From: Bacteroidales bacterium | GTDB lineage: Bacteria > Bacteroidota > Bacteroidia > Bacteroidales > UBA932 | Assembly (NCBI GenBank): GCA_017962235.1 | Contig: JAGCVS010000004.1 | Location: 62,001-126,000, forward strand | DNA: 64,000 nucleotides | Direction of reading: 5' to 3' | Shown here: positions 1-64,000 of the stretch, in pieces | Position numbering within the stretch: position 1 is the stretch's first letter | Layout: every line of letters starts with the position of its first letter | The notes under the pieces: generated by a model | Database searches by the model: none | The model's input: only the letters and a program-made list of their open reading frames with translations | What the model was told of the DNA's origin: nothing | Translations under genes and position numbers: made by a program

Positions 1-1462
1 GAGCGCGGATGGTGTTTACATCCACGTCGTTGGTGGGCTCGTCAAGCAACAGCACGTTGCCTTCGTTTTTCAGCGTGAGGGCCAGATGCAGGCGGTTGCG
101 CTCGCCGCCGGAGAGGATGCCGCACTTCTTTTCCTGGTCGGCACCGGAGAAGTTGAAGCGGGAAATCCATGCGCGGGCATTTATTTCGCGGCCGCCCATG
201 CGCACCCATTCCGAATCGCCAGCTACGGTCTGGTAAACGGTCTTTTCGGGGTTGATGGATTTGTGCTGCTGGTCTACATATGCCAGTTTCACCGTTTCGC
301 CAATCTCAATGCTGCCGGTATCGGGCTTTTCGATGCCCATTATAAGGCGGAAGAGGGTGGTTTTGCCGGCGCCGTTGGGGCCGATTACACCCACGATGCC
401 TGCGGGAGGCAACTCAAAGTTGAGGTGTTCGAACAGCACGCGTCCGTCATATGCCTTGGAGACATCGTTGAAACGGATGACTTTGTTGCCAAGGTGCGGT
501 CCGTTGGGGATATAGATTTCCAGATTCTCTTCTTTCTGTTTGACATCGGCGCTGGCCAGCTTTTCGTATGCGCCCAGACGGGCTTTCTGCTTGGCCTGAC
601 GGGCCTTGGGGGCCATTCGAACCCATTCCAGCTCGCGTTCCAGAGTCTTGCGCCGTTTGCTCTCCTGCTTCTCTTCCATTGCCAGACGCTTGGTTTTCTG
701 GTCCAGCCAGGAAGAGTAGTTTCCCTTCCAGGGGATGCCTTCGCCGCGGTCCAGTTCGAGTATCCAGCCAGCCACATTATCCAGGAAGTATCGGTCGTGG
801 GTTACGGCAATCACGGTGCCTTTGTACTGCTGCAGGTGCGCCTCCAGCCACTGGATACTCTCGGTGTCCAGATGGTTGGTGGGCTCGTCCAGAAGCAGCA
901 CGTCGGGCTGCTGGAGCAGCAGACGGCAGAGCGCCACGCGTCGGCGTTCGCCACCCGAAAGGTTCTTCACAATCGCCTCTGAAGGCGGGCACTGAAGGGC
1001 ATCCATGGCGCGCTCCAGCTTGGAGTCGATCTCCCAGCCACCGTGATGGTCTATGAGTTCTGTAAGCTCGCCCTGACGCTCGATGAGCTTATTCATTTCA
1101 TCGTCGTCAAGGGGTTCGCAGAACTTCATCCCGATCTCGTTGTACTCATTCAGCAGGTCCATCACCTCCTGAACGCCTTCCTGAACTACTTCTAGGACGG
1201 TCTTTTCCGGATCCATCTCGGGCTCCTGAGCCAGATAGCCCACGGTATAACCGGGTGCCCAAACGACCTCGCCGCGGATGGATTTCTCAATGCCGGCGAT
1301 AATCTTCAGCAACGTTGACTTACCACTGCCGTTGAGACCTATGATGCCGATTTTGGCACCGTAGAAGAAGCTAAGGTAGATATCCTTGAGGATAACTTTA
1401 TTATTGTGCGGCAACACCTTGCCCACACCGTTCATAGAGAATATGATCTTTTCGTCTGCCAT
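1..1462 (-). CDS. ettA: Energy-dependent translational throttle protein EttA (ABC-F), 3' end missing
   Basis: This is an ABC-F ATPase with two nucleotide-binding domains and no membrane segments. EttA of this family binds the ribosomal E site and gates translation elongation according to ATP/ADP. The visible 487 residues start MADEKIIFSMNGVGKV. They contain the first Walker A (GLNGSGKST), the first Walker B (LLLDEPTNHLD), the arginine/lysine-rich linker, the second Walker A (GPNGAGKTT), the second signature (LSGGERNRL) and Walker B (LLLDEPTNDVD). The family is about 555-560 residues, so roughly 70 C-terminal residues lie beyond the window edge. The start is 4 nt after the stop of the upstream GH78 gene, so it is probably the last gene of the cstA-kef-GH78-ettA transcript. 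The family call is firm; EttA rather than another ABC-F rests on the linker and overall pattern. Confidence 0.93.
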   Translation of the reverse strand, partial: MADEKIIFSMNGVGKVLPHNNKVILKDIYLSFFYGAKIGIIGLNGSGKSTLLKIIAGIEKSIRGEVVWAPGYTVGYLAQEPEMDPEKTVLEVVQEGVQEVMDLLNEYNEIGMKFCEPLDDDEMNKLIERQGELTELIDHHGGWEIDSKLERAMDALQCPPSEAIVKNLSGGERRRVALCRLLLQQPDVLLLDEPTNHLDTESIQWLEAHLQQYKGTVIAVTHDRYFLDNVAGWILELDRGEGIPWKGNYSSWLDQKTKRLAMEEKQESKRRKTLERELEWVRMAPKARQAKQKARLGAYEKLASADVKQKEENLEIYIPNGPHLGNKVIRFNDVSKAYDGRVLFEHLNFELPPAGIVGVIGPNGAGKTTLFRLIMGIEKPDTGSIEIGETVKLAYVDQQHKSINPEKTVYQTVAGDSEWVRMGGREINARAWISRFNFSGADQEKKCGILSGGERNRLHLALTLKNEGNVLLLDEPTNDVDVNTIRA

Positions 1463-1466
1463 AGGA

Positions 1467-3646
1467 TTATTCTTCTATCAGTTTCCAGCCTTTGGGAAGG
1501 GAGATGGTTTTGTCAAACCGGCCGTCGGTGATGGTCCAGTCAAGCTTGATTGCGCCGTCCGGGACGGGGAGTAGGGCATGGCACTCTTTGAGGCCGGTGT
1601 CGCGAAGACGCAGAGTCAGGGTCTTGCCCACGCGGTCTACATTATACAAGCCGGCAGCATCGCGGTAGAGAACGTGCGCCACATGGGCGGCAAAGCCGTG
1701 GTTGCAGCTGTCGCTGAAGGTCATATTTTCCCAAAGGGTGCCGGTGGCCTGTGCCATAGGGAGGTAAAAGTCGCCGAACTCCTTCAAGGACTGGGCGCCG
1801 AGTCCGTTCTCTGAAAGCAGTTCCATGCGCAGATAGTTGCCAAACAGGGCGTTGGCCTTGGGTACATCGGGATATTTGTCCTCCTTCTCGCGTATCGGAC
1901 CGAATTCTGTGGCCATGCGCTGCCAGAGTTCCGGATAGGTCTCAGGGGTGGCGGTACGGAAGAAGAAAGCGTAGTACTGGCAAGTCTCTGTGTGGTTGTT
2001 GGTGCGCACCAGCGAGCCGTCTTCCTGCCGCATGGCGTTGTCGCAGAAGAAGCGGCCGTCGAAGCTCTGGCTGCGGATGGTCTCGCGCATCACCTCTGCG
2101 CGCTCATGTAGAGCCGGGTCGTTGTACATGCGGGCAATCGCGTCAAGCATACCCGCATACTGCATGTTGGAAGGGTAGTTCACATCCCACACGAAATGGT
2201 TGGCGGCGGACCACTCGATAAATACCCAGCTGCCCAGGCGCTCCAGCAGTCCGTCGGAATTCAGATAGCCGTCAAAGAACTTAACCAGACCATAGACGCG
2301 GTCGCGGAAGGCGTCCACCATCTCGCGGTCGCCGCTGCGGGCCAGATACTCTTCAAGCTCCAGCACGAACCACATTGCGTAGTTGGGAATGTAGGTGCCT
2401 CCCTCAAAGTTGTCGGAGGGGTAGCACATGGGCACCATACCCTCCGGAATAGTCTTGAAATGCTCCGGGAGCAGATAATTCTCCAGAAAGTTTTTCTCTA
2501 CGAGGGTGTTTCCGGAGAGGTCGCACTCAACTCGTGAAGAGAAGAAACTGTCGCCCAGCCAGCCTGCGCGTTCACGTGAAGGGCAGTCCATAAAGATGTC
2601 CAGTGCGCACTGGCGTATGGTCTCGCGTGCTGCATCGAAGATTTCGTTTAGGGTGTCGTTGTCGCAGCTGAACTGTGCGGCCTGCACGGCAGAATTGCAG
2701 TAATCCCGCAGGTAGATGCGCTCTATTGTGGCATCGCCGGTGATGCCCACCTGTGCGAACTGCATGGTGTAGGGCTCTATGCTCTCCAGGGTATAATGAC
2801 CCGGCTCAAGATCCCACGCCACATAGCCGCGGAAAGCCATGCGGTGCTTCAGTGCGCCGTCTGTGAGCAGTTCTTCGTAATCTATGGTGAGTGATGTCCT
2901 CTCGCGCACCTCTATTTCGCAGCCCAGAAAGCCGCTGTATTCGCGGCCAAAGGTGTACAGGCGGTCGGCCTCTGATATAACCGATGCCTCATGCACGGTG
3001 TAATCGGGGTAGGGCACACGGCGCACGATAGTGGTCTTGGCGGGTTGCTCTGCCAGCACCACCTCGCTGTCCGATGTGAACTCAGGGTCTGTTTGCCATA
3101 GGTCGTACCCTTCTGCGAGCACCCAATGCTCCATCTGTGTGCGCTGATAGCTGTATTTGGGGACATTCTGAACCCTTTGCTGCAGGTCGTATCCCTTGAA
3201 ATCGCGTCCGGTGTATGCGATAACCTTCCCGCCGGAAACTATCTCCGCCTGCAGGAAAGAGGGTTGGCTGAGTAGATAGAACGACTCTGTGTTATATCCG
3301 GTAACCTCCACTGAGACCACGTTGCGCCCTTCGTGAAGATAGGGGGCGATGTCGTAGCAGTCTATGCGATAGTAATCATGTGCCGCCACGCACGGGCCGT
3401 GACCCACAAACTCACCGTTGACCCGCAGACGGTATATGGTGGATGCCGCGATGCGGATGTCGGCATCCTTATGGTAATCGATAACTTCGCGGAAGGCCAG
3501 CGTCAGGTTTACCTCAAGCTCGCGTCCGGAGGCCCATACCGGCACGGCCTTTTGAAAGAGTCGATGTTCTGACGGTCCACGGGAGCGGCGCAACCCGCCA
3601 GGGCAGCCGCTACAAACAGTGTCGCCAACAAGTGAATCTGTCTCAT
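1467..3646 (-). CDS. GH78 alpha-L-rhamnosidase-like protein; lipoprotein signal separated from body by a frameshift
   Basis: The body (1467-3593 frame, about 700 aa) is a GH78-type glycosidase: N-terminal beta-sandwich regions, then an (alpha/alpha)6 barrel with the motif DCPSRERAGWLGD and a later TLWENM segment that probably holds the general base. GH78 enzymes remove terminal alpha-L-rhamnose. In its own frame the body has no good start; its first possible start is a TTG inside the region. In another frame, an ATG at 3646 encodes MRQIHLLATLFVAAALAGC, a lipoprotein signal with lipobox LAGC, beginning 6 nt after the stop of the preceding gene. That frame reads through to a stop near 3509. The two frames join perfectly if the four-base homopolymer at 3550-3553 had one extra base, giving about 726 aa. 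It may be a sequencing error, a real mutation or recoding. If the shift is real, the enzyme would lack its export signal. Confidence 0.8.
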
Positions 3647-3652
3647 ATATCC

Positions 3653-5899
3653 TTATCTGTAAAGTTTAATCGCTTCGGGGGCGCCCACCAGCCATACGGT
3701 GTCGCCGGGTTGCATTATCATGTCGGGTTCGGGGTTCATGTAGGTCTCCTCTCCGCGCTCTATGCCTATCAGCATGCAGCCGGAGTTGCGCATGTCCACC
3801 ATCTTGAGCGACTTGCCCGCCAGCAGCGAGCCCGCCTCAATGATGAAGGACTCTACCTCCACGGCAGAAGCGTCGCCTTCGGCAACCCTGACATCCTCGC
3901 TGAGCGCCTTCTTGAAGGCCTCCACGCGATCCATGGTGCCCACCACCAGAATCTCATCTGCAGGGAATAGGAACTCTGCGGCAGAGGGGATGTTGATTAT
4001 GCTGCTGCCGCGCATTATCTTCACTATGTTCACGCCGTAGTCGCGTCTGAGGGGTATGTCGCTCAGCTGCTGCCCGGCATATTTGAAATCTGAGCTCACC
4101 GTGAGCCGCTCCACGCAGATGTCATGGCCGTCCATCTTTTCCCTGATGGTGGTGGTTACGGGAGCGTTCTGGCGCTGGTATTCGTCCTTCGCACGCATGT
4201 TCTCCACAAACCGGCTTTCCAGCGCGCTGGAGCGCTTGTTGAACAGGCGCAGGAGGATAAAGGCGGCCGCAGCCAGCGAAGCTATGAGTATAACGATGCC
4301 CAGTCCCGGTTTGAGATAGTGCGATACCACCGCCATCACAAACGCCACCGCCAGGAATATTTTGAGGGCGCTCATGGCAAACAGCGGGCCGCGTCCGGCG
4401 GCGGAGGATTCTCTCCAGATGCCGTCGTAAAGCTCCTTGTACTTGCCGGCTGCTATCACCATGCCGTACAGAAACGGTGACATTATCATAAGAGTTACAA
4501 CGGCGCACACAATGTTTACGGCTACGGGCCCGATGCGCACGAAGCGTTCGTGTGCAAACGGATCCAGGAAGATGTTGGAAGCCAGCAATATAGCCAGCAG
4601 CATCACATTGTAGGGTATCATCCTGATAAGGTATGCCTTGATAAGCTGCTTCCACTGGCTGTCGCGTGCCTGGGAGTGGCCGGAACCGCGCACCTCGCTG
4701 AGTACGGAGAACATCCTGGGCGGCAGTTTGCGGCTCAGGATGCCGTAGAACGGCTCAGAGAGCTTCATGAAATAAGGTGTGGTGAAAGTGGTAATAACAG
4801 ATACCGCTACCACCACCGGATAAATATAATCTGCCATCACCCCCAGGCTTTTGCCAAGACTGGCGATGATGAAGGCGAATTCGCCGATCTGAGCCATGGA
4901 GAAACCGCTGCGCACGGCGCTGTGCAGACCCTGGCCCGCCATAAGCACGCCGCTGGTGGCAAACAGCGGGATGCCGATTACCACCACAACTATAAGGATG
5001 AGTATCGGCTGCCAGTACTGGACTATTATTGCAGGGTCCACCATCATACCCACAGATACAAAGAAGATGGCCCCGAACAGGTCTTTTATGTTCTTAATGG
5101 AATGAGAGATATGCTCGCCCTCAAGAGTTTCTGCCAGAAGGGAACCCATTACAAATGCACCCAGAGCAGAAGAGAATCCGGCCGCGGTGGCAAGCGCCAC
5201 CATACCGAAGCAGAGCCCCACGGAGAGTATCACCAGCATCTCTTCGTTCATTACCTGCCGCCCCTTCTTGAAGAGTGTGGGAATCAGGAACATACCCACA
5301 ACGAACCAGAGCACCAGGAAGAACAGCAGTTTGAGCAGCGCCATGGCCATCTCACCGCCGGCGAACTGCTGGCTCACCGCCATGGTTGAGAGCAATACCA
5401 TGAGCACCACCGCCAGCAGATCTTCCACTACCAGCGTGCCGAACACCACGTTGGTGAACGGCATCCCCTTCAATCCTAAATCATCGAAGGCTTTGATGAT
5501 GATGGTTGTGGACGACATGGAGAGCATTCCGCCAAGGAAGATGCGTTCCATGTGGCTCCAGCCCATTGCGCCGCCCACAGCCATGCCGGTCACGAACATC
5601 CCGAAGAAGATGGTGGCAGCGGTAATAAGGGCGCTGCTGCCCACCTTCAGAAGCTTCTTGAAGCTGAATTCGAGGCCCAGGGCGAACAGCAGGAAGATGA
5701 TACCGATTTCTGACCACTGCTCTATGGTTTCCGGTTTGGTGAGGCCGGGAAAGAGGCCGAAGTGGGGCCCTACAAGAAAGCCGGCCACAATGTAACCGAG
5801 TATCAGCGGCTGCTTCAGCGCCCTGAAAATCAGGGTGATGATGCCGGCGGAGATGAATATCAGGGCAAGGTCTTTGACCAGGTTAAGGCTCTCGTCCAT
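3653..5899 (-). CDS. Kef-type monovalent cation:proton antiporter (CPA2) with C-terminal RCK_C/TrkA-C domains
   Basis: This 748-residue inner-membrane protein exchanges protons for K+ or Na+. The N-terminal two thirds is a CPA2 (Na_H_Exchanger) domain with about 12 hydrophobic segments, including the family's GYIVAGFLVGP and FLLFALGLEFS stretches. About four further hydrophobic segments follow at residues 440-580. The cytoplasmic end (about 600-748) carries two RCK_C-like modules ending in DEILVVGTMDRVEAFK and GDTVWLVGAPEAI. These bind small ligands and gate transport in related proteins. There is no full RCK_N (Rossmann) domain between membrane part and RCK_C, unlike E. coli KefC. The gene lies 6 nt downstream of cstA and just ahead of the GH78 gene, in one apparent transcript. 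The ion it carries cannot be told from sequence. Confidence 0.9.
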   Translation of the reverse strand: MDESLNLVKDLALIFISAGIITLIFRALKQPLILGYIVAGFLVGPHFGLFPGLTKPETIEQWSEIGIIFLLFALGLEFSFKKLLKVGSSALITAATIFFGMFVTGMAVGGAMGWSHMERIFLGGMLSMSSTTIIIKAFDDLGLKGMPFTNVVFGTLVVEDLLAVVLMVLLSTMAVSQQFAGGEMAMALLKLLFFLVLWFVVGMFLIPTLFKKGRQVMNEEMLVILSVGLCFGMVALATAAGFSSALGAFVMGSLLAETLEGEHISHSIKNIKDLFGAIFFVSVGMMVDPAIIVQYWQPILILIVVVVIGIPLFATSGVLMAGQGLHSAVRSGFSMAQIGEFAFIIASLGKSLGVMADYIYPVVVAVSVITTFTTPYFMKLSEPFYGILSRKLPPRMFSVLSEVRGSGHSQARDSQWKQLIKAYLIRMIPYNVMLLAILLASNIFLDPFAHERFVRIGPVAVNIVCAVVTLMIMSPFLYGMVIAAGKYKELYDGIWRESSAAGRGPLFAMSALKIFLAVAFVMAVVSHYLKPGLGIVILIASLAAAAFILLRLFNKRSSALESRFVENMRAKDEYQRQNAPVTTTIREKMDGHDICVERLTVSSDFKYAGQQLSDIPLRRDYGVNIVKIMRGSSIINIPSAAEFLFPADEILVVGTMDRVEAFKKALSEDVRVAEGDASAVEVESFIIEAGSLLAGKSLKMVDMRNSGCMLIGIERGEETYMNPEPDMIMQPGDTVWLVGAPEAIKLYR

Positions 5900-5905
5900 A
5901 TGTGT

Positions 5906-7348
5906 TTATCTGCGTTTGAGATGTCTGTTTTCAAGGAAGAATACGGTGACAATTACCAGGGTCACAACCGCTGCCACTATATGGCCGGCGGTGAGGCCAA
6001 GCGCCAGGCCGCCAGCTTTGTAGGGCGCAACCATGAAGTAGCATACGCACACATATGTCAGGAAGGTGGCGGGAATGGCGGTGAACAGAGGATTTCTGCT
6101 GTGCTTGTATAGATATCTGGTCGCGGTCCAGAGCACTATGGATGCCAGCACCTGGTTGGAGATGCCCACGTAATTCCAGATAGTGGAGAAGTCAAAGGTG
6201 CAAACCAGCACTGCCACTATGAATATCGGCAGTGCAATGAGAATCCTGTTAACTATCGGTTTCTGGCTGATGTGAAGCGCGTCGCCAATTATCAGCCTCA
6301 GGCTGCGGAAGGCGGTGTCGCCGGAGGTGATGGGGCATGCAATCACGCCCAGAAGCGCCACCACTGCGCCCACCTTGCCCAGCCAGTCCTTGCAGATGGC
6401 ATTCACCAGAATCGCGGGGGTGCTGCCGGCAGATGCGGCCGCGTTCAGGCCGTCGGGTCCGCCGGTATATGCCATGGCTGCGGTGGCCCAAATGGAGGCC
6501 ACGATGCCTTCGCAAATCATCGCCCCGTAGAATATCGGGCGGCCGTACTTCTCGTTGGGCATGCAGCGCGCCATAATGGGGCTCTGGGTGCTGTGGAAGC
6601 CAGATATCGCTCCGCAGGAAATCACAATGAAGAGCATCGGGAACAGGATGTTCTTATCGGGATTCGAGTGGAAATTCTTCATGTTGGAGAAGGTCAGCTC
6701 CGTGAGATGGATGCTGCCGTTGGCCCCTTTCACTATCAGCGCACAGCCCACGGCCACAGCCATGAACAGCAGCACCGCGCCCAGGTAGGGGTATATGCGG
6801 CCGATAATCTTGTCTATCGGCACCAGCGTGGCAAGGATGTAATATGCAAAGATTACGATAACCCAGAACAGCTTGTTCACCGGTGCGAGATTGTTCAGCA
6901 GGTCTGCGGGACCCGTAACAAAAGAGCAGCCGATGCCGATTAGCAGCAGCGCCACAAACACCTGCATCAGAATCTTTATCCGTTTGCCAAGATACATGCC
7001 GATGATGGATGGGGTGCCGCGGCCGTTGGCGCGGATGGAGAGCATTCCGGAGAAATAGTCGTGCACGGCGCCCATGAAGATGCAGCCCACCACAATCCAC
7101 AAATACGCCATGGGACCGTATGCGGCGCCCAGAATCGCTCCGAAGATGGGGCCCAGGCCGGCGATGTTCAGAAACTGGATTACAAATATGCGCCAGGGCT
7201 TCAGCGGCTCAAAATCCACGCCGTCCTTGTGGCTCAAGGCGGGTGTCTGTCGGCCGGGGTCGGCCTTGAAAAGCTTCTGCTCTACAAACTTCCCGTAAAA
7301 CAGGAAGCCCGCTATGAGCAGTACGATAGAAGTTATAAAGGTTATCAT
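5906..7348 (-). CDS. cstA: CstA family carbon starvation protein (peptide/pyruvate-type transporter)
   Basis: The 480-residue multi-spanning membrane protein belongs to the CstA family, whose characterised members import peptides or pyruvate during carbon limitation. Diagnostic stretches are YGKFVEQKLF near the N-terminus, the GPIFGAILGAAYGP segment, SIRANGRGTPSIIGMYLG, and the SGFHSTQSPIMARCM block. At 480 residues it is the short form (E. coli CstA is about 700 aa). Two starts are possible. I prefer 7348 (MITFITSIVLL), because it matches the usual family N-terminus and because a TACATTTG promoter element at 7354-7361 would leave the upstream ATG at 7366 untranscribed. It is the first gene of the leftward group cstA-kef-GH78-ettA. 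The substrate is inferred from family only. Confidence 0.9.
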   Translation of the reverse strand: MITFITSIVLLIAGFLFYGKFVEQKLFKADPGRQTPALSHKDGVDFEPLKPWRIFVIQFLNIAGLGPIFGAILGAAYGPMAYLWIVVGCIFMGAVHDYFSGMLSIRANGRGTPSIIGMYLGKRIKILMQVFVALLLIGIGCSFVTGPADLLNNLAPVNKLFWVIVIFAYYILATLVPIDKIIGRIYPYLGAVLLFMAVAVGCALIVKGANGSIHLTELTFSNMKNFHSNPDKNILFPMLFIVISCGAISGFHSTQSPIMARCMPNEKYGRPIFYGAMICEGIVASIWATAAMAYTGGPDGLNAAASAGSTPAILVNAICKDWLGKVGAVVALLGVIACPITSGDTAFRSLRLIIGDALHISQKPIVNRILIALPIFIVAVLVCTFDFSTIWNYVGISNQVLASIVLWTATRYLYKHSRNPLFTAIPATFLTYVCVCYFMVAPYKAGGLALGLTAGHIVAAVVTLVIVTVFFLENRHLKRR

Positions 7349-7353
7349 AGGTG

Positions 7354-7361
7354 CAAATGTA
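7354..7361 (-). promoter_or_regulatory. Predicted -7 promoter element for cstA
   Basis: TACATTTG on the minus strand fits the Bacteroidetes -7 consensus TAnnTTTG. It ends only 5 nt before the preferred cstA ATG (7348), so transcription would begin at or next to the start codon. I see no clear -33 TTTG. Confidence 0.45.
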
Positions 7362-7396
7362 GGCATTTTTACCCTACGTTATTGCCATATTATTCC

Positions 7397-7404
7397 TATC
7401 TTTG
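7397..7404 (+). promoter_or_regulatory. Predicted -7 promoter element for the tandem GH78 operon
   Basis: TATCTTTG matches TAnnTTTG exactly and lies 30 nt before the ATG at 7435, giving a leader of about 25 nt. No convincing -33 TTTG at the expected distance. It is divergent from the cstA promoter. Confidence 0.5.
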
Positions 7405-7434
7405 GCAATTCTTAGACACATTTTTGCATATCGG

Positions 7435-10092
7435 ATGAAAAAGCTGCTTACCCTCGCTCTGTTGTGCATTCTGGCGGCCGGCTGCAACGGCACGAAATGC
7501 ACCATAACCCCCGGCAATCTTACCACTGAATACAAGCAGGATGCATTCACGGATGCGGTCAGCCCACGTTTCTCCTGGATTAACACAGGCCGCAAGGATG
7601 GCGCCACCCAGACATCATATCATATCAGGGTGTTCACCGATCCCTACCACCCGGAGAAGACCTGCTGGGATTCCGGCATCGTAATCAGCAAAGAGTCGGT
7701 GCTGATTCCCTACAAGGGTAAGGCGCTGGGCTCCTGCACCGATTACTACTGGCAGGTGCAGGTCCGCGACGAAAAGGGTGAACCCTCCAGGTGGAGCGAA
7801 GTCTGCCACTTTCACACCGGAATGCTGCTCAAGTCGCTCTGGAAAGCACAGTGGATTGGAGCCCCGTGGCAGGGAGAGGAGTCGTATGACTATGACATGA
7901 GCGAAGATGTGCAGCCCGCACCGCTTCTCCGCAAGGAGTTAGAAATCACCAAGCCTGTCAAATCTGCCCGCTTCTACGGCACCGGCCTGGGATACTTTGA
8001 ACTTTACGTTAACGGCAGCAAGATGGGCGATGAGTACCTTGTGCCCAACCAGACCAACTACGGCTACCGCGAGAAACTGGAAGAGCGTCTGCTACCCATT
8101 CCGGACCCATTCAACGGCTACAGTGTGGCATATGTGAGCTACGATTTGACAGACCAGATACGCGAAGGACGCAACGCCGTGGGCGCCATTCTGGGCAACG
8201 GCTATTACGACCTGGTGTTCCGCCGCTTTGTGATGGGCTACGGCGTGCCCAAGTTCTACGGGCAGATTCAGATCCGTTATGAAGACGGCACCTCCGAGCT
8301 GATTCCTACCGATACAACTTGGAAGATAGAAAAGAGCGCCATTGTGTTTGACCAGCTCTATTTTGGCGAGACTTACGATGCCCGTCTGGAGCATGATGGT
8401 TGGTGCGAGCCGGGTTATGACGATTCCTCCTGGGCAAACGTCGTTCCCAAGCGCGCCCCCGAAGGCGAACTGATTGCCCAGAGTGGCCTTCCTGACCGAA
8501 TCACCGCCACATACAAGCCCACCGACATACAGAAGATTGATTCTACCGGAGTGATTATTGTCACTTTTCCTGATTATATCTCCGGCTGGGTAGAGCTCAA
8601 GAATCTGAGTCTGCAGGAAGGTCAGAAGGTAACCGTTTACAACCTTACTGAGGATTACAACGCCGCAGAGAAGGCCGTGAGCGCCATGACATACATCGCC
8701 AAGGGTACCGGAAAAGAGAGCTGGCACCCCCGATTTGAGTATTACGCCTTCCAGCAGGTGGAGATTCACGGGCTGGACAATCTGCTCCCGGACCAGATTG
8801 AGGCCCAGGCGGTTAACAGCGACATAGAGCAGGCCACCGCGTTTGAAAGCTCCAACGAGTTGATAAACTACATGGACAAGATATGGCGCCGCACCCAGTT
8901 GGACAATATGCACGGCAATATCCCCACCGACACCCCGCACCGCGAGCGCATAGGCTACACTGGCGACGGACAGGCGGTAGGACCCACCGTGATGACCACC
9001 ATGAAGGCGGACTCCTTCTACTACAAGTGGATGCGCGACCTCCGCGAGGCACAGAAAGCGGACGGTTACGTGTGCAACTCGGCCCCCTGGCAGCCCGAGG
9101 CTGGCGGCGGAGTGGCCTTTGGCTCTGCCATGAACGTGATTCCGTTCGAGTTCTATATGGAATACGGCGATACCCGCGCCCTTCGCGAGTGCTACGACGC
9201 TATGGCGGCCCATACCCGCTGGATGCTTAACTGGGTGGATCCTGCAACCAACATAATGGAGAGCAAAACTGGCCGTTACTTCATGGACCTTGGCGAATGG
9301 AACGCTCCATGGGACATCCCTTCCAAGGCGTTGGTACACACCTGGTTCCTGTGGAAGTGTGCCGACAACACCGCCCGCGCAGCACAGATTCTCTCCAAAC
9401 CTGAGGATGCCGAATATTTCGCAGCCCTGCGCGATACCACCGCCGCCGCTTTCCACCGCTATTTCTGGGACGAAGAGGCGCAGTCATACGGCAAGTGGGG
9501 CAGCAACATGTGGGCGCTGGCCATGGGCGGCGCCTCGGAAGAACGCCTGCAAAAGGCTCTGGACGCCCTGGTGGCAAATATCGCGGAGTGCGGTAACCAC
9601 CTGCACGTCGGCTTCGTGGGCTGGCGCTACCTGTGCGAGATACTTGTCAGATACGGCCGTGCCGATCTGGCATACGAGATAATCAACAAGCGCGACTTCC
9701 CCAGCATCGGCTATTGGATAGAGCAGGGGGCGGTCACTTTCTGGGAGCAGTGGGACGGCGTGTTCTCCCGCAATATCCCCTTCATGGGTGGCGGCATCCG
9801 CTGGTTCTATCGCGACCTGGCTGGGCTTGAACCCACGGAGCCCGGCTATCGTGAATTCGAAATCAGACCCACCGTGGTAAAAGGTCTCGACTGGGTCAAG
9901 TTCCACAAAGACTCTCCGTACGGCCGCATCAGCATTGATTGGATGGTCGCAAACGGGGGCGCGTTCACACTCAAGTGCACCGTTCCGGTTGGCACCACCG
10001 CCACGGTTTATGTCCCGGACGGCGACGGTGTGCGCGAAGAGAAACTCGTCAGTGGTAAGTATACCCTCAAAGGAAAGGTCAACATTGAATAA
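7435..10092 (+). CDS. GH78 alpha-L-rhamnosidase, lipoprotein (copy 1 of tandem pair)
   Basis: This 885-residue secreted lipoprotein removes alpha-L-rhamnose from plant pectins, glycosides or bacterial glycans. The start at 7435 gives MKKLLTLALLCILAAGC, a signal with lipobox LAAGC; the longer reading from 7402 only adds an unlikely 11-residue extension. Order of domains: a beta-sandwich with Fn3-like features (about 25-140), the Bac_rhamnosid_N lectin-like sandwich with YFELYVNGSKMGDEYL (about 150-330), a second beta domain (about 330-440), the six-hairpin catalytic domain and a C-terminal beta domain. DTPHRERIGYTGD (499-511) carries the presumed acidic catalytic residues, and E771 in TFWEQWD is the presumed base. 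The next gene is a close paralog with many identical blocks. No susC/susD pair or sugar sensor lies nearby, so the substrate is open. Confidence 0.93.
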   Translation: MKKLLTLALLCILAAGCNGTKCTITPGNLTTEYKQDAFTDAVSPRFSWINTGRKDGATQTSYHIRVFTDPYHPEKTCWDSGIVISKESVLIPYKGKALGSCTDYYWQVQVRDEKGEPSRWSEVCHFHTGMLLKSLWKAQWIGAPWQGEESYDYDMSEDVQPAPLLRKELEITKPVKSARFYGTGLGYFELYVNGSKMGDEYLVPNQTNYGYREKLEERLLPIPDPFNGYSVAYVSYDLTDQIREGRNAVGAILGNGYYDLVFRRFVMGYGVPKFYGQIQIRYEDGTSELIPTDTTWKIEKSAIVFDQLYFGETYDARLEHDGWCEPGYDDSSWANVVPKRAPEGELIAQSGLPDRITATYKPTDIQKIDSTGVIIVTFPDYISGWVELKNLSLQEGQKVTVYNLTEDYNAAEKAVSAMTYIAKGTGKESWHPRFEYYAFQQVEIHGLDNLLPDQIEAQAVNSDIEQATAFESSNELINYMDKIWRRTQLDNMHGNIPTDTPHRERIGYTGDGQAVGPTVMTTMKADSFYYKWMRDLREAQKADGYVCNSAPWQPEAGGGVAFGSAMNVIPFEFYMEYGDTRALRECYDAMAAHTRWMLNWVDPATNIMESKTGRYFMDLGEWNAPWDIPSKALVHTWFLWKCADNTARAAQILSKPEDAEYFAALRDTTAAAFHRYFWDEEAQSYGKWGSNMWALAMGGASEERLQKALDALVANIAECGNHLHVGFVGWRYLCEILVRYGRADLAYEIINKRDFPSIGYWIEQGAVTFWEQWDGVFSRNIPFMGGGIRWFYRDLAGLEPTEPGYREFEIRPTVVKGLDWVKFHKDSPYGRISIDWMVANGGAFTLKCTVPVGTTATVYVPDGDGVREEKLVSGKYTLKGKVNIE

Positions 10093-10107
10093 TTAACATC
10101 AGCATAT

Positions 10108-12741
10108 ATGAAAAAGATCATTATCCTGGTTGCTCTCTGCGCCACGGTTGTCGGTTGCAACTGCACCAAATCTACCATCGCTCCGCAGAATCTCACAACT
10201 GAATATCAGAAGGATGCGTTCACAGATGTCGTCAGCCCCCGCTTCTCGTGGGTAAATGTCAGCAAAAAAGCCGGCGCCGCACAGACATCTTACCATATCA
10301 GGGTGTTCACAGATCCCGCCAATCCGGAAAAGACCAGCTGGGACTCCGGCATAGTTATCAGCAAAGAGTCGGTGCTGATTCCCTATAAGGGCAAGGCTCT
10401 CGGCTCCTGCACGGATTACTATTGGCAGGTTCAGGTGCGAGATGAGAAGGGCGAGGCTTCCAAGTGGAGCGAGGTGTGCCACTTCCATACCGGAGTGCTG
10501 CTGAATTCCATCTGGCAGGCACAGTGGATAGGCGCGCCCTGGCAGGGAGAGGAGTCATACGACTACGATCGCAGCGAGGATGTACAGTCCGCACCGCTGC
10601 TCCGCAAGGAGTTTGAAATAAGCAAGCCCGTCAAATCCGCACGCTTCTACGGCACCGGTCTGGGTTACTTTGAGCTGTACGTGAACGGCAGCAAGATGGG
10701 AGATGAATATCTGGTGCCCAACCAGACCAACTACGGCTATCGCGAGAAGCTGGAAGAACGTCTGATTCCGGTTCCAGATCCGTTCAACGGCTACAGTGTG
10801 GCATACGTTAGCTACGATTTGAAGGATGCCCTGGTGCAGGGAACCAACGCTGTTGGCGCTATTCTGGGCAACGGTTTCTACGACCTGGTGTTCCGCCGCT
10901 TTGTTATGGGTTACGGTGTGCCCAAGTTCTACGGGCAGATTGTAATCAAGTATGAGGACGGTACCACCGATGTGATTGCCAGCGACCCCACCTGGAAGAT
11001 TGCCAAGAGCGCGATACTCTACGACCAGATGTACATTGGCGAGCAGTACGATGCCCGCGCAGAGCACGATGGCTGGAGCAAGCCCGGCTATGATGATTCT
11101 GCCTGGGAGTCCGCAGTGCTCAAACGCGTGCCTGAAGGCGAGCTGGTGGCGCAGTTTGGCCCGAGTGACCGGGTGACCGCTACCTACAAACCTACATCCA
11201 TAGAGAAGATAGATTCCACCGGCGTGATAAAGGTCAGTTTCCCGGAAGAGATTTCCGGCTGGGTGGCTCTCAAGGATCTCAAGCTGCAGAAAGACCAGAA
11301 GATAGTTATTCGCTATATCAACGAGTCGCTTATCGGTACTAATCTATATATCGCTAACGGTTACGGCAAGGAGAGCTATCATCCCCGCTTTGAGTGGTAT
11401 GTATTCTCACAGGTTGAGATTGAGGGGCTGGATGCATTGCAGGCTGCCCAGATAGAGGCGCAGGCGGTGAATTCAGACGTACCGCAGGCCACCACCTTCG
11501 AGTCCTCCAACGAGCTGATAAACAAGATAGACAAGATATGGCGCCGCAGCATGCTGGACAACATGCACGGCGGCGTGCCCACCGACTGCCCGCACCGCGA
11601 GCGCATCGGCTATACCGGCGATGGTCAGGCAGTGGCCCCCACAACCATGATGGCGATGGGTGCGGATGCCTTCTACAACAAGTGGATTCGCGACATCCGC
11701 GAGGCGCAGAAGCCCGACGGCTATGTGGCCAATTCGGCACCCTGGCAGCCCGAGGCTGGCGGCGGCATCCCCTGGGGCGCATCCATCAACATGATTCCGT
11801 TTGACTTTTACTGGGAGTACGGCGACCTTCGCCTGCTCAAGGAGTGCTACAAGCCCATGGCAGACCAGACCCGCTGGATGACTACCTGGGTTGACCCCGC
11901 TACCGGTGTCATGGAGAGCCGCTCCGGCCACTATTTCAAGGACCTGGGCGAGTGGGTTCCGGCATACGGACTCCCTTCCAACGCATTGGTGCATACATGG
12001 TTCCTCTGGGCCTGCGCAGACCGCACGGCAAAGACTGCAGCCATACTTGGAGATGCAGAGGGTGAGGCTTATTTCACCGAGTTGCGCGACAAGACAGCCG
12101 AGGCCTTCCACCGCGCTTTCTACAATCCCGAGACTGGTTCTTACGGCAAGGACGGCAGCAACGTATTTGCCCTGGCTATGGGCGTCCCGGCAGACCGCGA
12201 GCAGAAGGTTGTGGATGCTTTGGTAGCCAATATCGCAGAACACGACAACCATCTCCACACAGGCTTTGTTGGATTCCGCTACTTGTGCGAGATGCTGGTT
12301 AAGCACGGCCATGCCGATCTGGCATACGAGATAATCAACAAGCGTGACTATCCCAGCTTCGGCTGGTGGATAGAGCAGGGGGCCACCGTTACATGGGAAC
12401 AGTGGAACGGCGATTTCTCTCACAATCACCCCTTTATGGGCGGCGGCATCCGCTGGTTCTACCGTGACCTGGCCGGTCTTGAACCCACCGAGCCCGGATA
12501 TCGCACGTTTGAAATCAGGCCCACCGTGGTGGACGGTCTCAACTGGGTCAAGTTCACCAAAGAGTGCCCTTACGGCCACATCGGCATCGACTGGAATGTG
12601 ACAGTCGGCGGTGCTTTCACCCTCAAGTGTGAAGTGCCCGTGGGTACCGTCGCCACCGTTTATGTTCCAGATGGCGACAGCGTCCGTGAAGAGGTTTTGA
12701 CCTCCGGTCGCCATACTCTCAAAGGCAGCGTCATCAGATAA
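10108..12741 (+). CDS. GH78 alpha-L-rhamnosidase, lipoprotein (copy 2 of tandem pair)
   Basis: This 877-residue paralog of the preceding gene starts 15 nt after it. The signal MKKIIILVALCATVVGC has a lipobox VVGC. It shares the same domain order and long identical runs, for example around YFELYVNGSKMGD and the C-terminal FMGGGIRWFYRDL. The catalytic motif is DCPHRERIGYTGD (from D493) and the presumed base is E764 in TWEQWN. Differences cluster in loops: copy 1 has a longer insert at about 400-430 and keeps DTP and EQWD where this copy has DCP and EQWN. A recent duplication followed by specialisation for different rhamnosides is my inference. Both are probably co-transcribed and sit on the outer membrane or its inner face. 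Confidence 0.93.
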   Translation: MKKIIILVALCATVVGCNCTKSTIAPQNLTTEYQKDAFTDVVSPRFSWVNVSKKAGAAQTSYHIRVFTDPANPEKTSWDSGIVISKESVLIPYKGKALGSCTDYYWQVQVRDEKGEASKWSEVCHFHTGVLLNSIWQAQWIGAPWQGEESYDYDRSEDVQSAPLLRKEFEISKPVKSARFYGTGLGYFELYVNGSKMGDEYLVPNQTNYGYREKLEERLIPVPDPFNGYSVAYVSYDLKDALVQGTNAVGAILGNGFYDLVFRRFVMGYGVPKFYGQIVIKYEDGTTDVIASDPTWKIAKSAILYDQMYIGEQYDARAEHDGWSKPGYDDSAWESAVLKRVPEGELVAQFGPSDRVTATYKPTSIEKIDSTGVIKVSFPEEISGWVALKDLKLQKDQKIVIRYINESLIGTNLYIANGYGKESYHPRFEWYVFSQVEIEGLDALQAAQIEAQAVNSDVPQATTFESSNELINKIDKIWRRSMLDNMHGGVPTDCPHRERIGYTGDGQAVAPTTMMAMGADAFYNKWIRDIREAQKPDGYVANSAPWQPEAGGGIPWGASINMIPFDFYWEYGDLRLLKECYKPMADQTRWMTTWVDPATGVMESRSGHYFKDLGEWVPAYGLPSNALVHTWFLWACADRTAKTAAILGDAEGEAYFTELRDKTAEAFHRAFYNPETGSYGKDGSNVFALAMGVPADREQKVVDALVANIAEHDNHLHTGFVGFRYLCEMLVKHGHADLAYEIINKRDYPSFGWWIEQGATVTWEQWNGDFSHNHPFMGGGIRWFYRDLAGLEPTEPGYRTFEIRPTVVDGLNWVKFTKECPYGHIGIDWNVTVGGAFTLKCEVPVGTVATVYVPDGDSVREEVLTSGRHTLKGSVIR

Positions 12742-12768
12742 ATTCAGTAATCAATAGAAGTCAGCAAT

Positions 12769-13821
12769 ATGAAAGCCAGAAGATTTATGATTTCGGCGGC
12801 CGTAATGATGACCGCAATGTTCATGGGCGCGATTTGCCCGGCATACGGTCAGAAGAATGAAGTGCGCATCGCAAAGGAGCTCAAGTATCGTCCCGACGGT
12901 AAGTTCAAGATACTGCAGTTCGCCGATACACATTACATCTCTGGAGATACCCGTTCCAAGCGTGCCTTGAATAATGTGATAGCGATGCTGGATGCGGAGA
13001 AGCCCGATTTCGTGATCTTTACAGGCGATGTGATCTTTGGCAACCCGGCTGAGGCCTCCGCTCATGAGATACTGCAGCCGCTTGTAGACCGCGGAATCCC
13101 CTTCGCAGTTGCTCTGGGTAATCACGACAGCGATTTCGAGCTCTCCCGTACGGAGATATTTAAGGTATACCGTTCTGTACCCGGTAACGTGAATACTCCG
13201 GATGATCTGGGGCTTCACGGCTGCTCCAACGATATCCTGACTCTGTCAGGTCCAAGGGGCGTGGACAGGGTAATCTACCTCTTTGACAGCGGCAACCGCG
13301 ATTATATGGCGGGTGTCAGCAGCTGGGGATATGTCCACTCAGACCAGATAGAGTGGTATCGTAACGCGAGCCGTTATTTTACTGAGAAGAACGGTGGCAA
13401 GCCGGTTCCCTCAATCGTATTCCAGCACATTCCCGTTCCTGAATACAATCAGGCCCTTTACGATAAGGGCGACAAGGCCCGTTTCCTGGTAGGCAACCTT
13501 GGCGAGGAGCCCGCATCCCCCATATTCAACTCTGGTCAGTATGTGGCCATGAGAGAGATGGGCGACGTGCAGGCCATGATCACCGGTCACGACCATAACA
13601 ACGATTTTGTTCTCATGTGGCAGGGGTTCTTCTTTATCTACGGCCGTTTCAGCGGCTGTGACACCGTATACAACGACCTCAAGCCCAGCGGCGCCCGTGT
13701 ATTCGAATTCACCGCAGGCGACGACGGCTTCCGCACCTGGATCCGCGTTTACGGCAAAAACACAATAGAGCAGAACATGTACCTCTTCCCCGGTATGAAA
13801 ACCCTCTCCGACAAACGGTAA
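12769..13821 (+). CDS. Secreted calcineurin-like metallophosphoesterase
   Basis: The 350-residue protein begins with a Sec signal (cleavage likely after AYG, about residue 27). It carries the full metallophosphoesterase metal-binding set: DTH (53-55), GD (86-87), GNHD (117-120), QH (219-220) and GHDH (273-276). Proteins of this type (Dcr2/purple-phosphatase-like group) hydrolyse phosphomonoesters or diesters in the periplasm or outside the cell; the substrate is unknown. It is 27 nt downstream of the GH78 pair on the same strand and probably in the same transcript. This suggests release of phosphate from a phosphorylated glycan or glycoside, which is inference. The start is the only one that yields a signal peptide. 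Confidence 0.88.
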   Translation: MKARRFMISAAVMMTAMFMGAICPAYGQKNEVRIAKELKYRPDGKFKILQFADTHYISGDTRSKRALNNVIAMLDAEKPDFVIFTGDVIFGNPAEASAHEILQPLVDRGIPFAVALGNHDSDFELSRTEIFKVYRSVPGNVNTPDDLGLHGCSNDILTLSGPRGVDRVIYLFDSGNRDYMAGVSSWGYVHSDQIEWYRNASRYFTEKNGGKPVPSIVFQHIPVPEYNQALYDKGDKARFLVGNLGEEPASPIFNSGQYVAMREMGDVQAMITGHDHNNDFVLMWQGFFFIYGRFSGCDTVYNDLKPSGARVFEFTAGDDGFRTWIRVYGKNTIEQNMYLFPGMKTLSDKR

Positions 13822-13832
13822 TTATACGATTA

Positions 13833-14411
13833 CTACCGCGGGGTGAAGCCGGAGGCGACGGCGGAGGCGGTGTCGGGGTCTTTGATTTGGGAGAGCAGGG
13901 CGAGGGCGAATTCTACGGCGTAGCCGGGGCCGCGGCCTGTGACAAGGCGGCCGGAGACTGCGCTGCCGGCTGCTATGTGTTTGATGCCGGAGGCCTCAAG
14001 CGCTGGCTCGAAGCCGTCGTAGCAGGTCATCTGGCTGCCGGAGAACAAATCGCCTTGTGAGGCCAGGACAACAGCGGGGGAGGCGCAGATGGCGGCCACT
14101 CCGCCTCCCGCAGCCCAGTGCTTGTGCAGCACTTCCATTAGCGGTTCGAATTCCGCCAGGTTCTTTGCGCCGGGCATGCCGCCGGGGAAGATGAGATAGT
14201 CTTCCGGAGATGCATCGTCGCAGATAGTGTCCTCAAAATCGTCCCAGCAAAGGTCACTTATCATCTGCATGCCGTGCGCTCCCTCTACCAGGGAATTGTC
14301 GTATATGGAAACGGTCTTGACGTCCACGCCGCCGCGGCGCAGAATGTCAAATGTGGCAAGTGCCTCGACCTCTTCGAAGCCGTCGGCCAGAAAAATATAA
14401 ATTCCTTTCAT
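13833..14411 (-). CDS. DJ-1/PfpI family protein
   Basis: The 192-residue cytoplasmic protein has the DJ-1/PfpI/ThiJ fold. The conserved acidic residue is in the GFEEVEA motif (E13/E14/E16 region) and the nucleophilic cysteine is C109 in the elbow AAICASP. DJ-1 relatives act as glyoxalase III-like or protein-repair enzymes or as redox-sensitive chaperones; this sequence does not say which. Length matches the single-domain DJ-1 group (about 180-190). It converges with the metallophosphoesterase gene (11 nt apart) and is divergent from the DUF1846 gene, about 70 nt away. Confidence 0.88.
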   Translation of the reverse strand: MKGIYIFLADGFEEVEALATFDILRRGGVDVKTVSIYDNSLVEGAHGMQMISDLCWDDFEDTICDDASPEDYLIFPGGMPGAKNLAEFEPLMEVLHKHWAAGGGVAAICASPAVVLASQGDLFSGSQMTCYDGFEPALEASGIKHIAAGSAVSGRLVTGRGPGYAVEFALALLSQIKDPDTASAVASGFTPR

Positions 14412-14450
14412 AATTCTTGTTTATAGGCTCTTCAAAGTTAAAAAAAATGC

Positions 14451-14458
14451 TACTTTTG
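14451..14458 (+). promoter_or_regulatory. Predicted -7 promoter element for the DUF1846 gene
   Basis: TACTTTTG matches TAnnTTTG and lies 23 nt before the ATG at 14482. The region 14412-14481 is otherwise AT-rich; no clear -33 TTTG is seen at the right distance. Confidence 0.5.
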
Positions 14459-14481
14459 CAAAACCGCATTTCACATACACT

Positions 14482-15969
14482 ATGGACAAACTTGGTTTTG
14501 ACAAGGATAAATACCTTGCTATTCAGTCGAATAAAATCAAGGAGCGCATCGCTATGTTCGGCGACAAACTCTACCTCGAGTTCGGAGGGAAACTTTTTGA
14601 CGATTATCATGCCAGCAGAGTGCTGCCAGGATTCGCTCCAGACAGCAAGATTACCATGCTGCTGCAGATGAAAGACGAGGCTGAGATTGTGGTTGTGATA
14701 AACGCCGGCGACATAGAGAAGAACAAGGTGCGCGGCGACCTGGGCATCACATACGATATGGATGTGCTGCGCTTGATAGACGCCTTCCGCGGTTACGGAC
14801 TGTATGTGAGCAGCGTGGTGCTTACCCGCTTTGAGAACCAGGCCAACGCAATCGCTTACCAGAAGAAGCTGGAGAAGCTGGGGCTTAAGGTTTACCGGCA
14901 CTATCCGATTCCGGGATATCCTTCCAACCTGGCGCTGATAAACAGCGAGGAGGGTTACGGCCGCAACGACTTTGTGGAGACCAGCCGCCGTCTGGTGGTG
15001 GTTACTGCCCCGGGTCCTGGCAGCGGCAAGATGGCAACGTGTCTGAGCCAGTTATATCACGAGCACAAGCGCGGCGTGAAGGCGGGTTACGCTAAGTTCG
15101 AGACCTTCCCGGTGTGGAGCCTCCCGCTCAAGCACCCCGTGAACTTGGCATATGAAGCGGCTACCGTTGATCTGGACGATGTGAACATGATTGACCCTTA
15201 TCACCTGGAGGCGTACGGCAAGATTGCGGTTAACTACAACCGCGACGTGGAGATATTTCCCGTGCTGAACCAGATGATGACCCAGATAATTGGCGAATCG
15301 CCATACAAGTCACCCACCGACATGGGCGTGAACATGATTGGCGAGTGTATCAGTGACGACGATGTGGTTTGCGACGCCGCCCGTCGCGAGATTATCCGCC
15401 GGTATTACAACGTCGCCTGCCAGGTGCGCACCGCTAATGCCGACGCCGCCCAGCTTTCCAAGCTGGAGATGGTGATGGAACAGGCCAAGGTGGAGCCGTG
15501 CAACCGCAAGGTGACTGTTCTGGCGCGTGAGATGGCAGAGAAGACGGGACTGCCCGCAGCTGCAATAGAGATGAACGACGGCGCCCTGATTGCGGGCAAG
15601 ACCAGCGAACTGCTGGGATGCTCAGCGGCCATGCTGCTGAATGCCCTCAAGTATCTGGCGCACATTCCGGACCAGGTGGATTTGATATCGCCCATAGTTA
15701 TCGAGCCTATCTGCAATCTGAAGACAAAGCATCTGGGCAACCGGAATCCCAGGCTGCATGTGAATGAGGTGCTGCTGGCGCTCTCAATTTGTGCGCTCAC
15801 CGATATGAATGCCAGGAAGGCATTGGAGAAGATTGACGATCTTCGCTGCTGCGAGGTGCATACCAGTGTGATTCTCTCCGGGGTGGATGTGGCTACGTTC
15901 CGCAAGCTGGGTGTGAATCTGACCAGTGAGCCGGTTTACCAGAGCAAAAAGCTGTATCACGCTTTTTAG
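14482..15969 (+). CDS. DUF1846 domain-containing protein
   Basis: This 495-residue protein has the length and layout of the DUF1846 family, which has crystal structures but no agreed function. It has an N-terminal alpha/beta region with the family start MDKLGFDKDKYLAIQSNKIKER and a glycine-rich APGPGSGKMATCLSQLYHE segment (about 176-194). That segment looks like a P-loop variant and suggests nucleotide binding. A helical C-terminal part with the TKHLGNRNPRLHVNEVL block follows. There is no signal peptide or membrane segment. It has its own promoter and converges on ftcD with a 4-bp overlap of the two stop regions. Function unknown. Confidence 0.88.
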   Translation: MDKLGFDKDKYLAIQSNKIKERIAMFGDKLYLEFGGKLFDDYHASRVLPGFAPDSKITMLLQMKDEAEIVVVINAGDIEKNKVRGDLGITYDMDVLRLIDAFRGYGLYVSSVVLTRFENQANAIAYQKKLEKLGLKVYRHYPIPGYPSNLALINSEEGYGRNDFVETSRRLVVVTAPGPGSGKMATCLSQLYHEHKRGVKAGYAKFETFPVWSLPLKHPVNLAYEAATVDLDDVNMIDPYHLEAYGKIAVNYNRDVEIFPVLNQMMTQIIGESPYKSPTDMGVNMIGECISDDDVVCDAARREIIRRYYNVACQVRTANADAAQLSKLEMVMEQAKVEPCNRKVTVLAREMAEKTGLPAAAIEMNDGALIAGKTSELLGCSAAMLLNALKYLAHIPDQVDLISPIVIEPICNLKTKHLGNRNPRLHVNEVLLALSICALTDMNARKALEKIDDLRCCEVHTSVILSGVDVATFRKLGVNLTSEPVYQSKKLYHAF

Positions 15970-16937
15970 AGCAGGTATTCGAGAACTCTCTCTTCTACGT
16001 TATAGGGTCTGATGGTATTCAGACCCATTTTTTTTATCGCAAGATCCATCATCTCGTTATCATTGCCGGTGCAGCCAAAATGGCGGCCTGCATCTACCAG
16101 CACTCTTTTAGGTACGAGACCGATTATTTCTGTGCCGGTTACGGTGAGACCGCGGAGGGCTGCCCGGGTGCAGACTGTCTCGTATGCCATGTGAAGAGGG
16201 GTGAGGGAGATGTCAGTGATGTTCATGGAGACCTGGGCGAAGCCGTATTCGGGGATGTACCAGCCTATGGCCTTGCAGCCGGGCAGCAGGCCGGCGATGC
16301 CGTTCCAGCCCCTGGCGCGAACCTCCAGTGCGATAGCTTTTGCGGCTTTGACATCGGCTGTGTCAAGGTTGAAATTGACCGCTATCAGAAAGTCGCGGGC
16401 CCCCACGGTGGTGGCACCTGAACGGGCTGCCTGCAATGTGTATGTATCTCCGCAGAAGTCGGGCCTTTGGGCAGGGTCTGCTATCTTGGCTTCCATCGCC
16501 TCATATTCTCCGGCACGGCACACCTCCAGCCGCTTGCGCTCCGGCTTGTATGCAGATTCGCCATAACAGTAGCAGGGGATACCAAGCACTTTGTAAATCT
16601 TCTCCGCAAGGTTGCGGGCAAGGGCGGCGCACTCTTCCATGGATATTCCGGAGACTGGCACCAGCGGCAGCACGTCGGTAGCTCCCTGGCGCGGATGGGT
16701 GCCGGTGTGTCGGCGCATGTCAATCAGTTCCGAAGCGCGGCGGACGGCATCGAAAGCGCCCTGGAATACGTCGTCTGAGGTGCCGGCAAAGGTGATTACG
16801 GTGCGGTTGGTGTCGTATCCGATATCGGTGTGGAGCACCTTGCAGCCGGCGGCGGAAATGCTGCCGGAAATCGCGTTTATAACCGATACGTCGCGCCCTT
16901 CGCTGAAATTTGGGACGCACTCAACGATTGCCGCCAT
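15966..16937 (-). CDS. ftcD: Glutamate formimidoyltransferase (formiminotransferase domain only)
   Basis: The 323-residue enzyme transfers the formimino group between N-formimino-glutamate and tetrahydrofolate in the last step of histidine degradation. The N-terminus IVECVPNFSEGRD, the RHTGTHPRQGATDVLPLVP block and the VSMNITDISLTP segment are strong family marks. Only the transferase half is present; the cyclodeaminase half of mammalian FTCD is absent, as is usual for bacterial single-domain forms. None of hutH, hutU or hutI is in the window. The start overlaps the end of the upstream M28 peptidase gene by 17 bp, so the two are probably co-transcribed. The stop overlaps the convergent DUF1846 gene. 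Confidence 0.92.
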   Translation of the reverse strand: MAAIVECVPNFSEGRDVSVINAISGSISAAGCKVLHTDIGYDTNRTVITFAGTSDDVFQGAFDAVRRASELIDMRRHTGTHPRQGATDVLPLVPVSGISMEECAALARNLAEKIYKVLGIPCYCYGESAYKPERKRLEVCRAGEYEAMEAKIADPAQRPDFCGDTYTLQAARSGATTVGARDFLIAVNFNLDTADVKAAKAIALEVRARGWNGIAGLLPGCKAIGWYIPEYGFAQVSMNITDISLTPLHMAYETVCTRAALRGLTVTGTEIIGLVPKRVLVDAGRHFGCTGNDNEMMDLAIKKMGLNTIRPYNVEERVLEYLL

Positions 16938-17877
16938 TGCTCAGGTTTATTATCGTGTTGAAGATTAATTTGGTGCGCCGAGCCAGTACCGGGTAATCAA
17001 TGATGTCCGGGGTGTCGGTGGTCTTGAGGGTGTGCTGGTGGAAGCCGGAGGTGAACAGCAGCGCCGGTATCCCGCTCTGATAGAAAGGGTAGTGGTCGCC
17101 CAGCCGGTACATGGTGCGGGTAAAATCGTCGCTGCCGTAAAAGGTGTAGTCTATATCCAGCGCCTTGCGTCCGCGGTTGGCGTATGCTATGCAGTCGCGC
17201 AGCCGTTCCGGGAGGGTGTTGCGCCCCAGCACAATCAGATAATCCAGGCGCTTGTGCACAGGTACCAGGGTGGCGCCTAGAATGTCGATATTTATATCGC
17301 AGATTATGTTTTCCGGTGGCAGGTTCAGATGTGATGTGAAATATTTGCTGCCCGACATGCTGAACTCCTTGCCGTCGAATGCCACAAACAGGATGTTTAC
17401 TCCGGGGCCTACGCTGTCGCGCCGCATCTGGGAGAACATCTCCGCCACTGTGAGCATCGCAGCCACGCCGGAGGCGTTGTCGTCGGCACCGGGGTAGGTC
17501 TTCCCCTTGATTATGCCAATGTGGTCGTAATGGGCGCTCACGATAATGTATTTGTCGCTAACTCCCAGGGCCGGTACAACCCCCATTATGTTGTGCATCT
17601 TGATGGTATCGTTGTATCGGAACGATTGCAGGGAGTTGTAGTAGAACGGCTTGAGCTCCAGACTTTTAAAACGTTCTTGTATGTATTCCCGCGCCAGGGC
17701 GCACCCTTTGCTGCCCGATGCGCGCCCCTCCATAACGGAGTCGCACAGCCGGTCCACTATGCCGCGCTGCAGGCTCTCCGTAACAATGGCCTCGTACCGC
17801 TCGTTCTGGGCAGCGACATTGGTGGCAGAAAGTGCCATCAGCAGCAGTACAACCAAAAGTGCGAACGGGTTCTTCAT
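16921..17877 (-). CDS. Secreted M28 family zinc aminopeptidase
   Basis: From the start at 17877 the 318-residue product begins MKNPFALLVVLLLMALSATNVAAQ, a Sec signal. A longer reading from 17940 would place 21 hydrophilic residues ahead of the signal and is unlikely. The M28 zinc residues are visible: HYDH (116-119), GADDNASG (130-137), K170-E171 in place of the usual EE, D198 in NIDILG and H282 in FHQHTLKTTDTPD. M28 enzymes are di-zinc aminopeptidases or related amidohydrolases; some act as glutaminyl cyclases. The change of the first E in EE to K is common in subfamilies but could alter activity. Its 3' end overlaps ftcD by 17 bp. Likely periplasmic or surface peptide degradation. Confidence 0.87.
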   Translation of the reverse strand: MKNPFALLVVLLLMALSATNVAAQNERYEAIVTESLQRGIVDRLCDSVMEGRASGSKGCALAREYIQERFKSLELKPFYYNSLQSFRYNDTIKMHNIMGVVPALGVSDKYIIVSAHYDHIGIIKGKTYPGADDNASGVAAMLTVAEMFSQMRRDSVGPGVNILFVAFDGKEFSMSGSKYFTSHLNLPPENIICDINIDILGATLVPVHKRLDYLIVLGRNTLPERLRDCIAYANRGRKALDIDYTFYGSDDFTRTMYRLGDHYPFYQSGIPALLFTSGFHQHTLKTTDTPDIIDYPVLARRTKLIFNTIINLSNGGNR

Positions 17878-17927
17878 CTTAACGGAATACGGGTGCGAAT
17901 TTAGTAATTTCTCTGACAGAAAATAAG

Positions 17928-17935
17928 TATATTTG
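17928..17935 (+). promoter_or_regulatory. Predicted -7 promoter element for uvrB-relA-uvrA
   Basis: TATATTTG fits TAnnTTTG and lies 20 nt before the uvrB ATG (17956). The M28 gene diverges from it. I see no LexA-like dyad in the 78-bp spacer. Confidence 0.5.
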
Positions 17936-17955
17936 CACACTTATCACCACACCCG

Positions 17956-19959
17956 ATGGGAGCTTTCAAGATTCATTCGCCATTCCAGCCCTCCGGAGAC
18001 CAGCCGCAGGCTATAGAGCAGTTGTGCGCTGGCTTTGAGAGCGGCATGCAGGCACAGACGCTGCTGGGCGTTACCGGCAGCGGCAAGACCTTTACAATGG
18101 CGAACGTAATTGAGCGGCTGCAGCGCCCCACGCTGATCCTGAGCCACAACAAGACGCTGGCGGCGCAGCTTTACAGCGAGTTCAAAAGCTTCTTCCCTGA
18201 GAACGCGGTGGAATACTTTGTATCGTATTACGATTACTACCAGCCGGAGGCATACATCCCCACCACCGATACTTACATTGAGAAGGACCTCAGCATCAAC
18301 GATGAAATCGACCGGTTGCGCCTGAGCGCCAGCAGCGCCCTTCTGAGCGGGCGGCGGGATGTGATAGTGATATCCTCTGTAAGCTGCCTGTACGGCATTG
18401 GCAATCCGGACGACTTCCACTCCAGCACCATACAGATATCGCGCGGCGATGAGATTCCCCGCAACCAGTTCCTCTACAGCCTGGTGGATGCCCTATATTC
18501 ACGCACTGAGGGAGAATTCACCCGCGGCAGTTTCCGTGTGAAAGGGGACAGCGTGGATGTGTATCCCGCATATTCGGATTTCGCTTACCGCATCGCTTTC
18601 TGGGGAGATGAGATAGAGTCAATAGAGTTGATTGATCCCTCCAGCGGCGCCACGATAAGTTATCACGACACAATATCGATATTCCCAGCCACCAACTTTC
18701 TTACGACCCGCGAACGGGCTTCCAAAGCGGTGGAGCAGATTCTGGCGGATATGGTGGACCGGTGCGACTACTTCAACGCCGTGGGGCGGCACCACGAGGC
18801 CAACCGGCTACGGCAGAGAGTGGAATATGACGTGGAGATGATAAAGGAGCTGGGCTACTGCTCCGGCATAGAGAATTATTCCCGATACTTTGACGGCCGC
18901 AAGGCGGGCCAGCGTCCCTTCTGCCTGATAGATTATTTCCCGGACGACTTTCTGACCTTTATTGACGAGAGTCACGTTACCATACCCCAGATACGTGCCA
19001 TGTACGGCGGCGACCGCAGCCGCAAGGAGACGCTGGTGGAATACGGCTTCCGCCTCCCCGCCGCGGCCGACAACCGCCCACTGAAGTTCGACGAGTTCTA
19101 CAGCCTGATAGGGCAGAGGCTCTATGTGAGCGCTACCCCAGGCGACTATGAGCTGGAAGAGTGCGGCGGAGTGATTGTGGAGCAGGTGGTGCGTCCCACC
19201 GGCCTGCTGGACCCGCCGATAGAGGTGCGCCCTTCCAAGAATCAGGTGGACGACCTGATGGAGGAGATACAGATCCGTGCGGAGCACGATGAACGGGTGC
19301 TGGTAACCACCCTCACCAAGCGGATGGCGGAGGAACTGGAGAAGTACCTCACCAAGAACGAGGTCCGCTGCCGATATATCCACTCCGATGTGGATACGCT
19401 GGAAAGGGTGGAGATTATAGAAGATTTCAAGGCGGGGCGCTTTGACGTTCTGGTGGGTGTGAACCTGCTGCGAGAAGGACTGGACCTGCCCAGCGTATCG
19501 CTGGTGGCTATCCTGGATGCAGACAAAGAGGGCTTTCTGCGCAGCGACCGGGCCCTTACCCAGACCGCCGGCCGTGCCGCCCGCAATATCAATGGCCTCG
19601 TGATCTTTTATGCCGATATAATAACCGCATCGATGCAGGCCACCATAGACGAGACCAACCGTCGCCGCGCAAAGCAGCAGGAATACAACCGCGAGCACCA
19701 TATCGTGCCGCGTCAGGTGGGGATGCGCGGCCATTCGCCCCTCGCACCTGAAATCGACTATAAGGAAGAGCAGAGAAAGAGGGCAGAATTTTTGCAGTAC
19801 GATCCTGTTGTGGCATCCATGGACCGCGCTACCCTGCAAAAGATGATTGCGGCTGCAAAGGCGGGCATGGAGGCGGCTGCGGCAGAACTTGACTTTGTGA
19901 ACGCCGCCCGACTGCGCGACGAGATGAATTCCCTGAAAGAGATACTTTCAAAGAAATGA
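17956..19959 (+). CDS. uvrB: UvrABC system protein B
   Basis: The 667-residue DNA-damage recognition helicase of nucleotide excision repair receives damaged DNA from UvrA and recruits UvrC. It shows Walker A GVTGSGKT (38-45), the beta-hairpin region that inserts between DNA strands (YYQPEAYIPTTDTYIEKD), the DESH box (FIDESHVTIPQ), helicase motifs (TKRMAEELEKYL, VGVNLLREGLDLP, QTAGRAARN) and a C-terminal UVR coiled-coil for UvrC binding (about 630-665). Length is normal. It heads an operon with relA-like and uvrA genes. Its stop overlaps the relA start by 4 bp (ATGA), which implies translational coupling. Confidence 0.97.
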   Translation: MGAFKIHSPFQPSGDQPQAIEQLCAGFESGMQAQTLLGVTGSGKTFTMANVIERLQRPTLILSHNKTLAAQLYSEFKSFFPENAVEYFVSYYDYYQPEAYIPTTDTYIEKDLSINDEIDRLRLSASSALLSGRRDVIVISSVSCLYGIGNPDDFHSSTIQISRGDEIPRNQFLYSLVDALYSRTEGEFTRGSFRVKGDSVDVYPAYSDFAYRIAFWGDEIESIELIDPSSGATISYHDTISIFPATNFLTTRERASKAVEQILADMVDRCDYFNAVGRHHEANRLRQRVEYDVEMIKELGYCSGIENYSRYFDGRKAGQRPFCLIDYFPDDFLTFIDESHVTIPQIRAMYGGDRSRKETLVEYGFRLPAAADNRPLKFDEFYSLIGQRLYVSATPGDYELEECGGVIVEQVVRPTGLLDPPIEVRPSKNQVDDLMEEIQIRAEHDERVLVTTLTKRMAEELEKYLTKNEVRCRYIHSDVDTLERVEIIEDFKAGRFDVLVGVNLLREGLDLPSVSLVAILDADKEGFLRSDRALTQTAGRAARNINGLVIFYADIITASMQATIDETNRRRAKQQEYNREHHIVPRQVGMRGHSPLAPEIDYKEEQRKRAEFLQYDPVVASMDRATLQKMIAAAKAGMEAAAAELDFVNAARLRDEMNSLKEILSKK

Positions 19960-22073
19960 AACCGGCATCCATAACAACCATATGTGAAGACTACTCCCAG
20001 GAGGGTCGCGACGCCATTCTGCAGGCTTATCATCTGGCAGAGGAGGCGCTGAGGGGCAAGTTGCGTAGCAACAACCATCCCTTCATAGAACACGCCCTGG
20101 GTGTGGCGGAGATTGTATCCATAATGCTTGGACTGGATGCCGACAGCGTCACTGCCGTGTTCCTGCATGAAGCCAGCCGGGTTGAGCCTTCTGTGCTGGA
20201 TTCTTTCCACGGCACAGACACCGCCATGGCGCTTACTGCCGGCCTTAACAAGATTTCCCAGATAAAGCCGCGCGACACCATGCTGGAGGCGGACCGCTAC
20301 CGCAAGCTGATTGCAAGCTACTCCTCCGACCCGCGGGTGTTCATCATAAAGCTGGCGGACCGTCTGGAGATAATGCGTTCGCTGCAGATATTCCCCAAGG
20401 CGGACCAGGCGCGCAAAAACGCCGAAACCATGCTGCTTTACATCCCGCTGGCACATCAGGCTGGACTGTACAACATCAAGAGCGAGATGGAGGATCTGTG
20501 GCTCAAGTATGCCCATCCAGATGAGTGGCGCACCATCACCAATCATCTCAAAGCCACCGAGCGGGACCGCAACGCCCTTGTGGAGTCGTTCATAAAACCT
20601 CTGGAGGAGTCGATCTCCGCCAAGGGTATCAAATACCACCTCAAGTCGCGCACTAAGAGCGCCTATTCCATCTGGAAGAAGATGCAGGTGCAGAACATCC
20701 CCATAAGTGAGGTCTATGATGTTTTTGCCATCCGCTTTATTGTGGATGTCCCGCCGGAGAAGGAAATCAGCACCTGCTGGGAGGTGTTCGCCACCGTCAC
20801 GGAGAAGTATCCGCAGGACGAACGCCGGTTGCGCCAGTGGCTGGACCGTCCAAAACCCAACGGCTATCAGTCGCTGCACTGCACCGTGAATGTAGGCGGT
20901 CAGTGGGTGGAGGTGCAGATCCGCTCTGAGAGGATGGATTACGAGGCGGAGCTTGGCGGTGCAGCCCACTGGTCTTACAAGGGGGTCAAGAAAGACGATG
21001 TGATTGGGGAATGGCTGCAGACTGTGCGCAGCATGATGGAGAGCCCGGACCATACGCCGTATCAGGATGCTGAGCAGAACCTGCTGAACCAGGATATATT
21101 CGTGTTCACTCCCAACGGCGAGCTGCGCCAGCTGCGGGCCGGGAGCAGTGTGCTGGACTTTGCCTTTGAGATACATACCAATGTGGGTCTCAGGTGCTCA
21201 GGCGGTCTGGTGAACGGCAAGATGGCCTCCATCCGCGAGCCTCTCAAGACCGGCGATACGGTGGAGATAATCACCTCCAAGAATCAGAAGCCCTCAGAGG
21301 ACTGGCTTAACTATGTAGTTACCAGCAAGGCACGCAACAAAATCAAGCAGAAGCTCAAAGAACGGGAGAACGCCCTGGCAAAGGCTGGCAAGGAGATTCT
21401 GGACCGCCGCCTGAAAAACTGGAAGCTGACCCTGCGTGACGACCAGCTCACCTCTCTCATAAAGAAATACAAGTTCAAGACTGCCAACGAGCTGTTCGGC
21501 GCCATAGGAGAAGAGAAGATAGACGTGGCGGAAATCAAGAGCGCCATCCTTCAGGAAGAGACGCCGGAGGCGGTTGCACCGGAGCGCATAGTGGTGCAGA
21601 ACCGCGGTGACAATGCCCGTGACTACCTTGAAATAGGCGGCAACAGATCGCTGAGCGGTGTGGAATACAAGATGGCCAAGTGCTGCAACCCGGTGTTTGG
21701 CGACGACGTGTTCGGCTTTGTCACTATCAACGAAGGGATAAAGATACACCGCCTGTCGTGCCCCAACGCCGCCCGTCTTATAGAGAATTATCCGCACCGC
21801 GTGCAAAAGGTGCGCTGGCGTTCCGACGCCGCCACTTCCAGTTCGCAGGTAGCGCTCAAGGTGATGATAGACGAAGAGAGTGCCGTGAACGACGTCCTCA
21901 CCGTGATTACATCGTATCATGCGCTGGTGCGCAAGCTGATTACCGGCACCCGCAACAAGCGGGGCGAGATAGAGATAGACGCCACCATCTTTGTGAACAG
22001 CAACCTTATGCTGGACAAGATTCTGGCAGGTCTGCGCAAACTCAAGAACGTACGTCAGGTGGCAAGGCAGTAG
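19956..22073 (+). CDS. relA: RelA/SpoT-type (p)ppGpp synthetase with degenerate hydrolase domain
   Basis: This 705-residue RSH protein has, in order, an HD domain (about 20-170), the synthetase domain (about 230-350), a TGS domain (about 385-450), a helical/zinc-finger region and a C-terminal ACT domain (about 625-705). The synthetase residues look complete: [34 protein letters not shown] and [15 protein letters not shown]. The hydrolase site is not complete. The HDxxED motif reads HEASRV (71-76), and the ADRLHNM motif reads ADRLEIM (134-140), so D, E, D and N positions are lost. I infer a synthetase-only, RelA-like enzyme; a separate SpoT-like hydrolase should be elsewhere in the genome. Placement between uvrB (4-bp overlap) and uvrA (no gap) ties ppGpp synthesis to excision repair expression. 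Confidence 0.92.
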
Positions 22074-24890
22074 ATGGCAGGCAAGGATTGCATATTTATC
22101 AAAGGGGCGCGCGCCAACAACCTCAAGAACATCGACGTGGAGATTCCGCGCGGCAAGTTTGTGGTTATTACCGGCGTGAGCGGCAGCGGCAAGAGCTCGC
22201 TGGCCTTCGATACCCTGTATGCAGAGGGACACCGCCGGTTTGCGGAGAGCCTATCTTCCTTTGCGCGCCAGTTCCTCGGGCGGGTGCCCAAGCCGGCAGT
22301 GGATTACATAACCGGCATCCCCCCGGCAATTGCTGTGGAGCAAAAGGTGAACACTGTGAACTCGCGCTCTACAATTGCCACCACAACGGAGATTTACAAC
22401 TACCTGCAGCTGCTCTACGCCAAGATTGGCCGCACGTACTCCCCGGTAACCGGCCGGGAGGTGGTCTGTGACACCGAGCGCAGCGTGCTGGATTATATGC
22501 TCACGCTGCCGGCGGGCGAATATGCTCTGATTGCGGCGGCGCAGGATTTTACTGAGGAGAACTATACAGAACGCTTCCTTTCACTCAAGGAGGAAGGTTA
22601 TACCAGGGTTGTAGACAGTGCAACCGGGGATGTCCTCAAGATAGACGATGTCCTCTCCAAGCAGGCGGTAGTGGCAGGCTTCAATCATCTGGCGCTGCTT
22701 GTGGACAGAGTCCGCATCAGTTCTGAAGAGGATGCCGATTTTACTACCAGAGCGCTGGATTCGCTCAAGACGGCGTTCGCGGCTGGCGGCGGGCACATAC
22801 TGTGCGGCATGCCGGGGGCGATGCGTGAGTTCAGCAATCTCTTTGAGGCGGACGGCATCACCTTCTCGCGCCCCAGCGAGAACCTTTTCAGCTACAACAG
22901 CCCGCTGGGCGCCTGCCCGGTGTGTGGCGGCTTCGGCTCCATTATCGGCATAGATGAGAACCTGGTGATTCCGAACCCGACGCTGAGCGTGTACGACGGT
23001 GCGGTGGCGTGCTGGCGGGGGGAGCTGATGAAGTATTTCAGGGACGAACTGGTGAATAACGCATACAAGTTCGACTTCCCGGTGTTCAAGCCGTACAAGG
23101 ATCTTACCCGCTCAGAGAAGGATGTGCTTTGGCGCGGCAACGAACACTTTACCGGTATCGACGGCTTCTTTGAATGGGTAGATAAGAACCGTTACAAAAT
23201 ACAGTTCAAATATCTCCAGAGCCGATATTCCGGGCGGACCACGTGCCGCGAATGCGGCGGCAGCAGGCTCCGCAAGGAGGCGCTGTATGTGCGCGTAGGC
23301 GGCAAGACCATAGCGGAGCTGATGTCCATGCAGATACGCGATCTGGCGGTATTCTTTGACAACCTGCAGCTGGACGCTTACGAGCAGACGCTGGCGGCGA
23401 TGCCGGTGAAGGAGATACGGGACAGGCTGGCATACATAGTTGGGGTCGGGCTAGGCTATCTGACCCTTGACAGGGCCTCCAATACGCTGTCAGGCGGAGA
23501 GAGCCAGCGCATAAACCTGGTGAAGGTTATCGGCAACAATCTGGTGGGCTCCATGTATGTGCTGGACGAACCCAGCATCGGTCTCCACAGCCGCGACACC
23601 CAGCGGTTAATAACTGTGCTCAAGCAACTCCGCGACCTGGGCAACACCGTAATCGTGGTGGAGCACGACAAGGAGATTATCCAGGCGGCTGACCAGGTGA
23701 TTGATATTGGCCCAAGGGCCGGCAGCCTGGGCGGCGAGGTGGTGTATCAGGGCCCGCCGGCGCTCCCTTCGCCAGATTCTGTTGACTGGGGCGCGAACAA
23801 GTCCCTGACGTTGGAGTATCTGACCGGCCGTCGCAAGGGTTATCTGCCGGAAAGCAAGCATACGCCAAAGTACGCCATTGAGGTGCTTGGGGCGCGTGAG
23901 AACAACCTCAAGGAGATAGACGTCCGCTTCCCGCTCCGCTGTCTGGTGGCGGTAACGGGGGTGAGCGGCAGCGGCAAATCGTCTCTGGTGGGGGATATCC
24001 TCTATCCCGCGCTTCGCAGACAGATTAACCAGACGGGGGAGAGCCACGGCGCCTTCAGGGCCCTCGCCGGCGATCTGAACCGCATATCTTCAGTAGAATA
24101 CGTAGACCAGAACCCCATAGGGAAGAGCAGCCGCTCCAATCCCGTGACCTACACCAAGGTATACGACGATATCCGCAAACTGTTCTCTGAACAGCCGTAT
24201 GCAAAGATGAACGGCTACGGCCATTCCCACTTCTCTTTCAATATAGACGGCGGGCGTTGCCCCGAATGTCAGGGAGAGGGTGTGATAAGGGTAGAGATGC
24301 AGTTCATGGCGGATGTTACCATGGTGTGCCCTTCCTGCGGCGGCAAGCGCTTTTTGCCCGATATCCTGGAGGTGAAGTATCAGGGTAAGAGCATCAGCGA
24401 CGTGCTGGACATGAGTGTGGAGGAGGCGGTACAGTTCTTCTCTGCCCAGGAAGATGCCCTGGCGCGTCGTATTGCAGAACGGCTGCATCCGCTGATGGAT
24501 GTGGGGCTCTCATATCTGAAACTGGGGCAGAGCAGCAGCACCCTCTCAGGCGGCGAGAGCCAGCGAATCAAACTGGCATCGTTCCTGGGCAAGGATGCAT
24601 CTTCCGGCCCCGTGCTGTTCATATTTGACGAACCCACCACAGGCCTTCATTTCTACGATATAGAGAAGTTGCTGCGCTCTTTTGACGCATTGATTGCAAA
24701 GGGGCATTCCATAATTGTGGTGGAACATAATCTGGATATCATCCGTGCCGCTGATCATATAATAGAGCTTGGTCCCGGGGCAGGCGACGAAGGCGGCAGC
24801 CTGATCTTTGAGGGTACTCCGGAAGAGCTGATGCGTATGGATACCCCTACCGCCGCCGCGCTGAACGATTTTATAGGCGCAAGTTTGTGA
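22074..24890 (+). CDS. uvrA: UvrABC system protein A
   Basis: The 938-residue damage-sensing ABC ATPase of nucleotide excision repair. Each half has a Walker A (GVSGSGKSS near residues 34-42 and again near 630), an ABC signature (LSGGESQRI twice) and a Walker B ([20 protein letters not shown]). Zinc-binding cysteine pairs are seen at ACPVCGGFG and CRECGGSR in the first half and at CPECQGEG and CPSCGGKRF in the second. Length is normal for UvrA1. Its ATG directly follows the relA stop codon with no spacer, so it is the last gene of the uvrB-relA-uvrA operon; a new promoter begins just past its end. Confidence 0.97.
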
Positions 24891-24915
24891 TTTTTTCAAG
24901 TAATACATATCTTTG
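24884..24915 (+). promoter_or_regulatory. Predicted Bacteroidetes-type promoter of the TM2/LolA-like operon
   Basis: A -33 TTTG (24884-24887, inside the last codons of uvrA) is followed by a 20-bp spacer and a perfect -7 TATCTTTG (24908-24915). This is one of the best full promoters in the window. It gives a leader of about 25 nt before the ATG at 24944. Confidence 0.65.
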
Positions 24916-24943
24916 TACAAAACACCATAAATAACTACTTAAA

Positions 24944-25345
24944 ATGAAAAAATTACTCCTTTCTCTCGTAGCTGTATTTGCACTGAGCTTTGCAGCTTCT
25001 GCAGCTGAGTACACAATCAACGACAACGCCATCGACCAGGCTATCGAATGCGCAATCGAGGTTGCTCCCGACTTCTCAATGCCCGCAATGCCGGCTATGC
25101 CCGCATCTGTAGGTCAGAAGAACGACGGTGTGGCTCTCGCACTCACTGTGCTTCTGGGCGGCTTCGGTATCCATCGTCACTATATGGGCACCGCTCCCTG
25201 GATGTGGGCTGCATATACCTTCACTGTTGCAGGTATCTTCGGTATAGTTCCCACCATTGACCTTATCGTTGAAATCGTAGGTCTGATTGACGGTTCCGGC
25301 CTGGGGCAGTACTATAACAACTCCAGCTTCTTCATGTGGCTGTAA
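24944..25345 (+). CDS. Small secreted membrane protein with TM2-like domain
   Basis: The 133-residue protein has a clear Sec signal (MKKLLLSLVAVFALSFAASAA), a short linker with the repeat MPAMPAMPA (about 45-55), and two hydrophobic helices (about 65-125). The helices carry the TM2 hallmark GGFGIHRHYMG followed by an Asp-containing second helix (PTIDLIVEIVGL). TM2 domains are found in many bacterial and animal membrane proteins; no general biochemical role is known. It is the first gene of a four-gene operon and has its own strong promoter. Only 1 nt separates it from the next gene. Function unknown. Confidence 0.82.
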   Translation: MKKLLLSLVAVFALSFAASAAEYTINDNAIDQAIECAIEVAPDFSMPAMPAMPASVGQKNDGVALALTVLLGGFGIHRHYMGTAPWMWAAYTFTVAGIFGIVPTIDLIVEIVGLIDGSGLGQYYNNSSFFMWL

Positions 25346-25346
25346 A

Positions 25347-26048
25347 GTGCTGCGCAAGGGCTTTATATCATTCCTGGTGTTGATTGCCCCGCTCGCAGCG
25401 CTTGCACAGAGCAGGGTAGCGGCCTCCGTAGAGGTAAAGACACTTGCGAACGGTAAAGTTACAACGGTCACCAAACGCGAATTCTGTAATGGAAACGGGC
25501 GTCTGGTGACCGTTTTCAATTCCCCTGTGCACTATGTGGTCACCACTAACCTAAAAGGGGAGATGGTGACTTATTCCCCCTCCCGCAATGAGGCTTTCAA
25601 AGACCGTGGCGAAGAGTTCTCTACCAAGGATAATCTGCTGTACCTGTTTCTTACAGGTCGCAGCGCGGATCTTGGTCTCGCTTCTCTGGGTTACAGCCTG
25701 AAGCGCTCCGTGCCGGAAGAGGGGGGCTACCTTAAACGCATATACACCACAACAAAAAAGGGGATCGTCCCCAAGGTCGAGGTGGTGCTCAAGGACTATC
25801 TGCCCGTTTATGTGGCATATCTTGATGGTTCAGACAAGGTGGTGAGCAAGACCTATCTTTCCGGATATGATGTTTCCTCCCGCTTTGTGTTCCCTTCCCG
25901 GGTTACCGGAATAGACTATATCAACGGAAAGGATTCCACCGTTACCCGCACTCTCTACTCCAATGTCGTTACCGATTCTGCAGAGCCGGAGTTCTCCTTT
26001 GAACTTCCGGAAGGGGTGGTTTCCGTATCCAATCCGCTCAAGCCGTGA
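25347..26048 (+). CDS. LolA-like periplasmic protein
   Basis: I place the start at the GTG at 25347, giving 233 residues beginning with a signal (VLRKGFISFLVLIAPLAALAQ read from Met). A start at 25287 would overlap the upstream gene by 59 nt and hide the signal. The mature part is rich in beta strands with the pattern of LolA/outer-membrane lipoprotein-sorting proteins: repeated strands such as GYLKRIYTTTKKG and VEVVLKDYLPVYVAYLDGSDKVVSKTYLSGY. Proteins of this fold carry lipids or lipoproteins across the periplasm. The match is by overall pattern, not by a diagnostic motif. The neighbouring genes encode membrane proteins and the next start overlaps its stop by 4 bp. Confidence 0.6.
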   Translation: MLRKGFISFLVLIAPLAALAQSRVAASVEVKTLANGKVTTVTKREFCNGNGRLVTVFNSPVHYVVTTNLKGEMVTYSPSRNEAFKDRGEEFSTKDNLLYLFLTGRSADLGLASLGYSLKRSVPEEGGYLKRIYTTTKKGIVPKVEVVLKDYLPVYVAYLDGSDKVVSKTYLSGYDVSSRFVFPSRVTGIDYINGKDSTVTRTLYSNVVTDSAEPEFSFELPEGVVSVSNPLKP

Positions 26049-27010
26049 AACGACTGGCGGCAATCCTGGTTGCCATAACGCTGGCAACAGTGAATCTCCC
26101 TGCACAACATGTGAGGGGAGTTTTTTCGTTTACGGACAGCCTTATGCGCAATTCCCGCATAGGGATGGCCGGCCGTGCTCATCTGAAGCCGGTGACAATC
26201 AACCCCACCGTATGGAGTCCTCAGAACTATGATGCGTCTCTGCCGGCACGCTACGCCTCTGCAGAGCGCGACTTTGTGATGTATCTGCTGGATAGGGGCC
26301 TGAAACAGGACGCCCTCACGCTTCTGGCCCAACCCTGTCTGGTGCCCTCAGATACCCTGAGTTTTCTTCGCGGTTTGGCGCTGTTCGACGACAAACAGAT
26401 GCAGGGGGCGCACAGCTGGTTCTCACAGTCGTCGCTGGAGGAATCGCTGTTCTTTGACGTGGTCTCGCAGGCCCATCTTGGCAGTTACTCCGGCGCCCGC
26501 AATACGCTGGATGGTTACAACGGGCCGCGCGAAGAGTTGCGGCAGCTGCAGCTGGCCGGAATCTCCCTTTTACAGGATGAGCACGATCTTTACGGCAATC
26601 ATGCCTCACATTTTACTTATTCCGATGTCGATCTTTCCGACAGCGAAAAGGCTCTGGACGATGTGGCAAAGGCCATCGCCGCCCATCGGAATAAATCGCC
26701 CCTCGCGGCGGGGGCGCTCTCCGCGCTGCTGCCCGGTGCGGGTCAGTTGTATGCCGGCAGTCTGGGCGAGGCGCTCTCTGCATTTCTCACTGTGGGTTCT
26801 CTGGCAGGCATTACGGCTGAGAACTGGCACAGATACGGTGTGAAATCGTGGCGGACCATACTCTCCGGCTCGATTTGCTCGCTCTTTTACATTGGAAACA
26901 TATACGGCGCCTATATAAGCGTCGATATTCATAATCAAGAGTTCAAGGATGAAACCTCTGCGATTGTTCTGTACAATATCCATATTCCTCTGCGCAACAT
27001 TTACCGTTAG
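26045..27010 (+). CDS. Secreted helical-repeat protein with C-terminal membrane segments (TM2/DUF5683-like motif)
   Basis: This 321-residue product starts at a GTG overlapping the upstream stop (GTGA). It has a signal peptide (ending about LPAQ, residue 20) and a region of amphipathic helices that resembles tetratricopeptide-type repeats (about 60-215). Hydrophobic segments from about 225 begin LSALLPGAGQLYAGSLGEAL. The GxGQxYxG pattern is the same kind of turn seen in TM2 and DUF5683 proteins. A second hydrophobic stretch (about 270-295) precedes a soluble tail. Its layout is repeated in the next gene. I do not recognise a function. Confidence 0.7.
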   Translation: MKRLAAILVAITLATVNLPAQHVRGVFSFTDSLMRNSRIGMAGRAHLKPVTINPTVWSPQNYDASLPARYASAERDFVMYLLDRGLKQDALTLLAQPCLVPSDTLSFLRGLALFDDKQMQGAHSWFSQSSLEESLFFDVVSQAHLGSYSGARNTLDGYNGPREELRQLQLAGISLLQDEHDLYGNHASHFTYSDVDLSDSEKALDDVAKAIAAHRNKSPLAAGALSALLPGAGQLYAGSLGEALSAFLTVGSLAGITAENWHRYGVKSWRTILSGSICSLFYIGNIYGAYISVDIHNQEFKDETSAIVLYNIHIPLRNIYR

Positions 27011-27707
27011 GGCGCAGTCGCTGGAGGCGGTGGAATATGAGAGGGTGCTCTTCCATGGGGCATCCCCGGCGGAGGCTAACGCCGCGCTGCTGTCCCGCGC
27101 AGCCTGCCTTGAACAGTTGGGCCGATACGATGACGCGCAGGATGCGCTGGACCGTTTGCGCCTGTTTTCCCTGAGCGCAGAGGACCGGCTGAGGAGCAAT
27201 CACCTCAGGGGGGTGGCGATGCTGCGTACCGGCAATTATCAAGGCGCGGCCGGCTGTCTTGACGAAGGCTTCCCCCAGGACAAGGAAGCCTCCCGCGACG
27301 CGGCACTGATTCTGGCCTCAGACAGGCGGTTTGACGAGTCTTTGAGTCTGGCTGTGTCATTATACCCCCAGCACTCTGATGAGCTGCAGAAGCTGTTTAA
27401 AAAGGCTCCTAAGGCCCGGAAGGAGGGCGCAGCCATGATGCTCTCTTTTTTGCCTCCCCTGGGACACATCTATCTCAAGGATGACAAGTGGCTGGGAACC
27501 ACTCTGGCAAGCTATGCCGGAGCAGCGCTCACCGTATGGCAGTTTATAGAGGGGAATTACATCACTGCCATACTGGGCGGCGGAATGCTGCTAAACGCCT
27601 CTTATATGGAGCATAATATCGCCACTGTGCCCCAGCGCACGCAACAGGCTAACCAAAAGGCCATGGAGAGCTTTCTGGATAAACTGGAGTCCCTTCTGTG
27701 TGATTGA
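26949..27707 (+). CDS. Secreted helical-repeat protein with membrane segments, paired with the upstream gene
   Basis: The 252-residue product has a signal (MKPLRLFCTISIFLCATFTVRAQ), two or three TPR-like helical pairs (about 40-140, for example LEQLGRYDDAQDALDRL and MLRTGNYQGAAGCLDEGF) and C-terminal hydrophobic segments (about 160-220). These start MLSFLPPLGHIYLKDDKWLG, again a G-x-x-Y turn like that in the upstream protein. The reading frame overlaps the upstream gene by 62 nt. The overlap covers this signal peptide and the other protein's tail, and the signal supports this start. It is the last gene of the operon; the next gene converges. The two proteins may be distant paralogs. Function unknown. 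Confidence 0.7.
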   Translation: MKPLRLFCTISIFLCATFTVRAQSLEAVEYERVLFHGASPAEANAALLSRAACLEQLGRYDDAQDALDRLRLFSLSAEDRLRSNHLRGVAMLRTGNYQGAAGCLDEGFPQDKEASRDAALILASDRRFDESLSLAVSLYPQHSDELQKLFKKAPKARKEGAAMMLSFLPPLGHIYLKDDKWLGTTLASYAGAALTVWQFIEGNYITAILGGGMLLNASYMEHNIATVPQRTQQANQKAMESFLDKLESLLCD

Positions 27708-27723
27708 TTTGCCGCCCCGGCAA

Positions 27724-29061
27724 CTATTTGCAAAGCATTATATCAAGAATCATCTTGTCTGTGGTTTTCATGCCGGCAGAACCTATCGCACCCACGTTGC
27801 GGATGGTCTGCTCCACATCGTCTGTAACGATGCCGTCAGTTGACGGGATGCATGTTCCCTGCATGGCCAGCACTGCAGATTGTATGGCGCTGGATACGCC
27901 GGAGGCGACCTTCATGGCGCAGCCCACCTTGGCACCGTCGCACACCATGCCGGTTATGTTGCCCGCCATGTTCTTGATTGCGTAGCAGACCTGCTCGTAC
28001 CCGCCGCCGTTGAGCATCACCAGGCCGCATGCAGAGCCTGTTGATGCCACTACGCAGCCGCACAGGGCGGAGAGCTTGCCCAGATAGTGCTTGATATGTA
28101 TCGCCACCAGATTGCTCAGAATAAGGGCGCGTGCGAGTTTCTCGTCGTCCACGTCGTTCCGCAGGGCATATGCTATCACCGGCATGCTCACGGTAATGCC
28201 CTGGTTGCCGCTGCCGCTGTTGGACATGGCCGGCAGGGTGCTGCCAGCCATACGTGCGTCTGAGGCAGCTGCGGTGAGTGCCATGGCGTAACTCATGTAG
28301 TCGTTGCCAAACACCCCTTCTGCGCCGCTGCGGATGGTTTTGCCCACCTTGAGTCCATAGTCTCCGGTGATTCCTTCGCGGGCCAGGGCGAGGTTGAGGG
28401 TGCGGTCTTCCAGAATAAAGGAGATATCTTCAAAAGGGGCGCGCAGTGAAAAATCGTAGATTTCGCGCACGGTGAGCCATTCGCCGTTGTCAGAAGACTC
28501 CGAAGCAGCTGCGGCAGACTCGCTGCTCATCAGTATCTTGTCTTCAAAACTGGTCTCCACAATGCGGTCGTGGTCATCTTCAATAACCGCGTAAGCATAG
28601 GGGTCCACCTCGGCGCTGGCGGTGCTTGCGCCGTCGGCCGTAACGGTGGCTTTCACATAGAGCAGGCGAGGGGTATCGGCCACCCGGATGCAGACTTTGC
28701 GCTCTGCAACAAGTTCCTTGGCCCTTGCCACAGCCTTGGGGGTAATCTCACGGAGAACTTCCAGTTTCAGGGCCGATTCGCCGCACACCGCCCCCAGGGC
28801 GGCGGCGATGGGGAGCCCCACCATGCCGGTGCCGGGGATGCCCACGCCCATTCCGTTTTTGAGTATGTTGCCGCTGACCGCTATGTCCAGATGGAAATCG
28901 GCCTTCAGGCGCCAGTCGCCGGTGAAGCAGCAGGGGCAGTTCTCTTTGATGATCTCCACCGCCTTTGCCACCGCCAGCGCCACGGCAATAGGTTCGGTGC
29001 AGCCCAGCGCGGGCTGCACCTCCCTATGGATAATGTCAAGTATCTGTTTGTCAGAGAGCAT
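27724..29061 (-). CDS. UPF0597 / L-cysteine desulfidase family protein (YhaM/CyuA-like)
   Basis: The 445-residue protein belongs to the serine dehydratase alpha-like UPF0597 family. Characterised members (archaeal cysteine desulfidase, enteric CyuA/YhaM) are iron-sulfur enzymes that cleave L-cysteine to pyruvate, ammonia and sulfide. Signature blocks are PALGCTEPIAVALA (C21), SNSGSGNQGITVSMPV, GCVVASTGSACGLVMLNGGG and CDGAKVGCAMKVASG, with the cysteines expected to bind the cluster. I start it at 29061, the ATG that shares one base with the ilvC stop (TAATG); the upstream alternative at 29112 lies inside ilvC and adds no family sequence. Being coupled to ilvC it is the last gene of the ilv operon. 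A role in making pyruvate or 2-oxobutyrate for branched-chain synthesis is inference. Confidence 0.85.
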   Translation of the reverse strand: MLSDKQILDIIHREVQPALGCTEPIAVALAVAKAVEIIKENCPCCFTGDWRLKADFHLDIAVSGNILKNGMGVGIPGTGMVGLPIAAALGAVCGESALKLEVLREITPKAVARAKELVAERKVCIRVADTPRLLYVKATVTADGASTASAEVDPYAYAVIEDDHDRIVETSFEDKILMSSESAAAASESSDNGEWLTVREIYDFSLRAPFEDISFILEDRTLNLALAREGITGDYGLKVGKTIRSGAEGVFGNDYMSYAMALTAAASDARMAGSTLPAMSNSGSGNQGITVSMPVIAYALRNDVDDEKLARALILSNLVAIHIKHYLGKLSALCGCVVASTGSACGLVMLNGGGYEQVCYAIKNMAGNITGMVCDGAKVGCAMKVASGVSSAIQSAVLAMQGTCIPSTDGIVTDDVEQTIRNVGAIGSAGMKTTDKMILDIMLCK

Positions 29062-30110
29062 TACTTGTTGTTCTCGGGACGCAGGGCGCGCACAGCCTTG
29101 CCGGCCTGCCACATCTCGCTCTCGCGCATCTCCTTGAGCTCTGCCTCAAGCCCGGCGCGATAACCTTCCTTACCGTTTGAATCTATGCTTATCTGAGCCT
29201 CATTGCCGGTGGCAACGCTCTTGTAGAGGTCTTCGAATACCGGTTTGGTGGCATCGCGGAACTTCTTCCACCAGTCCAGGGCACCGCGCTGTGCGGTGGT
29301 AGAGCAGTTGGCATACATCCAGTCCATGCCGTTTTCGCCAACCAGCGGCAGAAGGCTCTGTGAAAGCTCCTCTACGGTCTCGTTGAAGGCCTCGCTGGGG
29401 GTGTGGCCGTTGGCACGCAGCACATCGTACTGAGCTGCGAAGATACCCTGGATTGCCCCCATAAGGGTACCGCGCTCGCCGGTGAGGTCGGAGTAGGTCT
29501 CACGCTTGAAGGTGGTCTCGAACAGATAACCGCTGCCGATACCTACGCCAAGGGCGATGGTCCTATCGTAAGCCTTGCCGGTAGCATCTTGCCAGATGGC
29601 ATAAGAAGAGTTGATGCCGCGGCCCTGGAGGAAGAGACGGCGCAGGGAGGTGCCGCTTCCCTTGGGAGCAACCATTACAACATCCACGTCCTTGGGAGGA
29701 ACGATGCCGGTGCGGTCGTTATAAGTGATGGCGAAGCCGTGAGAGAAATAGAGGCACTTGCCTGCGGTCAGGTGCTTCTTCACTGTGGGCCATGCCTGGA
29801 TCTGACCTGCGTCGCTGAGCAGGAACTCGATTACGGTAGCCTTCTCGCAAGCCTCTTCTATCTCGAAGAGGGTCTCGCCTGGTACCCATCCGTCTGCGAT
29901 TGCCTTATCCCAGCTCTTGGAGCCTTTGCGCTGGCCAACAATCACGTTGAAACCGTTGTCACGCAGGTTGAGCGACTGGCCGGGGCCCTGTACGCCGTAA
30001 CCCAGCACTGCTATGGTTTCATTTGCCAGAACTGCCTTTGCTTTCTCAAGGGGGAATTCAGCGCGGGTCACAACCTGTTCCTCGACACCGCCAAAATTGA
30101 TCTTTGCCAT
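29061..30110 (-). CDS. ilvC: Ketol-acid reductoisomerase
   Basis: The 349-residue enzyme converts acetolactate or acetohydroxybutyrate to the dihydroxy acids of valine/leucine and isoleucine synthesis using NADPH and Mg2+. The Rossmann motif is GYGVQGPGQSLNLRDNG, followed by VIVGQRKGSKSW, whose R, K and S residues suit NADPH. The metal-binding helical domain contains DLTGERGTLMGAIQGIFAAQYD and NETVEELSQSL. It lies between ilvN (21-nt gap) and the UPF0597 gene (1-nt overlap) in the ilv operon. Length matches the class I short enzyme with a Bacteroidetes-type N-terminus. Confidence 0.96.
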   Translation of the reverse strand: MAKINFGGVEEQVVTRAEFPLEKAKAVLANETIAVLGYGVQGPGQSLNLRDNGFNVIVGQRKGSKSWDKAIADGWVPGETLFEIEEACEKATVIEFLLSDAGQIQAWPTVKKHLTAGKCLYFSHGFAITYNDRTGIVPPKDVDVVMVAPKGSGTSLRRLFLQGRGINSSYAIWQDATGKAYDRTIALGVGIGSGYLFETTFKRETYSDLTGERGTLMGAIQGIFAAQYDVLRANGHTPSEAFNETVEELSQSLLPLVGENGMDWMYANCSTTAQRGALDWWKKFRDATKPVFEDLYKSVATGNEAQISIDSNGKEGYRAGLEAELKEMRESEMWQAGKAVRALRPENNK

Positions 30111-30131
30111 AATATGATTGTTTTATTCGGG

Positions 30132-30398
30132 TTATTTATTCGGATTGAAAGTCTTGGTATAGTATATCTCGGAGATATCCACAAAATTGTTGGCCTGGTT
30201 CATTATGCGCTTCATGATATCCTCTGAGGGGCAGAGGCATATCAGGTTTATCACCGCCATGTTGTTTTCTGTGGCGGAGAAAAGCACGCTCAGAACGGGC
30301 AGGTTCTTAACTATGAACAGCGAGGTGATACGGTTCAGGATGTCCAGACGGTTTCTCACCAGCGCGTCAACTACATATTTGTCCATGTTCTGTTCCAT
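30132..30398 (-). CDS. ilvN: Acetolactate synthase small subunit, ACT-domain-only form
   Basis: The 88-residue protein is a single ACT domain (LDILNRITSLFIVKNLPVLSVL followed by ATENNMAVINLICLC). It sits directly after ilvB (8-nt gap) and before ilvC. Its role is to activate the large subunit and give feedback control, usually by valine. It lacks the C-terminal domain of the longer ~160-185 aa IlvH type and resembles the short IlvN/IlvM type in length. A start at the fifth codon (MDKYVVDAL) is also possible. Confidence in the role comes from position plus the ACT pattern. Confidence 0.85.
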   Translation of the reverse strand: MEQNMDKYVVDALVRNRLDILNRITSLFIVKNLPVLSVLFSATENNMAVINLICLCPSEDIMKRIMNQANNFVDISEIYYTKTFNPNK

Positions 30399-30406
30399 AT
30401 CTCACA

Positions 30407-32149
30407 CTATTTGATTCTGATATCGTCCAGCGACTTGCCGCCGGGGATCATGGGGAATACGTTGGATTCCGCATCCACAAAGGCATCCAGCATGAACGGC
30501 CCCTTGGAGGCGGCCATCTCCTCTACGGCAGCTTCTATGTCGGCGGGAGAGTTGCAGCAGCGGTACTTTATCTTGTATGCCTTGCATATCATCTCAAAAT
30601 CGGGGTTCACCAGGTGGGTCTGGGAGAAGCGCTTGTCGTAGAACAGATCCTGCCACTGACGCACCATGCCCAGGAATGAGTTGTTCAGCAGCACTATCTT
30701 GATGTCGATGCCCGCCTGCAGAATAGTTCCCAGTTCCTGCATGGTCATCTGGATGCCGCCGTCGCCGCAGATAAGCACCACCTGTGCCTCAGGCTTGCCG
30801 CACTTGGCTCCGATGGCTGCGGGCAGGCCGAAGCCCATGGTGCCCAGGCCGCCGGAGGTAATCCAGCCCGACTTGCGGGTGAGTTTGAGATAGCGGGCAG
30901 CGAACATCTGGTTCTGTCCCACATCGGTCACAAGCACCACATTCTCGCCGAATTCGGTCTGTTTGCGCTTGCTGACTCTCTCAATGTAGTGGTCGTTGAT
31001 GGCATTCACCACCTGCGCCATATTGAGCGACGGGCTGGCAAGCTTGGGGATGATGACCTTCTCGCGCTCAAAGTCGTACTGTTCGTAGCCCCATTTGCGC
31101 CACGCCTCGCGGTCTTTGAATTCCAGACCGGCATAGATGCGCTCCAGCACAGCCTTGGCATCGCCGTGAATCTTTATGTCAACCGTGACGTTCTTGTTGA
31201 ACTCGGTTTTGTCTATATCTACGTGTATAATTTTGGCCTTGGGGGCGTAGTTGGCCACGCGGCCCGTGACTCGGTCAGAGAAGCGCATGCCCACTGCCAG
31301 AATCACGTCAGCCTCCTGCGTCATCTTGTTGGCCGGGATGTTGCCGTGCATGCCCACCATGCCTATGTAGTAATGGTCGTGGAAATTCATGGCGCTGCGG
31401 CCCAGCAGGGTGCAGGCCACGGGGATGCACGCCTTGTTGGCGCACTTGGCAAGTATGTTCTCCGCACCGGCGATTATGACGCCCTGCCCCGCAATTATCA
31501 GCGGCTTTTCAGCTCCGTTGAGGAGTTTGATGGCCTCGTCTATGCGGCTGGAGATCTTCTGTGATTCGTCCGGACGGATTACCTGTACCATCTGGCTGAG
31601 GGCGTACTCTTTGTTGTAGATGTAGTCGCACATCTCAACCTGAGCGTTCTTGGTGAGGCTGATGAGCACCGGCCCCGGGCGGTCGCTGCGGGCGATATGG
31701 AACGCCTGCGGCACTACCACTGCGATTTCAGAGGCTTTGGTAATCTGATAGTTCCATTTGGTGATGGGGGTGGTGATACCCAACATGTCGGCTTCCTGGA
31801 AGAAGTTTGTGCCAAGCTTGTCCGCCTCTACCTGCGCGGTGATGCAGACGATGGGGGTGGAGTCCATCATGGCATCTGCGATGCCGGTCACGAAGTTGGT
31901 GGCGCCGGGGCCGCTGGTGGCCAGGCACACGCCCACCTTGCCCGATGCGCGGGCATAACCTTCCGCCGCATGTACGGCGCCCTGCTCGTGCCGCACCAGG
32001 ATGTGGTGCAGCCGGTCGCGGTAGTCGTACAGCCGGTCGTATATGGGTATAATGGAACCTCCGGGGTATCCGAACACGGTCTCTATCCCTTCTGCCAGGA
32101 TACACTCAATGAGAGCATCCGCTCCCGGTATATGTCTTGCTTTTTGCAT
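30407..32149 (-). CDS. ilvB: Acetolactate synthase large subunit
   Basis: This 580-residue thiamine-diphosphate enzyme condenses two pyruvates, or pyruvate and 2-oxobutyrate, in the first common step of branched-chain amino acid synthesis. The catalytic glutamate lies in HEQGAVHAAEGYARA near the N-terminus, after the FGYPGGSIIPIYD block. FAD-domain sequences fill the centre. The ThDP/Mg motif is GDGGIQMTMQELGT ... NNSFLGMVRQWQ. The 22-nt gap to ilvD upstream and 8-nt gap to ilvN downstream indicate one operon. Confidence 0.96.
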   Translation of the reverse strand: MQKARHIPGADALIECILAEGIETVFGYPGGSIIPIYDRLYDYRDRLHHILVRHEQGAVHAAEGYARASGKVGVCLATSGPGATNFVTGIADAMMDSTPIVCITAQVEADKLGTNFFQEADMLGITTPITKWNYQITKASEIAVVVPQAFHIARSDRPGPVLISLTKNAQVEMCDYIYNKEYALSQMVQVIRPDESQKISSRIDEAIKLLNGAEKPLIIAGQGVIIAGAENILAKCANKACIPVACTLLGRSAMNFHDHYYIGMVGMHGNIPANKMTQEADVILAVGMRFSDRVTGRVANYAPKAKIIHVDIDKTEFNKNVTVDIKIHGDAKAVLERIYAGLEFKDREAWRKWGYEQYDFEREKVIIPKLASPSLNMAQVVNAINDHYIERVSKRKQTEFGENVVLVTDVGQNQMFAARYLKLTRKSGWITSGGLGTMGFGLPAAIGAKCGKPEAQVVLICGDGGIQMTMQELGTILQAGIDIKIVLLNNSFLGMVRQWQDLFYDKRFSQTHLVNPDFEMICKAYKIKYRCCNSPADIEAAVEEMAASKGPFMLDAFVDAESNVFPMIPGGKSLDDIRIK

Positions 32150-32170
32150 TCTTTTCAGTTTCGAGGATAA

Positions 32171-33976
32171 TTACTCGTTGGGGAGTTTGCGGACTCCGCC
32201 TTTGTCGGCACTGTCTGCCAGCGCTGCGTATGCCTGCAGGGCGCGGCTCACGGTGCGGTTGCGGTTTACCGGAGCGTACTGCTTGATTGCTGCGCGGCGG
32301 CGCTCCATCTCTTCTGTGTCGATATCTACGTTTATGGTACGGCCGGGCACATCAATATGGATTATGTCGCCGTCATTTATCAAAGCTATGGGACCCTTGT
32401 TGGCAGCCTCGGGAGATACGTGGCCTATGGAGAGGCCGCTGGTGCCGCCTGAGAAGCGTCCGTCTGTAATCAGGGCGCATTTCTGTCCGAGGTGCTTGCT
32501 CTTCAGGAACGATGTGGGATATAGCATCTCCTGCATTCCGGGGCCGCCCTTGGGACCCTCGTAGCGGATAACCACAACGTCGCCCGCCTTGACTTTGTCT
32601 CCAAGGATGCCCTTTACAGCATCTTCCTGGCTTTCAAAAACGATTGCCGGGCCGGAGAACTTCAATATCTCTTCCGGGACGCCGGCTGTCTTTACAATGC
32701 AGCCGTCGGGGGCGATGTTACCCCGCAGCACTGCGATGCCGCCGTCCTTTAGATAAGCGTGCTCTATGTCGCGGATGCACCCCTCGCTGCGGTCTGTGTC
32801 AAATTCCTTGTACATCTTGCGGCAGCGCCCCATCTCTGTGGTTCGCTTCCCGCCCGGAGCCGACAGATATATGGAGTCGCTGCCGGCAGAGAACACGGTG
32901 TTGGAATACATCGCCTCGCGCAGGGTAGGATAATCCACTCGCAGGGTAGAAGAATCCAGCAGGCTCTTCTTCTCCAGCTCCATCAGGATGCCCATCACGC
33001 CGCCGGCGCGGTTCACATCCTGCACATGGTAGTGACCGTTGGGCGCGACTTTGCAGATTACGGGAATCTGGCGCGACAAGCGGTCTACATCGGCCATGGA
33101 GAAGTCCACGCCCGCCTCATGTGCAATTGCGAGCAGGTGGAGTACGGTGTTGGTGCTGCCGCCCATGGCGATATCCAGCTTCATGGCGTTCTCAAAAGCC
33201 GCCTTGGTGGCGATGGAACGGGGAAGTACGCTGGTGTTATCTTTGAAATAGTATTCGTTTGCAAGCTTCACTATGAGGCGAGCCCCCTTGATGAAGAGGT
33301 TCTTCCGGTTCACATGGGTGGCCAGTATGGTGCCGTTGCCCACGGGAGCCAGGCCCAGCGCCTCGCTCAGACAGTTCATGGAATTGGCGGTGAACATGCC
33401 GGAGCAACAGCCGCATGTAGGGCAGCCGCGCTCTTCATACTTGCTCAAAGTCCATTTGTTCACGCCCTTGTCGCCGCCCGCAACCATCACGTCTATCAGG
33501 TCGCAGTCCTTGCCGCCAACGACACCGGCCTCCATGGGGCCGCCAGATACGAACACGGCGGGGATGTTGAGCCGCATGGCGGCCATCAGCATGCCGGGGG
33601 TAATCTTGTCGCAGTTGGAGATGCAGATCATTGCATCGGCGCAGTGGGCGTTGCACATATATTCCACGCTGTCCGCAATAATCTCGCGGGAGGGGAGGCT
33701 GTACAGCATGCCGCCGTGACCCATGGCGATACCGTCGTCTATGGCTATTGTGTTGAACTCAGCGGCAAAGCAGCCCTGCCTTTCAATCTCTTTTTTGATT
33801 AGCTGACCAACTTCGTGCAGGTGGACGTGTCCGGGTACGAATTGTGTGAACGAGTTAACAATTGCAATGATGGGCTTGCCATTTTGCCTGCTTTTCATCC
33901 CGTTTGCCTTCCAGAGGGCACGTGCGCCGGCCATCTCACGGCCTTCAAATGTTATGCTGCTGCGGAGTTTTGTCAT
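32171..33976 (-). CDS. ilvD: Dihydroxy-acid dehydratase
   Basis: The 601-residue iron-sulfur dehydratase makes the 2-oxo acid precursors of valine and isoleucine. The start at 33976 gives [22 protein letters not shown], the usual N-terminus; a 22-residue upstream extension from 34042 would run through the promoter. Cluster-binding cysteines are in [13 protein letters not shown] and [19 protein letters not shown], and the C-terminal block [20 protein letters not shown] is present. It is the first gene of ilvD-ilvB-ilvN-ilvC-UPF0597, divergent from leuA across about 98 bp. Confidence 0.96.
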
Positions 33977-34002
33977 ATTCAAACTAATCTGGATTACGCT
34001 TG

Positions 34003-34010
34003 CAAATTTA
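34003..34010 (-). promoter_or_regulatory. Predicted -7 promoter element for the ilv operon
   Basis: TAAATTTG on the minus strand fits TAnnTTTG exactly, 26 nt before the ilvD ATG (33976). It is preceded by an A-run (T-run on plus, 34011-34019). No clear -33 TTTG and no leader peptide with branched-chain codons were seen. Confidence 0.55.
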
Positions 34011-34062
34011 TTTTTTTTTGCTATAATTATACTCTGAAACATGATTATTCAATAAAAAATGT

Positions 34063-34070
34063 CAATTTTG
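34063..34070 (+). promoter_or_regulatory. Near-consensus -7 promoter element for leuA
   Basis: CAATTTTG differs from TAnnTTTG at its first base. It ends 4 nt before the leuA ATG at 34075, so the transcript would begin at or beside the start codon. Confidence 0.4.
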
Positions 34071-34074
34071 CGGC

Positions 34075-35571
34075 ATGGACGATAAGTTATACATATTTGA
34101 CACCACTCTCCGCGACGGAGAGCAGGTGCCCGGATGCCAGCTGAACACCATTGAGAAGATAGAGCTCGCAAAGCTTCTGGAAACCCTTGGTGTAGACATT
34201 ATTGAGTGCGGTTTCCCCATCTCCAGCCCCGGTGATTTCAAATCGGTAGTGGAGATTTCAAAGATTATTACCGAATCCCGAATCTGCGCCCTTTCGCGCG
34301 CTGTGGAAAAAGATATCGACGCTGCGGCGGAGGCGCTCCACTTTGCCCGTTTGAAACGCATCCATACCGGTATCGGCACATCGGACTATCATATCAAATA
34401 TAAGTTCAACTCCAACCGCGAGGAGATTATTGAACGCGCGGTGGCGGCGGTTAAGTATGCCCGCAACAAGGTAGACGACGTGGAGTTCTACGCAGAAGAT
34501 GCCGGCCGCACGGATAATGAATATCTGGCGCGGGTGGTGGAGGCTGTGATTGCCGCAGGCGCCACCGTGGTGAACATCCCCGATACCACCGGCTATTGCT
34601 TCCCGGAGGAATTCGGCTCCAAGATAGCCTATCTGATGAACAACGTTCCCAACGTTGACAAGGCGATAATATCTACCCACTGCCACAACGACCAGGGTAT
34701 GGCCACCGCCAACACTCTGGCGGGCATCATGGCGGGTGCGCGGCAGGCGGAGGTTACCATAAACGGTATTGGAGAGCGCGCCGGCAACACCGCCCTGGAA
34801 GAGGTGGTGATGGCCATCAAGAGCCGCCGCGAGTTCCCCGTCCGCACCGATATCAAGATCAAGCAGATTACCAAGGTCTCTCATCAGGTCTCTTCCATGA
34901 TGCGCATGCCGGTGCAGCCCAACAAAGCCATTGTGGGGCGCAACGCATTCGCCCATTCTTCCGGCATACATCAGGACGGAGTACTCAAGAACCGCGAGAG
35001 CTACGAGATTATAGATCCTACCGATGTCGGTCTGAACGATTCCATCATTGCTCTCACCGCCCGCAGCGGACGTGCCGCACTGAACCATCATTTCCACCGC
35101 CTTGGCTTGAATCTCTCCGCCCAGGAACTCTCCATAGCATATGAGAAGTTCCTGCGCGTAGCGGACAGCAAGAAGGATATTGATGATGCTGACCTGTATG
35201 AGATTGCCGGCGTTGCAGACGGCAATGTCGCTCAGAAGATACGTCTCACATATCTTCAGGTTGTGTGCGGCAAGAACGCCATCCCCATGGCCACCGTTAC
35301 CCTTGACATTGACGGCGAGAGCTGTACCGCCACCTGCGGCGGCATCGGCCCCATTGATGCTGCTTTTGCGGCAGTCCGTTCGCTTGTGCACCGCAGAATC
35401 AATCTTGAGGAGATGCTGATACAGTCCATTAACCGAGGTACCAACGATATCGGCAAGGTACATATCCAAGTAGAGAACAAGGGGCAGATATACTACGGCT
35501 TTGCGGCGGACAAGGATATCATCACCGCCACCGTAGAGGCATACGTGAACGCCATTTCCAAACTGATTTAA
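34075..35571 (+). CDS. leuA: 2-isopropylmalate synthase
   Basis: The 498-residue enzyme condenses acetyl-CoA with 2-oxoisovalerate, the first committed step to leucine. The TIM-barrel catalytic domain starts at once with [13 protein letters not shown] (metal-binding D), then [12 protein letters not shown] (metal-binding H-x-H) and [26 protein letters not shown] is in the linker, and a C-terminal LeuA dimer domain (about 370-498) gives leucine feedback. Full length argues for LeuA rather than a short homolog; citramalate synthase cannot be fully excluded by sequence alone. leuB, leuC and leuD are not in the window. It diverges from ilvD, a sensible shared control region. The start is the family start although it lies very close to the promoter element. 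Confidence 0.92.
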
Positions 35572-35581
35572 ACTGACTCAC

Positions 35582-36457
35582 ATGATACCAAAATCAGAAC
35601 TTATCATCAACGCAGACGGTTCTGCATTCCACATCCACATCAAGCCGGGGCAGCTGGCAGACATAGTGCTGCTGGTGGGCGATCCCGGACGCGTGGGGAT
35701 GGTGTCGGCATACTTCGATTCCATTGAGGCAGAGGGGCAGAGCCGCGAATTTCGCTTTGCCACCGGTACCTACAGGGGGCGCCGGATGACCTGTGTCTCC
35801 CACGGCATCGGCACCGATAACATCGATATAGTGATGACTGAGCTGGACGCTCTGGCAAATATTGATTTCAATACCCGCGAACTCAAGCCCCAACACCGCC
35901 GTCTGACGCTGCTGCGCATGGGCACCTGCGGCGCGATCCAGCCCGACATTCCTCTGGGCAGCCCGATACTCTCACATGTGAGCATCGGCTTTGACTGCCT
36001 GATGCGCTGGTATGCCGATATCGACAAGATCAACCTCAAGAATTACGAGAAGGACTTCCTGCGCTTCATGGACTGGGATGCTGCCGGGCTGCCGCGTCCG
36101 TACTTTGTAAGGGCCTCCCAGAAGATGATAGACTGGTTCTCAAGCTGGACGGTGATGGGTATGACCATTTCGGCTCCCGGTTTCTACGGCCCGCAGGGAC
36201 GTGTTATCCGCCTGCCGCTGGCAATGCCCGACATTTTGGAGAAGTTGGAGAATTGGCGCTTTGAGGGGCGCAGAATCACCAACTTTGAGATGGAAAGCTC
36301 TGCACTGGCTGGTCTTGCAGCCCAGCTGGGACACGATGCCGTGACCGTATGCTGCGCTATTGCCAACCGCCATGAGGGCGAGAGCAATGCAGATTACAAG
36401 CCTATGGTAGAGAAGATGGTGAAGACCAGCCTGGATACGCTGGCTCAGTTTGCGTAG
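35582..36457 (+). CDS. Nucleoside phosphorylase (uridine phosphorylase-like)
   Basis: The 291-residue protein has the trimeric/hexameric nucleoside phosphorylase fold. Visible marks are the phosphate-binding GDPGRV near residue 33, VSHGIGTDNIDIVMTELDAL, RMGTCGAIQPDIP, and the nucleoside-binding FEMESSALAGLAAQLGH near the C-terminus. It cleaves a nucleoside with phosphate to base and ribose-1-phosphate; uridine is the likeliest substrate but others are possible. It follows leuA by 10 nt, so it may be co-transcribed, although the functions are unrelated. Its 3' end overlaps the convergent LD-carboxypeptidase gene by 13 bp. Confidence 0.88.
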   Translation: MIPKSELIINADGSAFHIHIKPGQLADIVLLVGDPGRVGMVSAYFDSIEAEGQSREFRFATGTYRGRRMTCVSHGIGTDNIDIVMTELDALANIDFNTRELKPQHRRLTLLRMGTCGAIQPDIPLGSPILSHVSIGFDCLMRWYADIDKINLKNYEKDFLRFMDWDAAGLPRPYFVRASQKMIDWFSSWTVMGMTISAPGFYGPQGRVIRLPLAMPDILEKLENWRFEGRRITNFEMESSALAGLAAQLGHDAVTVCCAIANRHEGESNADYKPMVEKMVKTSLDTLAQFA

Positions 36458-37467
36458 ACTTTTTTCTTACGGCCCTTTACATCAAAGGTGATGGTGGACT
36501 TGTTCTCCGTCACCTTTATTGTTGTCTGCGCTCCCATTATCAGGGGGAGGTTGGGGTGGTCGTGACCTGCAGGGAAACCGCAGATCACGGGGATGCCGCG
36601 CCCTTCAAGATATGAGCAAAGCATCTGTTCCACACTGTCCCATTCCAGGTCGGCGCCGCAGTCGCTGAACTGACCCAGGATAACCCCTTTGCAGCGGTCC
36701 ATCGCTCCGGAGAGTATCAGCATGTTGAACAGGCGGTCTATGTTGTGGTAGCTCTCTTCCACCTCTTCAATAAAGATTATCAGGTCGCCTTCCAGAGTAG
36801 GGTCGGCAGCAGAGCCCAACAGGGGGGTGATGGTGCAGATGTTGCCGCCCACCAGCATTCCGGTGCCTTCGCCGGGCATATTCAGAGGGGTGGAGGGGAG
36901 CTCGTACTCCGGAACAGTTCCTTCCAGGAGGTCTTTCAGAATAACGCTGCTGGAGTCGGTGCCGTGGAATTTTGCTATGTAAGAACCAATGGTGCCGTGT
37001 ATGCCCATCACGCCGCCGCATGTCTCCATGGCCAGCAGGGTGGTGATGTCGCTGAAACCCACCAGCCATTTGGGGTCGTATGCGAATTCGCTGCAGTCCA
37101 TCATGTCGGCCAGATGTATGGTGCCGTATCCGCCGCGGCTGCAGATAATCGCTTTAATCTCCGGGTCCTCTATCGCCGCACGCAAGTCAGCCAGGCGTTG
37201 CTCTGCGGTGCCGGCGTATTTGCCGCGGTACAGACTGTCTATATTGGCCCCTAATACCGGCTCGTAACCCCATTCGCGCAGCACAATGGCGGCGGTGTCC
37301 ACGGCGGTGCGGTTGCAGGTGTACGATGGTGAAATAATCGCAATCTTGTCGCCCGGCTTCAGGAACGGGGGCTGTATGTTTTTCTGCTTTTGCTCTCCGC
37401 AGCAGGGCTGTGCAGAGGCCGCAATCGCTAAAGTGAGTGTCAGAACGCAGAGTATCAGTCGTTTCAT
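36445..37467 (-). CDS. S66 family LD-carboxypeptidase (muramoyltetrapeptide carboxypeptidase), exported
   Basis: The 340-residue protein starts with a signal (MKRLILCVLTLTLAIAASAQ) and then the S66 start PPFLKPGDKIAIISPSY. The serine nucleophile elbow is GFSDITTL, following the RGGYGTIHLAD block. A glutamate of the triad probably lies in the IFIEEVEE segment, and the histidine in PAGHDHPNLPL. S66 enzymes cut the terminal D-alanine from murein tetrapeptides in recycling. Most are cytoplasmic, so a signal peptide suggests a periplasmic role or another substrate; a cysteine-containing CCGEQ after the signal is not a clean lipobox. It directly abuts the AGCS symporter gene, suggesting D-alanine release followed by uptake. 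Confidence 0.85.
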   Translation of the reverse strand: MKRLILCVLTLTLAIAASAQPCCGEQKQKNIQPPFLKPGDKIAIISPSYTCNRTAVDTAAIVLREWGYEPVLGANIDSLYRGKYAGTAEQRLADLRAAIEDPEIKAIICSRGGYGTIHLADMMDCSEFAYDPKWLVGFSDITTLLAMETCGGVMGIHGTIGSYIAKFHGTDSSSVILKDLLEGTVPEYELPSTPLNMPGEGTGMLVGGNICTITPLLGSAADPTLEGDLIIFIEEVEESYHNIDRLFNMLILSGAMDRCKGVILGQFSDCGADLEWDSVEQMLCSYLEGRGIPVICGFPAGHDHPNLPLIMGAQTTIKVTENKSTITFDVKGRKKKVYAN

Positions 37468-38871
37468 CTATTTGTCTTTTTTTACAGAAGATTCATATTC
37501 CTTGAGGGCTCGGATGGCCTCAGGGCATAGTATCAGCAGAGCAATCACGTTGATCCAGGCTGTGAGGCCAACACCGATGTCGCCCAGCTGCCATACTATG
37601 TTTGCTTCGCGTGCTGCCCCCAAGAGCACCATTGCCAGCAGACCTAAGCGGAATGCCCAGATGGCAGCCTTCTCTCCCTTGGAGCCGTTCCTGCGGCGGG
37701 AGAAGATATGGATTATGCTGGATTCGCCGTAGAAGTAATATGCCATAACGGTGGTGAACACAAAGAACACCAGCGCGATGCTCACAAAGGTGCTGCCAAA
37801 GCCGCTTATCACGCTGTCAACCGCAGCCTGGGTAAAGCCCACGTAGTTGCCGCCCAGTTCGGGTGAGTTTGCAAGCAGGACCTCTCCGGTGCGGGCGTCA
37901 AATATGTTGTAGGTTCCGGAGCAGAGTATCATAAGCGCCGTGGCGGTGCATATCAGCAAGGTGTCAACATACACGCTGAACGCTTGCGCCAGCCCCTGCT
38001 TCGCGGGGTGTGACACCGACGCAGATGCCGAGACAATGGCGCCGCCGCCCTGGCCCGCCTCGTTTGAGAATATGCCGCGCTTGACCCCCATCATTATGGT
38101 GGAGCCGATTATGCCGCCCACCAGAGGATTGATGCCCAGCGCGCTGGTTACAATCGAGCGGAGCACGGCCGGCACTGCATCTATATGATAACCGATCACT
38201 ACGAACGACATTATGATGTATCCCAGCGCCATGAACGGCGTCACTATCGATGCCACGCGGGAGATGCTCTTGATGCCGCCGATAATCACCAGGGCCAGCA
38301 GCACCGCCAGCGCAATGCCGGAAACCAGCGGGTCTATGCCGAACGAGTTCTTGAGCGCCCCCGACATTCCGTTTGACTGTACAGTGGTGAGCAGCAGGCC
38401 GTATCCCACAATGCAGAGGATGGAGAACAATACTCCCAGCCAAGGAAGCTTGAGCCCCTTTTCGATATAGCTGGCCGGACCGCCGCGGTAGCCGCTCTCG
38501 TGGTGGAACTTGTATTTCTGAGCCAGGGTCGATTCTACGAATGCGGTGGAGGCCCCAAAGAAGGCGATGACCCACATCCAGAAGATGGCGCCCGGGCCGC
38601 CAAGGGCGATTGCCGTGGCCACGCCCACGATATTGCCGGTGCCCACGCGCCCTGAAAGGGCCACGCAGAAGGCCTCGAAAGAGGATATGCCACGCTTGCC
38701 GTCCTTCTCCTTATGTTTTGGAGCAAACAGGGAACGCACCATAAGCCCGAACCTGCGCACCTGAACGAACCGCGTCCGGATGGAGAAATACAGTCCCGCA
38801 CCCACCAGCAGCACCACCAGCGCCGGACTCCAGACGATGTCGTTTACTATGGAAACAATCTTGTCGAGCAT
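37468..38871 (-). CDS. AGCS family sodium:alanine/glycine symporter
   Basis: The 467-residue membrane protein has about 10-11 hydrophobic helices and the family signatures LSGRVGTGNIVGVATAIALGGPGAIFWMW and RGIFSNEAGQGGGAIVSASA. AGCS carriers import alanine or glycine with Na+. Its stop codon is directly next to the start codon of the exported LD-carboxypeptidase, and it is upstream in the same transcript. Together they could recover D-alanine from peptidoglycan; this is inference. It has its own promoter in the spacer shared with the divergent 38924 gene. Confidence 0.93.
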   Translation of the reverse strand: MLDKIVSIVNDIVWSPALVVLLVGAGLYFSIRTRFVQVRRFGLMVRSLFAPKHKEKDGKRGISSFEAFCVALSGRVGTGNIVGVATAIALGGPGAIFWMWVIAFFGASTAFVESTLAQKYKFHHESGYRGGPASYIEKGLKLPWLGVLFSILCIVGYGLLLTTVQSNGMSGALKNSFGIDPLVSGIALAVLLALVIIGGIKSISRVASIVTPFMALGYIIMSFVVIGYHIDAVPAVLRSIVTSALGINPLVGGIIGSTIMMGVKRGIFSNEAGQGGGAIVSASASVSHPAKQGLAQAFSVYVDTLLICTATALMILCSGTYNIFDARTGEVLLANSPELGGNYVGFTQAAVDSVISGFGSTFVSIALVFFVFTTVMAYYFYGESSIIHIFSRRRNGSKGEKAAIWAFRLGLLAMVLLGAAREANIVWQLGDIGVGLTAWINVIALLILCPEAIRALKEYESSVKKDK

Positions 38872-38890
38872 GACAATTTTTGTGATGATG

Positions 38891-38898
38891 CAAATATA
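38891..38898 (-). promoter_or_regulatory. Predicted -7 promoter element for the AGCS-LD-carboxypeptidase operon
   Basis: TATATTTG on the minus strand fits TAnnTTTG, 19 nt before the ATG at 38871. The divergent promoter of the 38924 gene begins 12 bp away. Confidence 0.5.
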
Positions 38899-38910
38899 TC
38901 AAAAATGTAT

Positions 38911-38918
38911 TACATTTG
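38911..38918 (+). promoter_or_regulatory. Predicted -7 promoter element for the 38924 gene
   Basis: TACATTTG fits TAnnTTTG and ends 5 nt before the ATG at 38924. Transcription would start at about the A of the start codon, a leaderless arrangement. Confidence 0.45.
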
Positions 38919-38923
38919 TAGTT

Positions 38924-40153
38924 ATGAGAATATGGCTAACATCACTGTGCGCTATTCTGCTGAGCTGTTTTTCTTTACAGGCGCAGCAGGACACTCTGCA
39001 CATGGCCTTCTCCGTGCAGGGCAAGGTGATTGATGCCGACAGCGGCAGGCCGGTGGAATCGGTGCTGGTTTCTGTTCCGGGTGCCACCGTCGCCACCGTC
39101 ACCAACGCCGACGGCCGCTTTGTGATCAAGTCCGCCCGTCAGTTCGGCAAGGTTCATTTCTCCCATATCGGTTATAATACCGTGGTGTGCGATGTAACAG
39201 AAGGTACGCCCCTCACGGTGCGGATGATACCGCTCGCTTTAACACTTGAAGAGGCGGTGATTGTATCCGGCGACCCGCTGGATATCATCAATGCTGCAAT
39301 TAAGAAGATACCTGCCAACTATGGTATCAAGCCGACCCTTTCCAAATGCTTCTACCGCGAGACGGTGCGCAAGCGGACGCGCTACACATATATCTCCGAG
39401 GCGGTTGCGCGCATGTACAAGAACGGCTACGACGAGGGGGTATGGCGTGACAGGGTGGCGCTGGAGAAGAGCCGCGTACTAATCAGTCAGCGCGTATCCG
39501 ATACCCTCAGCGTAAAGGTTCAGGGCGGCCCGGCACAGGCGCAGTATCTGGATATCGTTAAGAATCACGAAATGCTCCTTAACCGGGAGACGCTGGAGCA
39601 GTATAAGTTTGAGATGGGGTCACCCACCTACATCAACGGCCGCCTGCAGTTCGTTATCAAGTTCTCTCCCTCCGGTACGATAACAGAGAATGCACTCTAT
39701 TACGGCACCATGTACATAGACCGGGAACGGCTTTTCTTTACCCGCATAGAGATGTCCATGGATATGTCGGACCCCTTGAAGGCGACCCGCCAGATAGTTG
39801 TTAAAAAGCCCTTCTCGCTCCGTTTCCACCCCAAGGAGATGTCCATACTTGTGAACTACGGTTTTGACGGAGAAATGGCACAGATGACCTATTTCCGCAG
39901 CACCTTCCGCTTTAACTGCGATTGGAAAAAGAAATTGTTCGCCACCAGCTACACCGCGGTGAACGAGCTGGTTGTTACAGACCGACTGCAGCCGGTCACC
40001 CAGATTCCAAAAGATAAGGTATTCCGCACCAGTGACATCCTCAGCGAAAAGGCCGCCGAATTCATGGATCCCGATTTTTGGAAGGATTACAATATCATAG
40101 AGCCCACCGAGAGTCTGGAACACGCAGTCTCCCGTCTTCGCAAACAGAAATAA
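38924..40153 (+). CDS. Exported CarboxypepD_reg-like domain protein (DUF5686-like architecture, no TonB-dependent barrel)
   Basis: From 38924 the 409-residue protein has a signal (MRIWLTSLCAILLSCFSLQAQ). A CarboxypepD_reg-like beta-sandwich follows at about 28-110 (FSVQGKVIDADSGRPVESVLVSVPGATVATVTNADGRF is its start, split here by description only: VIDADSGRP, NADGRFVIK, SHIGYNTVV). The rest is mixed alpha/beta with ALTLEEAVIVSGDPLDIINAAIKKIPANYG and later beta-rich segments. The domain is common at the front of Bacteroidetes outer-membrane proteins, but here no plug or barrel follows. A longer start at 38780 lies in the divergent gene and lacks a signal. Location probably periplasm or outer membrane; function unknown. 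Confidence 0.8.
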   Translation: MRIWLTSLCAILLSCFSLQAQQDTLHMAFSVQGKVIDADSGRPVESVLVSVPGATVATVTNADGRFVIKSARQFGKVHFSHIGYNTVVCDVTEGTPLTVRMIPLALTLEEAVIVSGDPLDIINAAIKKIPANYGIKPTLSKCFYRETVRKRTRYTYISEAVARMYKNGYDEGVWRDRVALEKSRVLISQRVSDTLSVKVQGGPAQAQYLDIVKNHEMLLNRETLEQYKFEMGSPTYINGRLQFVIKFSPSGTITENALYYGTMYIDRERLFFTRIEMSMDMSDPLKATRQIVVKKPFSLRFHPKEMSILVNYGFDGEMAQMTYFRSTFRFNCDWKKKLFATSYTAVNELVVTDRLQPVTQIPKDKVFRTSDILSEKAAEFMDPDFWKDYNIIEPTESLEHAVSRLRKQK

Positions 40154-40162
40154 TCAGGAGTA

Positions 40163-40963
40163 TTAGCTCTCTTCGTCCAGGACGGCGCGCACGCTGCCCA
40201 GGGTGAGAAGTTTCTGTTTTGCCGTTTCGTAATCGGTGATGCCGGTCTCCGCCATTATCATGCGTGTGCCGCGGTCCACCAGTTTCTTGTTGCTGAGCTG
40301 CATATCCACCATACGGTTGCCCTTCACGTGGCCCAGGCGTATCATTACGGAGGTGGATATCATATTGAGAATTAATTTGGTTGCAGTGCCGGCCTTCATT
40401 CGGGTGCTGCCCGTTACAAATTCGGGCCCGACCACCGCTATAACAGGTATCTCTGCCTCCTTTGCAACCAGGGCGTCTTCGTTACAGGAGATGCAGGAGG
40501 TCAGCAGTCCCGCCTTGCGGGCGTGTCGGATAGCTCCTATCACGTAGGGGGCGCTGCCGGAGGCGGTGATGCCCACAATGGTATCGTTGGCTGTAGGGTG
40601 GTATTTCTGTACATCCTCCCATCCCTGGCGCATATTGTCTTCTGCACCCTCCACGGCCCTGCGGATGGCGCCGTCGCCGCCCGCTATGATGCCTATGAAG
40701 GCGTCGTCTATGCCGTAAGTGGGGAATACTTCAGATGCGTCGGTGATGCCGATGCGGCCGCTGGTGCCGGCGCCTATGTAGAATACCCGCCCGCCGCGGC
40801 GCATCCTCTCCACAATACCGTCCACAAGGCTGGCTATCGCGGGAATGCAGCCAGCCACAACCTGCGGCACCTTGGTGTCTTCTGTATTGATTCCGGCAAG
40901 CAAATCCAGCGTGGACATCTTGTCCAGGTCAGAGTATAAAGAGCTTTGTTCCGTCTGTTTCAT
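40163..40963 (-). CDS. murQ: N-acetylmuramic acid 6-phosphate etherase
   Basis: The 266-residue SIS-domain enzyme splits MurNAc-6-phosphate into GlcNAc-6-phosphate and D-lactate in peptidoglycan recycling. It shows the sugar-isomerase motif GAGTSGRIGITDASEVFPTYG, whose glutamate is the usual catalytic residue, the AIRRAVEGAEDN segment, and STRMKAGTATKLILNMIST. It is slightly shorter than E. coli MurQ (298 aa), as in other Bacteroidetes. The MFS transporter gene ends 12 nt upstream and is likely co-transcribed, which suggests uptake of a muramic acid compound. A MurNAc kinase gene is not in the window. Confidence 0.93.
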   Translation of the reverse strand: MKQTEQSSLYSDLDKMSTLDLLAGINTEDTKVPQVVAGCIPAIASLVDGIVERMRRGGRVFYIGAGTSGRIGITDASEVFPTYGIDDAFIGIIAGGDGAIRRAVEGAEDNMRQGWEDVQKYHPTANDTIVGITASGSAPYVIGAIRHARKAGLLTSCISCNEDALVAKEAEIPVIAVVGPEFVTGSTRMKAGTATKLILNMISTSVMIRLGHVKGNRMVDMQLSNKKLVDRGTRMIMAETGITDYETAKQKLLTLGSVRAVLDEES

Positions 40964-40975
40964 AGCGGCGGGGCC

Positions 40976-42232
40976 TTAAATGTTCTGTATCTTTTTTGCG
41001 TCTTTGTCAAAGAAGGCCATCCGGGCAATTACCAGCACTATGGCTGCCACCACCCAGACTGCCGCGAGGGAGGCGATGCCGCCTGAGAGGCCAAAGCGGT
41101 CGCCTATCATGCCCAGGATCCAAGGCGCCAGCGAGCCGATGCCAAAGCCGAACAGGATGAGCACGGCAGATGAAAGAGAATAGTATTTTGGCTCGATAAC
41201 GTCGTAGAGCACGGCGTAGGTGCCGGCGTCAAAGAAGGCCCTGAAAAAGCCGAAGCCTGCCAGCGCCGCACATACCACCACAAAGGTTTGGGAGACGCCC
41301 ATCATCACTATGCATGGGGAAGCCAGCAGCATACCTGCAGCCTGAAGTAACAAGCGGTTCTTGCCGCCGTTGACCTTTGAGGCAATCCTGTCGGAGAGAC
41401 TGCCTGCCACCAACACGCCAACAAAGGCGGCGGCGTGGGTCCAGAACATGGAGTGGAAGCCGGCGGAAGAGAGGCTCAGATCAAAGGTCTCCTTCATGTA
41501 CTTGGGCATCCATGTAAGATAGCCGTTCAGGCCGAATATCAGGCAGCAATAGGCCACCAGCATGCATACTGCGGTGGGTACCTTGAATATCGCTGCTATG
41601 GCGGCGAGCAGGGAAGGGGCCTTCTCTGCCGTTTGCTCGGGAGTTTTCTCTGCCGGTTTATCCTTGAGCCGGAAAACAAGTACCGCAGTGAACAGCACGC
41701 CGGCGCCGCCAAAGATGAAGAATGCGTATTGCCAGCCAAGCCTCTCTGCCAGCAGACCTGCCAGGAATCCGCAGGCAATTACCCCCAGATAATACGATGT
41801 CTGATGTATGGACATCGCCCTGGCGCGGGTAGAACTGTCGTGATAGCTGGCAATTATTCCGGTGTAGGTGGGGCCGAACATACCCTGGCCCACGCCCATG
41901 CCAAAGCAGCGGAACAGTATCAGGGAGAAGATACCGCCGGAGAAGCCGGTGAGCAGGGTTGCGGTGCTGAAAATTAGCACGCTTATCCATATCTGGCGGC
42001 TGCGGCTCAGCCTGTCGGCATAGTAGCCGGCGAACGGCACCACAATGGCGTAAAATACGTTGAACAGGGTGGACAGCAGGCCCATGGTGCTGTCTGAAGC
42101 ACCCAGATGCTGCTGGATAAGGGGCAGCACTATGTTGAAGGCCTGCCTGTCGGCCTGATTCAGGAAGAATGCCACCCAGAGGAGCAGCACCACCTCCCAT
42201 TTGTATCCTTTCCGGCTGGTATCTACTGCCAT
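40976..42232 (-). CDS. MFS transporter, possible muropeptide/amino-sugar importer
   Basis: The 418-residue protein has 12 hydrophobic helices in two halves with a charged central loop rich in Lys/Glu (about 190-215). The MFS loop motif between helices 2 and 3 reads GYYADRLSRSRQIW. The N-terminal helix segment LLWVAFFLNQADRQAFNIVLP resembles anion:cation symporters (hexuronate/sialate type). Substrate is not readable from sequence. It lies between codB (18-nt gap) and murQ (12-nt gap), so either nucleobase or MurNAc transport fits by context. I favour a MurQ-linked substrate since codB already covers nucleobases. Confidence 0.85.
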   Translation of the reverse strand: MAVDTSRKGYKWEVVLLLWVAFFLNQADRQAFNIVLPLIQQHLGASDSTMGLLSTLFNVFYAIVVPFAGYYADRLSRSRQIWISVLIFSTATLLTGFSGGIFSLILFRCFGMGVGQGMFGPTYTGIIASYHDSSTRARAMSIHQTSYYLGVIACGFLAGLLAERLGWQYAFFIFGGAGVLFTAVLVFRLKDKPAEKTPEQTAEKAPSLLAAIAAIFKVPTAVCMLVAYCCLIFGLNGYLTWMPKYMKETFDLSLSSAGFHSMFWTHAAAFVGVLVAGSLSDRIASKVNGGKNRLLLQAAGMLLASPCIVMMGVSQTFVVVCAALAGFGFFRAFFDAGTYAVLYDVIEPKYYSLSSAVLILFGFGIGSLAPWILGMIGDRFGLSGGIASLAAVWVVAAIVLVIARMAFFDKDAKKIQNI

Positions 42233-42250
42233 CCTGTGAAATAATAGTTG

Positions 42251-43495
42251 TTAGTCTTTCTGAATAAGACGGCCGATGCCCCAGCAGAGTGCGGCAACCG
42301 CCATACCGTTGATGGATGCGAAGCCCCAGTGAACCAGGTTGGCCACCGTAGCACCTGCAATCACACCTATTATTGCTGCCCAGTCTACAGTCTTCTCCTT
42401 GACCTCCTTGCCTTTGTTCACAAAGTAATGGAGGATGAGGATGATACCTACCGGCGGCAGGGTGCAGTTGAGCACATTGAGCCAGCCGCAGAAGTTCCAG
42501 TAGAGCCATACGGCAGCCACGGTGCCGATGATACCGGAGATAATCACCATCGTCTTCTTGGAGAGACCGAAAATGTTGCTCAGGCCAAGGCCGGCGGTGT
42601 AGAGGGCGTTGTCGTTTGTGGTCCAGATATTCAGGCCAAGGACAAGTACGGCAAGGTAGAAGAGGTTCAGGTTGAGCATCACCTCAAAGATGTCGTTGCC
42701 GCCAACATATATGCTGGAGACGGCGCCAAAGAGGAACATGAGGCTGTTGCCAAGGAAGAAGGCGACAATGGTAATCCAGAGCCCCACCTTGCCGCTCTTT
42801 GCAAAGCGGGTGAAGTTGGGGGTTGCGGTACCGCCCGAGACAAAACTACCCACAACCAGACCTGCACCGGCAATGATACCCATATCCTTGGTTCCCTTTG
42901 CAAACTGCTCCACGAGGCCGGCATCGCCGTGACGGATGGCCAGTATCATTGCAACGGTACCCAGTATGGCAACGGCGGGAACAGCGATGTAACTGATTAT
43001 CGTAAGACTCTTGATGCCGAAGTATGCGCTGGCGGTCATCAGAACGCCGGCAATCGCCACCAGAAGGTATCCCTGCCAGGGCATGAAATCGGGAGTTACC
43101 TCCAGACCCAGAAGCTCTTTTGCCACGGGGATGGCGAACATTGCCAGACCCACGCCAAACCAGCCGGTCTGGGTAAAGCTGATCATTGCGCTGGGGAGCC
43201 AGCTGCCCTTGGTACCGAAGCTCCTGCGGGCAAGCATGTCAAGGGAGAGACCGCTCTCTGCTCCAATCCATCCCAGAGCGCCGGTGTAGGCTGCCAGAAT
43301 CAGGCCGCCCAGGATGAGCGCCCATACAAAGCCCCACCAATTGAGGCCGGCAGCCAGTTGCTGACCCACCCACATGCTGGCAGAGAAGAATGTGAAGCCC
43401 AGCATGACCATGAACATGCTGAGGTTACTTTTGCGTCCTTTTTTGTCTACCGGCATGCTGGTATAGTCGATGTCGGTTTTTGTCTGATTACTCAT
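42251..43495 (-). CDS. codB: Cytosine permease (NCS1 family)
   Basis: The 414-residue, 12-helix protein closely resembles E. coli CodB along its whole length: FVMVMLGFTFFSASMWVGQ-type first helix, SFGTKGSWLPSAMISFTQTGWFGVGLAMFAIPV, LVVGSFVSGGTATPNFTRF, and VLGLNIWTTNDNALYTAGLG. It imports cytosine with Na+ or H+. I start it at 43495 (MSNQTKTDIDY), which overlaps the PRTase stop by 8 nt and implies coupling; an ATG at 43522 would add nine residues. No cytosine deaminase gene is in the window, so the imported base must be used by another enzyme, perhaps the upstream PRTase-like protein. Confidence 0.93.
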   Translation of the reverse strand: MSNQTKTDIDYTSMPVDKKGRKSNLSMFMVMLGFTFFSASMWVGQQLAAGLNWWGFVWALILGGLILAAYTGALGWIGAESGLSLDMLARRSFGTKGSWLPSAMISFTQTGWFGVGLAMFAIPVAKELLGLEVTPDFMPWQGYLLVAIAGVLMTASAYFGIKSLTIISYIAVPAVAILGTVAMILAIRHGDAGLVEQFAKGTKDMGIIAGAGLVVGSFVSGGTATPNFTRFAKSGKVGLWITIVAFFLGNSLMFLFGAVSSIYVGGNDIFEVMLNLNLFYLAVLVLGLNIWTTNDNALYTAGLGLSNIFGLSKKTMVIISGIIGTVAAVWLYWNFCGWLNVLNCTLPPVGIILILHYFVNKGKEVKEKTVDWAAIIGVIAGATVANLVHWGFASINGMAVAALCWGIGRLIQKD

Positions 43496-44576
43496 ATTGC
43501 TGTAGTTTAGATTTGATTGCATTTATGCGCTCCTGCGCTATCTCCTTGAGTGACAGGCCGGAGGCGTTGGACAGGAAGGCGGACTCGTCTGCCCACAGCT
43601 CCTTCAGGCCGGCTTTCTCCAGCCCTTTGAAATGAGTCGCTTCAAGCCACTGGTCATAATCAATCTGGGTGTAGTATCCCAGTTTTTCTCCCACAATCGC
43701 GGCGGAGTCTATCTCGTCTGCCCTTTCAAAGATTCCTTCCCAGTATTCAAGTACTTCATGGAAATGTACCGGTATCTCATAGCGGCGGGCTCCGCCGTCG
43801 TAGATGATGCATTTTTCAAGCAGGGAGTAGGGGTGGTCTATCACGTACCTGCGGAATTCGGGGGCAATGATGCCACCCTTCCATCCAAAGTCAATGTCGG
43901 GGACGTTTATGCCGGATGCCCCCTTGTCTGTGTATACGGTGAACACTCCCTCGTAAAAGAAGCACTCAAAACCTTCAAATTCGGGGAACGCCTGCCTGAT
44001 TACTGCCGACATCTTCTCCATAAGGTCTATGGCGCGTGTGCCGCCCACGGTATAGAATATGATCTTGCGGATGCTGCCGCCGCGGCTGCGGAAACGCTCC
44101 ACAACCTCGTTCAGGCAGAGGCGCAGGGTATCGCCGGTGGCGATGATGTCACCGATCACCAAGGTGCGGTTTTTCTTTACACTCAGCTTTTCATACTTGA
44201 TTTCCAGACCGGTGATGACATGGTCCTGGATTATCCGCTCGCACGATAAAAAGTTGATGTCCCTGACACGTATGCCGCAGCGGTGGCATGCCTCCTCTAT
44301 GGGATAATTCAGTCCGCCGCGGAGGATGGTTAGGATGTCCACATCGCCGTTTTTGACTTCGTCCGGCAGCAGACTCAGAGCCGATACCGTGGCGGGAAGG
44401 GTTGCCAGATAAGAATCGAAGCCCACTACTTCCGGATATGCCATCTGCCGGCGGCTGCCGGCGCTGCTGAGCACAAAATACTTGTTGGAGAACCGCTTTG
44501 ACTGCAGTTCGTATATACTTGTACCTTCCTGCAAGCCTACATATCGAAGGCTCGCATCGTGTAAACATGTGGACAT
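43488..44576 (-). CDS. Phosphoribosyltransferase-like protein of unknown specificity, coupled to codB
   Basis: The 362-residue protein has a type I phosphoribosyltransferase core. ILTILRGGLNYPI (81-93) resembles the PPi-loop region of uracil/orotate-type enzymes, and LVIGDIIATGDTL (139-151) is the PRPP-binding loop. The first acidic residue of the usual DD/ED pair is Gly here. A C-terminal region of about 160 residues (from about 200) has no counterpart in simple PRTases and is not one I recognise. The ATG at 44576 comes directly after a T6 run that follows a 24-bp dyad. Its stop overlaps the codB start by 8 nt. Use of an imported pyrimidine base, or a PyrR-like regulatory role, are both possible; neither is shown. 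Confidence 0.75.
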   Translation of the reverse strand: MSTCLHDASLRYVGLQEGTSIYELQSKRFSNKYFVLSSAGSRRQMAYPEVVGFDSYLATLPATVSALSLLPDEVKNGDVDILTILRGGLNYPIEEACHRCGIRVRDINFLSCERIIQDHVITGLEIKYEKLSVKKNRTLVIGDIIATGDTLRLCLNEVVERFRSRGGSIRKIIFYTVGGTRAIDLMEKMSAVIRQAFPEFEGFECFFYEGVFTVYTDKGASGINVPDIDFGWKGGIIAPEFRRYVIDHPYSLLEKCIIYDGGARRYEIPVHFHEVLEYWEGIFERADEIDSAAIVGEKLGYYTQIDYDQWLEATHFKGLEKAGLKELWADESAFLSNASGLSLKEIAQERINAIKSKLQQYE

Positions 44577-44605
44577 AAAAAATCCCGATTAGAACTAACC
44601 GGGAT
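44577..44605 (-). promoter_or_regulatory. 24-bp inverted repeat plus T-run over the predicted start of PRTase-codB transcription
   Basis: On the plus strand the arms are ATCCCGATTAG (44582-44592) and CTAACCGGGAT (44595-44605), separated by 2 bp, with one non-complementary pair. On the minus strand the dyad is followed by TTTTTT and then directly the ATG at 44576. The predicted transcription start falls within the dyad, which suits an operator; as RNA from an upstream transcript it would act as an intrinsic terminator. Confidence 0.6.
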
Positions 44606-44606
44606 A

Positions 44607-44637
44607 CAAATGTATGTAAAAAGCATGAACCGTCAAA
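44607..44637 (-). promoter_or_regulatory. Predicted Bacteroidetes-type promoter of the PRTase-codB operon
   Basis: On the minus strand a -33 TTTG (44634-44637), a 19-bp spacer and a -7 TACATTTG (44607-44614). The -33 element sits in the loop of the terminator hairpin of the upstream DUF4890 gene. Confidence 0.6.
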
Positions 44638-44653
44638 CAGGTTCATGCTTTTA
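44618..44653 (-). terminator. Intrinsic terminator of the DUF4890 gene
   Basis: A 12-bp perfect stem (AAAAGCATGAAC at 44619-44630 with GTTCATGCTTTT at 44641-44652), 10-nt loop, and a T-run on either side, so it can work in both directions. It begins 9 nt after the DUF4890 stop codon. Confidence 0.75.
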
Positions 44654-44661
44654 TGACACAA

Positions 44662-45384
44662 TTATTCTACAGTCTTTACGGGAGCGGCTTCACCGGGCGC
44701 CTGGGGAGGTGCTCCTGCCGGCATGCCGGTACTGTCCGGACGCTGACCAAAGCCAGGGCCGCCGGGACCCATTCCGGGACCGAAGACATGTCTATGCCCG
44801 CGGCCACGCTGATTGCGCATCTGCTGCATGCGTATCAGACGTTCCTGCTCTGCCTTGACCCATTTGCCGTACTGCTCGTCGGTGAGGATCTTGCGCAGTT
44901 TCTTATCCTTTTTCAGACGGGATTTCTCGTGAGCGGCCTTGAGCTCTTCCATCTGCTGCTGAGTGAGCGGGTTGAACTCGCTGTTTGCACGTGCCATATC
45001 TCGCTCGAACTGTGCACGGTTGCCACCGGGACCGCCAGGTCCGCCGGGGCCGAATCCGGGACCTCTGCCGGGACCACCGGGGCCAAAGCCCATGCCGCGG
45101 CGACCCATGAACAACGAGTCAGCCTCCATCTCCTTGAGTTCCTTGAGATTGAGCTTGTAAATCTTCTTATACTGCTTGTCTGTGAGTGTGAGGAGTCTGT
45201 CCATCTGGTCTGTGCGCTGGTGCGCCAGCTGCTGGATGGTCATCTTGGGGGGCTCGGGGCGCTGCATGTGCTTCTCAGGTGACCCTTCCGGTCTCTGGGG
45301 AGGTTCCGGGCGCTGGTCTTGTGCAGACACTGCAAACGGTGCCGCCATCAGCGCCATGGTAAGTAATATTTTGATTGCTTTCAT
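44662..45384 (-). CDS. DUF4890-type exported protein, Gly/Pro-rich, with LTxxQ-like motifs
   Basis: The 240-residue protein has a Sec signal (ending SAQ, about residue 22), a Pro/Glu/Arg-rich linker, and a helical segment with LTDKQYKKIYKLN (about 71-83). A Gly/Pro/Phe/Met-rich block (about 95-125, GFGPGGPGRGPGFGPGG) follows, then a second helix with ILTDEQYGKWVKAEQERL, and another Gly/Pro-rich end. The paired LT(D)xQ helices recall the Spy/CpxP and DUF4890 families, which bind misfolded proteins or metals in the periplasm. It has its own promoter and terminator and is probably a monocistronic stress-type gene; this role is inference. Confidence 0.72.
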   Translation of the reverse strand: MKAIKILLTMALMAAPFAVSAQDQRPEPPQRPEGSPEKHMQRPEPPKMTIQQLAHQRTDQMDRLLTLTDKQYKKIYKLNLKELKEMEADSLFMGRRGMGFGPGGPGRGPGFGPGGPGGPGGNRAQFERDMARANSEFNPLTQQQMEELKAAHEKSRLKKDKKLRKILTDEQYGKWVKAEQERLIRMQQMRNQRGRGHRHVFGPGMGPGGPGFGQRPDSTGMPAGAPPQAPGEAAPVKTVE

Positions 45385-45425
45385 ATATGATGAGTTTTGT
45401 CTGCGATACTACTCAAGAACTGGGC

Positions 45426-45433
45426 CAAAACTA
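45426..45433 (-). promoter_or_regulatory. Predicted -7 promoter element for the DUF4890 gene
   Basis: TAGTTTTG on the minus strand fits TAnnTTTG and overlaps the end of ddh by 3 bp. It lies 41 nt before the ATG at 45384. Confidence 0.4.
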
Positions 45434-46327
45434 TACGATGTGCGATACCCACCAGTCACGCTCGCCGGGGAGAAGGTCCACGGGCGGGATTTCAATCAGG
45501 GTGTAGCAGCCGGGCTTCTGACGGAGCACTGCGCGGGCGGAGGCCACCAGTATCTGGCCGGTGAGGGCGGGATTGTTGATGCTCATCTTGAAACTGAAGT
45601 TCTGGTTCTGAGTCTTGCCGGAGACACCTTTGCGTATCAGGTTCACACCGTGTCCCATATCCTTTAGGGCATCCACGCTCTCAACCTGGAACACGTGGGT
45701 CTCGTCTGATGCAAAGTAGGGGTCTGCCTTCACCGCTGCGGCTATCTTTTCAAAGTCATAGCCGGGTTTTACTTGTACATACACCATGCGGCGGTGTACT
45801 CCCTGTCCGGTGGGGATGGTCATGGAGAGTGCGTCCTCAACCCCTTCAATGGCCTTTACAGCCACCGAATGTCCCATGCTCATGCCGGGACCGAAGTTGG
45901 TGTAGGTGATGCCCTTGGGGGCACATGCCTCCACTATTGCGCGTACCATGGAGTCGGTGCCGGGATCCCAGCCTGCGGAGATTATGCAAGCACGGCCGGC
46001 CTCCTGTGCGGCGGCCGCCAGCGAAGCGCGGAGCTCAGGAATCTTTGTGTGGATATCGAAGCTGTCCACGGTGCTGATGCCCAGCGAAAGTGCCTCCAGG
46101 GCGTGTTCCTCTACCTTGCGGGTGGGAGTTGCAAGTATGGCGACATCCACCCCTTCGAGCTCTTTTAAAGACGATACTACTTTGTATTCCGCTAGTTCTG
46201 CAGGGACGTCGGCGGCGTTGCGGCGCACGATGCCCGCTATCTCAAAATCGGGCGCAGCCTGCAGAGCCTCTATTGTATACTTTCCGATATTGCCGTAACC
46301 AACTACGGCTGCTCTGATCTTTGCCAT
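45431..46327 (-). CDS. ddh: meso-Diaminopimelate D-dehydrogenase
   Basis: The 298-residue NADP-dependent enzyme makes meso-diaminopimelate from tetrahydrodipicolinate in one step. The Rossmann start is AVVGYGNIGKYTIEAL. The substrate domain contains SAGWDPGTDSMVRAI, GPGMSMGHSVAVKAI and QVKPGYDFEKI, which are typical of Ddh rather than DapB or homoserine dehydrogenase. It lies 3 nt after dapA and ends the lysC-dapB-dapA-ddh operon, so no succinylase or aminotransferase (dapL) branch is needed here. Length fits the bacterial enzyme (about 300-325). Confidence 0.92.
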   Translation of the reverse strand: MAKIRAAVVGYGNIGKYTIEALQAAPDFEIAGIVRRNAADVPAELAEYKVVSSLKELEGVDVAILATPTRKVEEHALEALSLGISTVDSFDIHTKIPELRASLAAAAQEAGRACIISAGWDPGTDSMVRAIVEACAPKGITYTNFGPGMSMGHSVAVKAIEGVEDALSMTIPTGQGVHRRMVYVQVKPGYDFEKIAAAVKADPYFASDETHVFQVESVDALKDMGHGVNLIRKGVSGKTQNQNFSFKMSINNPALTGQILVASARAVLRQKPGCYTLIEIPPVDLLPGERDWWVSHIV

Positions 46328-46330
46328 ATG

Positions 46331-47212
46331 CTAAATAATACCTAAGTCTTTCAAAGTCTTTTCCATCACCTGCATCGTGCTCTCCTGCGCCGGAACCATG
46401 GGGAGACGCAGCTCGTTGTGAATCATTCCCATCAGTGACAACGCCGCCTTGGCGGGAATCGGGTTGCTCTCCACAAAGCAGTTCTTGAACAGGTCAAACA
46501 GACGGTGGTGTATGGGGCGTGCTGTGGACAGATCGCCGCTGAGCATCGCCTCGGTGAGGGTTACCATCTCGCGCGGTACAATGTTGGAGGCCACGCTTAT
46601 CACGCCGGCGGCTCCGGTAGCCATCAGCGAGAGGGTCTCGTCGTCGTTGCCGCTCAGCACCGCGAATCCTTCCGGTGCATGGGCGATGATCTTGGATATC
46701 TGGTCGTAATTGCCGGAGGCCTCCTTAACCGCGATGATGTTGGGGTGCTCCGCCAGTTTGAGGGTCGATTCCGCGCTGATGTTCACGCCGGTGCGGCCCG
46801 GGACGTTGTAGAGCACCACCGGCTTAGGGGCGAAATCCGCCACGGCGGTGAAATATGATACCAGACCGTCTTGGGAGGGTTTGTTGTAGTAGGGGGTTAC
46901 CACCAGGAATGCATCAGGTTCGTAGGGTGCCAGCACCTCTATGTTATTGCGGGTCATCACCAGGGAGTTGGTGCCCACACCCACCATCACGGGGCGTCCC
47001 TGGGCATTCTCCTTGGCAATCTGGAGTATCTGTATGCGCTCCTTGTCCATAAGGCAGGGGGTCTCGCCGGTGGTGCCGAGCGGAACCAGGAAGTGGACTC
47101 CCGCCTCTATCTGGAACTTGACAAGGTTTTCAAAAGCCTTGTAGTCAACCTCCTCGTTAAGGAAGGGGGTTATCAACGCTGTTCCGCAGCCTTGCAGTTT
47201 GAGTTGTTCCAT
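46331..47212 (-). CDS. dapA: 4-Hydroxy-tetrahydrodipicolinate synthase
   Basis: The 293-residue TIM-barrel lyase condenses pyruvate with aspartate semialdehyde. It shows GTTGETPCL near residue 45, the tyrosine-containing VLYNVPGRTGVNIS, and the Schiff-base lysine in IIAVKEASGNYDQI, followed by LSGNDDETLSLMATGAAGVISV. It follows dapB by 10 nt and precedes ddh by 3 nt. All key residues are visible and the length is normal. Confidence 0.96.
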   Translation of the reverse strand: MEQLKLQGCGTALITPFLNEEVDYKAFENLVKFQIEAGVHFLVPLGTTGETPCLMDKERIQILQIAKENAQGRPVMVGVGTNSLVMTRNNIEVLAPYEPDAFLVVTPYYNKPSQDGLVSYFTAVADFAPKPVVLYNVPGRTGVNISAESTLKLAEHPNIIAVKEASGNYDQISKIIAHAPEGFAVLSGNDDETLSLMATGAAGVISVASNIVPREMVTLTEAMLSGDLSTARPIHHRLFDLFKNCFVESNPIPAKAALSLMGMIHNELRLPMVPAQESTMQVMEKTLKDLGII

Positions 47213-47222
47213 AGCTTCTGAA

Positions 47223-47894
47223 TTATATTATCAAGTCTTTGAATTCGTGTACGCCGGTCACGGTCTCCGTCATGAGGGCGGCCTGTACGGCCCCCTGTGC
47301 CAGCCCTTCGCGTGAGAACGCCTCGTGGCTCAGGGTAATCTTGTCGCAGCCGCCGGTGAGGGTGAGGGTGTGGATGCCCGGCACTTCGCCAATGCGGTGC
47401 GAGGTGATGGGGGTTTCGTATCCGCCGGCAGCGTCCACAATCTTGCCCAGACTGATGGCGGTGCCGCTGGGGGCGTCCAGTTTGTGGATGTGATGCGTCT
47501 CTTCTATCGTGGTTTTGTAATCCCCTACGCCTGCCGCCAGTTTCGATAAGTATTCGGCCGTCTTGAAGAGGATGTTTACTCCGATAGAGAAGTTGGAGGC
47601 ATAAATCATCGTGGTGCCGCACTTGTCAAAGTATGCCACCACATCGTCCTGAATGTCGTTCCATCCGGTGGTGCCCACCACCGCCGCCTTGAAGTTCTCA
47701 GCTATGAAGCGGTAATTGGCGCGAAAGGCGTCGGGTGTTGTGAAATCTATGCATACGCATTCGCGGGCAAGCTCCCTGGGCGTGGCGGTAATATCCTCGC
47801 TGCACGCCGCACACTCTATGCCGCGTTGCAGCAGCACCTGTTCTATCATGTGCCCCATGCGGCCATAGCCGCTTATAATAACCTTAATCGCCAT
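47223..47894 (-). CDS. dapB: 4-Hydroxy-tetrahydrodipicolinate reductase (short form)
   Basis: The 223-residue reductase has the Rossmann motif ISGYGRMGHMIEQVL and, at the centre, VVGTTGWND, SNFSIGVNILF and ETHHIHKLDAPSGTAISLG, the catalytic His-His and lysine/SGT motif. Its C-terminal FSREGLAQGAVQAALM block is typical. At 223 residues it is shorter than the about 250-270 common elsewhere; the N-terminal coenzyme domain is compact, but no motif is lost. It overlaps the end of lysC by 11 bp, indicating coupling. Confidence 0.94.
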   Translation of the reverse strand: MAIKVIISGYGRMGHMIEQVLLQRGIECAACSEDITATPRELARECVCIDFTTPDAFRANYRFIAENFKAAVVGTTGWNDIQDDVVAYFDKCGTTMIYASNFSIGVNILFKTAEYLSKLAAGVGDYKTTIEETHHIHKLDAPSGTAISLGKIVDAAGGYETPITSHRIGEVPGIHTLTLTGGCDKITLSHEAFSREGLAQGAVQAALMTETVTGVHEFKDLII

Positions 47895-49257
47895 TTTCGA
47901 AGAAAGTTTTGTGGAGCTTGCGGATAACCGATACCATCTCCGGACGGTCCACCACGATACTCAGGTTCAGGAAAGAGGAGCCCTGCGACATCATGTAAAT
48001 CTTGCTGTCGCTCACCGCATCGAACACGGCTGCAACAGCTCCCTTGACACCAATTATGTTTTTGCCTATTATGCTAACCTGGCTCTTGTCACGGTCTACG
48101 GTGATGTTGCCATATCGCTTGAGCTCCGCGGTGACGGGGTCTATGGAAGCGGAGGCGTCCACCGTTACTGAGACGCTCGCCTCCGAGGTGCTTATCATAT
48201 CTACGGATACCCCGTGCTTCTCAAATGCAGAGAAGATCTTGGTGAGGAAGCCGGTGGTGTTTATCATCTTTGGCGAGTAGATGTTTATCACCCTGATATT
48301 CTCGTTGTAAGAGATGCTCTTCACGCCGTCGAATATGCAGGAGCCGCCCAGCACAACAGTGCCCTCGGCCTCCGGATTCATGCTGTTGAGCACATAGAGC
48401 GGGATGTTCTTGGTGGCAGCGGGCTCTATCGAGAGGGGGTGGAGCACCTTTGCTCCGAAGCGGGCCAGTTCCGCAGCCTCTTCATAAGAGAGCTTGCCGA
48501 TGCCCTTGGCTTCCGGAACGATGCTGGGATCTGCGGTGCAGATACCGTCCACGTCGGTCCAGATCTCAATGCGGTCGGCGTCCAGCACCATGCCCAGCAG
48601 AGAGGCGGAATAATCGCTGCTGCCGCGGCCCATAATGGTGGGGTCGCCCTCCATGGTGACTCCCACAAAACCCTGCGTGATCACAACGTCGGCAATCTTG
48701 AACGCCTTCTCAATGATGCTGTTGGCGCGCTTTGCCACCTCCGGGGTATTGGCGGTGGCGCACATGTAGTCCGGAGTGGTAATCATAAAGTGCCGGGCGT
48801 CCACCAGCGATGTCTTTATGCCCAGCGCATTCATCATGAAGCAGACGATGTTGCTGGAGAGATACTCTCCCATGGAGAGCATGTAGGCCTTGTCTGCATC
48901 GGGAATCTGTCCGCCCAGGTGCGCCTTGGAAAGGGTCCAGAGCGAGTTGCAGTATTTGTCTATGATATTGTTGATGTCTGTCGTGTCTGGGGTGGGACGC
49001 TTGGCGGCGATACCCAGCGCAAGCTCGTCCACAATGTTTTTGTGGCGGTCGCGCAGAGAAGTTATTATCTCCTCGCTTTTCTCCTTGTCTCCCTGCTCTG
49101 TGTACTCTACGGTCTGGTGGAGCAGGTTGGTGACGTTTGCGCAGGCGGATAGCACGATTACCGGCTTGCTGCGCATCTTCTTGGAAATGATGGAAATGGT
49201 CCTGCGGATTGCGGCGGCGTCACCGATGGACGTCCCGCCAAATTTCATTACTATCAT
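47884..49257 (-). CDS. lysC: Aspartate kinase (monofunctional)
   Basis: The 457-residue kinase phosphorylates aspartate, the first step to lysine, threonine, methionine and diaminopimelate. The start MIVMKFGGTSIGDAAAIRR holds the KFGGTS motif. GFVGVTMEGDPTIMGRGSSDYSA is in the kinase core, and two ACT domains (about 300-457, NIRVINIYSPKMINTTGFLTKIF onward) give feedback control. There is no homoserine dehydrogenase fusion. As the first gene of lysC-dapB-dapA-ddh, it is likely the lysine/DAP-dedicated isozyme. The promoter region is shared with the divergent 49363 gene. Confidence 0.95.
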   Translation of the reverse strand: MIVMKFGGTSIGDAAAIRRTISIISKKMRSKPVIVLSACANVTNLLHQTVEYTEQGDKEKSEEIITSLRDRHKNIVDELALGIAAKRPTPDTTDINNIIDKYCNSLWTLSKAHLGGQIPDADKAYMLSMGEYLSSNIVCFMMNALGIKTSLVDARHFMITTPDYMCATANTPEVAKRANSIIEKAFKIADVVITQGFVGVTMEGDPTIMGRGSSDYSASLLGMVLDADRIEIWTDVDGICTADPSIVPEAKGIGKLSYEEAAELARFGAKVLHPLSIEPAATKNIPLYVLNSMNPEAEGTVVLGGSCIFDGVKSISYNENIRVINIYSPKMINTTGFLTKIFSAFEKHGVSVDMISTSEASVSVTVDASASIDPVTAELKRYGNITVDRDKSQVSIIGKNIIGVKGAVAAVFDAVSDSKIYMMSQGSSFLNLSIVVDRPEMVSVIRKLHKTFFENGD

Positions 49258-49300
49258 TGCAGTATGCGTTATTTCAAGTGACGAAAGTAGTAATTATTAT

Positions 49301-49308
49301 CAAAAATA
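49301..49308 (-). promoter_or_regulatory. Predicted -7 promoter element for the lysC operon
   Basis: TATTTTTG on the minus strand fits TAnnTTTG, 43 nt before the lysC ATG. It is back-to-back (1 bp apart) with the -7 element of the divergent gene. Confidence 0.4.
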
Positions 49309-49309
49309 C

Positions 49310-49317
49310 TAATTTTG
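49310..49317 (+). promoter_or_regulatory. Predicted -7 promoter element for the 49363 gene
   Basis: TAATTTTG fits TAnnTTTG, 45 nt before the ATG at 49363, leaving a leader of about 40 nt that is AT-rich with no evident hairpin. Confidence 0.5.
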
Positions 49318-49362
49318 TATCGTCTTAATTGCGAAACAATTATTCATTAATTAATCAATACT

Positions 49363-50406
49363 ATGAAAACTCTTAAAATGATTGCTGTCGTGGCCCTCGC
49401 AATGGTTATGGCAGTTTCTTGCAAGAATGCTCCCAAAGAGGAGAAGACTCCCATCGGCGTGCAGCTTTACAGCGTTCGCGACGATATGGCAAATGACTTC
49501 TACGGCACTCTCAAGGCCGTTAAGGAGATGGGTTACGACGGCGTTGAATTCGCCGGTCTGTTCGGTAACACTCCGGAGCAGGTAAAGGCTTGGTGCGAAG
49601 AGCTCGAGCTGAACCCTATTTCAGCACATGTGCCCCTGGCAGACATGGTGGCTGACATCGATGCTGTTATAAACACTTACAAGACCATCGGCTGCAAATA
49701 CGTAGCAGTGCCTTATCTTCCCGACGAGCTCCGTCCCGGCACCGACCAGTTTGTAGCTACCGTGGCTGCCGTTGCTGAAATTGGCAAGAAGATGAAGGAG
49801 GCTGGTCTGATTCTTCTCTACCACAACCACGACTTTGAGTTCAAGACCGTTGAAAACGGCGCTTACGGCCTCGATTATCTCTATGAGAATGTTCCCGCTG
49901 ACCTTCTCCAGACGGAGCTTGACCTCTGCTGGGTTAAGTATGCTGGCGTAGAGCCCGCAGAATACCTGCGCAAATACAGCGGCCGCGCTCCCGTGGTTCA
50001 TTTCAAGGATTATTTCTTTGAGGGTGCAAAAGAGGGCGACCCCTATGCTCTCATCGGTATTGAAGAGGAAGCTGAGCAGCCTCAGACCACCTTTGAGTTC
50101 CGTCCCGTTGGTTGCGGCGTGCAGGATGTACCCGCCCTTCTGGAGGCTTTCAAGGATGCCGGCAGCCAGTGGATTATTGTTGAACAGGATTCCCCCAGCA
50201 TGGGCCTGACACCCCTTCAGAGCATCAAGAAGAGCATCTGCAACCTGCATCACCTCATGTGCCCCGGCGAGTGCTGCAAGAAGGATTGCTGCAAGGAAGG
50301 TGAAGGCGAATGCTGCTATAAAGAGTGCTGTGACAAGCACGAAGGCTGCGACGAAAAAGCTTGCGACAAATGTGACGGTTGCGACAAAGAGTGCTGCGAA
50401 GAGTAA
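49363..50406 (+). CDS. Lipoprotein sugar phosphate isomerase/epimerase-like protein with cysteine-rich tail
   Basis: The 347-residue protein starts with a lipoprotein signal (MKTLKMIAVVALAMVMAVSC; lipobox AVSC). A TIM barrel of the xylose isomerase-like/AP endonuclease 2 fold follows (about 30-290), with GVQLYSVRDDM, MGYDGVEFAG, LYHNHDFEF, TELDLCWVKYAG, VVHFKDYF and IVEQDSP, consistent with metal-binding His/Glu/Asp sites. The last 56 residues (292-347, coding about 50236-50403) are remarkable: 16 cysteines in repeated CC and C-x2-4-C patterns with Lys, Glu and Asp, such as GECCKKDCC and DKCDGCDKECC. This looks like a metal-binding, metallothionein-like or zinc-knuckle tail. The barrel role is probably sugar isomerisation or epimerisation in the periplasm; the tail function is unknown. 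Confidence 0.85.
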   Translation: MKTLKMIAVVALAMVMAVSCKNAPKEEKTPIGVQLYSVRDDMANDFYGTLKAVKEMGYDGVEFAGLFGNTPEQVKAWCEELELNPISAHVPLADMVADIDAVINTYKTIGCKYVAVPYLPDELRPGTDQFVATVAAVAEIGKKMKEAGLILLYHNHDFEFKTVENGAYGLDYLYENVPADLLQTELDLCWVKYAGVEPAEYLRKYSGRAPVVHFKDYFFEGAKEGDPYALIGIEEEAEQPQTTFEFRPVGCGVQDVPALLEAFKDAGSQWIIVEQDSPSMGLTPLQSIKKSICNLHHLMCPGECCKKDCCKEGEGECCYKECCDKHEGCDEKACDKCDGCDKECCEE

Positions 50407-50426
50407 GCAAAATAATCCTTACACAT

Positions 50427-50468
50427 AAAACGAAAAGAGGTGGCCGTCCGGTCACCTCTTTTCGTTTT
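50427..50468 (+). terminator. Bidirectional intrinsic terminator between the 49363 gene and gdhA
   Basis: A 16-bp perfect stem (50427-50442 with 50453-50468), arms beginning AAAACGAAAAGAGGTG, that can extend by three pairs around a GTCC loop. A-rich on one side and T-rich on the other, it serves both convergent genes. Confidence 0.85.
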
Positions 50469-50479
50469 GAAGGGGGACT

Positions 50480-51829
50480 TTATACAATACCCTGTGCAAG
50501 CATCGCATCGGCCACCTTCATGAAGCCGGCGATATTGGCGCCCTTCACATAGTTGATGTAACCGTCGGGCTCCGTGCCGAACTCTACGCAGCGGGCGTGT
50601 ATGTTGGCCATGATACCTTTCAGCTTCTCGTCTACCTCTTCTTTGCTCCAGCCAAGACGCATGGAGTTCTGGGTCATCTCCAAACCTGAAGTGGCTACGC
50701 CGCCGGCGTTGGATGCCTTACCGGGAGAGTAGAGGATCTTGGCCTTCTGGAAGATGGAGATTGCCTCGGGGGTGGTGGGCATGTTGGCACCCTCTACCAC
50801 GCACTTGCAGCCGTTGTTAATCAGCATCTGTGCCTGTTCTGCGTTCAGCTCGTTCTGGGTTGCGCAAGGCATAGCAATGTCGCACTTCACGCTCCATGGA
50901 CGCTCGTTTGCAGTGTAGGTTGCAGAAGGATATTTCTCTGCATACTCACGGATACGGCCCCTCTGCACGTTCTTGAGCAGGAATACGTATGCGAGCTTCT
51001 CCTCGTCTATTCCGTCGGGGTCATAGATGAAGCCGTTGGAGTCGGAGAGGGTTACGACTTTTGCACCCAGTGCGGTTGCCTTCTGTGCTGCATATTGTGC
51101 AACGTTGCCGCTGCCGGAGATTGCAACCACCTTGCCCTTGTAGCTCTCGCCGCGGGTGGCGAGCATCGACTGGCCAAAGTAGCATGCGCCGTATCCGGTA
51201 GCCTCCGGACGGATAAGGGAGCCGCCAAAGCTGAGTCCCTTGCCGGTGAAAGTGCCGGTGAACTCGTTTGCCAGACGCTTGTACTGGCCGAACATATAGG
51301 CAACCTCGCGGCCGCCCACGCCTATGTCACCTGCCGGAACGTCTGTGTCGGGGCCGATGTGGCGGTAGAGCTCTGTGATGAAGCTCTGGCAGAAGCGCAT
51401 CACCTCCATGTCCGATTTTCCCTTGGGGTCAAAGTCGCTGCCGCCCTTGCCGCCGCCCATGGGGAGGGTGGTGAGGCTGTTCTTGAAGGTCTGCTCAAAT
51501 GCAAGGAACTTGAGGATGCTCAGATTCACGCTTGGGTGGAAACGGACACCGCCCTTGTAGGGACCTATGGCGCTGTTCATCTGTATGCGGTAACCTTTGT
51601 TGATCATTACTTCTCCCGAGTCGGAAACCCAGGGGACGCGGAACATCACGACCCTTTCCGGTTCTACGATGCGCTCCATCACTTTGAGCCTCATCAACTG
51701 CGGGTTCTCTACAATCATGGGAGCGACGCTGTCCACGACCTCCCGGACGGCCTGGTGGAATTCCTTCTCGCCGGGGTTCTTGGCAACGACATCTGCCATT
51801 AGTTTGTCTGCATACTCTTTAGGTGTCAT
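50480..51829 (-). CDS. gdhA: NADP-specific glutamate dehydrogenase
   Basis: The 449-residue hexameric enzyme makes glutamate from 2-oxoglutarate and ammonia. The start at 51829 (MTPKEYADKLMADVV) is the family start; a 41-residue extension from 51952 would cross the promoter. The substrate site shows GGVRFHPSVNLSILKFLAFEQTFKNSLTTLPMGGGKGGSDFDPKGKS, given here as the K-containing blocks PMGGGKGGSDFDPKGKS and GPYKGGVRFHP. The coenzyme site shows VAISGSGNVAQYAAQ with a following DSNG. Such enzymes are main ammonia-assimilation routes in gut Bacteroidetes. It is monocistronic, with a promoter at 51876-51883 and a strong terminator. Confidence 0.96.
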   Translation of the reverse strand: MTPKEYADKLMADVVAKNPGEKEFHQAVREVVDSVAPMIVENPQLMRLKVMERIVEPERVVMFRVPWVSDSGEVMINKGYRIQMNSAIGPYKGGVRFHPSVNLSILKFLAFEQTFKNSLTTLPMGGGKGGSDFDPKGKSDMEVMRFCQSFITELYRHIGPDTDVPAGDIGVGGREVAYMFGQYKRLANEFTGTFTGKGLSFGGSLIRPEATGYGACYFGQSMLATRGESYKGKVVAISGSGNVAQYAAQKATALGAKVVTLSDSNGFIYDPDGIDEEKLAYVFLLKNVQRGRIREYAEKYPSATYTANERPWSVKCDIAMPCATQNELNAEQAQMLINNGCKCVVEGANMPTTPEAISIFQKAKILYSPGKASNAGGVATSGLEMTQNSMRLGWSKEEVDEKLKGIMANIHARCVEFGTEPDGYINYVKGANIAGFMKVADAMLAQGIV

Positions 51830-51875
51830 AGGTTTGAAGATTATTTTGTTGTTATTTGTTGCAATTTGCAATTGC

Positions 51876-51904
51876 AAAGATAAATGATTTATTGATAATA
51901 CAAA
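51876..51904 (-). promoter_or_regulatory. Predicted gdhA promoter
   Basis: On the minus strand a perfect -7 TATCTTTG (51876-51883) lies 46 nt before the gdhA ATG. A TTTG at 51901-51904 stands 17 bp upstream of it, 2-3 bp short of the usual spacing, so its role as the -33 element is uncertain. The rest of the 51830-52035 spacer is AT-rich with nothing else I can name. Confidence 0.5.
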
Positions 51905-52020
51905 TAATATCGCTCCAAAATAGTTTTGAACGCACTTTTCAACATGTTTCAAATTGTAAGTAAGAATAGCGGCCGTGATTGAATTTTTGCGTTTCTGAGT
52001 ATTTCTTCGTAATTTAGTTT

Positions 52021-52028
52021 GATATTTG
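52021..52028 (+). promoter_or_regulatory. Near-consensus -7 element for the CaCA exchanger gene
   Basis: GATATTTG differs from TAnnTTTG only at the first base and ends 7 nt before the ATG at 52036, so the leader would be at most a few nucleotides. Confidence 0.35.
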
Positions 52029-52035
52029 CACGCGT

Positions 52036-52989
52036 ATGATGTATGTGTGGTTTATAATCGGTGTAGCGCTCACCCTTCTCGGGGCCACCTGGCTGGTGGA
52101 CGGCGCCAGCGGTATTGCCAAACGCTACAAAGTATCTGAATTCGTTATAGGCGTGTGTATTGTGGGCATTGGCACATCCATGCCGGAACTTACCGTGAGC
52201 CTTCTGGGAAGCATCAAGGGGAGCGCCGCAATAGCTATCGGCAACATAACCGGCAGCAACATGTTCAACACTCTGCTGATACTGGGCGTCACCGCACTGA
52301 TAAATCCCATTGCATTTACCAGTGATAATCTCAGGCGCGACATGCATCTCAATACGATTGCATCGGTCGTGTTGCTGCTATTCGCGTATCTGCCAATAAC
52401 GATACATCCGGCAGAGTCTCTGGAGATATCCCGTTTGGAGGGATTGCTTTTCCTGCTTCTTTTTGCCGGATATCTGATTATGACCTTCCGCAGCGGCTGC
52501 GCAACCGAGGCAGAAGAGGAGCATCAGTCTGCCACAAAGCAGCTATGGCTGCTGATTGTGATGGTGCTCGCCGGCATCGCATGCCTGGTGCTGGGGGGCC
52601 AGCTGTTTGTGAACAAGGGCATCGAGATTGCCCGTGCACTCAAGGTTTCAGAGACGGTGATTGCCATCACCTTTATGGCGTGCGGAACCTCCCTGCCGGA
52701 ACTTGTGACCTGCATAGTGGCGGCGGCAAAGAAGCGCAACCAGCTGGCGCTGGGCAATATCCTGGGTTCAAACGTCAGCAATATACTGCTGATATTGGGA
52801 TGCAGTTCGCTGGCACGTCCGCTGGCGGTGGATACCGTTAACCTGGACGGCTTCGTGATCTTGATAGGCGTGGCGGTGCTGCTCTATTTGAGCGCTCTGC
52901 TTCCAAAGCGGAACGAATTGTCGCGCTATAAGGGTTTCATATTTATACTTCTCTACGCTGCATATATCTATTTTGTGGTACTTGCATAA
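52036..52989 (+). CDS. Calcium/sodium antiporter (CaCA family, YrbG-like)
   Basis: The 317-residue inner-membrane protein has about 10 helices and the two inverted alpha-repeats that define the family: GIGTSMPELTVSLLGS with GNITGSNMFNTLLILG in the first half and CGTSLPELVTCIVAA with GNILGSNVSNILLILG in the second. The conserved Glu and Asn of each repeat are present. It exchanges Ca2+ or K+ for Na+ or H+; the ion pair is not readable. It precedes the DUF819 gene by 15 nt in the same direction. Confidence 0.92.
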   Translation: MMYVWFIIGVALTLLGATWLVDGASGIAKRYKVSEFVIGVCIVGIGTSMPELTVSLLGSIKGSAAIAIGNITGSNMFNTLLILGVTALINPIAFTSDNLRRDMHLNTIASVVLLLFAYLPITIHPAESLEISRLEGLLFLLLFAGYLIMTFRSGCATEAEEEHQSATKQLWLLIVMVLAGIACLVLGGQLFVNKGIEIARALKVSETVIAITFMACGTSLPELVTCIVAAAKKRNQLALGNILGSNVSNILLILGCSSLARPLAVDTVNLDGFVILIGVAVLLYLSALLPKRNELSRYKGFIFILLYAAYIYFVVLA

Positions 52990-53004
52990 CTAAATCTTAA
53001 CGAT

Positions 53005-54225
53005 ATGTTTTCCGTTATTCTTTACGCCCTCATCTTTATCTTCATGCCCGCAGTGGTGCTGTGGATGTGCAAGAAGGTGAACTTTCTGGGCAAGATAGGG
53101 CCGATACTTATTCTTTATATCATCGGCGTGTTGCTGGGTCAGATACCCGGCCTGAACAATGAGGCTACTTTCGCCCTCAAAGACAAGATCACCACCATCA
53201 TGATTCCGCTGGCGCTGCCAATGATGCTCTTTGGCTGCCAGTTCAATTTCAAGGACATGAAGGGTGTGGGCAAGTCACTTATCGCCGGCCTGATTGCCGT
53301 GATTGTAGCCACTACTCTGGGTTACCTGCTCTTTGGCAGCAGGGTAGCGGACGGTCCCAAGGTGGCCGGTCTGCTGGTGGGTTGCGAGACGGGCGGTACC
53401 ATTAATATGGCAGCGCTCAAGATGGCGCTTGATTTTCCTGAAGAGCGATACGTGCTGCTCAACTCTTATGATATGCTTATCTGCTTCCTTTATTTCATAT
53501 TCCTGCTCAGTGTCGGTATCAAGTGGTTCCGCAAGGTGCTTCCGCACACAGATCCGGCCCTCCAGCAGGATAATTCCGCCGCTGCCAAAGGTGCTGTGAT
53601 GGAAGAGAACAATTACAAGGGACTCTGGAGCTGGCGTGGAATAGGGCAGTTATTCAAGATATTGCTGGCGGTGATCTGCTGTCTGGTGGTATCCGTTCTG
53701 ATTGTTGCTATAGTGGGTGTCGTGATTGCGCTTATGAAGGGTGACCCCATCACACTCAAGACCGTCACCGGCTCATTTGGTGCCGGCTGGTTCATGCCGG
53801 TATTCATCCTGGGACTCACCACTGCCGCAATCGCCGCATCTTTCCTCAAGCCGGTACGCAAACTCACCTACAGCTACAATATCGGCCTCTACCTGATTTA
53901 TATTTTCTCCATCGCAGTTGCATCCATGGCGGATGTCACCAAGCTGAACTTTGGTCAGGAGCTCTATACGCTGCTGTTCCTGGTATGCATAATATTCGGT
54001 TCACTGCTGCTGCAGCTGTTGCTCTCCATCATCCTTAAGATTGAAGCGGACATGATGATTGTGACCAGCGTATCGCTAATCAATTCGCCGCCCTTCGTAC
54101 CTATGATGACCAGCGCCATGAACAACCGCAAGGTGCTGGTACCCGGCATTACGGTTGGTATAATCGGCTTTGCCGTGGGCAACTATCTGGGAGTTCTGGC
54201 CGAACAGCTGTTCGCGCTGTTCTAA
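53005..54225 (+). CDS. DUF819 family membrane protein, putative transporter
   Basis: The 406-residue protein has about 11 hydrophobic helices. Marks of the DUF819 (YjcL-like) family are MIPLALPMMLFGCQFNFKD, the glycine-rich VGCETGGTINMAALKMAL, and the Pro-rich helix-break SLINSPPFVPMMTSAMNN, which resembles paired broken helices in secondary transporters. The substrate is unknown. It follows the CaCA exchanger closely and the pair ends at a strong terminator. Assignment as DUF819 is by pattern. Confidence 0.78.
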   Translation: MFSVILYALIFIFMPAVVLWMCKKVNFLGKIGPILILYIIGVLLGQIPGLNNEATFALKDKITTIMIPLALPMMLFGCQFNFKDMKGVGKSLIAGLIAVIVATTLGYLLFGSRVADGPKVAGLLVGCETGGTINMAALKMALDFPEERYVLLNSYDMLICFLYFIFLLSVGIKWFRKVLPHTDPALQQDNSAAAKGAVMEENNYKGLWSWRGIGQLFKILLAVICCLVVSVLIVAIVGVVIALMKGDPITLKTVTGSFGAGWFMPVFILGLTTAAIAASFLKPVRKLTYSYNIGLYLIYIFSIAVASMADVTKLNFGQELYTLLFLVCIIFGSLLLQLLLSIILKIEADMMIVTSVSLINSPPFVPMMTSAMNNRKVLVPGITVGIIGFAVGNYLGVLAEQLFALF

Positions 54226-54254
54226 ACAAAAAAGCGGCGCGAGCCGCTTTTTTT
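54226..54254 (+). terminator. Bidirectional intrinsic terminator
   Basis: An 11-bp stem (AAAAAAGCGGC at 54228-54238 with GCCGCTTTTTT at 54243-54253) with a GCGA loop and T-run. It lies just after the DUF819 stop and just before the convergent outer-membrane protein gene end. Confidence 0.88.
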
Positions 54255-54259
54255 GTTGT

Positions 54260-57259
54260 CTAGAATCTTGGTGAGCCGCCGCCGAATCCTCCGCGGCCGC
54301 CGCCACCAAAACCGCCACCTCCTCCAAAGCCGCCGCGTCCGCCATTCTTGCCACTGGAGAACTTACCGAATGTCCAGGTAAGTTTGAACATTATGTAACG
54401 GCCAAGACGGTTGCTCCAGCTGTCCAGCAAGTAGTTCTCGTTCATGGTTCGGGAGATGCTCTTGCTCTGCTCCAGCAAATCGAAGGCATTCACCGCCAGG
54501 GATACTGATCCCAGCTTGTAGCTTACGCCGGCGTTCCAGATGAATTCGGGGTCGTTGTAGCCGGCGGTATAACCGCGGTAGAATGTGTATGTGGCGTCGC
54601 TGCTCAGCTCCAGCTTGTTCCAGAGTGTCCATACAAATGAACCTGTGATGGAATTGTCCAGAGTGTGCTTGTCTGCGGTGGAGTTGAGAGAATAGAGTGC
54701 ATTGTTGTAGCGTACGGTACCGCCCACCGATGCGTAGAGATTGTCGCCGTTGTAACGGAGACTCAGGTTCTCGGAAAGCGTATATGCGGTGGTCTTGCTC
54801 TCACCGAATCCGCTTGCACCGCTGTAGAATCTGGAGCCGTTGGGGTCAACGTCACCATCTGCCGTCACTCCCCAGAAATCCTTCATGAAATCTTCATACA
54901 CGAAGGTCTGCGCGTTGAGCCCCTCGCGTGCCGCTATGTTCTGATAGCTCACGGAGTTGGAAAGGTTGGCGCTGGTGCTGGAAGCGATGGAGAAGCTGGA
55001 CTTTGCTATGGGGGTGTTGTAGTTGATGAACGTGCTGTACGACTGCGAAGGCTTCTTTGCATTTACAGGTACGGAGTAGCTCACACCGTCGCGGTCAAAC
55101 CAGCTTGCAGTAACCACGCTCCCGATGCCGTAGTTGAAGAAGATTCCTGTGGTAAGGGAAGAGAACGTATACTTGTTGTTGGTATTGAAGAAAATCCTTG
55201 CTGTGTGGGTGAAGGAGGGGAGCAGGTATGCGTTACCCGTGGATATCGCCGTGGGGTTGGAAACATCCAGGATGGGCTGCATGCGGCTTGTTGAGGGCTG
55301 CGAAGAGCGGCCGTTGTAATTGGCGCGGATGTTTGAGGTCTGGCTGAAGTTGTAGCGGGCTCTTACCTCCGGCGACCAGTTGAGCAGCCATTCGCCCTCG
55401 CCCATATCGGTGGTGACGCCGAATTTGGTGGTGTGGGTCTCGTTGTAGGTGGGCTGCAGCGATGCGCCGAACTGGATATAGTTGCGGTCTTTCTGATATT
55501 GCAGCGATACGCCAGCCTGCTGGTTGATGAAGATGTTCTCTACGCTGCTGCTGTAATAATCGTCCTTGATGCTGTATTCGTCACGGTCGTCCATATCCTT
55601 GATAAAGCCGGTGTCGGCAGAGGTGTGCTGGATTCCGGTATGGTCATACGTGTTCTTCTCGGAGTTGCTGTGGGTGTAGCTAACGCGGTAGCGGGCGCTT
55701 GCAAACCAGTTCTCCGACAGCGGCTCTGTGTATTCCAGATTGCCTGTCAGGGTCATGTTGCGCGAGTCGGTGTGAGAATACTGGTCCAGGATCTTGTTGC
55801 TTGCGGTTGCGGAGTAGGAGGTCTCTGAGAACTCCTTGGCATCAGTCTGGCCGTTGGAGAAGCTGTACTGTCCGCCCAGGGTTATGGTGCGTCCCGGCTT
55901 GACGATGCGCTTGCCCACCATGAAGCGGCCGTCCGCAGTCATCTGGCGGCTGAGGCTGTGAGACAGGGAACGGGAGTCATTCAACTGGGAGTAGATATCG
56001 TTCACGTCTTCGCTGCCGGTGGTGTTGTGGCTGTCCTTGTTTGTGGTTTTCCAGTCAAAGTTGAAGCGGGGGCGGAAGAAGACGCGGGTCCCTTCCGGGG
56101 TGTAATTGATCTCTGCGCCGGCCTCGATAAAGCGGTCGCCGGAGTTTGATTTGCTGTCGGAAGAGGTGAGCAAATCGTCGCCGTCGTTCACATATGTGGT
56201 CTTCTCGTCCTTGCTCTGTACGTCGCTCTTGCGCTCTCCGTATTCTGCGCTGACGTTGGCCTCCAGGTCCTTGACGCGGCTGGTACCGTAGTTCACGCCC
56301 GCCATCCATTCGTCGTTGATACCCTTCATGCCGCCGAATCCGCCGCCACCGCCTCCGGGACCTCCGCCAAAGCCGCCGCGGCTGTTGGTGTTATTGCCGT
56401 TGGCCACCAGAGCCAGCTGGTCGGTTTCGTTGAAGCGCCCGATGATGCCGTTGCCCTGATAGCGGATGTCGTTTGAGAGAGTGAACTTGCTGCCGTCCTT
56501 GGGGTTGCTGCGAAGGTCGCGTCCCAGGCCGCCCGACAGGTTGCCGAACCAGCCGTCGAACATCCCCTTGTATGTGCTCACGTCAATGATTTTCTCCGTG
56601 TCGTCGTCTTCAATGCCGCTGAACTGTGCCTGCTCAGATTTCTTGTCAATTACCTTTACCTTGTCTATCACGTTCACCGGGATATTCTCGGTGGCCAGGC
56701 TGGGGTCGTCCAGGAAGAAGGTTTTGCCGTTGAGCGTGATCTTCTTGATGGTTTCGCCGCCGGAGGTGATGGTGCCGTCGCTGCTCACCTCAATGCCGGG
56801 CAACTTGCGCAGCAGGTCAATCAGCACGGCGTTGTCTTTCACCTTGAAAGATGAGGCCGTATATTCTATCGTGTCCTGCTTGATGGTGATAGCATTGCCC
56901 ACCGCCGTCACGGTTGCTCCCTGCAGCATTTGGAAATCCTCCTTAAGGGCGATGGTGCCCAGATTGATGTTGGATTTGTCCACCGTAAGGGGGCGTGAAA
57001 GGTCTTCATAACCCATCAGGCTTGTGGTTAGGGTATACTTGCCGTATTCTATCTTGTCAAACTTGGCCTTGCCGTCAAGACCCGCCAGAGCATAGTGCTG
57101 CACGGTGGTGTCTGCCTGCGAGGTAAGAATTACGGCAGCGTATGACGCAGCCTCGCGGGTGAGGGTGTCAACAAGTGTAAGACGGATAGTTGCTTTGGAC
57201 TGCGCTGCGGCAGAGAATGCCAGTGCAGTGCATATCAGGGATAAAATAAGCTTTTTCAT
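54260..57259 (-). CDS. Outer-membrane beta-barrel protein (TonB-receptor-like, OMP_b-brl_3 type) with Gly-rich segments
   Basis: The 999-residue protein has a signal (MKKLILSLICTALAFSAAAQ) and a CarboxypepD_reg-like domain (about 25-105). A plug-like region follows (about 115-220: LIDLLRKLPGIEVSSDGTI, KKITLNGKTFFLDDPS), then a large beta-barrel of alternating strands. This is the OMP_b-brl_3 architecture, related to TonB-dependent receptors but usually without a susD partner; none is adjacent. Two glycine-rich stretches stand out: about 295-315 (GGFGGGPGGGGGGFGGMKG) and the C-terminus after the last strand (YIMFKLTWTFGKF), a tail of about 30 Gly/Phe/Arg/Ser residues ending SPRF. The final F may serve the Bam signal. 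Substrate unknown. Confidence 0.87.
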   Translation of the reverse strand: MKKLILSLICTALAFSAAAQSKATIRLTLVDTLTREAASYAAVILTSQADTTVQHYALAGLDGKAKFDKIEYGKYTLTTSLMGYEDLSRPLTVDKSNINLGTIALKEDFQMLQGATVTAVGNAITIKQDTIEYTASSFKVKDNAVLIDLLRKLPGIEVSSDGTITSGGETIKKITLNGKTFFLDDPSLATENIPVNVIDKVKVIDKKSEQAQFSGIEDDDTEKIIDVSTYKGMFDGWFGNLSGGLGRDLRSNPKDGSKFTLSNDIRYQGNGIIGRFNETDQLALVANGNNTNSRGGFGGGPGGGGGGFGGMKGINDEWMAGVNYGTSRVKDLEANVSAEYGERKSDVQSKDEKTTYVNDGDDLLTSSDSKSNSGDRFIEAGAEINYTPEGTRVFFRPRFNFDWKTTNKDSHNTTGSEDVNDIYSQLNDSRSLSHSLSRQMTADGRFMVGKRIVKPGRTITLGGQYSFSNGQTDAKEFSETSYSATASNKILDQYSHTDSRNMTLTGNLEYTEPLSENWFASARYRVSYTHSNSEKNTYDHTGIQHTSADTGFIKDMDDRDEYSIKDDYYSSSVENIFINQQAGVSLQYQKDRNYIQFGASLQPTYNETHTTKFGVTTDMGEGEWLLNWSPEVRARYNFSQTSNIRANYNGRSSQPSTSRMQPILDVSNPTAISTGNAYLLPSFTHTARIFFNTNNKYTFSSLTTGIFFNYGIGSVVTASWFDRDGVSYSVPVNAKKPSQSYSTFINYNTPIAKSSFSIASSTSANLSNSVSYQNIAAREGLNAQTFVYEDFMKDFWGVTADGDVDPNGSRFYSGASGFGESKTTAYTLSENLSLRYNGDNLYASVGGTVRYNNALYSLNSTADKHTLDNSITGSFVWTLWNKLELSSDATYTFYRGYTAGYNDPEFIWNAGVSYKLGSVSLAVNAFDLLEQSKSISRTMNENYLLDSWSNRLGRYIMFKLTWTFGKFSSGKNGGRGGFGGGGGFGGGGRGGFGGGSPRF

Positions 57260-57276
57260 ACGGGGCTATTTAAATG

Positions 57277-57307
57277 CAAAAATAACGCCGCAAAAGCAAT
57301 CTGCAAA
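57277..57307 (-). promoter_or_regulatory. Predicted promoter of the outer-membrane barrel gene
   Basis: On the minus strand a -33 TTTG (57304-57307), 19-bp spacer and -7 TATTTTTG (57277-57284), 17 nt before the ATG at 57259. Confidence 0.6.
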
Positions 57308-57315
57308 AAATTAAC

Positions 57316-57323
57316 TAAATTTG
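57316..57323 (+). promoter_or_regulatory. Predicted -7 promoter element for the receiver/PEP-synthase-like gene
   Basis: TAAATTTG fits TAnnTTTG, 17 nt before the ATG at 57341, divergent from the barrel promoter 8 bp away. Confidence 0.5.
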
Positions 57324-57340
57324 ACCCGATAACAGTTATT

Positions 57341-60307
57341 ATGCAAGAAAACGACATCTTCCGGTTGGGCGACGATGTACGCCACGACTACATGAAATAC
57401 CGCATACACAAGATTCTGCTTGTGTGCAGCAGCTACGATGGCTATACCCTTGAAGAAGACGGCCATATAGACTCCCAGATTAACAGCGAGTACATAGAGC
57501 TCAACATGAGTAACCCGCCCGCAATCACCCGCGTGAGCGGCTCTGCGGAGGCGCTGGAGAGACTTTCAAGCGGAGAGCATTTTGATTTTGTACTCACCAT
57601 GTACAACGTGGGCGGCATGACTGTGTTCGACTTTGCCCGTCGCATTAAGGAGATGTGTCCCGACATGCCGGTGTTCCTGATCACCAGCTTCTCGCGCGAG
57701 ATTTACCGCCGTATAGAGGAGAGCCACTGCGAGGCGATAGACAATATCTTCTGCTGGCACGGCACTGCCGACCTCATTATCGCCATCATCAAGCTGGCGG
57801 AGGACCGTTTGAACGCGGAGAGCGACATTTTGGAAGGTGGCGTGCAAGCCATCCTTCTGGCGGAGGATTCGTTCCGCTTCTATTCCACCTATCTGCCGGA
57901 GCTCTACCGTATCATCCTGCTTCAGAACAGCGAATTCATAAAGGATGCGTACAACGAGCAGCAGATGATTGCCCGCAAGCGGTCGCGCCCCAAGGTGCTG
58001 CTGGCCACTAACTATACGGAGGCGGTGGAGCTTTACCAGAAATACAAGAACAACCTGCTGGGCGTTATCACCGACCTTGGAATGATACTGCACAAAGGCG
58101 ATTTGAGCGAGACTGAGAAGTCCGATGCCGGCGTGGATATTATCAAGATGGTGAAGGAGCAGACGCCGTGGATGCCGGTTATCATGCAGAGCTCCCAGGT
58201 GGAATACAAGAGCCTGGCGGAGTCGCTGGGCGCCGGTTTCATCCCCAAGAGCAGCAAGAACCTGCTGGAAAACCTGCATGATGTTATACACTCCGAGTTC
58301 GGTTTCGGCGACTTTGTGTTCACCGAGCCCGCTTCCGGACTGGAACTCGGGCGCGCACACGACCTTTATCAGATGCAGAAACTGATAGAGACCGTGCCGG
58401 ACGATGTGCTGGAGTATCATCTGAGTCAGATGCACCTCTCCAAGTGGCTTTATGCCCGCGGTCTTTTCCCTATTGCAAAGGTGCTGCGCAGCATGAACAG
58501 CAGCCAGTTTGAATCTACAGAAGAGCATCGCCGGGCAATCGTGCGCCTGCTTAAAGAATACCGCACCCTGCTGGGTCAGGGAATCGTGGCCAGCTTTGAT
58601 GAGAATACATACAGCGATGCCGTCTCCTTTGCCAAGATAGGTGAGGGGAGCATTGGCGGCAAGGCGCGCGGACTGGCTTTCATGAACGGCATCATAGCAA
58701 AGCACGAGCAGTACAAGAAGTACCCCGACGTGCGCATCACAATCCCGCGTAGCGTTGTTATCGCCACAGATTATTTCGAGGAATTCATAACCTCCAACAG
58801 CCTGCAGTATATCATTGCCAAGGATGTGAGCGACGAATTCCTGCTGAGCGAGTTTTTGAACTCCACCATACCTCAGTCGCTGCACCGCAAGCTAAAGAAG
58901 TTTGTATCCACTTGCCGGCTGCCGCTGGCGATACGCTCATCTTCCAAACTGGAAGACTCTAACTACCAGCCGTTTGCGGGGGTTTATTCAACGTATATGA
59001 TTCCCCGCTGCGAAGACGACGGCCAGATGCTCCGCATGCTTATCCGCGGCATCAAGAGCGTATACGCATCGGTCTATTTCTCATCTTCAAAGGCATACAT
59101 CCAGACTTCCCAGAATGTTTTGAGCGAAGAGAGGATGGCTGTGCTGGTGCAGGAGGTGTGCGGTACGGAGCAGGACGGTTATTATTTCCCTACGCTTTCC
59201 GGCGTGGCCCGCTCCCGAAACCTCTATCCTCTGGGATATGAAAAACCTGAGGACGGTGTCTGCAATGTGGTGATGGGCCTGGGCAAGGAGGTTGTTGACG
59301 GGGGCAAGACTCTCCGTTTCTGCCCCGCATTCCCGGACAAGGCACTTCAGACATCTACCGTTGAACTCACGATAAGTGACGCCCAGACGGAGGTGCTGGC
59401 GCTGAATCTGGATCCCGGCCGCTTCCTCCCCTCGATAGACGAGGCGGTGAATATTGAACGGTTGCCGGTGAGCAAGATAGGCGGCTTTCGCAATGCGAAG
59501 TACGTATGCTCAAATTACGATTACGCCAACAACCGCATCAGCGAGGGTCCCACCTTCAACCCCTCGTTCAAGGTGATAACCTTCAACAGCATACTCAAGT
59601 ATAACTCATTCCCTCTGGCGGAGATTATCTCTGACTTGCTCCATATTGGCGAAGAAGAGCTCCGTTGCCCCGTTGAGATTGAGTTTGCTGTGAATATGGA
59701 TGTGGAGCCGGGCACCCCCCGCGTGTTCAACTTCTTGCAGATACGCCCCATCATCAACGGCCTGGACGAGGCCAAGGTTGACTGGGACAAGATTGCCACA
59801 GACGATGCGCTGATTTACTCTGACTGTGCGCTGGGCGTGGGCGAAATCAAGGGGCTGAAGCACCTGATTTACATGAAGTTTGACAAGTTCTCCTCCCTCA
59901 AGACAAACGAGATAGCAGAGGAGCTTTACAAATTGAACGGCATGATGAAGGAGAAGAATGAGGAGTACGTGCTGGTGGGTACCGGCCGCTGGGGTTCTTC
60001 CGACCCCAATCTGGGAGTTCCCGTCAAGTGGGGGCACATCTCCCAGGCAAAGGTTATCGTGGAGATGGCTCTCAAGGACTTCAATATAGAGGCCAGCCAG
60101 GGGACCCACTTCTTCCAGAATGTAACTTCCCTTGGAGTAGGCTACTTCTCCATCAATCCTTCCGGAGGCGAGGGACTGTTTGCACAGGAGAAGCTGGATG
60201 CCATGCCTGCAGAATTCGACGGGGAATGGTTCCGCATGGTACACTTTGACAAACCCCTCACCGTATATGCCGACGGCCGTTGCCGTAAAGGCATTGTTAA
60301 AGAATGA
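57341..60307 (+). CDS. Two receiver-like domains fused to a PEP/pyruvate-binding (PPDK_N) ATP-grasp domain
   Basis: The 988-residue cytoplasmic protein has three parts. Residues about 22-155 look like a receiver domain that has lost its phosphoacceptor (FVLTMYNVGGM where D is expected) and its lysine. Residues about 168-315 look like an intact receiver: acidic pair E175-D176, phosphoacceptor D245 (GVITDLGM), S284/S285 and K303 (FIPKSS). From about 430 follows the PEP synthase N-terminal ATP-grasp domain with GSIGGKARGL (436-445) and RSSSKLEDSNYQPFAG (R532, E538, D539). The phosphohistidine and PEP-binding domains of real PEP synthase are absent, and the C-terminal quarter is not one I know. 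It may phosphorylate or pyrophosphorylate a partner under receiver control; this is inference. Confidence 0.85.
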   Translation: MQENDIFRLGDDVRHDYMKYRIHKILLVCSSYDGYTLEEDGHIDSQINSEYIELNMSNPPAITRVSGSAEALERLSSGEHFDFVLTMYNVGGMTVFDFARRIKEMCPDMPVFLITSFSREIYRRIEESHCEAIDNIFCWHGTADLIIAIIKLAEDRLNAESDILEGGVQAILLAEDSFRFYSTYLPELYRIILLQNSEFIKDAYNEQQMIARKRSRPKVLLATNYTEAVELYQKYKNNLLGVITDLGMILHKGDLSETEKSDAGVDIIKMVKEQTPWMPVIMQSSQVEYKSLAESLGAGFIPKSSKNLLENLHDVIHSEFGFGDFVFTEPASGLELGRAHDLYQMQKLIETVPDDVLEYHLSQMHLSKWLYARGLFPIAKVLRSMNSSQFESTEEHRRAIVRLLKEYRTLLGQGIVASFDENTYSDAVSFAKIGEGSIGGKARGLAFMNGIIAKHEQYKKYPDVRITIPRSVVIATDYFEEFITSNSLQYIIAKDVSDEFLLSEFLNSTIPQSLHRKLKKFVSTCRLPLAIRSSSKLEDSNYQPFAGVYSTYMIPRCEDDGQMLRMLIRGIKSVYASVYFSSSKAYIQTSQNVLSEERMAVLVQEVCGTEQDGYYFPTLSGVARSRNLYPLGYEKPEDGVCNVVMGLGKEVVDGGKTLRFCPAFPDKALQTSTVELTISDAQTEVLALNLDPGRFLPSIDEAVNIERLPVSKIGGFRNAKYVCSNYDYANNRISEGPTFNPSFKVITFNSILKYNSFPLAEIISDLLHIGEEELRCPVEIEFAVNMDVEPGTPRVFNFLQIRPIINGLDEAKVDWDKIATDDALIYSDCALGVGEIKGLKHLIYMKFDKFSSLKTNEIAEELYKLNGMMKEKNEEYVLVGTGRWGSSDPNLGVPVKWGHISQAKVIVEMALKDFNIEASQGTHFFQNVTSLGVGYFSINPSGGEGLFAQEKLDAMPAEFDGEWFRMVHFDKPLTVYADGRCRKGIVKE

Positions 60308-60308
60308 G

Positions 60309-60340
60309 TTTGATATTTGAGGGATTATTTATTACTTTTG
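60309..60340 (+). promoter_or_regulatory. Predicted promoter of the coiled-coil-zapA operon
   Basis: A -33 TTTG (60309-60312), 20-bp spacer and -7 TACTTTTG (60333-60340), 22 nt before the ATG at 60363. The -33 directly follows the stop of the upstream gene. Confidence 0.6.
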
Positions 60341-60362
60341 TGAATTGAATAATTAAGCGATT

Positions 60363-60668
60363 ATGGCAGATGATATGATATCGGCAGTTGCCGCAAAGGT
60401 GGAACAGCTCATCTCAATGTATGAGTCGGAGCGTTCCCGCTGTGCCGCGCTTCAGGGCGAGGCAGATGAGTATCGCAGCCAGATTGCTCAGTATAAAGAG
60501 AAACAAGCAACCTTAGAACAAAGGATAAAGACATTAGAAGAAAAATTAAATAGCTTACAGTTGGCGGGCGCATTTACTGCTTCACCCGGTGACAGTGCGG
60601 GAGCAAAGCGCAGATTGAATGCTGTGATAAAGGAGATAGACAATTGCATAGCAATGCTGGATATATAG
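60363..60668 (+). CDS. Small coiled-coil protein upstream of zapA
   Basis: The 101-residue protein is almost entirely helical with a heptad pattern (about 8-68: KVEQLISMYESERSRC, QIAQYKEKQATLEQRIKTLEEKL), then a short flexible piece and a helix RRLNAVIKEIDNCIAMLD. It precedes zapA by 6 nt, so the two are surely co-transcribed. Small coiled-coil proteins often pair with ZapA in division (E. coli ZapB is a coiled coil), so a division-complex partner is plausible but unproven. No signal peptide or membrane segment. Confidence 0.8.
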   Translation: MADDMISAVAAKVEQLISMYESERSRCAALQGEADEYRSQIAQYKEKQATLEQRIKTLEEKLNSLQLAGAFTASPGDSAGAKRRLNAVIKEIDNCIAMLDI

Positions 60669-60674
60669 CATACG

Positions 60675-60968
60675 ATGGAAGAGAAGCAAAAGATAACGGT
60701 TACGATTGGCGGACGCAAGTTCACCTTCCACATCCTCCCGGAAAATGAAGAGAGGGTGCGGGCGTCTGTAAAGAAGATTGAGGAGAAGGTCGCCTTCTAT
60801 GCCTCCAAGTATGCCACAAAGGATATGCAGGACATTCTGAGCATCGTGTTGATGGAGTTTGTGATGCAGTACATTTCGCTGGAACAGAAAGACGATACCA
60901 AGGACATGACAGAAGGACTGAGTGCCCTTGACCGTCGTTTGGAAGAATACATAAACAGTGGCCGTTAG
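60675..60968 (+). CDS. zapA: Cell division protein ZapA
   Basis: The 97-residue protein stabilises FtsZ filaments at the septum. It begins with the typical beta strands KITVTIGGRKFTFHILPENEERVRASVKKIEEKV, shown by the blocks VTIGGRKFTFHI and NEERVRASVKKIEEKV, and ends in a helical coiled coil (about 55-97). Length is normal. It is followed by the 6S RNA region and rny. In E. coli the 6S gene also lies next to zapA, which supports both calls. Confidence 0.9.
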   Translation: MEEKQKITVTIGGRKFTFHILPENEERVRASVKKIEEKVAFYASKYATKDMQDILSIVLMEFVMQYISLEQKDDTKDMTEGLSALDRRLEEYINSGR

Positions 60969-61004
60969 TTGACTCTTTGCCAAAATCAACATTTTTAAAT
61001 CCAA

Positions 61005-61160
61005 AAAGAGTTCACGGCTGCCAAAAACGGGCCTAGGTTACCCTTCGGGGGATTCCATTTATGGGACGGAGGAAGTTTGCGGCATAAATCGCTGGGCTTA
61101 AATCTTACATTGCAAGATTTTTGGACTTACAGTAACTAGCGGCCTTTTTATATACTCCGG
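61005..61160 (+). ncRNA. ssrS: Probable 6S RNA
   Basis: The 249-bp gap between zapA and rny has no open frame but is structured and G/C-mixed. A closing stem GGCTGC (61016-61021) with GCGGCC (61139-61144) can be extended outward by GAGT (61008-61011) with ACTC (61154-61157). Inside is a hairpin CCC-TTCG-GGG (61041-61050) on the 5' side. 6S RNA sequesters sigma-70 RNA polymerase. I recall the Bacteroidetes 6S gene lying between zapA and rny (the former Bacteroidales-1 motif), and this position matches. Ends are approximate (a few nt to about 15 nt). A -33-like TTTG at 60976-60979 may belong to its promoter, but no clear -7 follows. Residual bases 61161-61217 hold a short weak hairpin only. Confidence 0.7.
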
Positions 61161-61217
61161 TTCAGGAGCCGATTGTGAGTTATTGGAATAGAGAACACTA
61201 AACAATAACGATACACA

Positions 61218-62753
61218 ATGTTAGCATACATCTTAACAGCAATATGGTCAGCCGCACTAGGCATAATGGCCTTTTTCCTGATTAGAAAATTAGTCCTCCG
61301 CAAGAAGGGCGAGGAGATTATCCGCAACGCCACAATAGAGGGTGAGAATATCAAGAAAGAGAAAATCATCCAGGCCAAGGAGAAATTCCTCCAGCTCAAG
61401 GCAGAGCACGAGGCGGCAATCAATGAGCGCAACGCACAGATACAGCAGGTAGAGAACCGAATCCGCGCAAAGGAGAGTCAGATAGGGCAGCAGGCAGCCG
61501 ACCTTGCCCGCAAGGCCAAGGAGAACGACCAGATCAAGGAGAACCTTCAGCATCAGCTGGAGATACTCAACAAGAAGAAAGAAGAATACGACACCATGCG
61601 CGAAGAGGCCATCCGCAAGCTTGAAGAGGTGGCCGGCATGACTGCAGAAGATGCCAAGGAACAGCTCATGGAAAGCATGAAGGCCGAGGCCAAGACCCAG
61701 GCGATGTCCTACATCAACGATGTTATGGACGAGGCTCGTCTCACCGCCAGCAAAGAGGCCAAACGCATAGTGATAAACACCATCCAGCGCACCGCGCCGG
61801 AGGTTGCGATAGAGAACGCGGTTACCGTTTTCAATATCGATAACGACGAGATAAAGGGTCGCATCATCGGCCGCGAGGGGCGCAACATCCGTGCTCTGGA
61901 GGCTGCCATCGGCGTGGAGATCGTGGTAGACGATACGCCGGAGGCAATCCTTATTTCGGCATTCGACCCTGTCCGCAGGGAGGTGGCGCGCCTGGCGCTG
62001 CACCAGCTTGTGGCAGACGGCCGCATCCATCCCGCACGCATTGAAGAGGTTGTGGCAAAGGTTAGCAAGCAGCTGGACGAAGAGATTATGGAGACCGGCA
62101 AGCGTACCTGTATCGACCTTGGCATTCACGGGCTCAACGCCCAGCTGGTAAAGATGGTGGGCCGCATGAAGTATCGTTCTTCGTACGGTCAGAACCTGTT
62201 GCAGCACTCCCGTGAGGTGGCCAACATATCTGCGATTCTGGCGGCAGAGTTGGGGCTCAATCCTAAGCTTGCAAAGCGCGCCGGTCTGCTGCATGATATC
62301 GGCAAAGTGGCAGAAGAGGAATATGAACTGCCGCACGCAATTGTGGGTATGCAGATAGCAGAGAAGTGCAAGGAGAAGCCTGAAATCTGCAACGCAATCG
62401 GTGCTCACCACGAGGAGGTTGAGATGCAGACGCTCATAGCTCCCATCGTGCTTGTTGCCGATGCAATCTCCGGTTCCCGTCCCGGCGCCCGCCGCGAGGT
62501 GATCGAGAGTTATATCAAACGTCTCAAGGATATGGAGAACATCGCCGCTTCACATGAGGGCGTAGTTAAGGCATACGCCATCCAGGCGGGCCGTGAGCTG
62601 CGCGTGATTGTGGGTGCCGACCAGGTGACCGACGCTGAATGTGATGAAATCTCTGCAGAGGTTGCACGCCGCATCCAGGACGAGATGACCTATCCCGGTC
62701 AGGTTAAAGTAACGGTAATCCGCGAGGTGCGCAGCGTCGCATTCGCAAAATAA
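61218..62753 (+). CDS. rny: Ribonuclease Y
   Basis: The 511-residue membrane-anchored endoribonuclease starts mRNA decay. It has an N-terminal transmembrane helix (about 3-22), a long charged coiled coil (about 35-190, rich in KAKE, EKEK-type repeats), a KH domain (about 205-270; [15 protein letters not shown] near 214), and an HD domain with the metal motif HDIGK near 359 plus HHEEVEM near 390. A C-terminal region matches the RNase Y family. Length is normal (about 510-520). It lies after the 6S region and 9 nt ahead of the DUF3467 gene. Confidence 0.95.
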
Positions 62754-62762
62754 AACAGCAAT

Positions 62763-63071
62763 ATGGAAAACCAGAATCCCAACCAGAAGCAGATCAACAT
62801 TGAGATTTCTCCCGACATGGCGGGAGGCACCTATTCCAACCTCGCGGTTATCACTCACTCCCAGAGCGAGTTCATAGTTGACTTTGTGCAGATGATGCCC
62901 GGCATCCCCAAACCCAAGGTGGCCAGCCGTATTGTGATGACCCCGGAACATGCAAAACGCCTTTTGATGGCGCTTCACGACAATATTTCTAAATACGAAT
63001 CGGAGAACGGCGAGATAAAGATCCGCAAGCAGGGGATGACTATCGCGCCGCTGGGGCTGGGTGACGCTTAA
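62763..63071 (+). CDS. DUF3467 family protein
   Basis: The 102-residue protein fits the DUF3467 family common in Bacteroidetes: a beta-strand N-terminus with INIEISPDMAGGTYSNLAVITHSQSEFIVDFVQMMPG, described here by its blocks GTYSNLAVITHS and EFIVDFVQMMPG. A helix VMTPEHAKRLLMALHDNISKYE and a short tail follow. No signal or membrane segment is seen. It follows rny by 9 nt and precedes the DUF4301 gene by 11 nt, so is likely co-transcribed. The function is not known. Confidence 0.85.
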   Translation: MENQNPNQKQINIEISPDMAGGTYSNLAVITHSQSEFIVDFVQMMPGIPKPKVASRIVMTPEHAKRLLMALHDNISKYESENGEIKIRKQGMTIAPLGLGDA

Positions 63072-63082
63072 AATCTTCAGCT

Positions 63083-64000
63083 ATGTTTACAAAAGATGAC
63101 ATCCGTCAGATAGAGAGCCGCGGTGCCTCTGTCGCTCAGGTAGAAGAGCAGGTAGAACGCTTCAAGAAGGGCTTTCCCGCCCTCAAGATTGTGAACGCCG
63201 CCGTGCCCGGTCGCGGCATAAAGGTGCTCACAGATACAGAAGTTACAGCTGCCGCAGATTACTACAACAAGGCTACTGTGAATGGCCGCTGCAAGTTTGT
63301 ACCCGCCTCGGGTGCCGCATCGCGCATGTTCAAGGATATGTTCGCCGGCCTGGATAAGCTGGAGGGTGGCGAAGACCTCCCTGCTGATGTACCCGGGTCA
63401 CGTCTGGCAGCCCATATCAAAGAGTTCGCATTCTATACACCGGAGATGTTCGGCGAGCCGGAAGACAGCGCTGCTTATCGCAAATCGGCATTGTCTCATC
63501 TGCTTCGCGAGCCTGGTCTCGGCTACGGTTCAAAACCCAAGGGTGTGCTCAAGTTCCACCGTTATGCTAATGAAATCCGCACTGCGATGGCAGAGCATCT
63601 GGTGGAGGCTGCCGATTATATGCGCGAAGGAGATGTATGCCACCTTGTGTTCACCATTTCGCCGGAACATCAGCAGCTGTTCGAGGCTGCCCTGGCAGAG
63701 GTGAAGGATAAATTTGAGGCGCGCTACGGCGTGAAATACGATATCACCTTTACATATCAGGATAAGGCCACCGATACCATTGCGGTGGATGCTGCAAACG
63801 AGCCCTTCCGCACAGAGGACGGTTCGCTGCTGTTCCGTCCCGCCGGCCACGGCGCCCTGATTTACAACCTGAACAATGTGGATGCCGAGCTGGTATCCAT
63901 CAAGAACATAGACAACGTGGCGCACGAGAAACTGCTCGTTACCACTTCGCTTTACAAGCGTGTGCTGATGGGCGAGGCGCTGCGCCTGCGCGACGCGATC
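63083..64000 (+). CDS. DUF4301 family protein, 3' end missing
   Basis: The reading frame from the ATG at 63083 stays open through the window edge (306 codons). The translation begins MFTKDDIRQIESRGASV, with VPASGAASRMFKDMF near residue 75, GVLKFHRYANEIRTAMAEHL near 155 and RPAGHGALIYNLN near 252. These are characteristic of the DUF4301 family, which is about 500 residues and of unknown function. The glycine-rich SGAASRM turn is similar to a nucleotide-sugar or phosphate-binding loop. It follows the DUF3467 gene by 11 nt. Confidence 0.85.
   Translation, partial: MFTKDDIRQIESRGASVAQVEEQVERFKKGFPALKIVNAAVPGRGIKVLTDTEVTAAADYYNKATVNGRCKFVPASGAASRMFKDMFAGLDKLEGGEDLPADVPGSRLAAHIKEFAFYTPEMFGEPEDSAAYRKSALSHLLREPGLGYGSKPKGVLKFHRYANEIRTAMAEHLVEAADYMREGDVCHLVFTISPEHQQLFEAALAEVKDKFEARYGVKYDITFTYQDKATDTIAVDAANEPFRTEDGSLLFRPAGHGALIYNLNNVDAELVSIKNIDNVAHEKLLVTTSLYKRVLMGEALRLRDAI

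Follow-up and report, generated by a model that had tools for sequence, protein, structure and literature searches.

A selected, clade-specific cysteine-doublet tail on a predicted envelope lipoprotein of the 3-keto-glycoside lyase/eliminase kind in Bacteroidales

Within the window, i.e., the whole stretch of 64,000 nucleotides of Bacteroidales DNA analyzed here, the open reading frame at positions 49363 to 50406 on the forward strand runs for 347 codons without interruption and encodes a 347-residue protein whose C-terminal tail is a real, selected, clade-specific extension built on cysteine doublets. This tail is without catalogued relatives, and the enzyme that carries it is of a recognizable 3-keto-glycoside lyase/eliminase kind.

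Layout, composition, and conservation of the tail

The protein begins with a predicted lipoprotein signal peptide (residues 1 to 19; positions 49363 to 49419) that ends in AVS before Cys20 (49420 to 49422), the predicted site of lipidation; by inspection, a similar lipobox-like ending occurs in the genus orthologues, in agreement with a preliminary description of the protein as a lipoprotein. A TIM barrel of the AP_endonuc_2 fold (residues 30 to 290; 49450 to 50232; PF01261, E value of 4e-16) is followed by an anchor segment, SICNLHHLMCPGEC (residues 291 to 304; 50233 to 50274), which in the orthologue alignment is better conserved than the rest of the tail. The cysteine-rich tail covers residues 292 to 347 (56 amino acids, or 57 counted from Ser291; 50236 to 50403), all of these features lying on the forward strand. 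With pLDDT values of 40 to 55, versus mostly >90 in the barrel, the tail is predicted to be intrinsically disordered.

As first described, the last 56 residues hold 16 cysteines, in frame and followed by the stop codon, a number with a binomial probability of ∼2e-16 (16 of 57) at the background cysteine frequency of 1.5% taken from 41 window genes. The next cysteine-densest 57-residue stretch in the window holds 6 cysteines, and the other two forward frames across the tail stretch encode 2 and 0. Five CC doublets account for 10 of the 16 cysteines, including the arrangements CC-x3-CC and CC-x6-CC, along with two C-x2-C and four C-x3-C spacings. Thus, the CC pairs reported initially were confirmed, whereas the C-x-C spacings reported with them were absent from this tail and avoided across the set (1 observed versus 43 expected in 13 tails). 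In comparison, CC doublets were enriched, with 62 observed versus 43.7 in shuffles and only 1 of 2,000 shuffles as high. Past the anchor, the tail consists of 27% Cys, ∼32% Asp plus Glu, 18% Lys, and 10% Gly, with almost no aromatic or hydrophobic residues, a composition that would suit metal binding. Neither an Fe-S site nor a heme site is conserved, considering that the ferredoxin motif C-x2-C-x2-C-x3-C and CxxCH were found in only 2 and 1 of 13 tails, respectively.

Barrel searches of 26 genus genomes revealed the gene in 14, and every one of these copies carried a C-terminal cysteine-bearing extension (39 to 92 amino acids with 5 to 23 cysteines), so that the tail is indeed present in close relatives; 13 of these extensions contained 10 to 23 cysteines in 42 to 92 residues, and the most divergent one (L015) contained 5 in 39. 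A frameshift, named at the outset as what could refute the tail, or an assembly error was rejected as its source because every genus orthologue, in 13 genomes besides the window's own, reads the tail in the same frame. Differences in tail length are whole-codon insertions and deletions in which aligned cysteines are kept, and a tandem duplication is visible in the L011 tail; no DNA-level tandem array was detected in the window copy of the tail. Moreover, tail pN was well below pS in seven orthologue pairs (e.g., 0.136 versus 0.66 when the window copy is compared with L003, and 0.000 versus 0.18 for L005 and L006), and six of the seven close pairs kept every aligned cysteine column, while non-cysteine columns were kept at 63 to 100%.

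The flanks of the gene were examined as well. A −7-like element at 49310 to 49317 on the forward strand (taattttg), upstream of the lyase gene, matches TAnnTTTG, the Bacteroidales-type −7 consensus, a pattern shared by the 12 orthologue upstream regions that were aligned. Downstream, a terminator-like hairpin (aaaacgaaaagaggtg / cacctcttttcgtttt; 50427 to 50468) was recognized by its sequence between two convergent genes, ∼20 nucleotides past the stop codon; a simple hairpin scan did not report it, and the downstream alignment placed hairpins of other sequence at the same position in the orthologues. The hairpin close after the stop codon and the conserved upstream element indicate that the tail is the true end of the gene, which, judging from these two signals, is probably transcribed alone.

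The window copy is flanked by a lysine/DAP operon and gdhA, and where the contig of a tail-bearing genome extends far enough, the gene adjoins the lysC-dap operon, usually lying between lysC-dap and gdhA. The gdhA reading frame (50480 to 51952, reverse strand) was listed with a TTG start and 490 residues, while an in-frame ATG start giving 449 residues is more plausible. In 12 of the 26 genus genomes, most of them incomplete, no copy of the lyase gene was seen, and given these genomes the gene may be dispensable. Seven of the 12 form a sub-lineage (L211 to L217) whose LysC is ∼54 to 57% identical to that of the window; neither the lyase gene nor gdhA was seen in the short stretch beside its lysC, a pattern suggesting that the lysC-side region was lost, gained, or replaced in a lineage-specific manner.

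The barrel enzyme and relatives of the tail

The closest solved structures by sequence were AtOGE (8BVK; E value of 3e-28) and AL1 (8TCD; 2e-27), and those by fold in Foldseek were AL1, BT1, and AtOGE (E values of 8e-20 and 7e-16, probability of 1.00). AtOGE, an O-glycoside beta-eliminase of Agrobacterium tumefaciens, is an Mn2+ enzyme with the metal ligands His132, Asp163, His189, and Glu233 and the catalytic His134 (PMC10628242). At ∼30% identity, all five residues are matched in the window protein, by His154, Asp187, His213, Glu274, and His156, respectively, and are invariant in 111 of 111 alignment rows including 8BVK; AtOGE differs in being a 259-residue chain without a cysteine tail. AL1 of Alistipes (8TCD/8TCR) and BT1 of Bacteroides thetaiotaomicron (8TCT), both 3-keto-beta-glucopyranoside-1,2-lyases, were the best Foldseek matches, were recovered by sequence as well, and share the fold at 26 to 31% identity, whereas the cysteine tail has no similar PDB chain. 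Hence, the barrel, initially called an isomerase, is better named a relative of the Mn2+ 3-keto-glycoside beta-eliminases/1,2-lyases. The myo-inosose-2 dehydratase IolE was also rejected, with 39.8 bits against a cutoff of 290 bits for the NCBIfam equivalog TIGR04379.

The same genome encodes several 3keto-disac_hyd (DUF1080) proteins, among them one clear lipoprotein, as well as Gfo/Idh/MocA oxidoreductases that have twin-arginine-like starts, so that a role of the lyase in exported 3-keto-glycoside breakdown is predicted as likely. A cluster of Gfo/Idh/MocA and 3keto-disac_hyd genes was observed at ∼47 to 53.5 kb of contig C3 of this genome (G000; L218, L220, L222, L225, and L228); two of its oxidoreductases carry twin-arginine-like signals, and the cluster is likely an exported 3-keto-glycoside pathway.

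Phylogenetic analysis of the barrel placed the genus orthologues together with L036 (a Bacteroidaceae MAG) and L037 (an Alistipes MAG) in one clade with support of 100/92. The basal relative L036 bears a 47-residue Cys/His tail, CDHNHGEGSCDHK, and L037 bears a 21-residue tail with two cysteines; therefore, the extension probably dates from near the root of this clade, with expansion following later. Outside it, the earlier statement that family members end near the barrel was borne out. Clostridial homologues, mostly 50 to 60% identical, have neither a lipobox by a simple pattern nor a tail, and a second, sister Bacteroidales clade (L106 and L126 to L141), also predicted to be lipidated, ends ∼10 residues after the barrel.

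As had been suggested, the same tail was sought on other proteins. Across overlapping sets of genomes, 26 from the genus, 399 from the family, and 384 from the order, the tail profile matched no other protein, although this profile misses the most diverged tails (L014 matched weakly and L015 not at all) and equally remote relatives could escape it. Two weak family matches (L209 and L210) contain no cysteine-rich reading frame; thus, a mobile cysteine-rich domain on other proteins has no instance by this profile. No PDB chain matched the profile, Pfam gave for the tails only one marginal match to a single member (E value of 0.047), and PADLOC gave no defense family match. A search of the same genome for the CC pattern returned 152 matches, mostly in reading frames unrelated to cysteine arrays, and literature searches for Bacteroidetes proteins with a cysteine-rich C-terminal tail or extension found nothing.

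Possible functions of the tail

Our favored reading, which we hold to be about evenly poised, is that the protein is an envelope-anchored, Mn2+-type 3-keto-glycoside beta-eliminase/lyase whose disordered cysteine-doublet tail serves as a multi-site soft-metal thiolate sink. The lyase would be exported, lipidated, and anchored in the cell envelope, where the tail thiolates could bind Zn2+, Cu+, Cd2+, and possibly As(III) at several sites. Because the last TIM-barrel helix would point away from the catalytic face, the tail would exit near the N-terminal anchor, and, tethered beside the enzyme, the sink would scavenge thiophilic ions in the envelope and thereby might spare the more weakly held Mn2+ from displacement or nearby envelope proteins from harm; this protective step is proposed from general metal-affinity chemistry. 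Little is known of how gut Bacteroidales handle metals at their envelope, and glycan breakdown by way of 3-keto-glycoside cleavage has been described only recently; a lyase with a thiolate tail would join these two fields. If the sink is real, a metal-binding module can arise and grow on an existing enzyme by codon-level repeat expansion.

In support of the sink, we counted the cysteine extensions on 14 of 14 genus copies, the retention of cysteine columns, pN below pS, the composition, the CC enrichment, and the disorder, together with the Cys/His tail of L036, the linker motif of L126 (described below), and a mixed cysteine parity; the avoidance of C-x-C and the 12 of 26 genus genomes without a gene copy were counted against it. 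Its main weakness is the neighborhood, since no metal-homeostasis gene adjoins the lyase gene among the flanking genes examined. A precedent for a variable metal-binding tail is SlyD, an FKBP-type metallochaperone whose enzyme domain carries a C-terminal tail that is unstructured and variable and contains many Cys, His, Asp, and Glu residues (PMC7055735). However, the SlyD tail is His-rich, whereas the present tail is Cys-rich with few His and belongs to an unrelated enzyme that is predicted to be exported and lipidated. The bacterial metallothioneins SmtA and MymT likewise combine high cysteine content with almost no aromatic residues, but they are free small proteins rather than an appendage of an envelope enzyme, and the present tail has CC doublets in place of C-x-C, which is typical of many metallothioneins. 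Moreover, no Pfam metallothionein matched the whole protein or 12 tails, and the initial label "metallothionein-like" does not hold in the strict sense.

Because thiolates bind Zn, Cu(I), Cd, and As(III) in preference to Mn, a soft-metal sink or shield is favored over storage of the cofactor. For this reason, and because the C-terminal helix would end opposite the active site, the original proposal that the tail supplies metal to the barrel, whose His/Asp/Glu site holds Mn2+ in AtOGE, is unlikely. We accordingly regard as quite improbable a store from which a divalent ion would be transferred to the barrel site, as proposed for the metal-rich regions of SlyD or HypB: the metal-dependent barrel has a complete ligand set and tails of the SlyD type, which differ in length, each take up several ions (PMC7055735), but the Mn2+ used by AtOGE (PMC10628242) is poorly bound by thiolates, TIM-barrel topology would put the C-terminus opposite the active-site face, and the same site persists in the tailless Clostridial and sister-clade enzymes. 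A similarly low probability is assigned to a trap for As(III)/Sb(III) formed by CC doublets a few residues apart, like the vicinal pairs of ArsD. In Escherichia coli R773 ArsD, CC-x5-CC (Cys112-113 and Cys119-120) is implicated in metalloid-dependent regulation (PMC4562236), to which the CC-x3-CC and CC-x6-CC of the tail, with its avoidance of C-x-C, can be compared. Yet this likeness is one of spacing only, with ArsD having fewer pairs at another location, and no ars gene occurs among the flanking genes examined.

The predominance of CC doublets and a location predicted outside the cytoplasm would also fit a thiol-redox or disulfide tail, in which intra- or intermolecular disulfides between the CC pairs would cross-link the lipoprotein with itself or with further envelope proteins, or which would buffer reductant in an anaerobe. 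We consider this unlikely, as orthologues differ in whether their mature proteins contain an odd or an even total of cysteines, which weakly disagrees with obligatory full disulfide pairing, the spacing past the anchor is little conserved, and the anaerobic gut habitat disfavors massive oxidation. Neutral low-complexity expansion without function is very improbable: the range in length from 39 to 92 residues and the duplication in L011 would be in keeping with it, but every genus orthologue has the tail, pN is well below pS, cysteine columns are specifically retained, and the window copy shows no tandem array at the DNA level.

Cysteine-bearing linkers in the sister clade

Six members of the sister clade (L126, L127, L129, L132, L133, and L140) bear CC pairs between the lipidated cysteine and the barrel, as exemplified by the N-terminal linkers CAGKGGKCCKKECCQTQF and CCGGQQSTCECCSCQ. 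These pairs follow closely on the lipidated cysteine in several members, and the L126 linker motif GKCCKKECCQ is nearly identical to GECCKKDCCK of the C-terminal tail, both being CC-x3-CC. Among 25 lipoprotein-like reading frames from the window and neighboring loci, 17 had no linker cysteine, and the 4 with at least 3 were all lyase orthologues in sister genera. It is possible, though we rather doubt it, that the two Bacteroidales clades separately evolved cysteine-doublet metal or metalloid appendages, one as an N-terminal linker and the other as a fast-expanding C-terminal tail, with the lyase doubling as an envelope-anchored soft-metal trap. In addition, two large lipoproteins encoded side by side elsewhere in the window (7435 to 10092 and 10108 to 12741, forward strand) have similar N-terminal linkers (NLTTEYxKDAFTDxV), and their genes are probably a tandem duplication.
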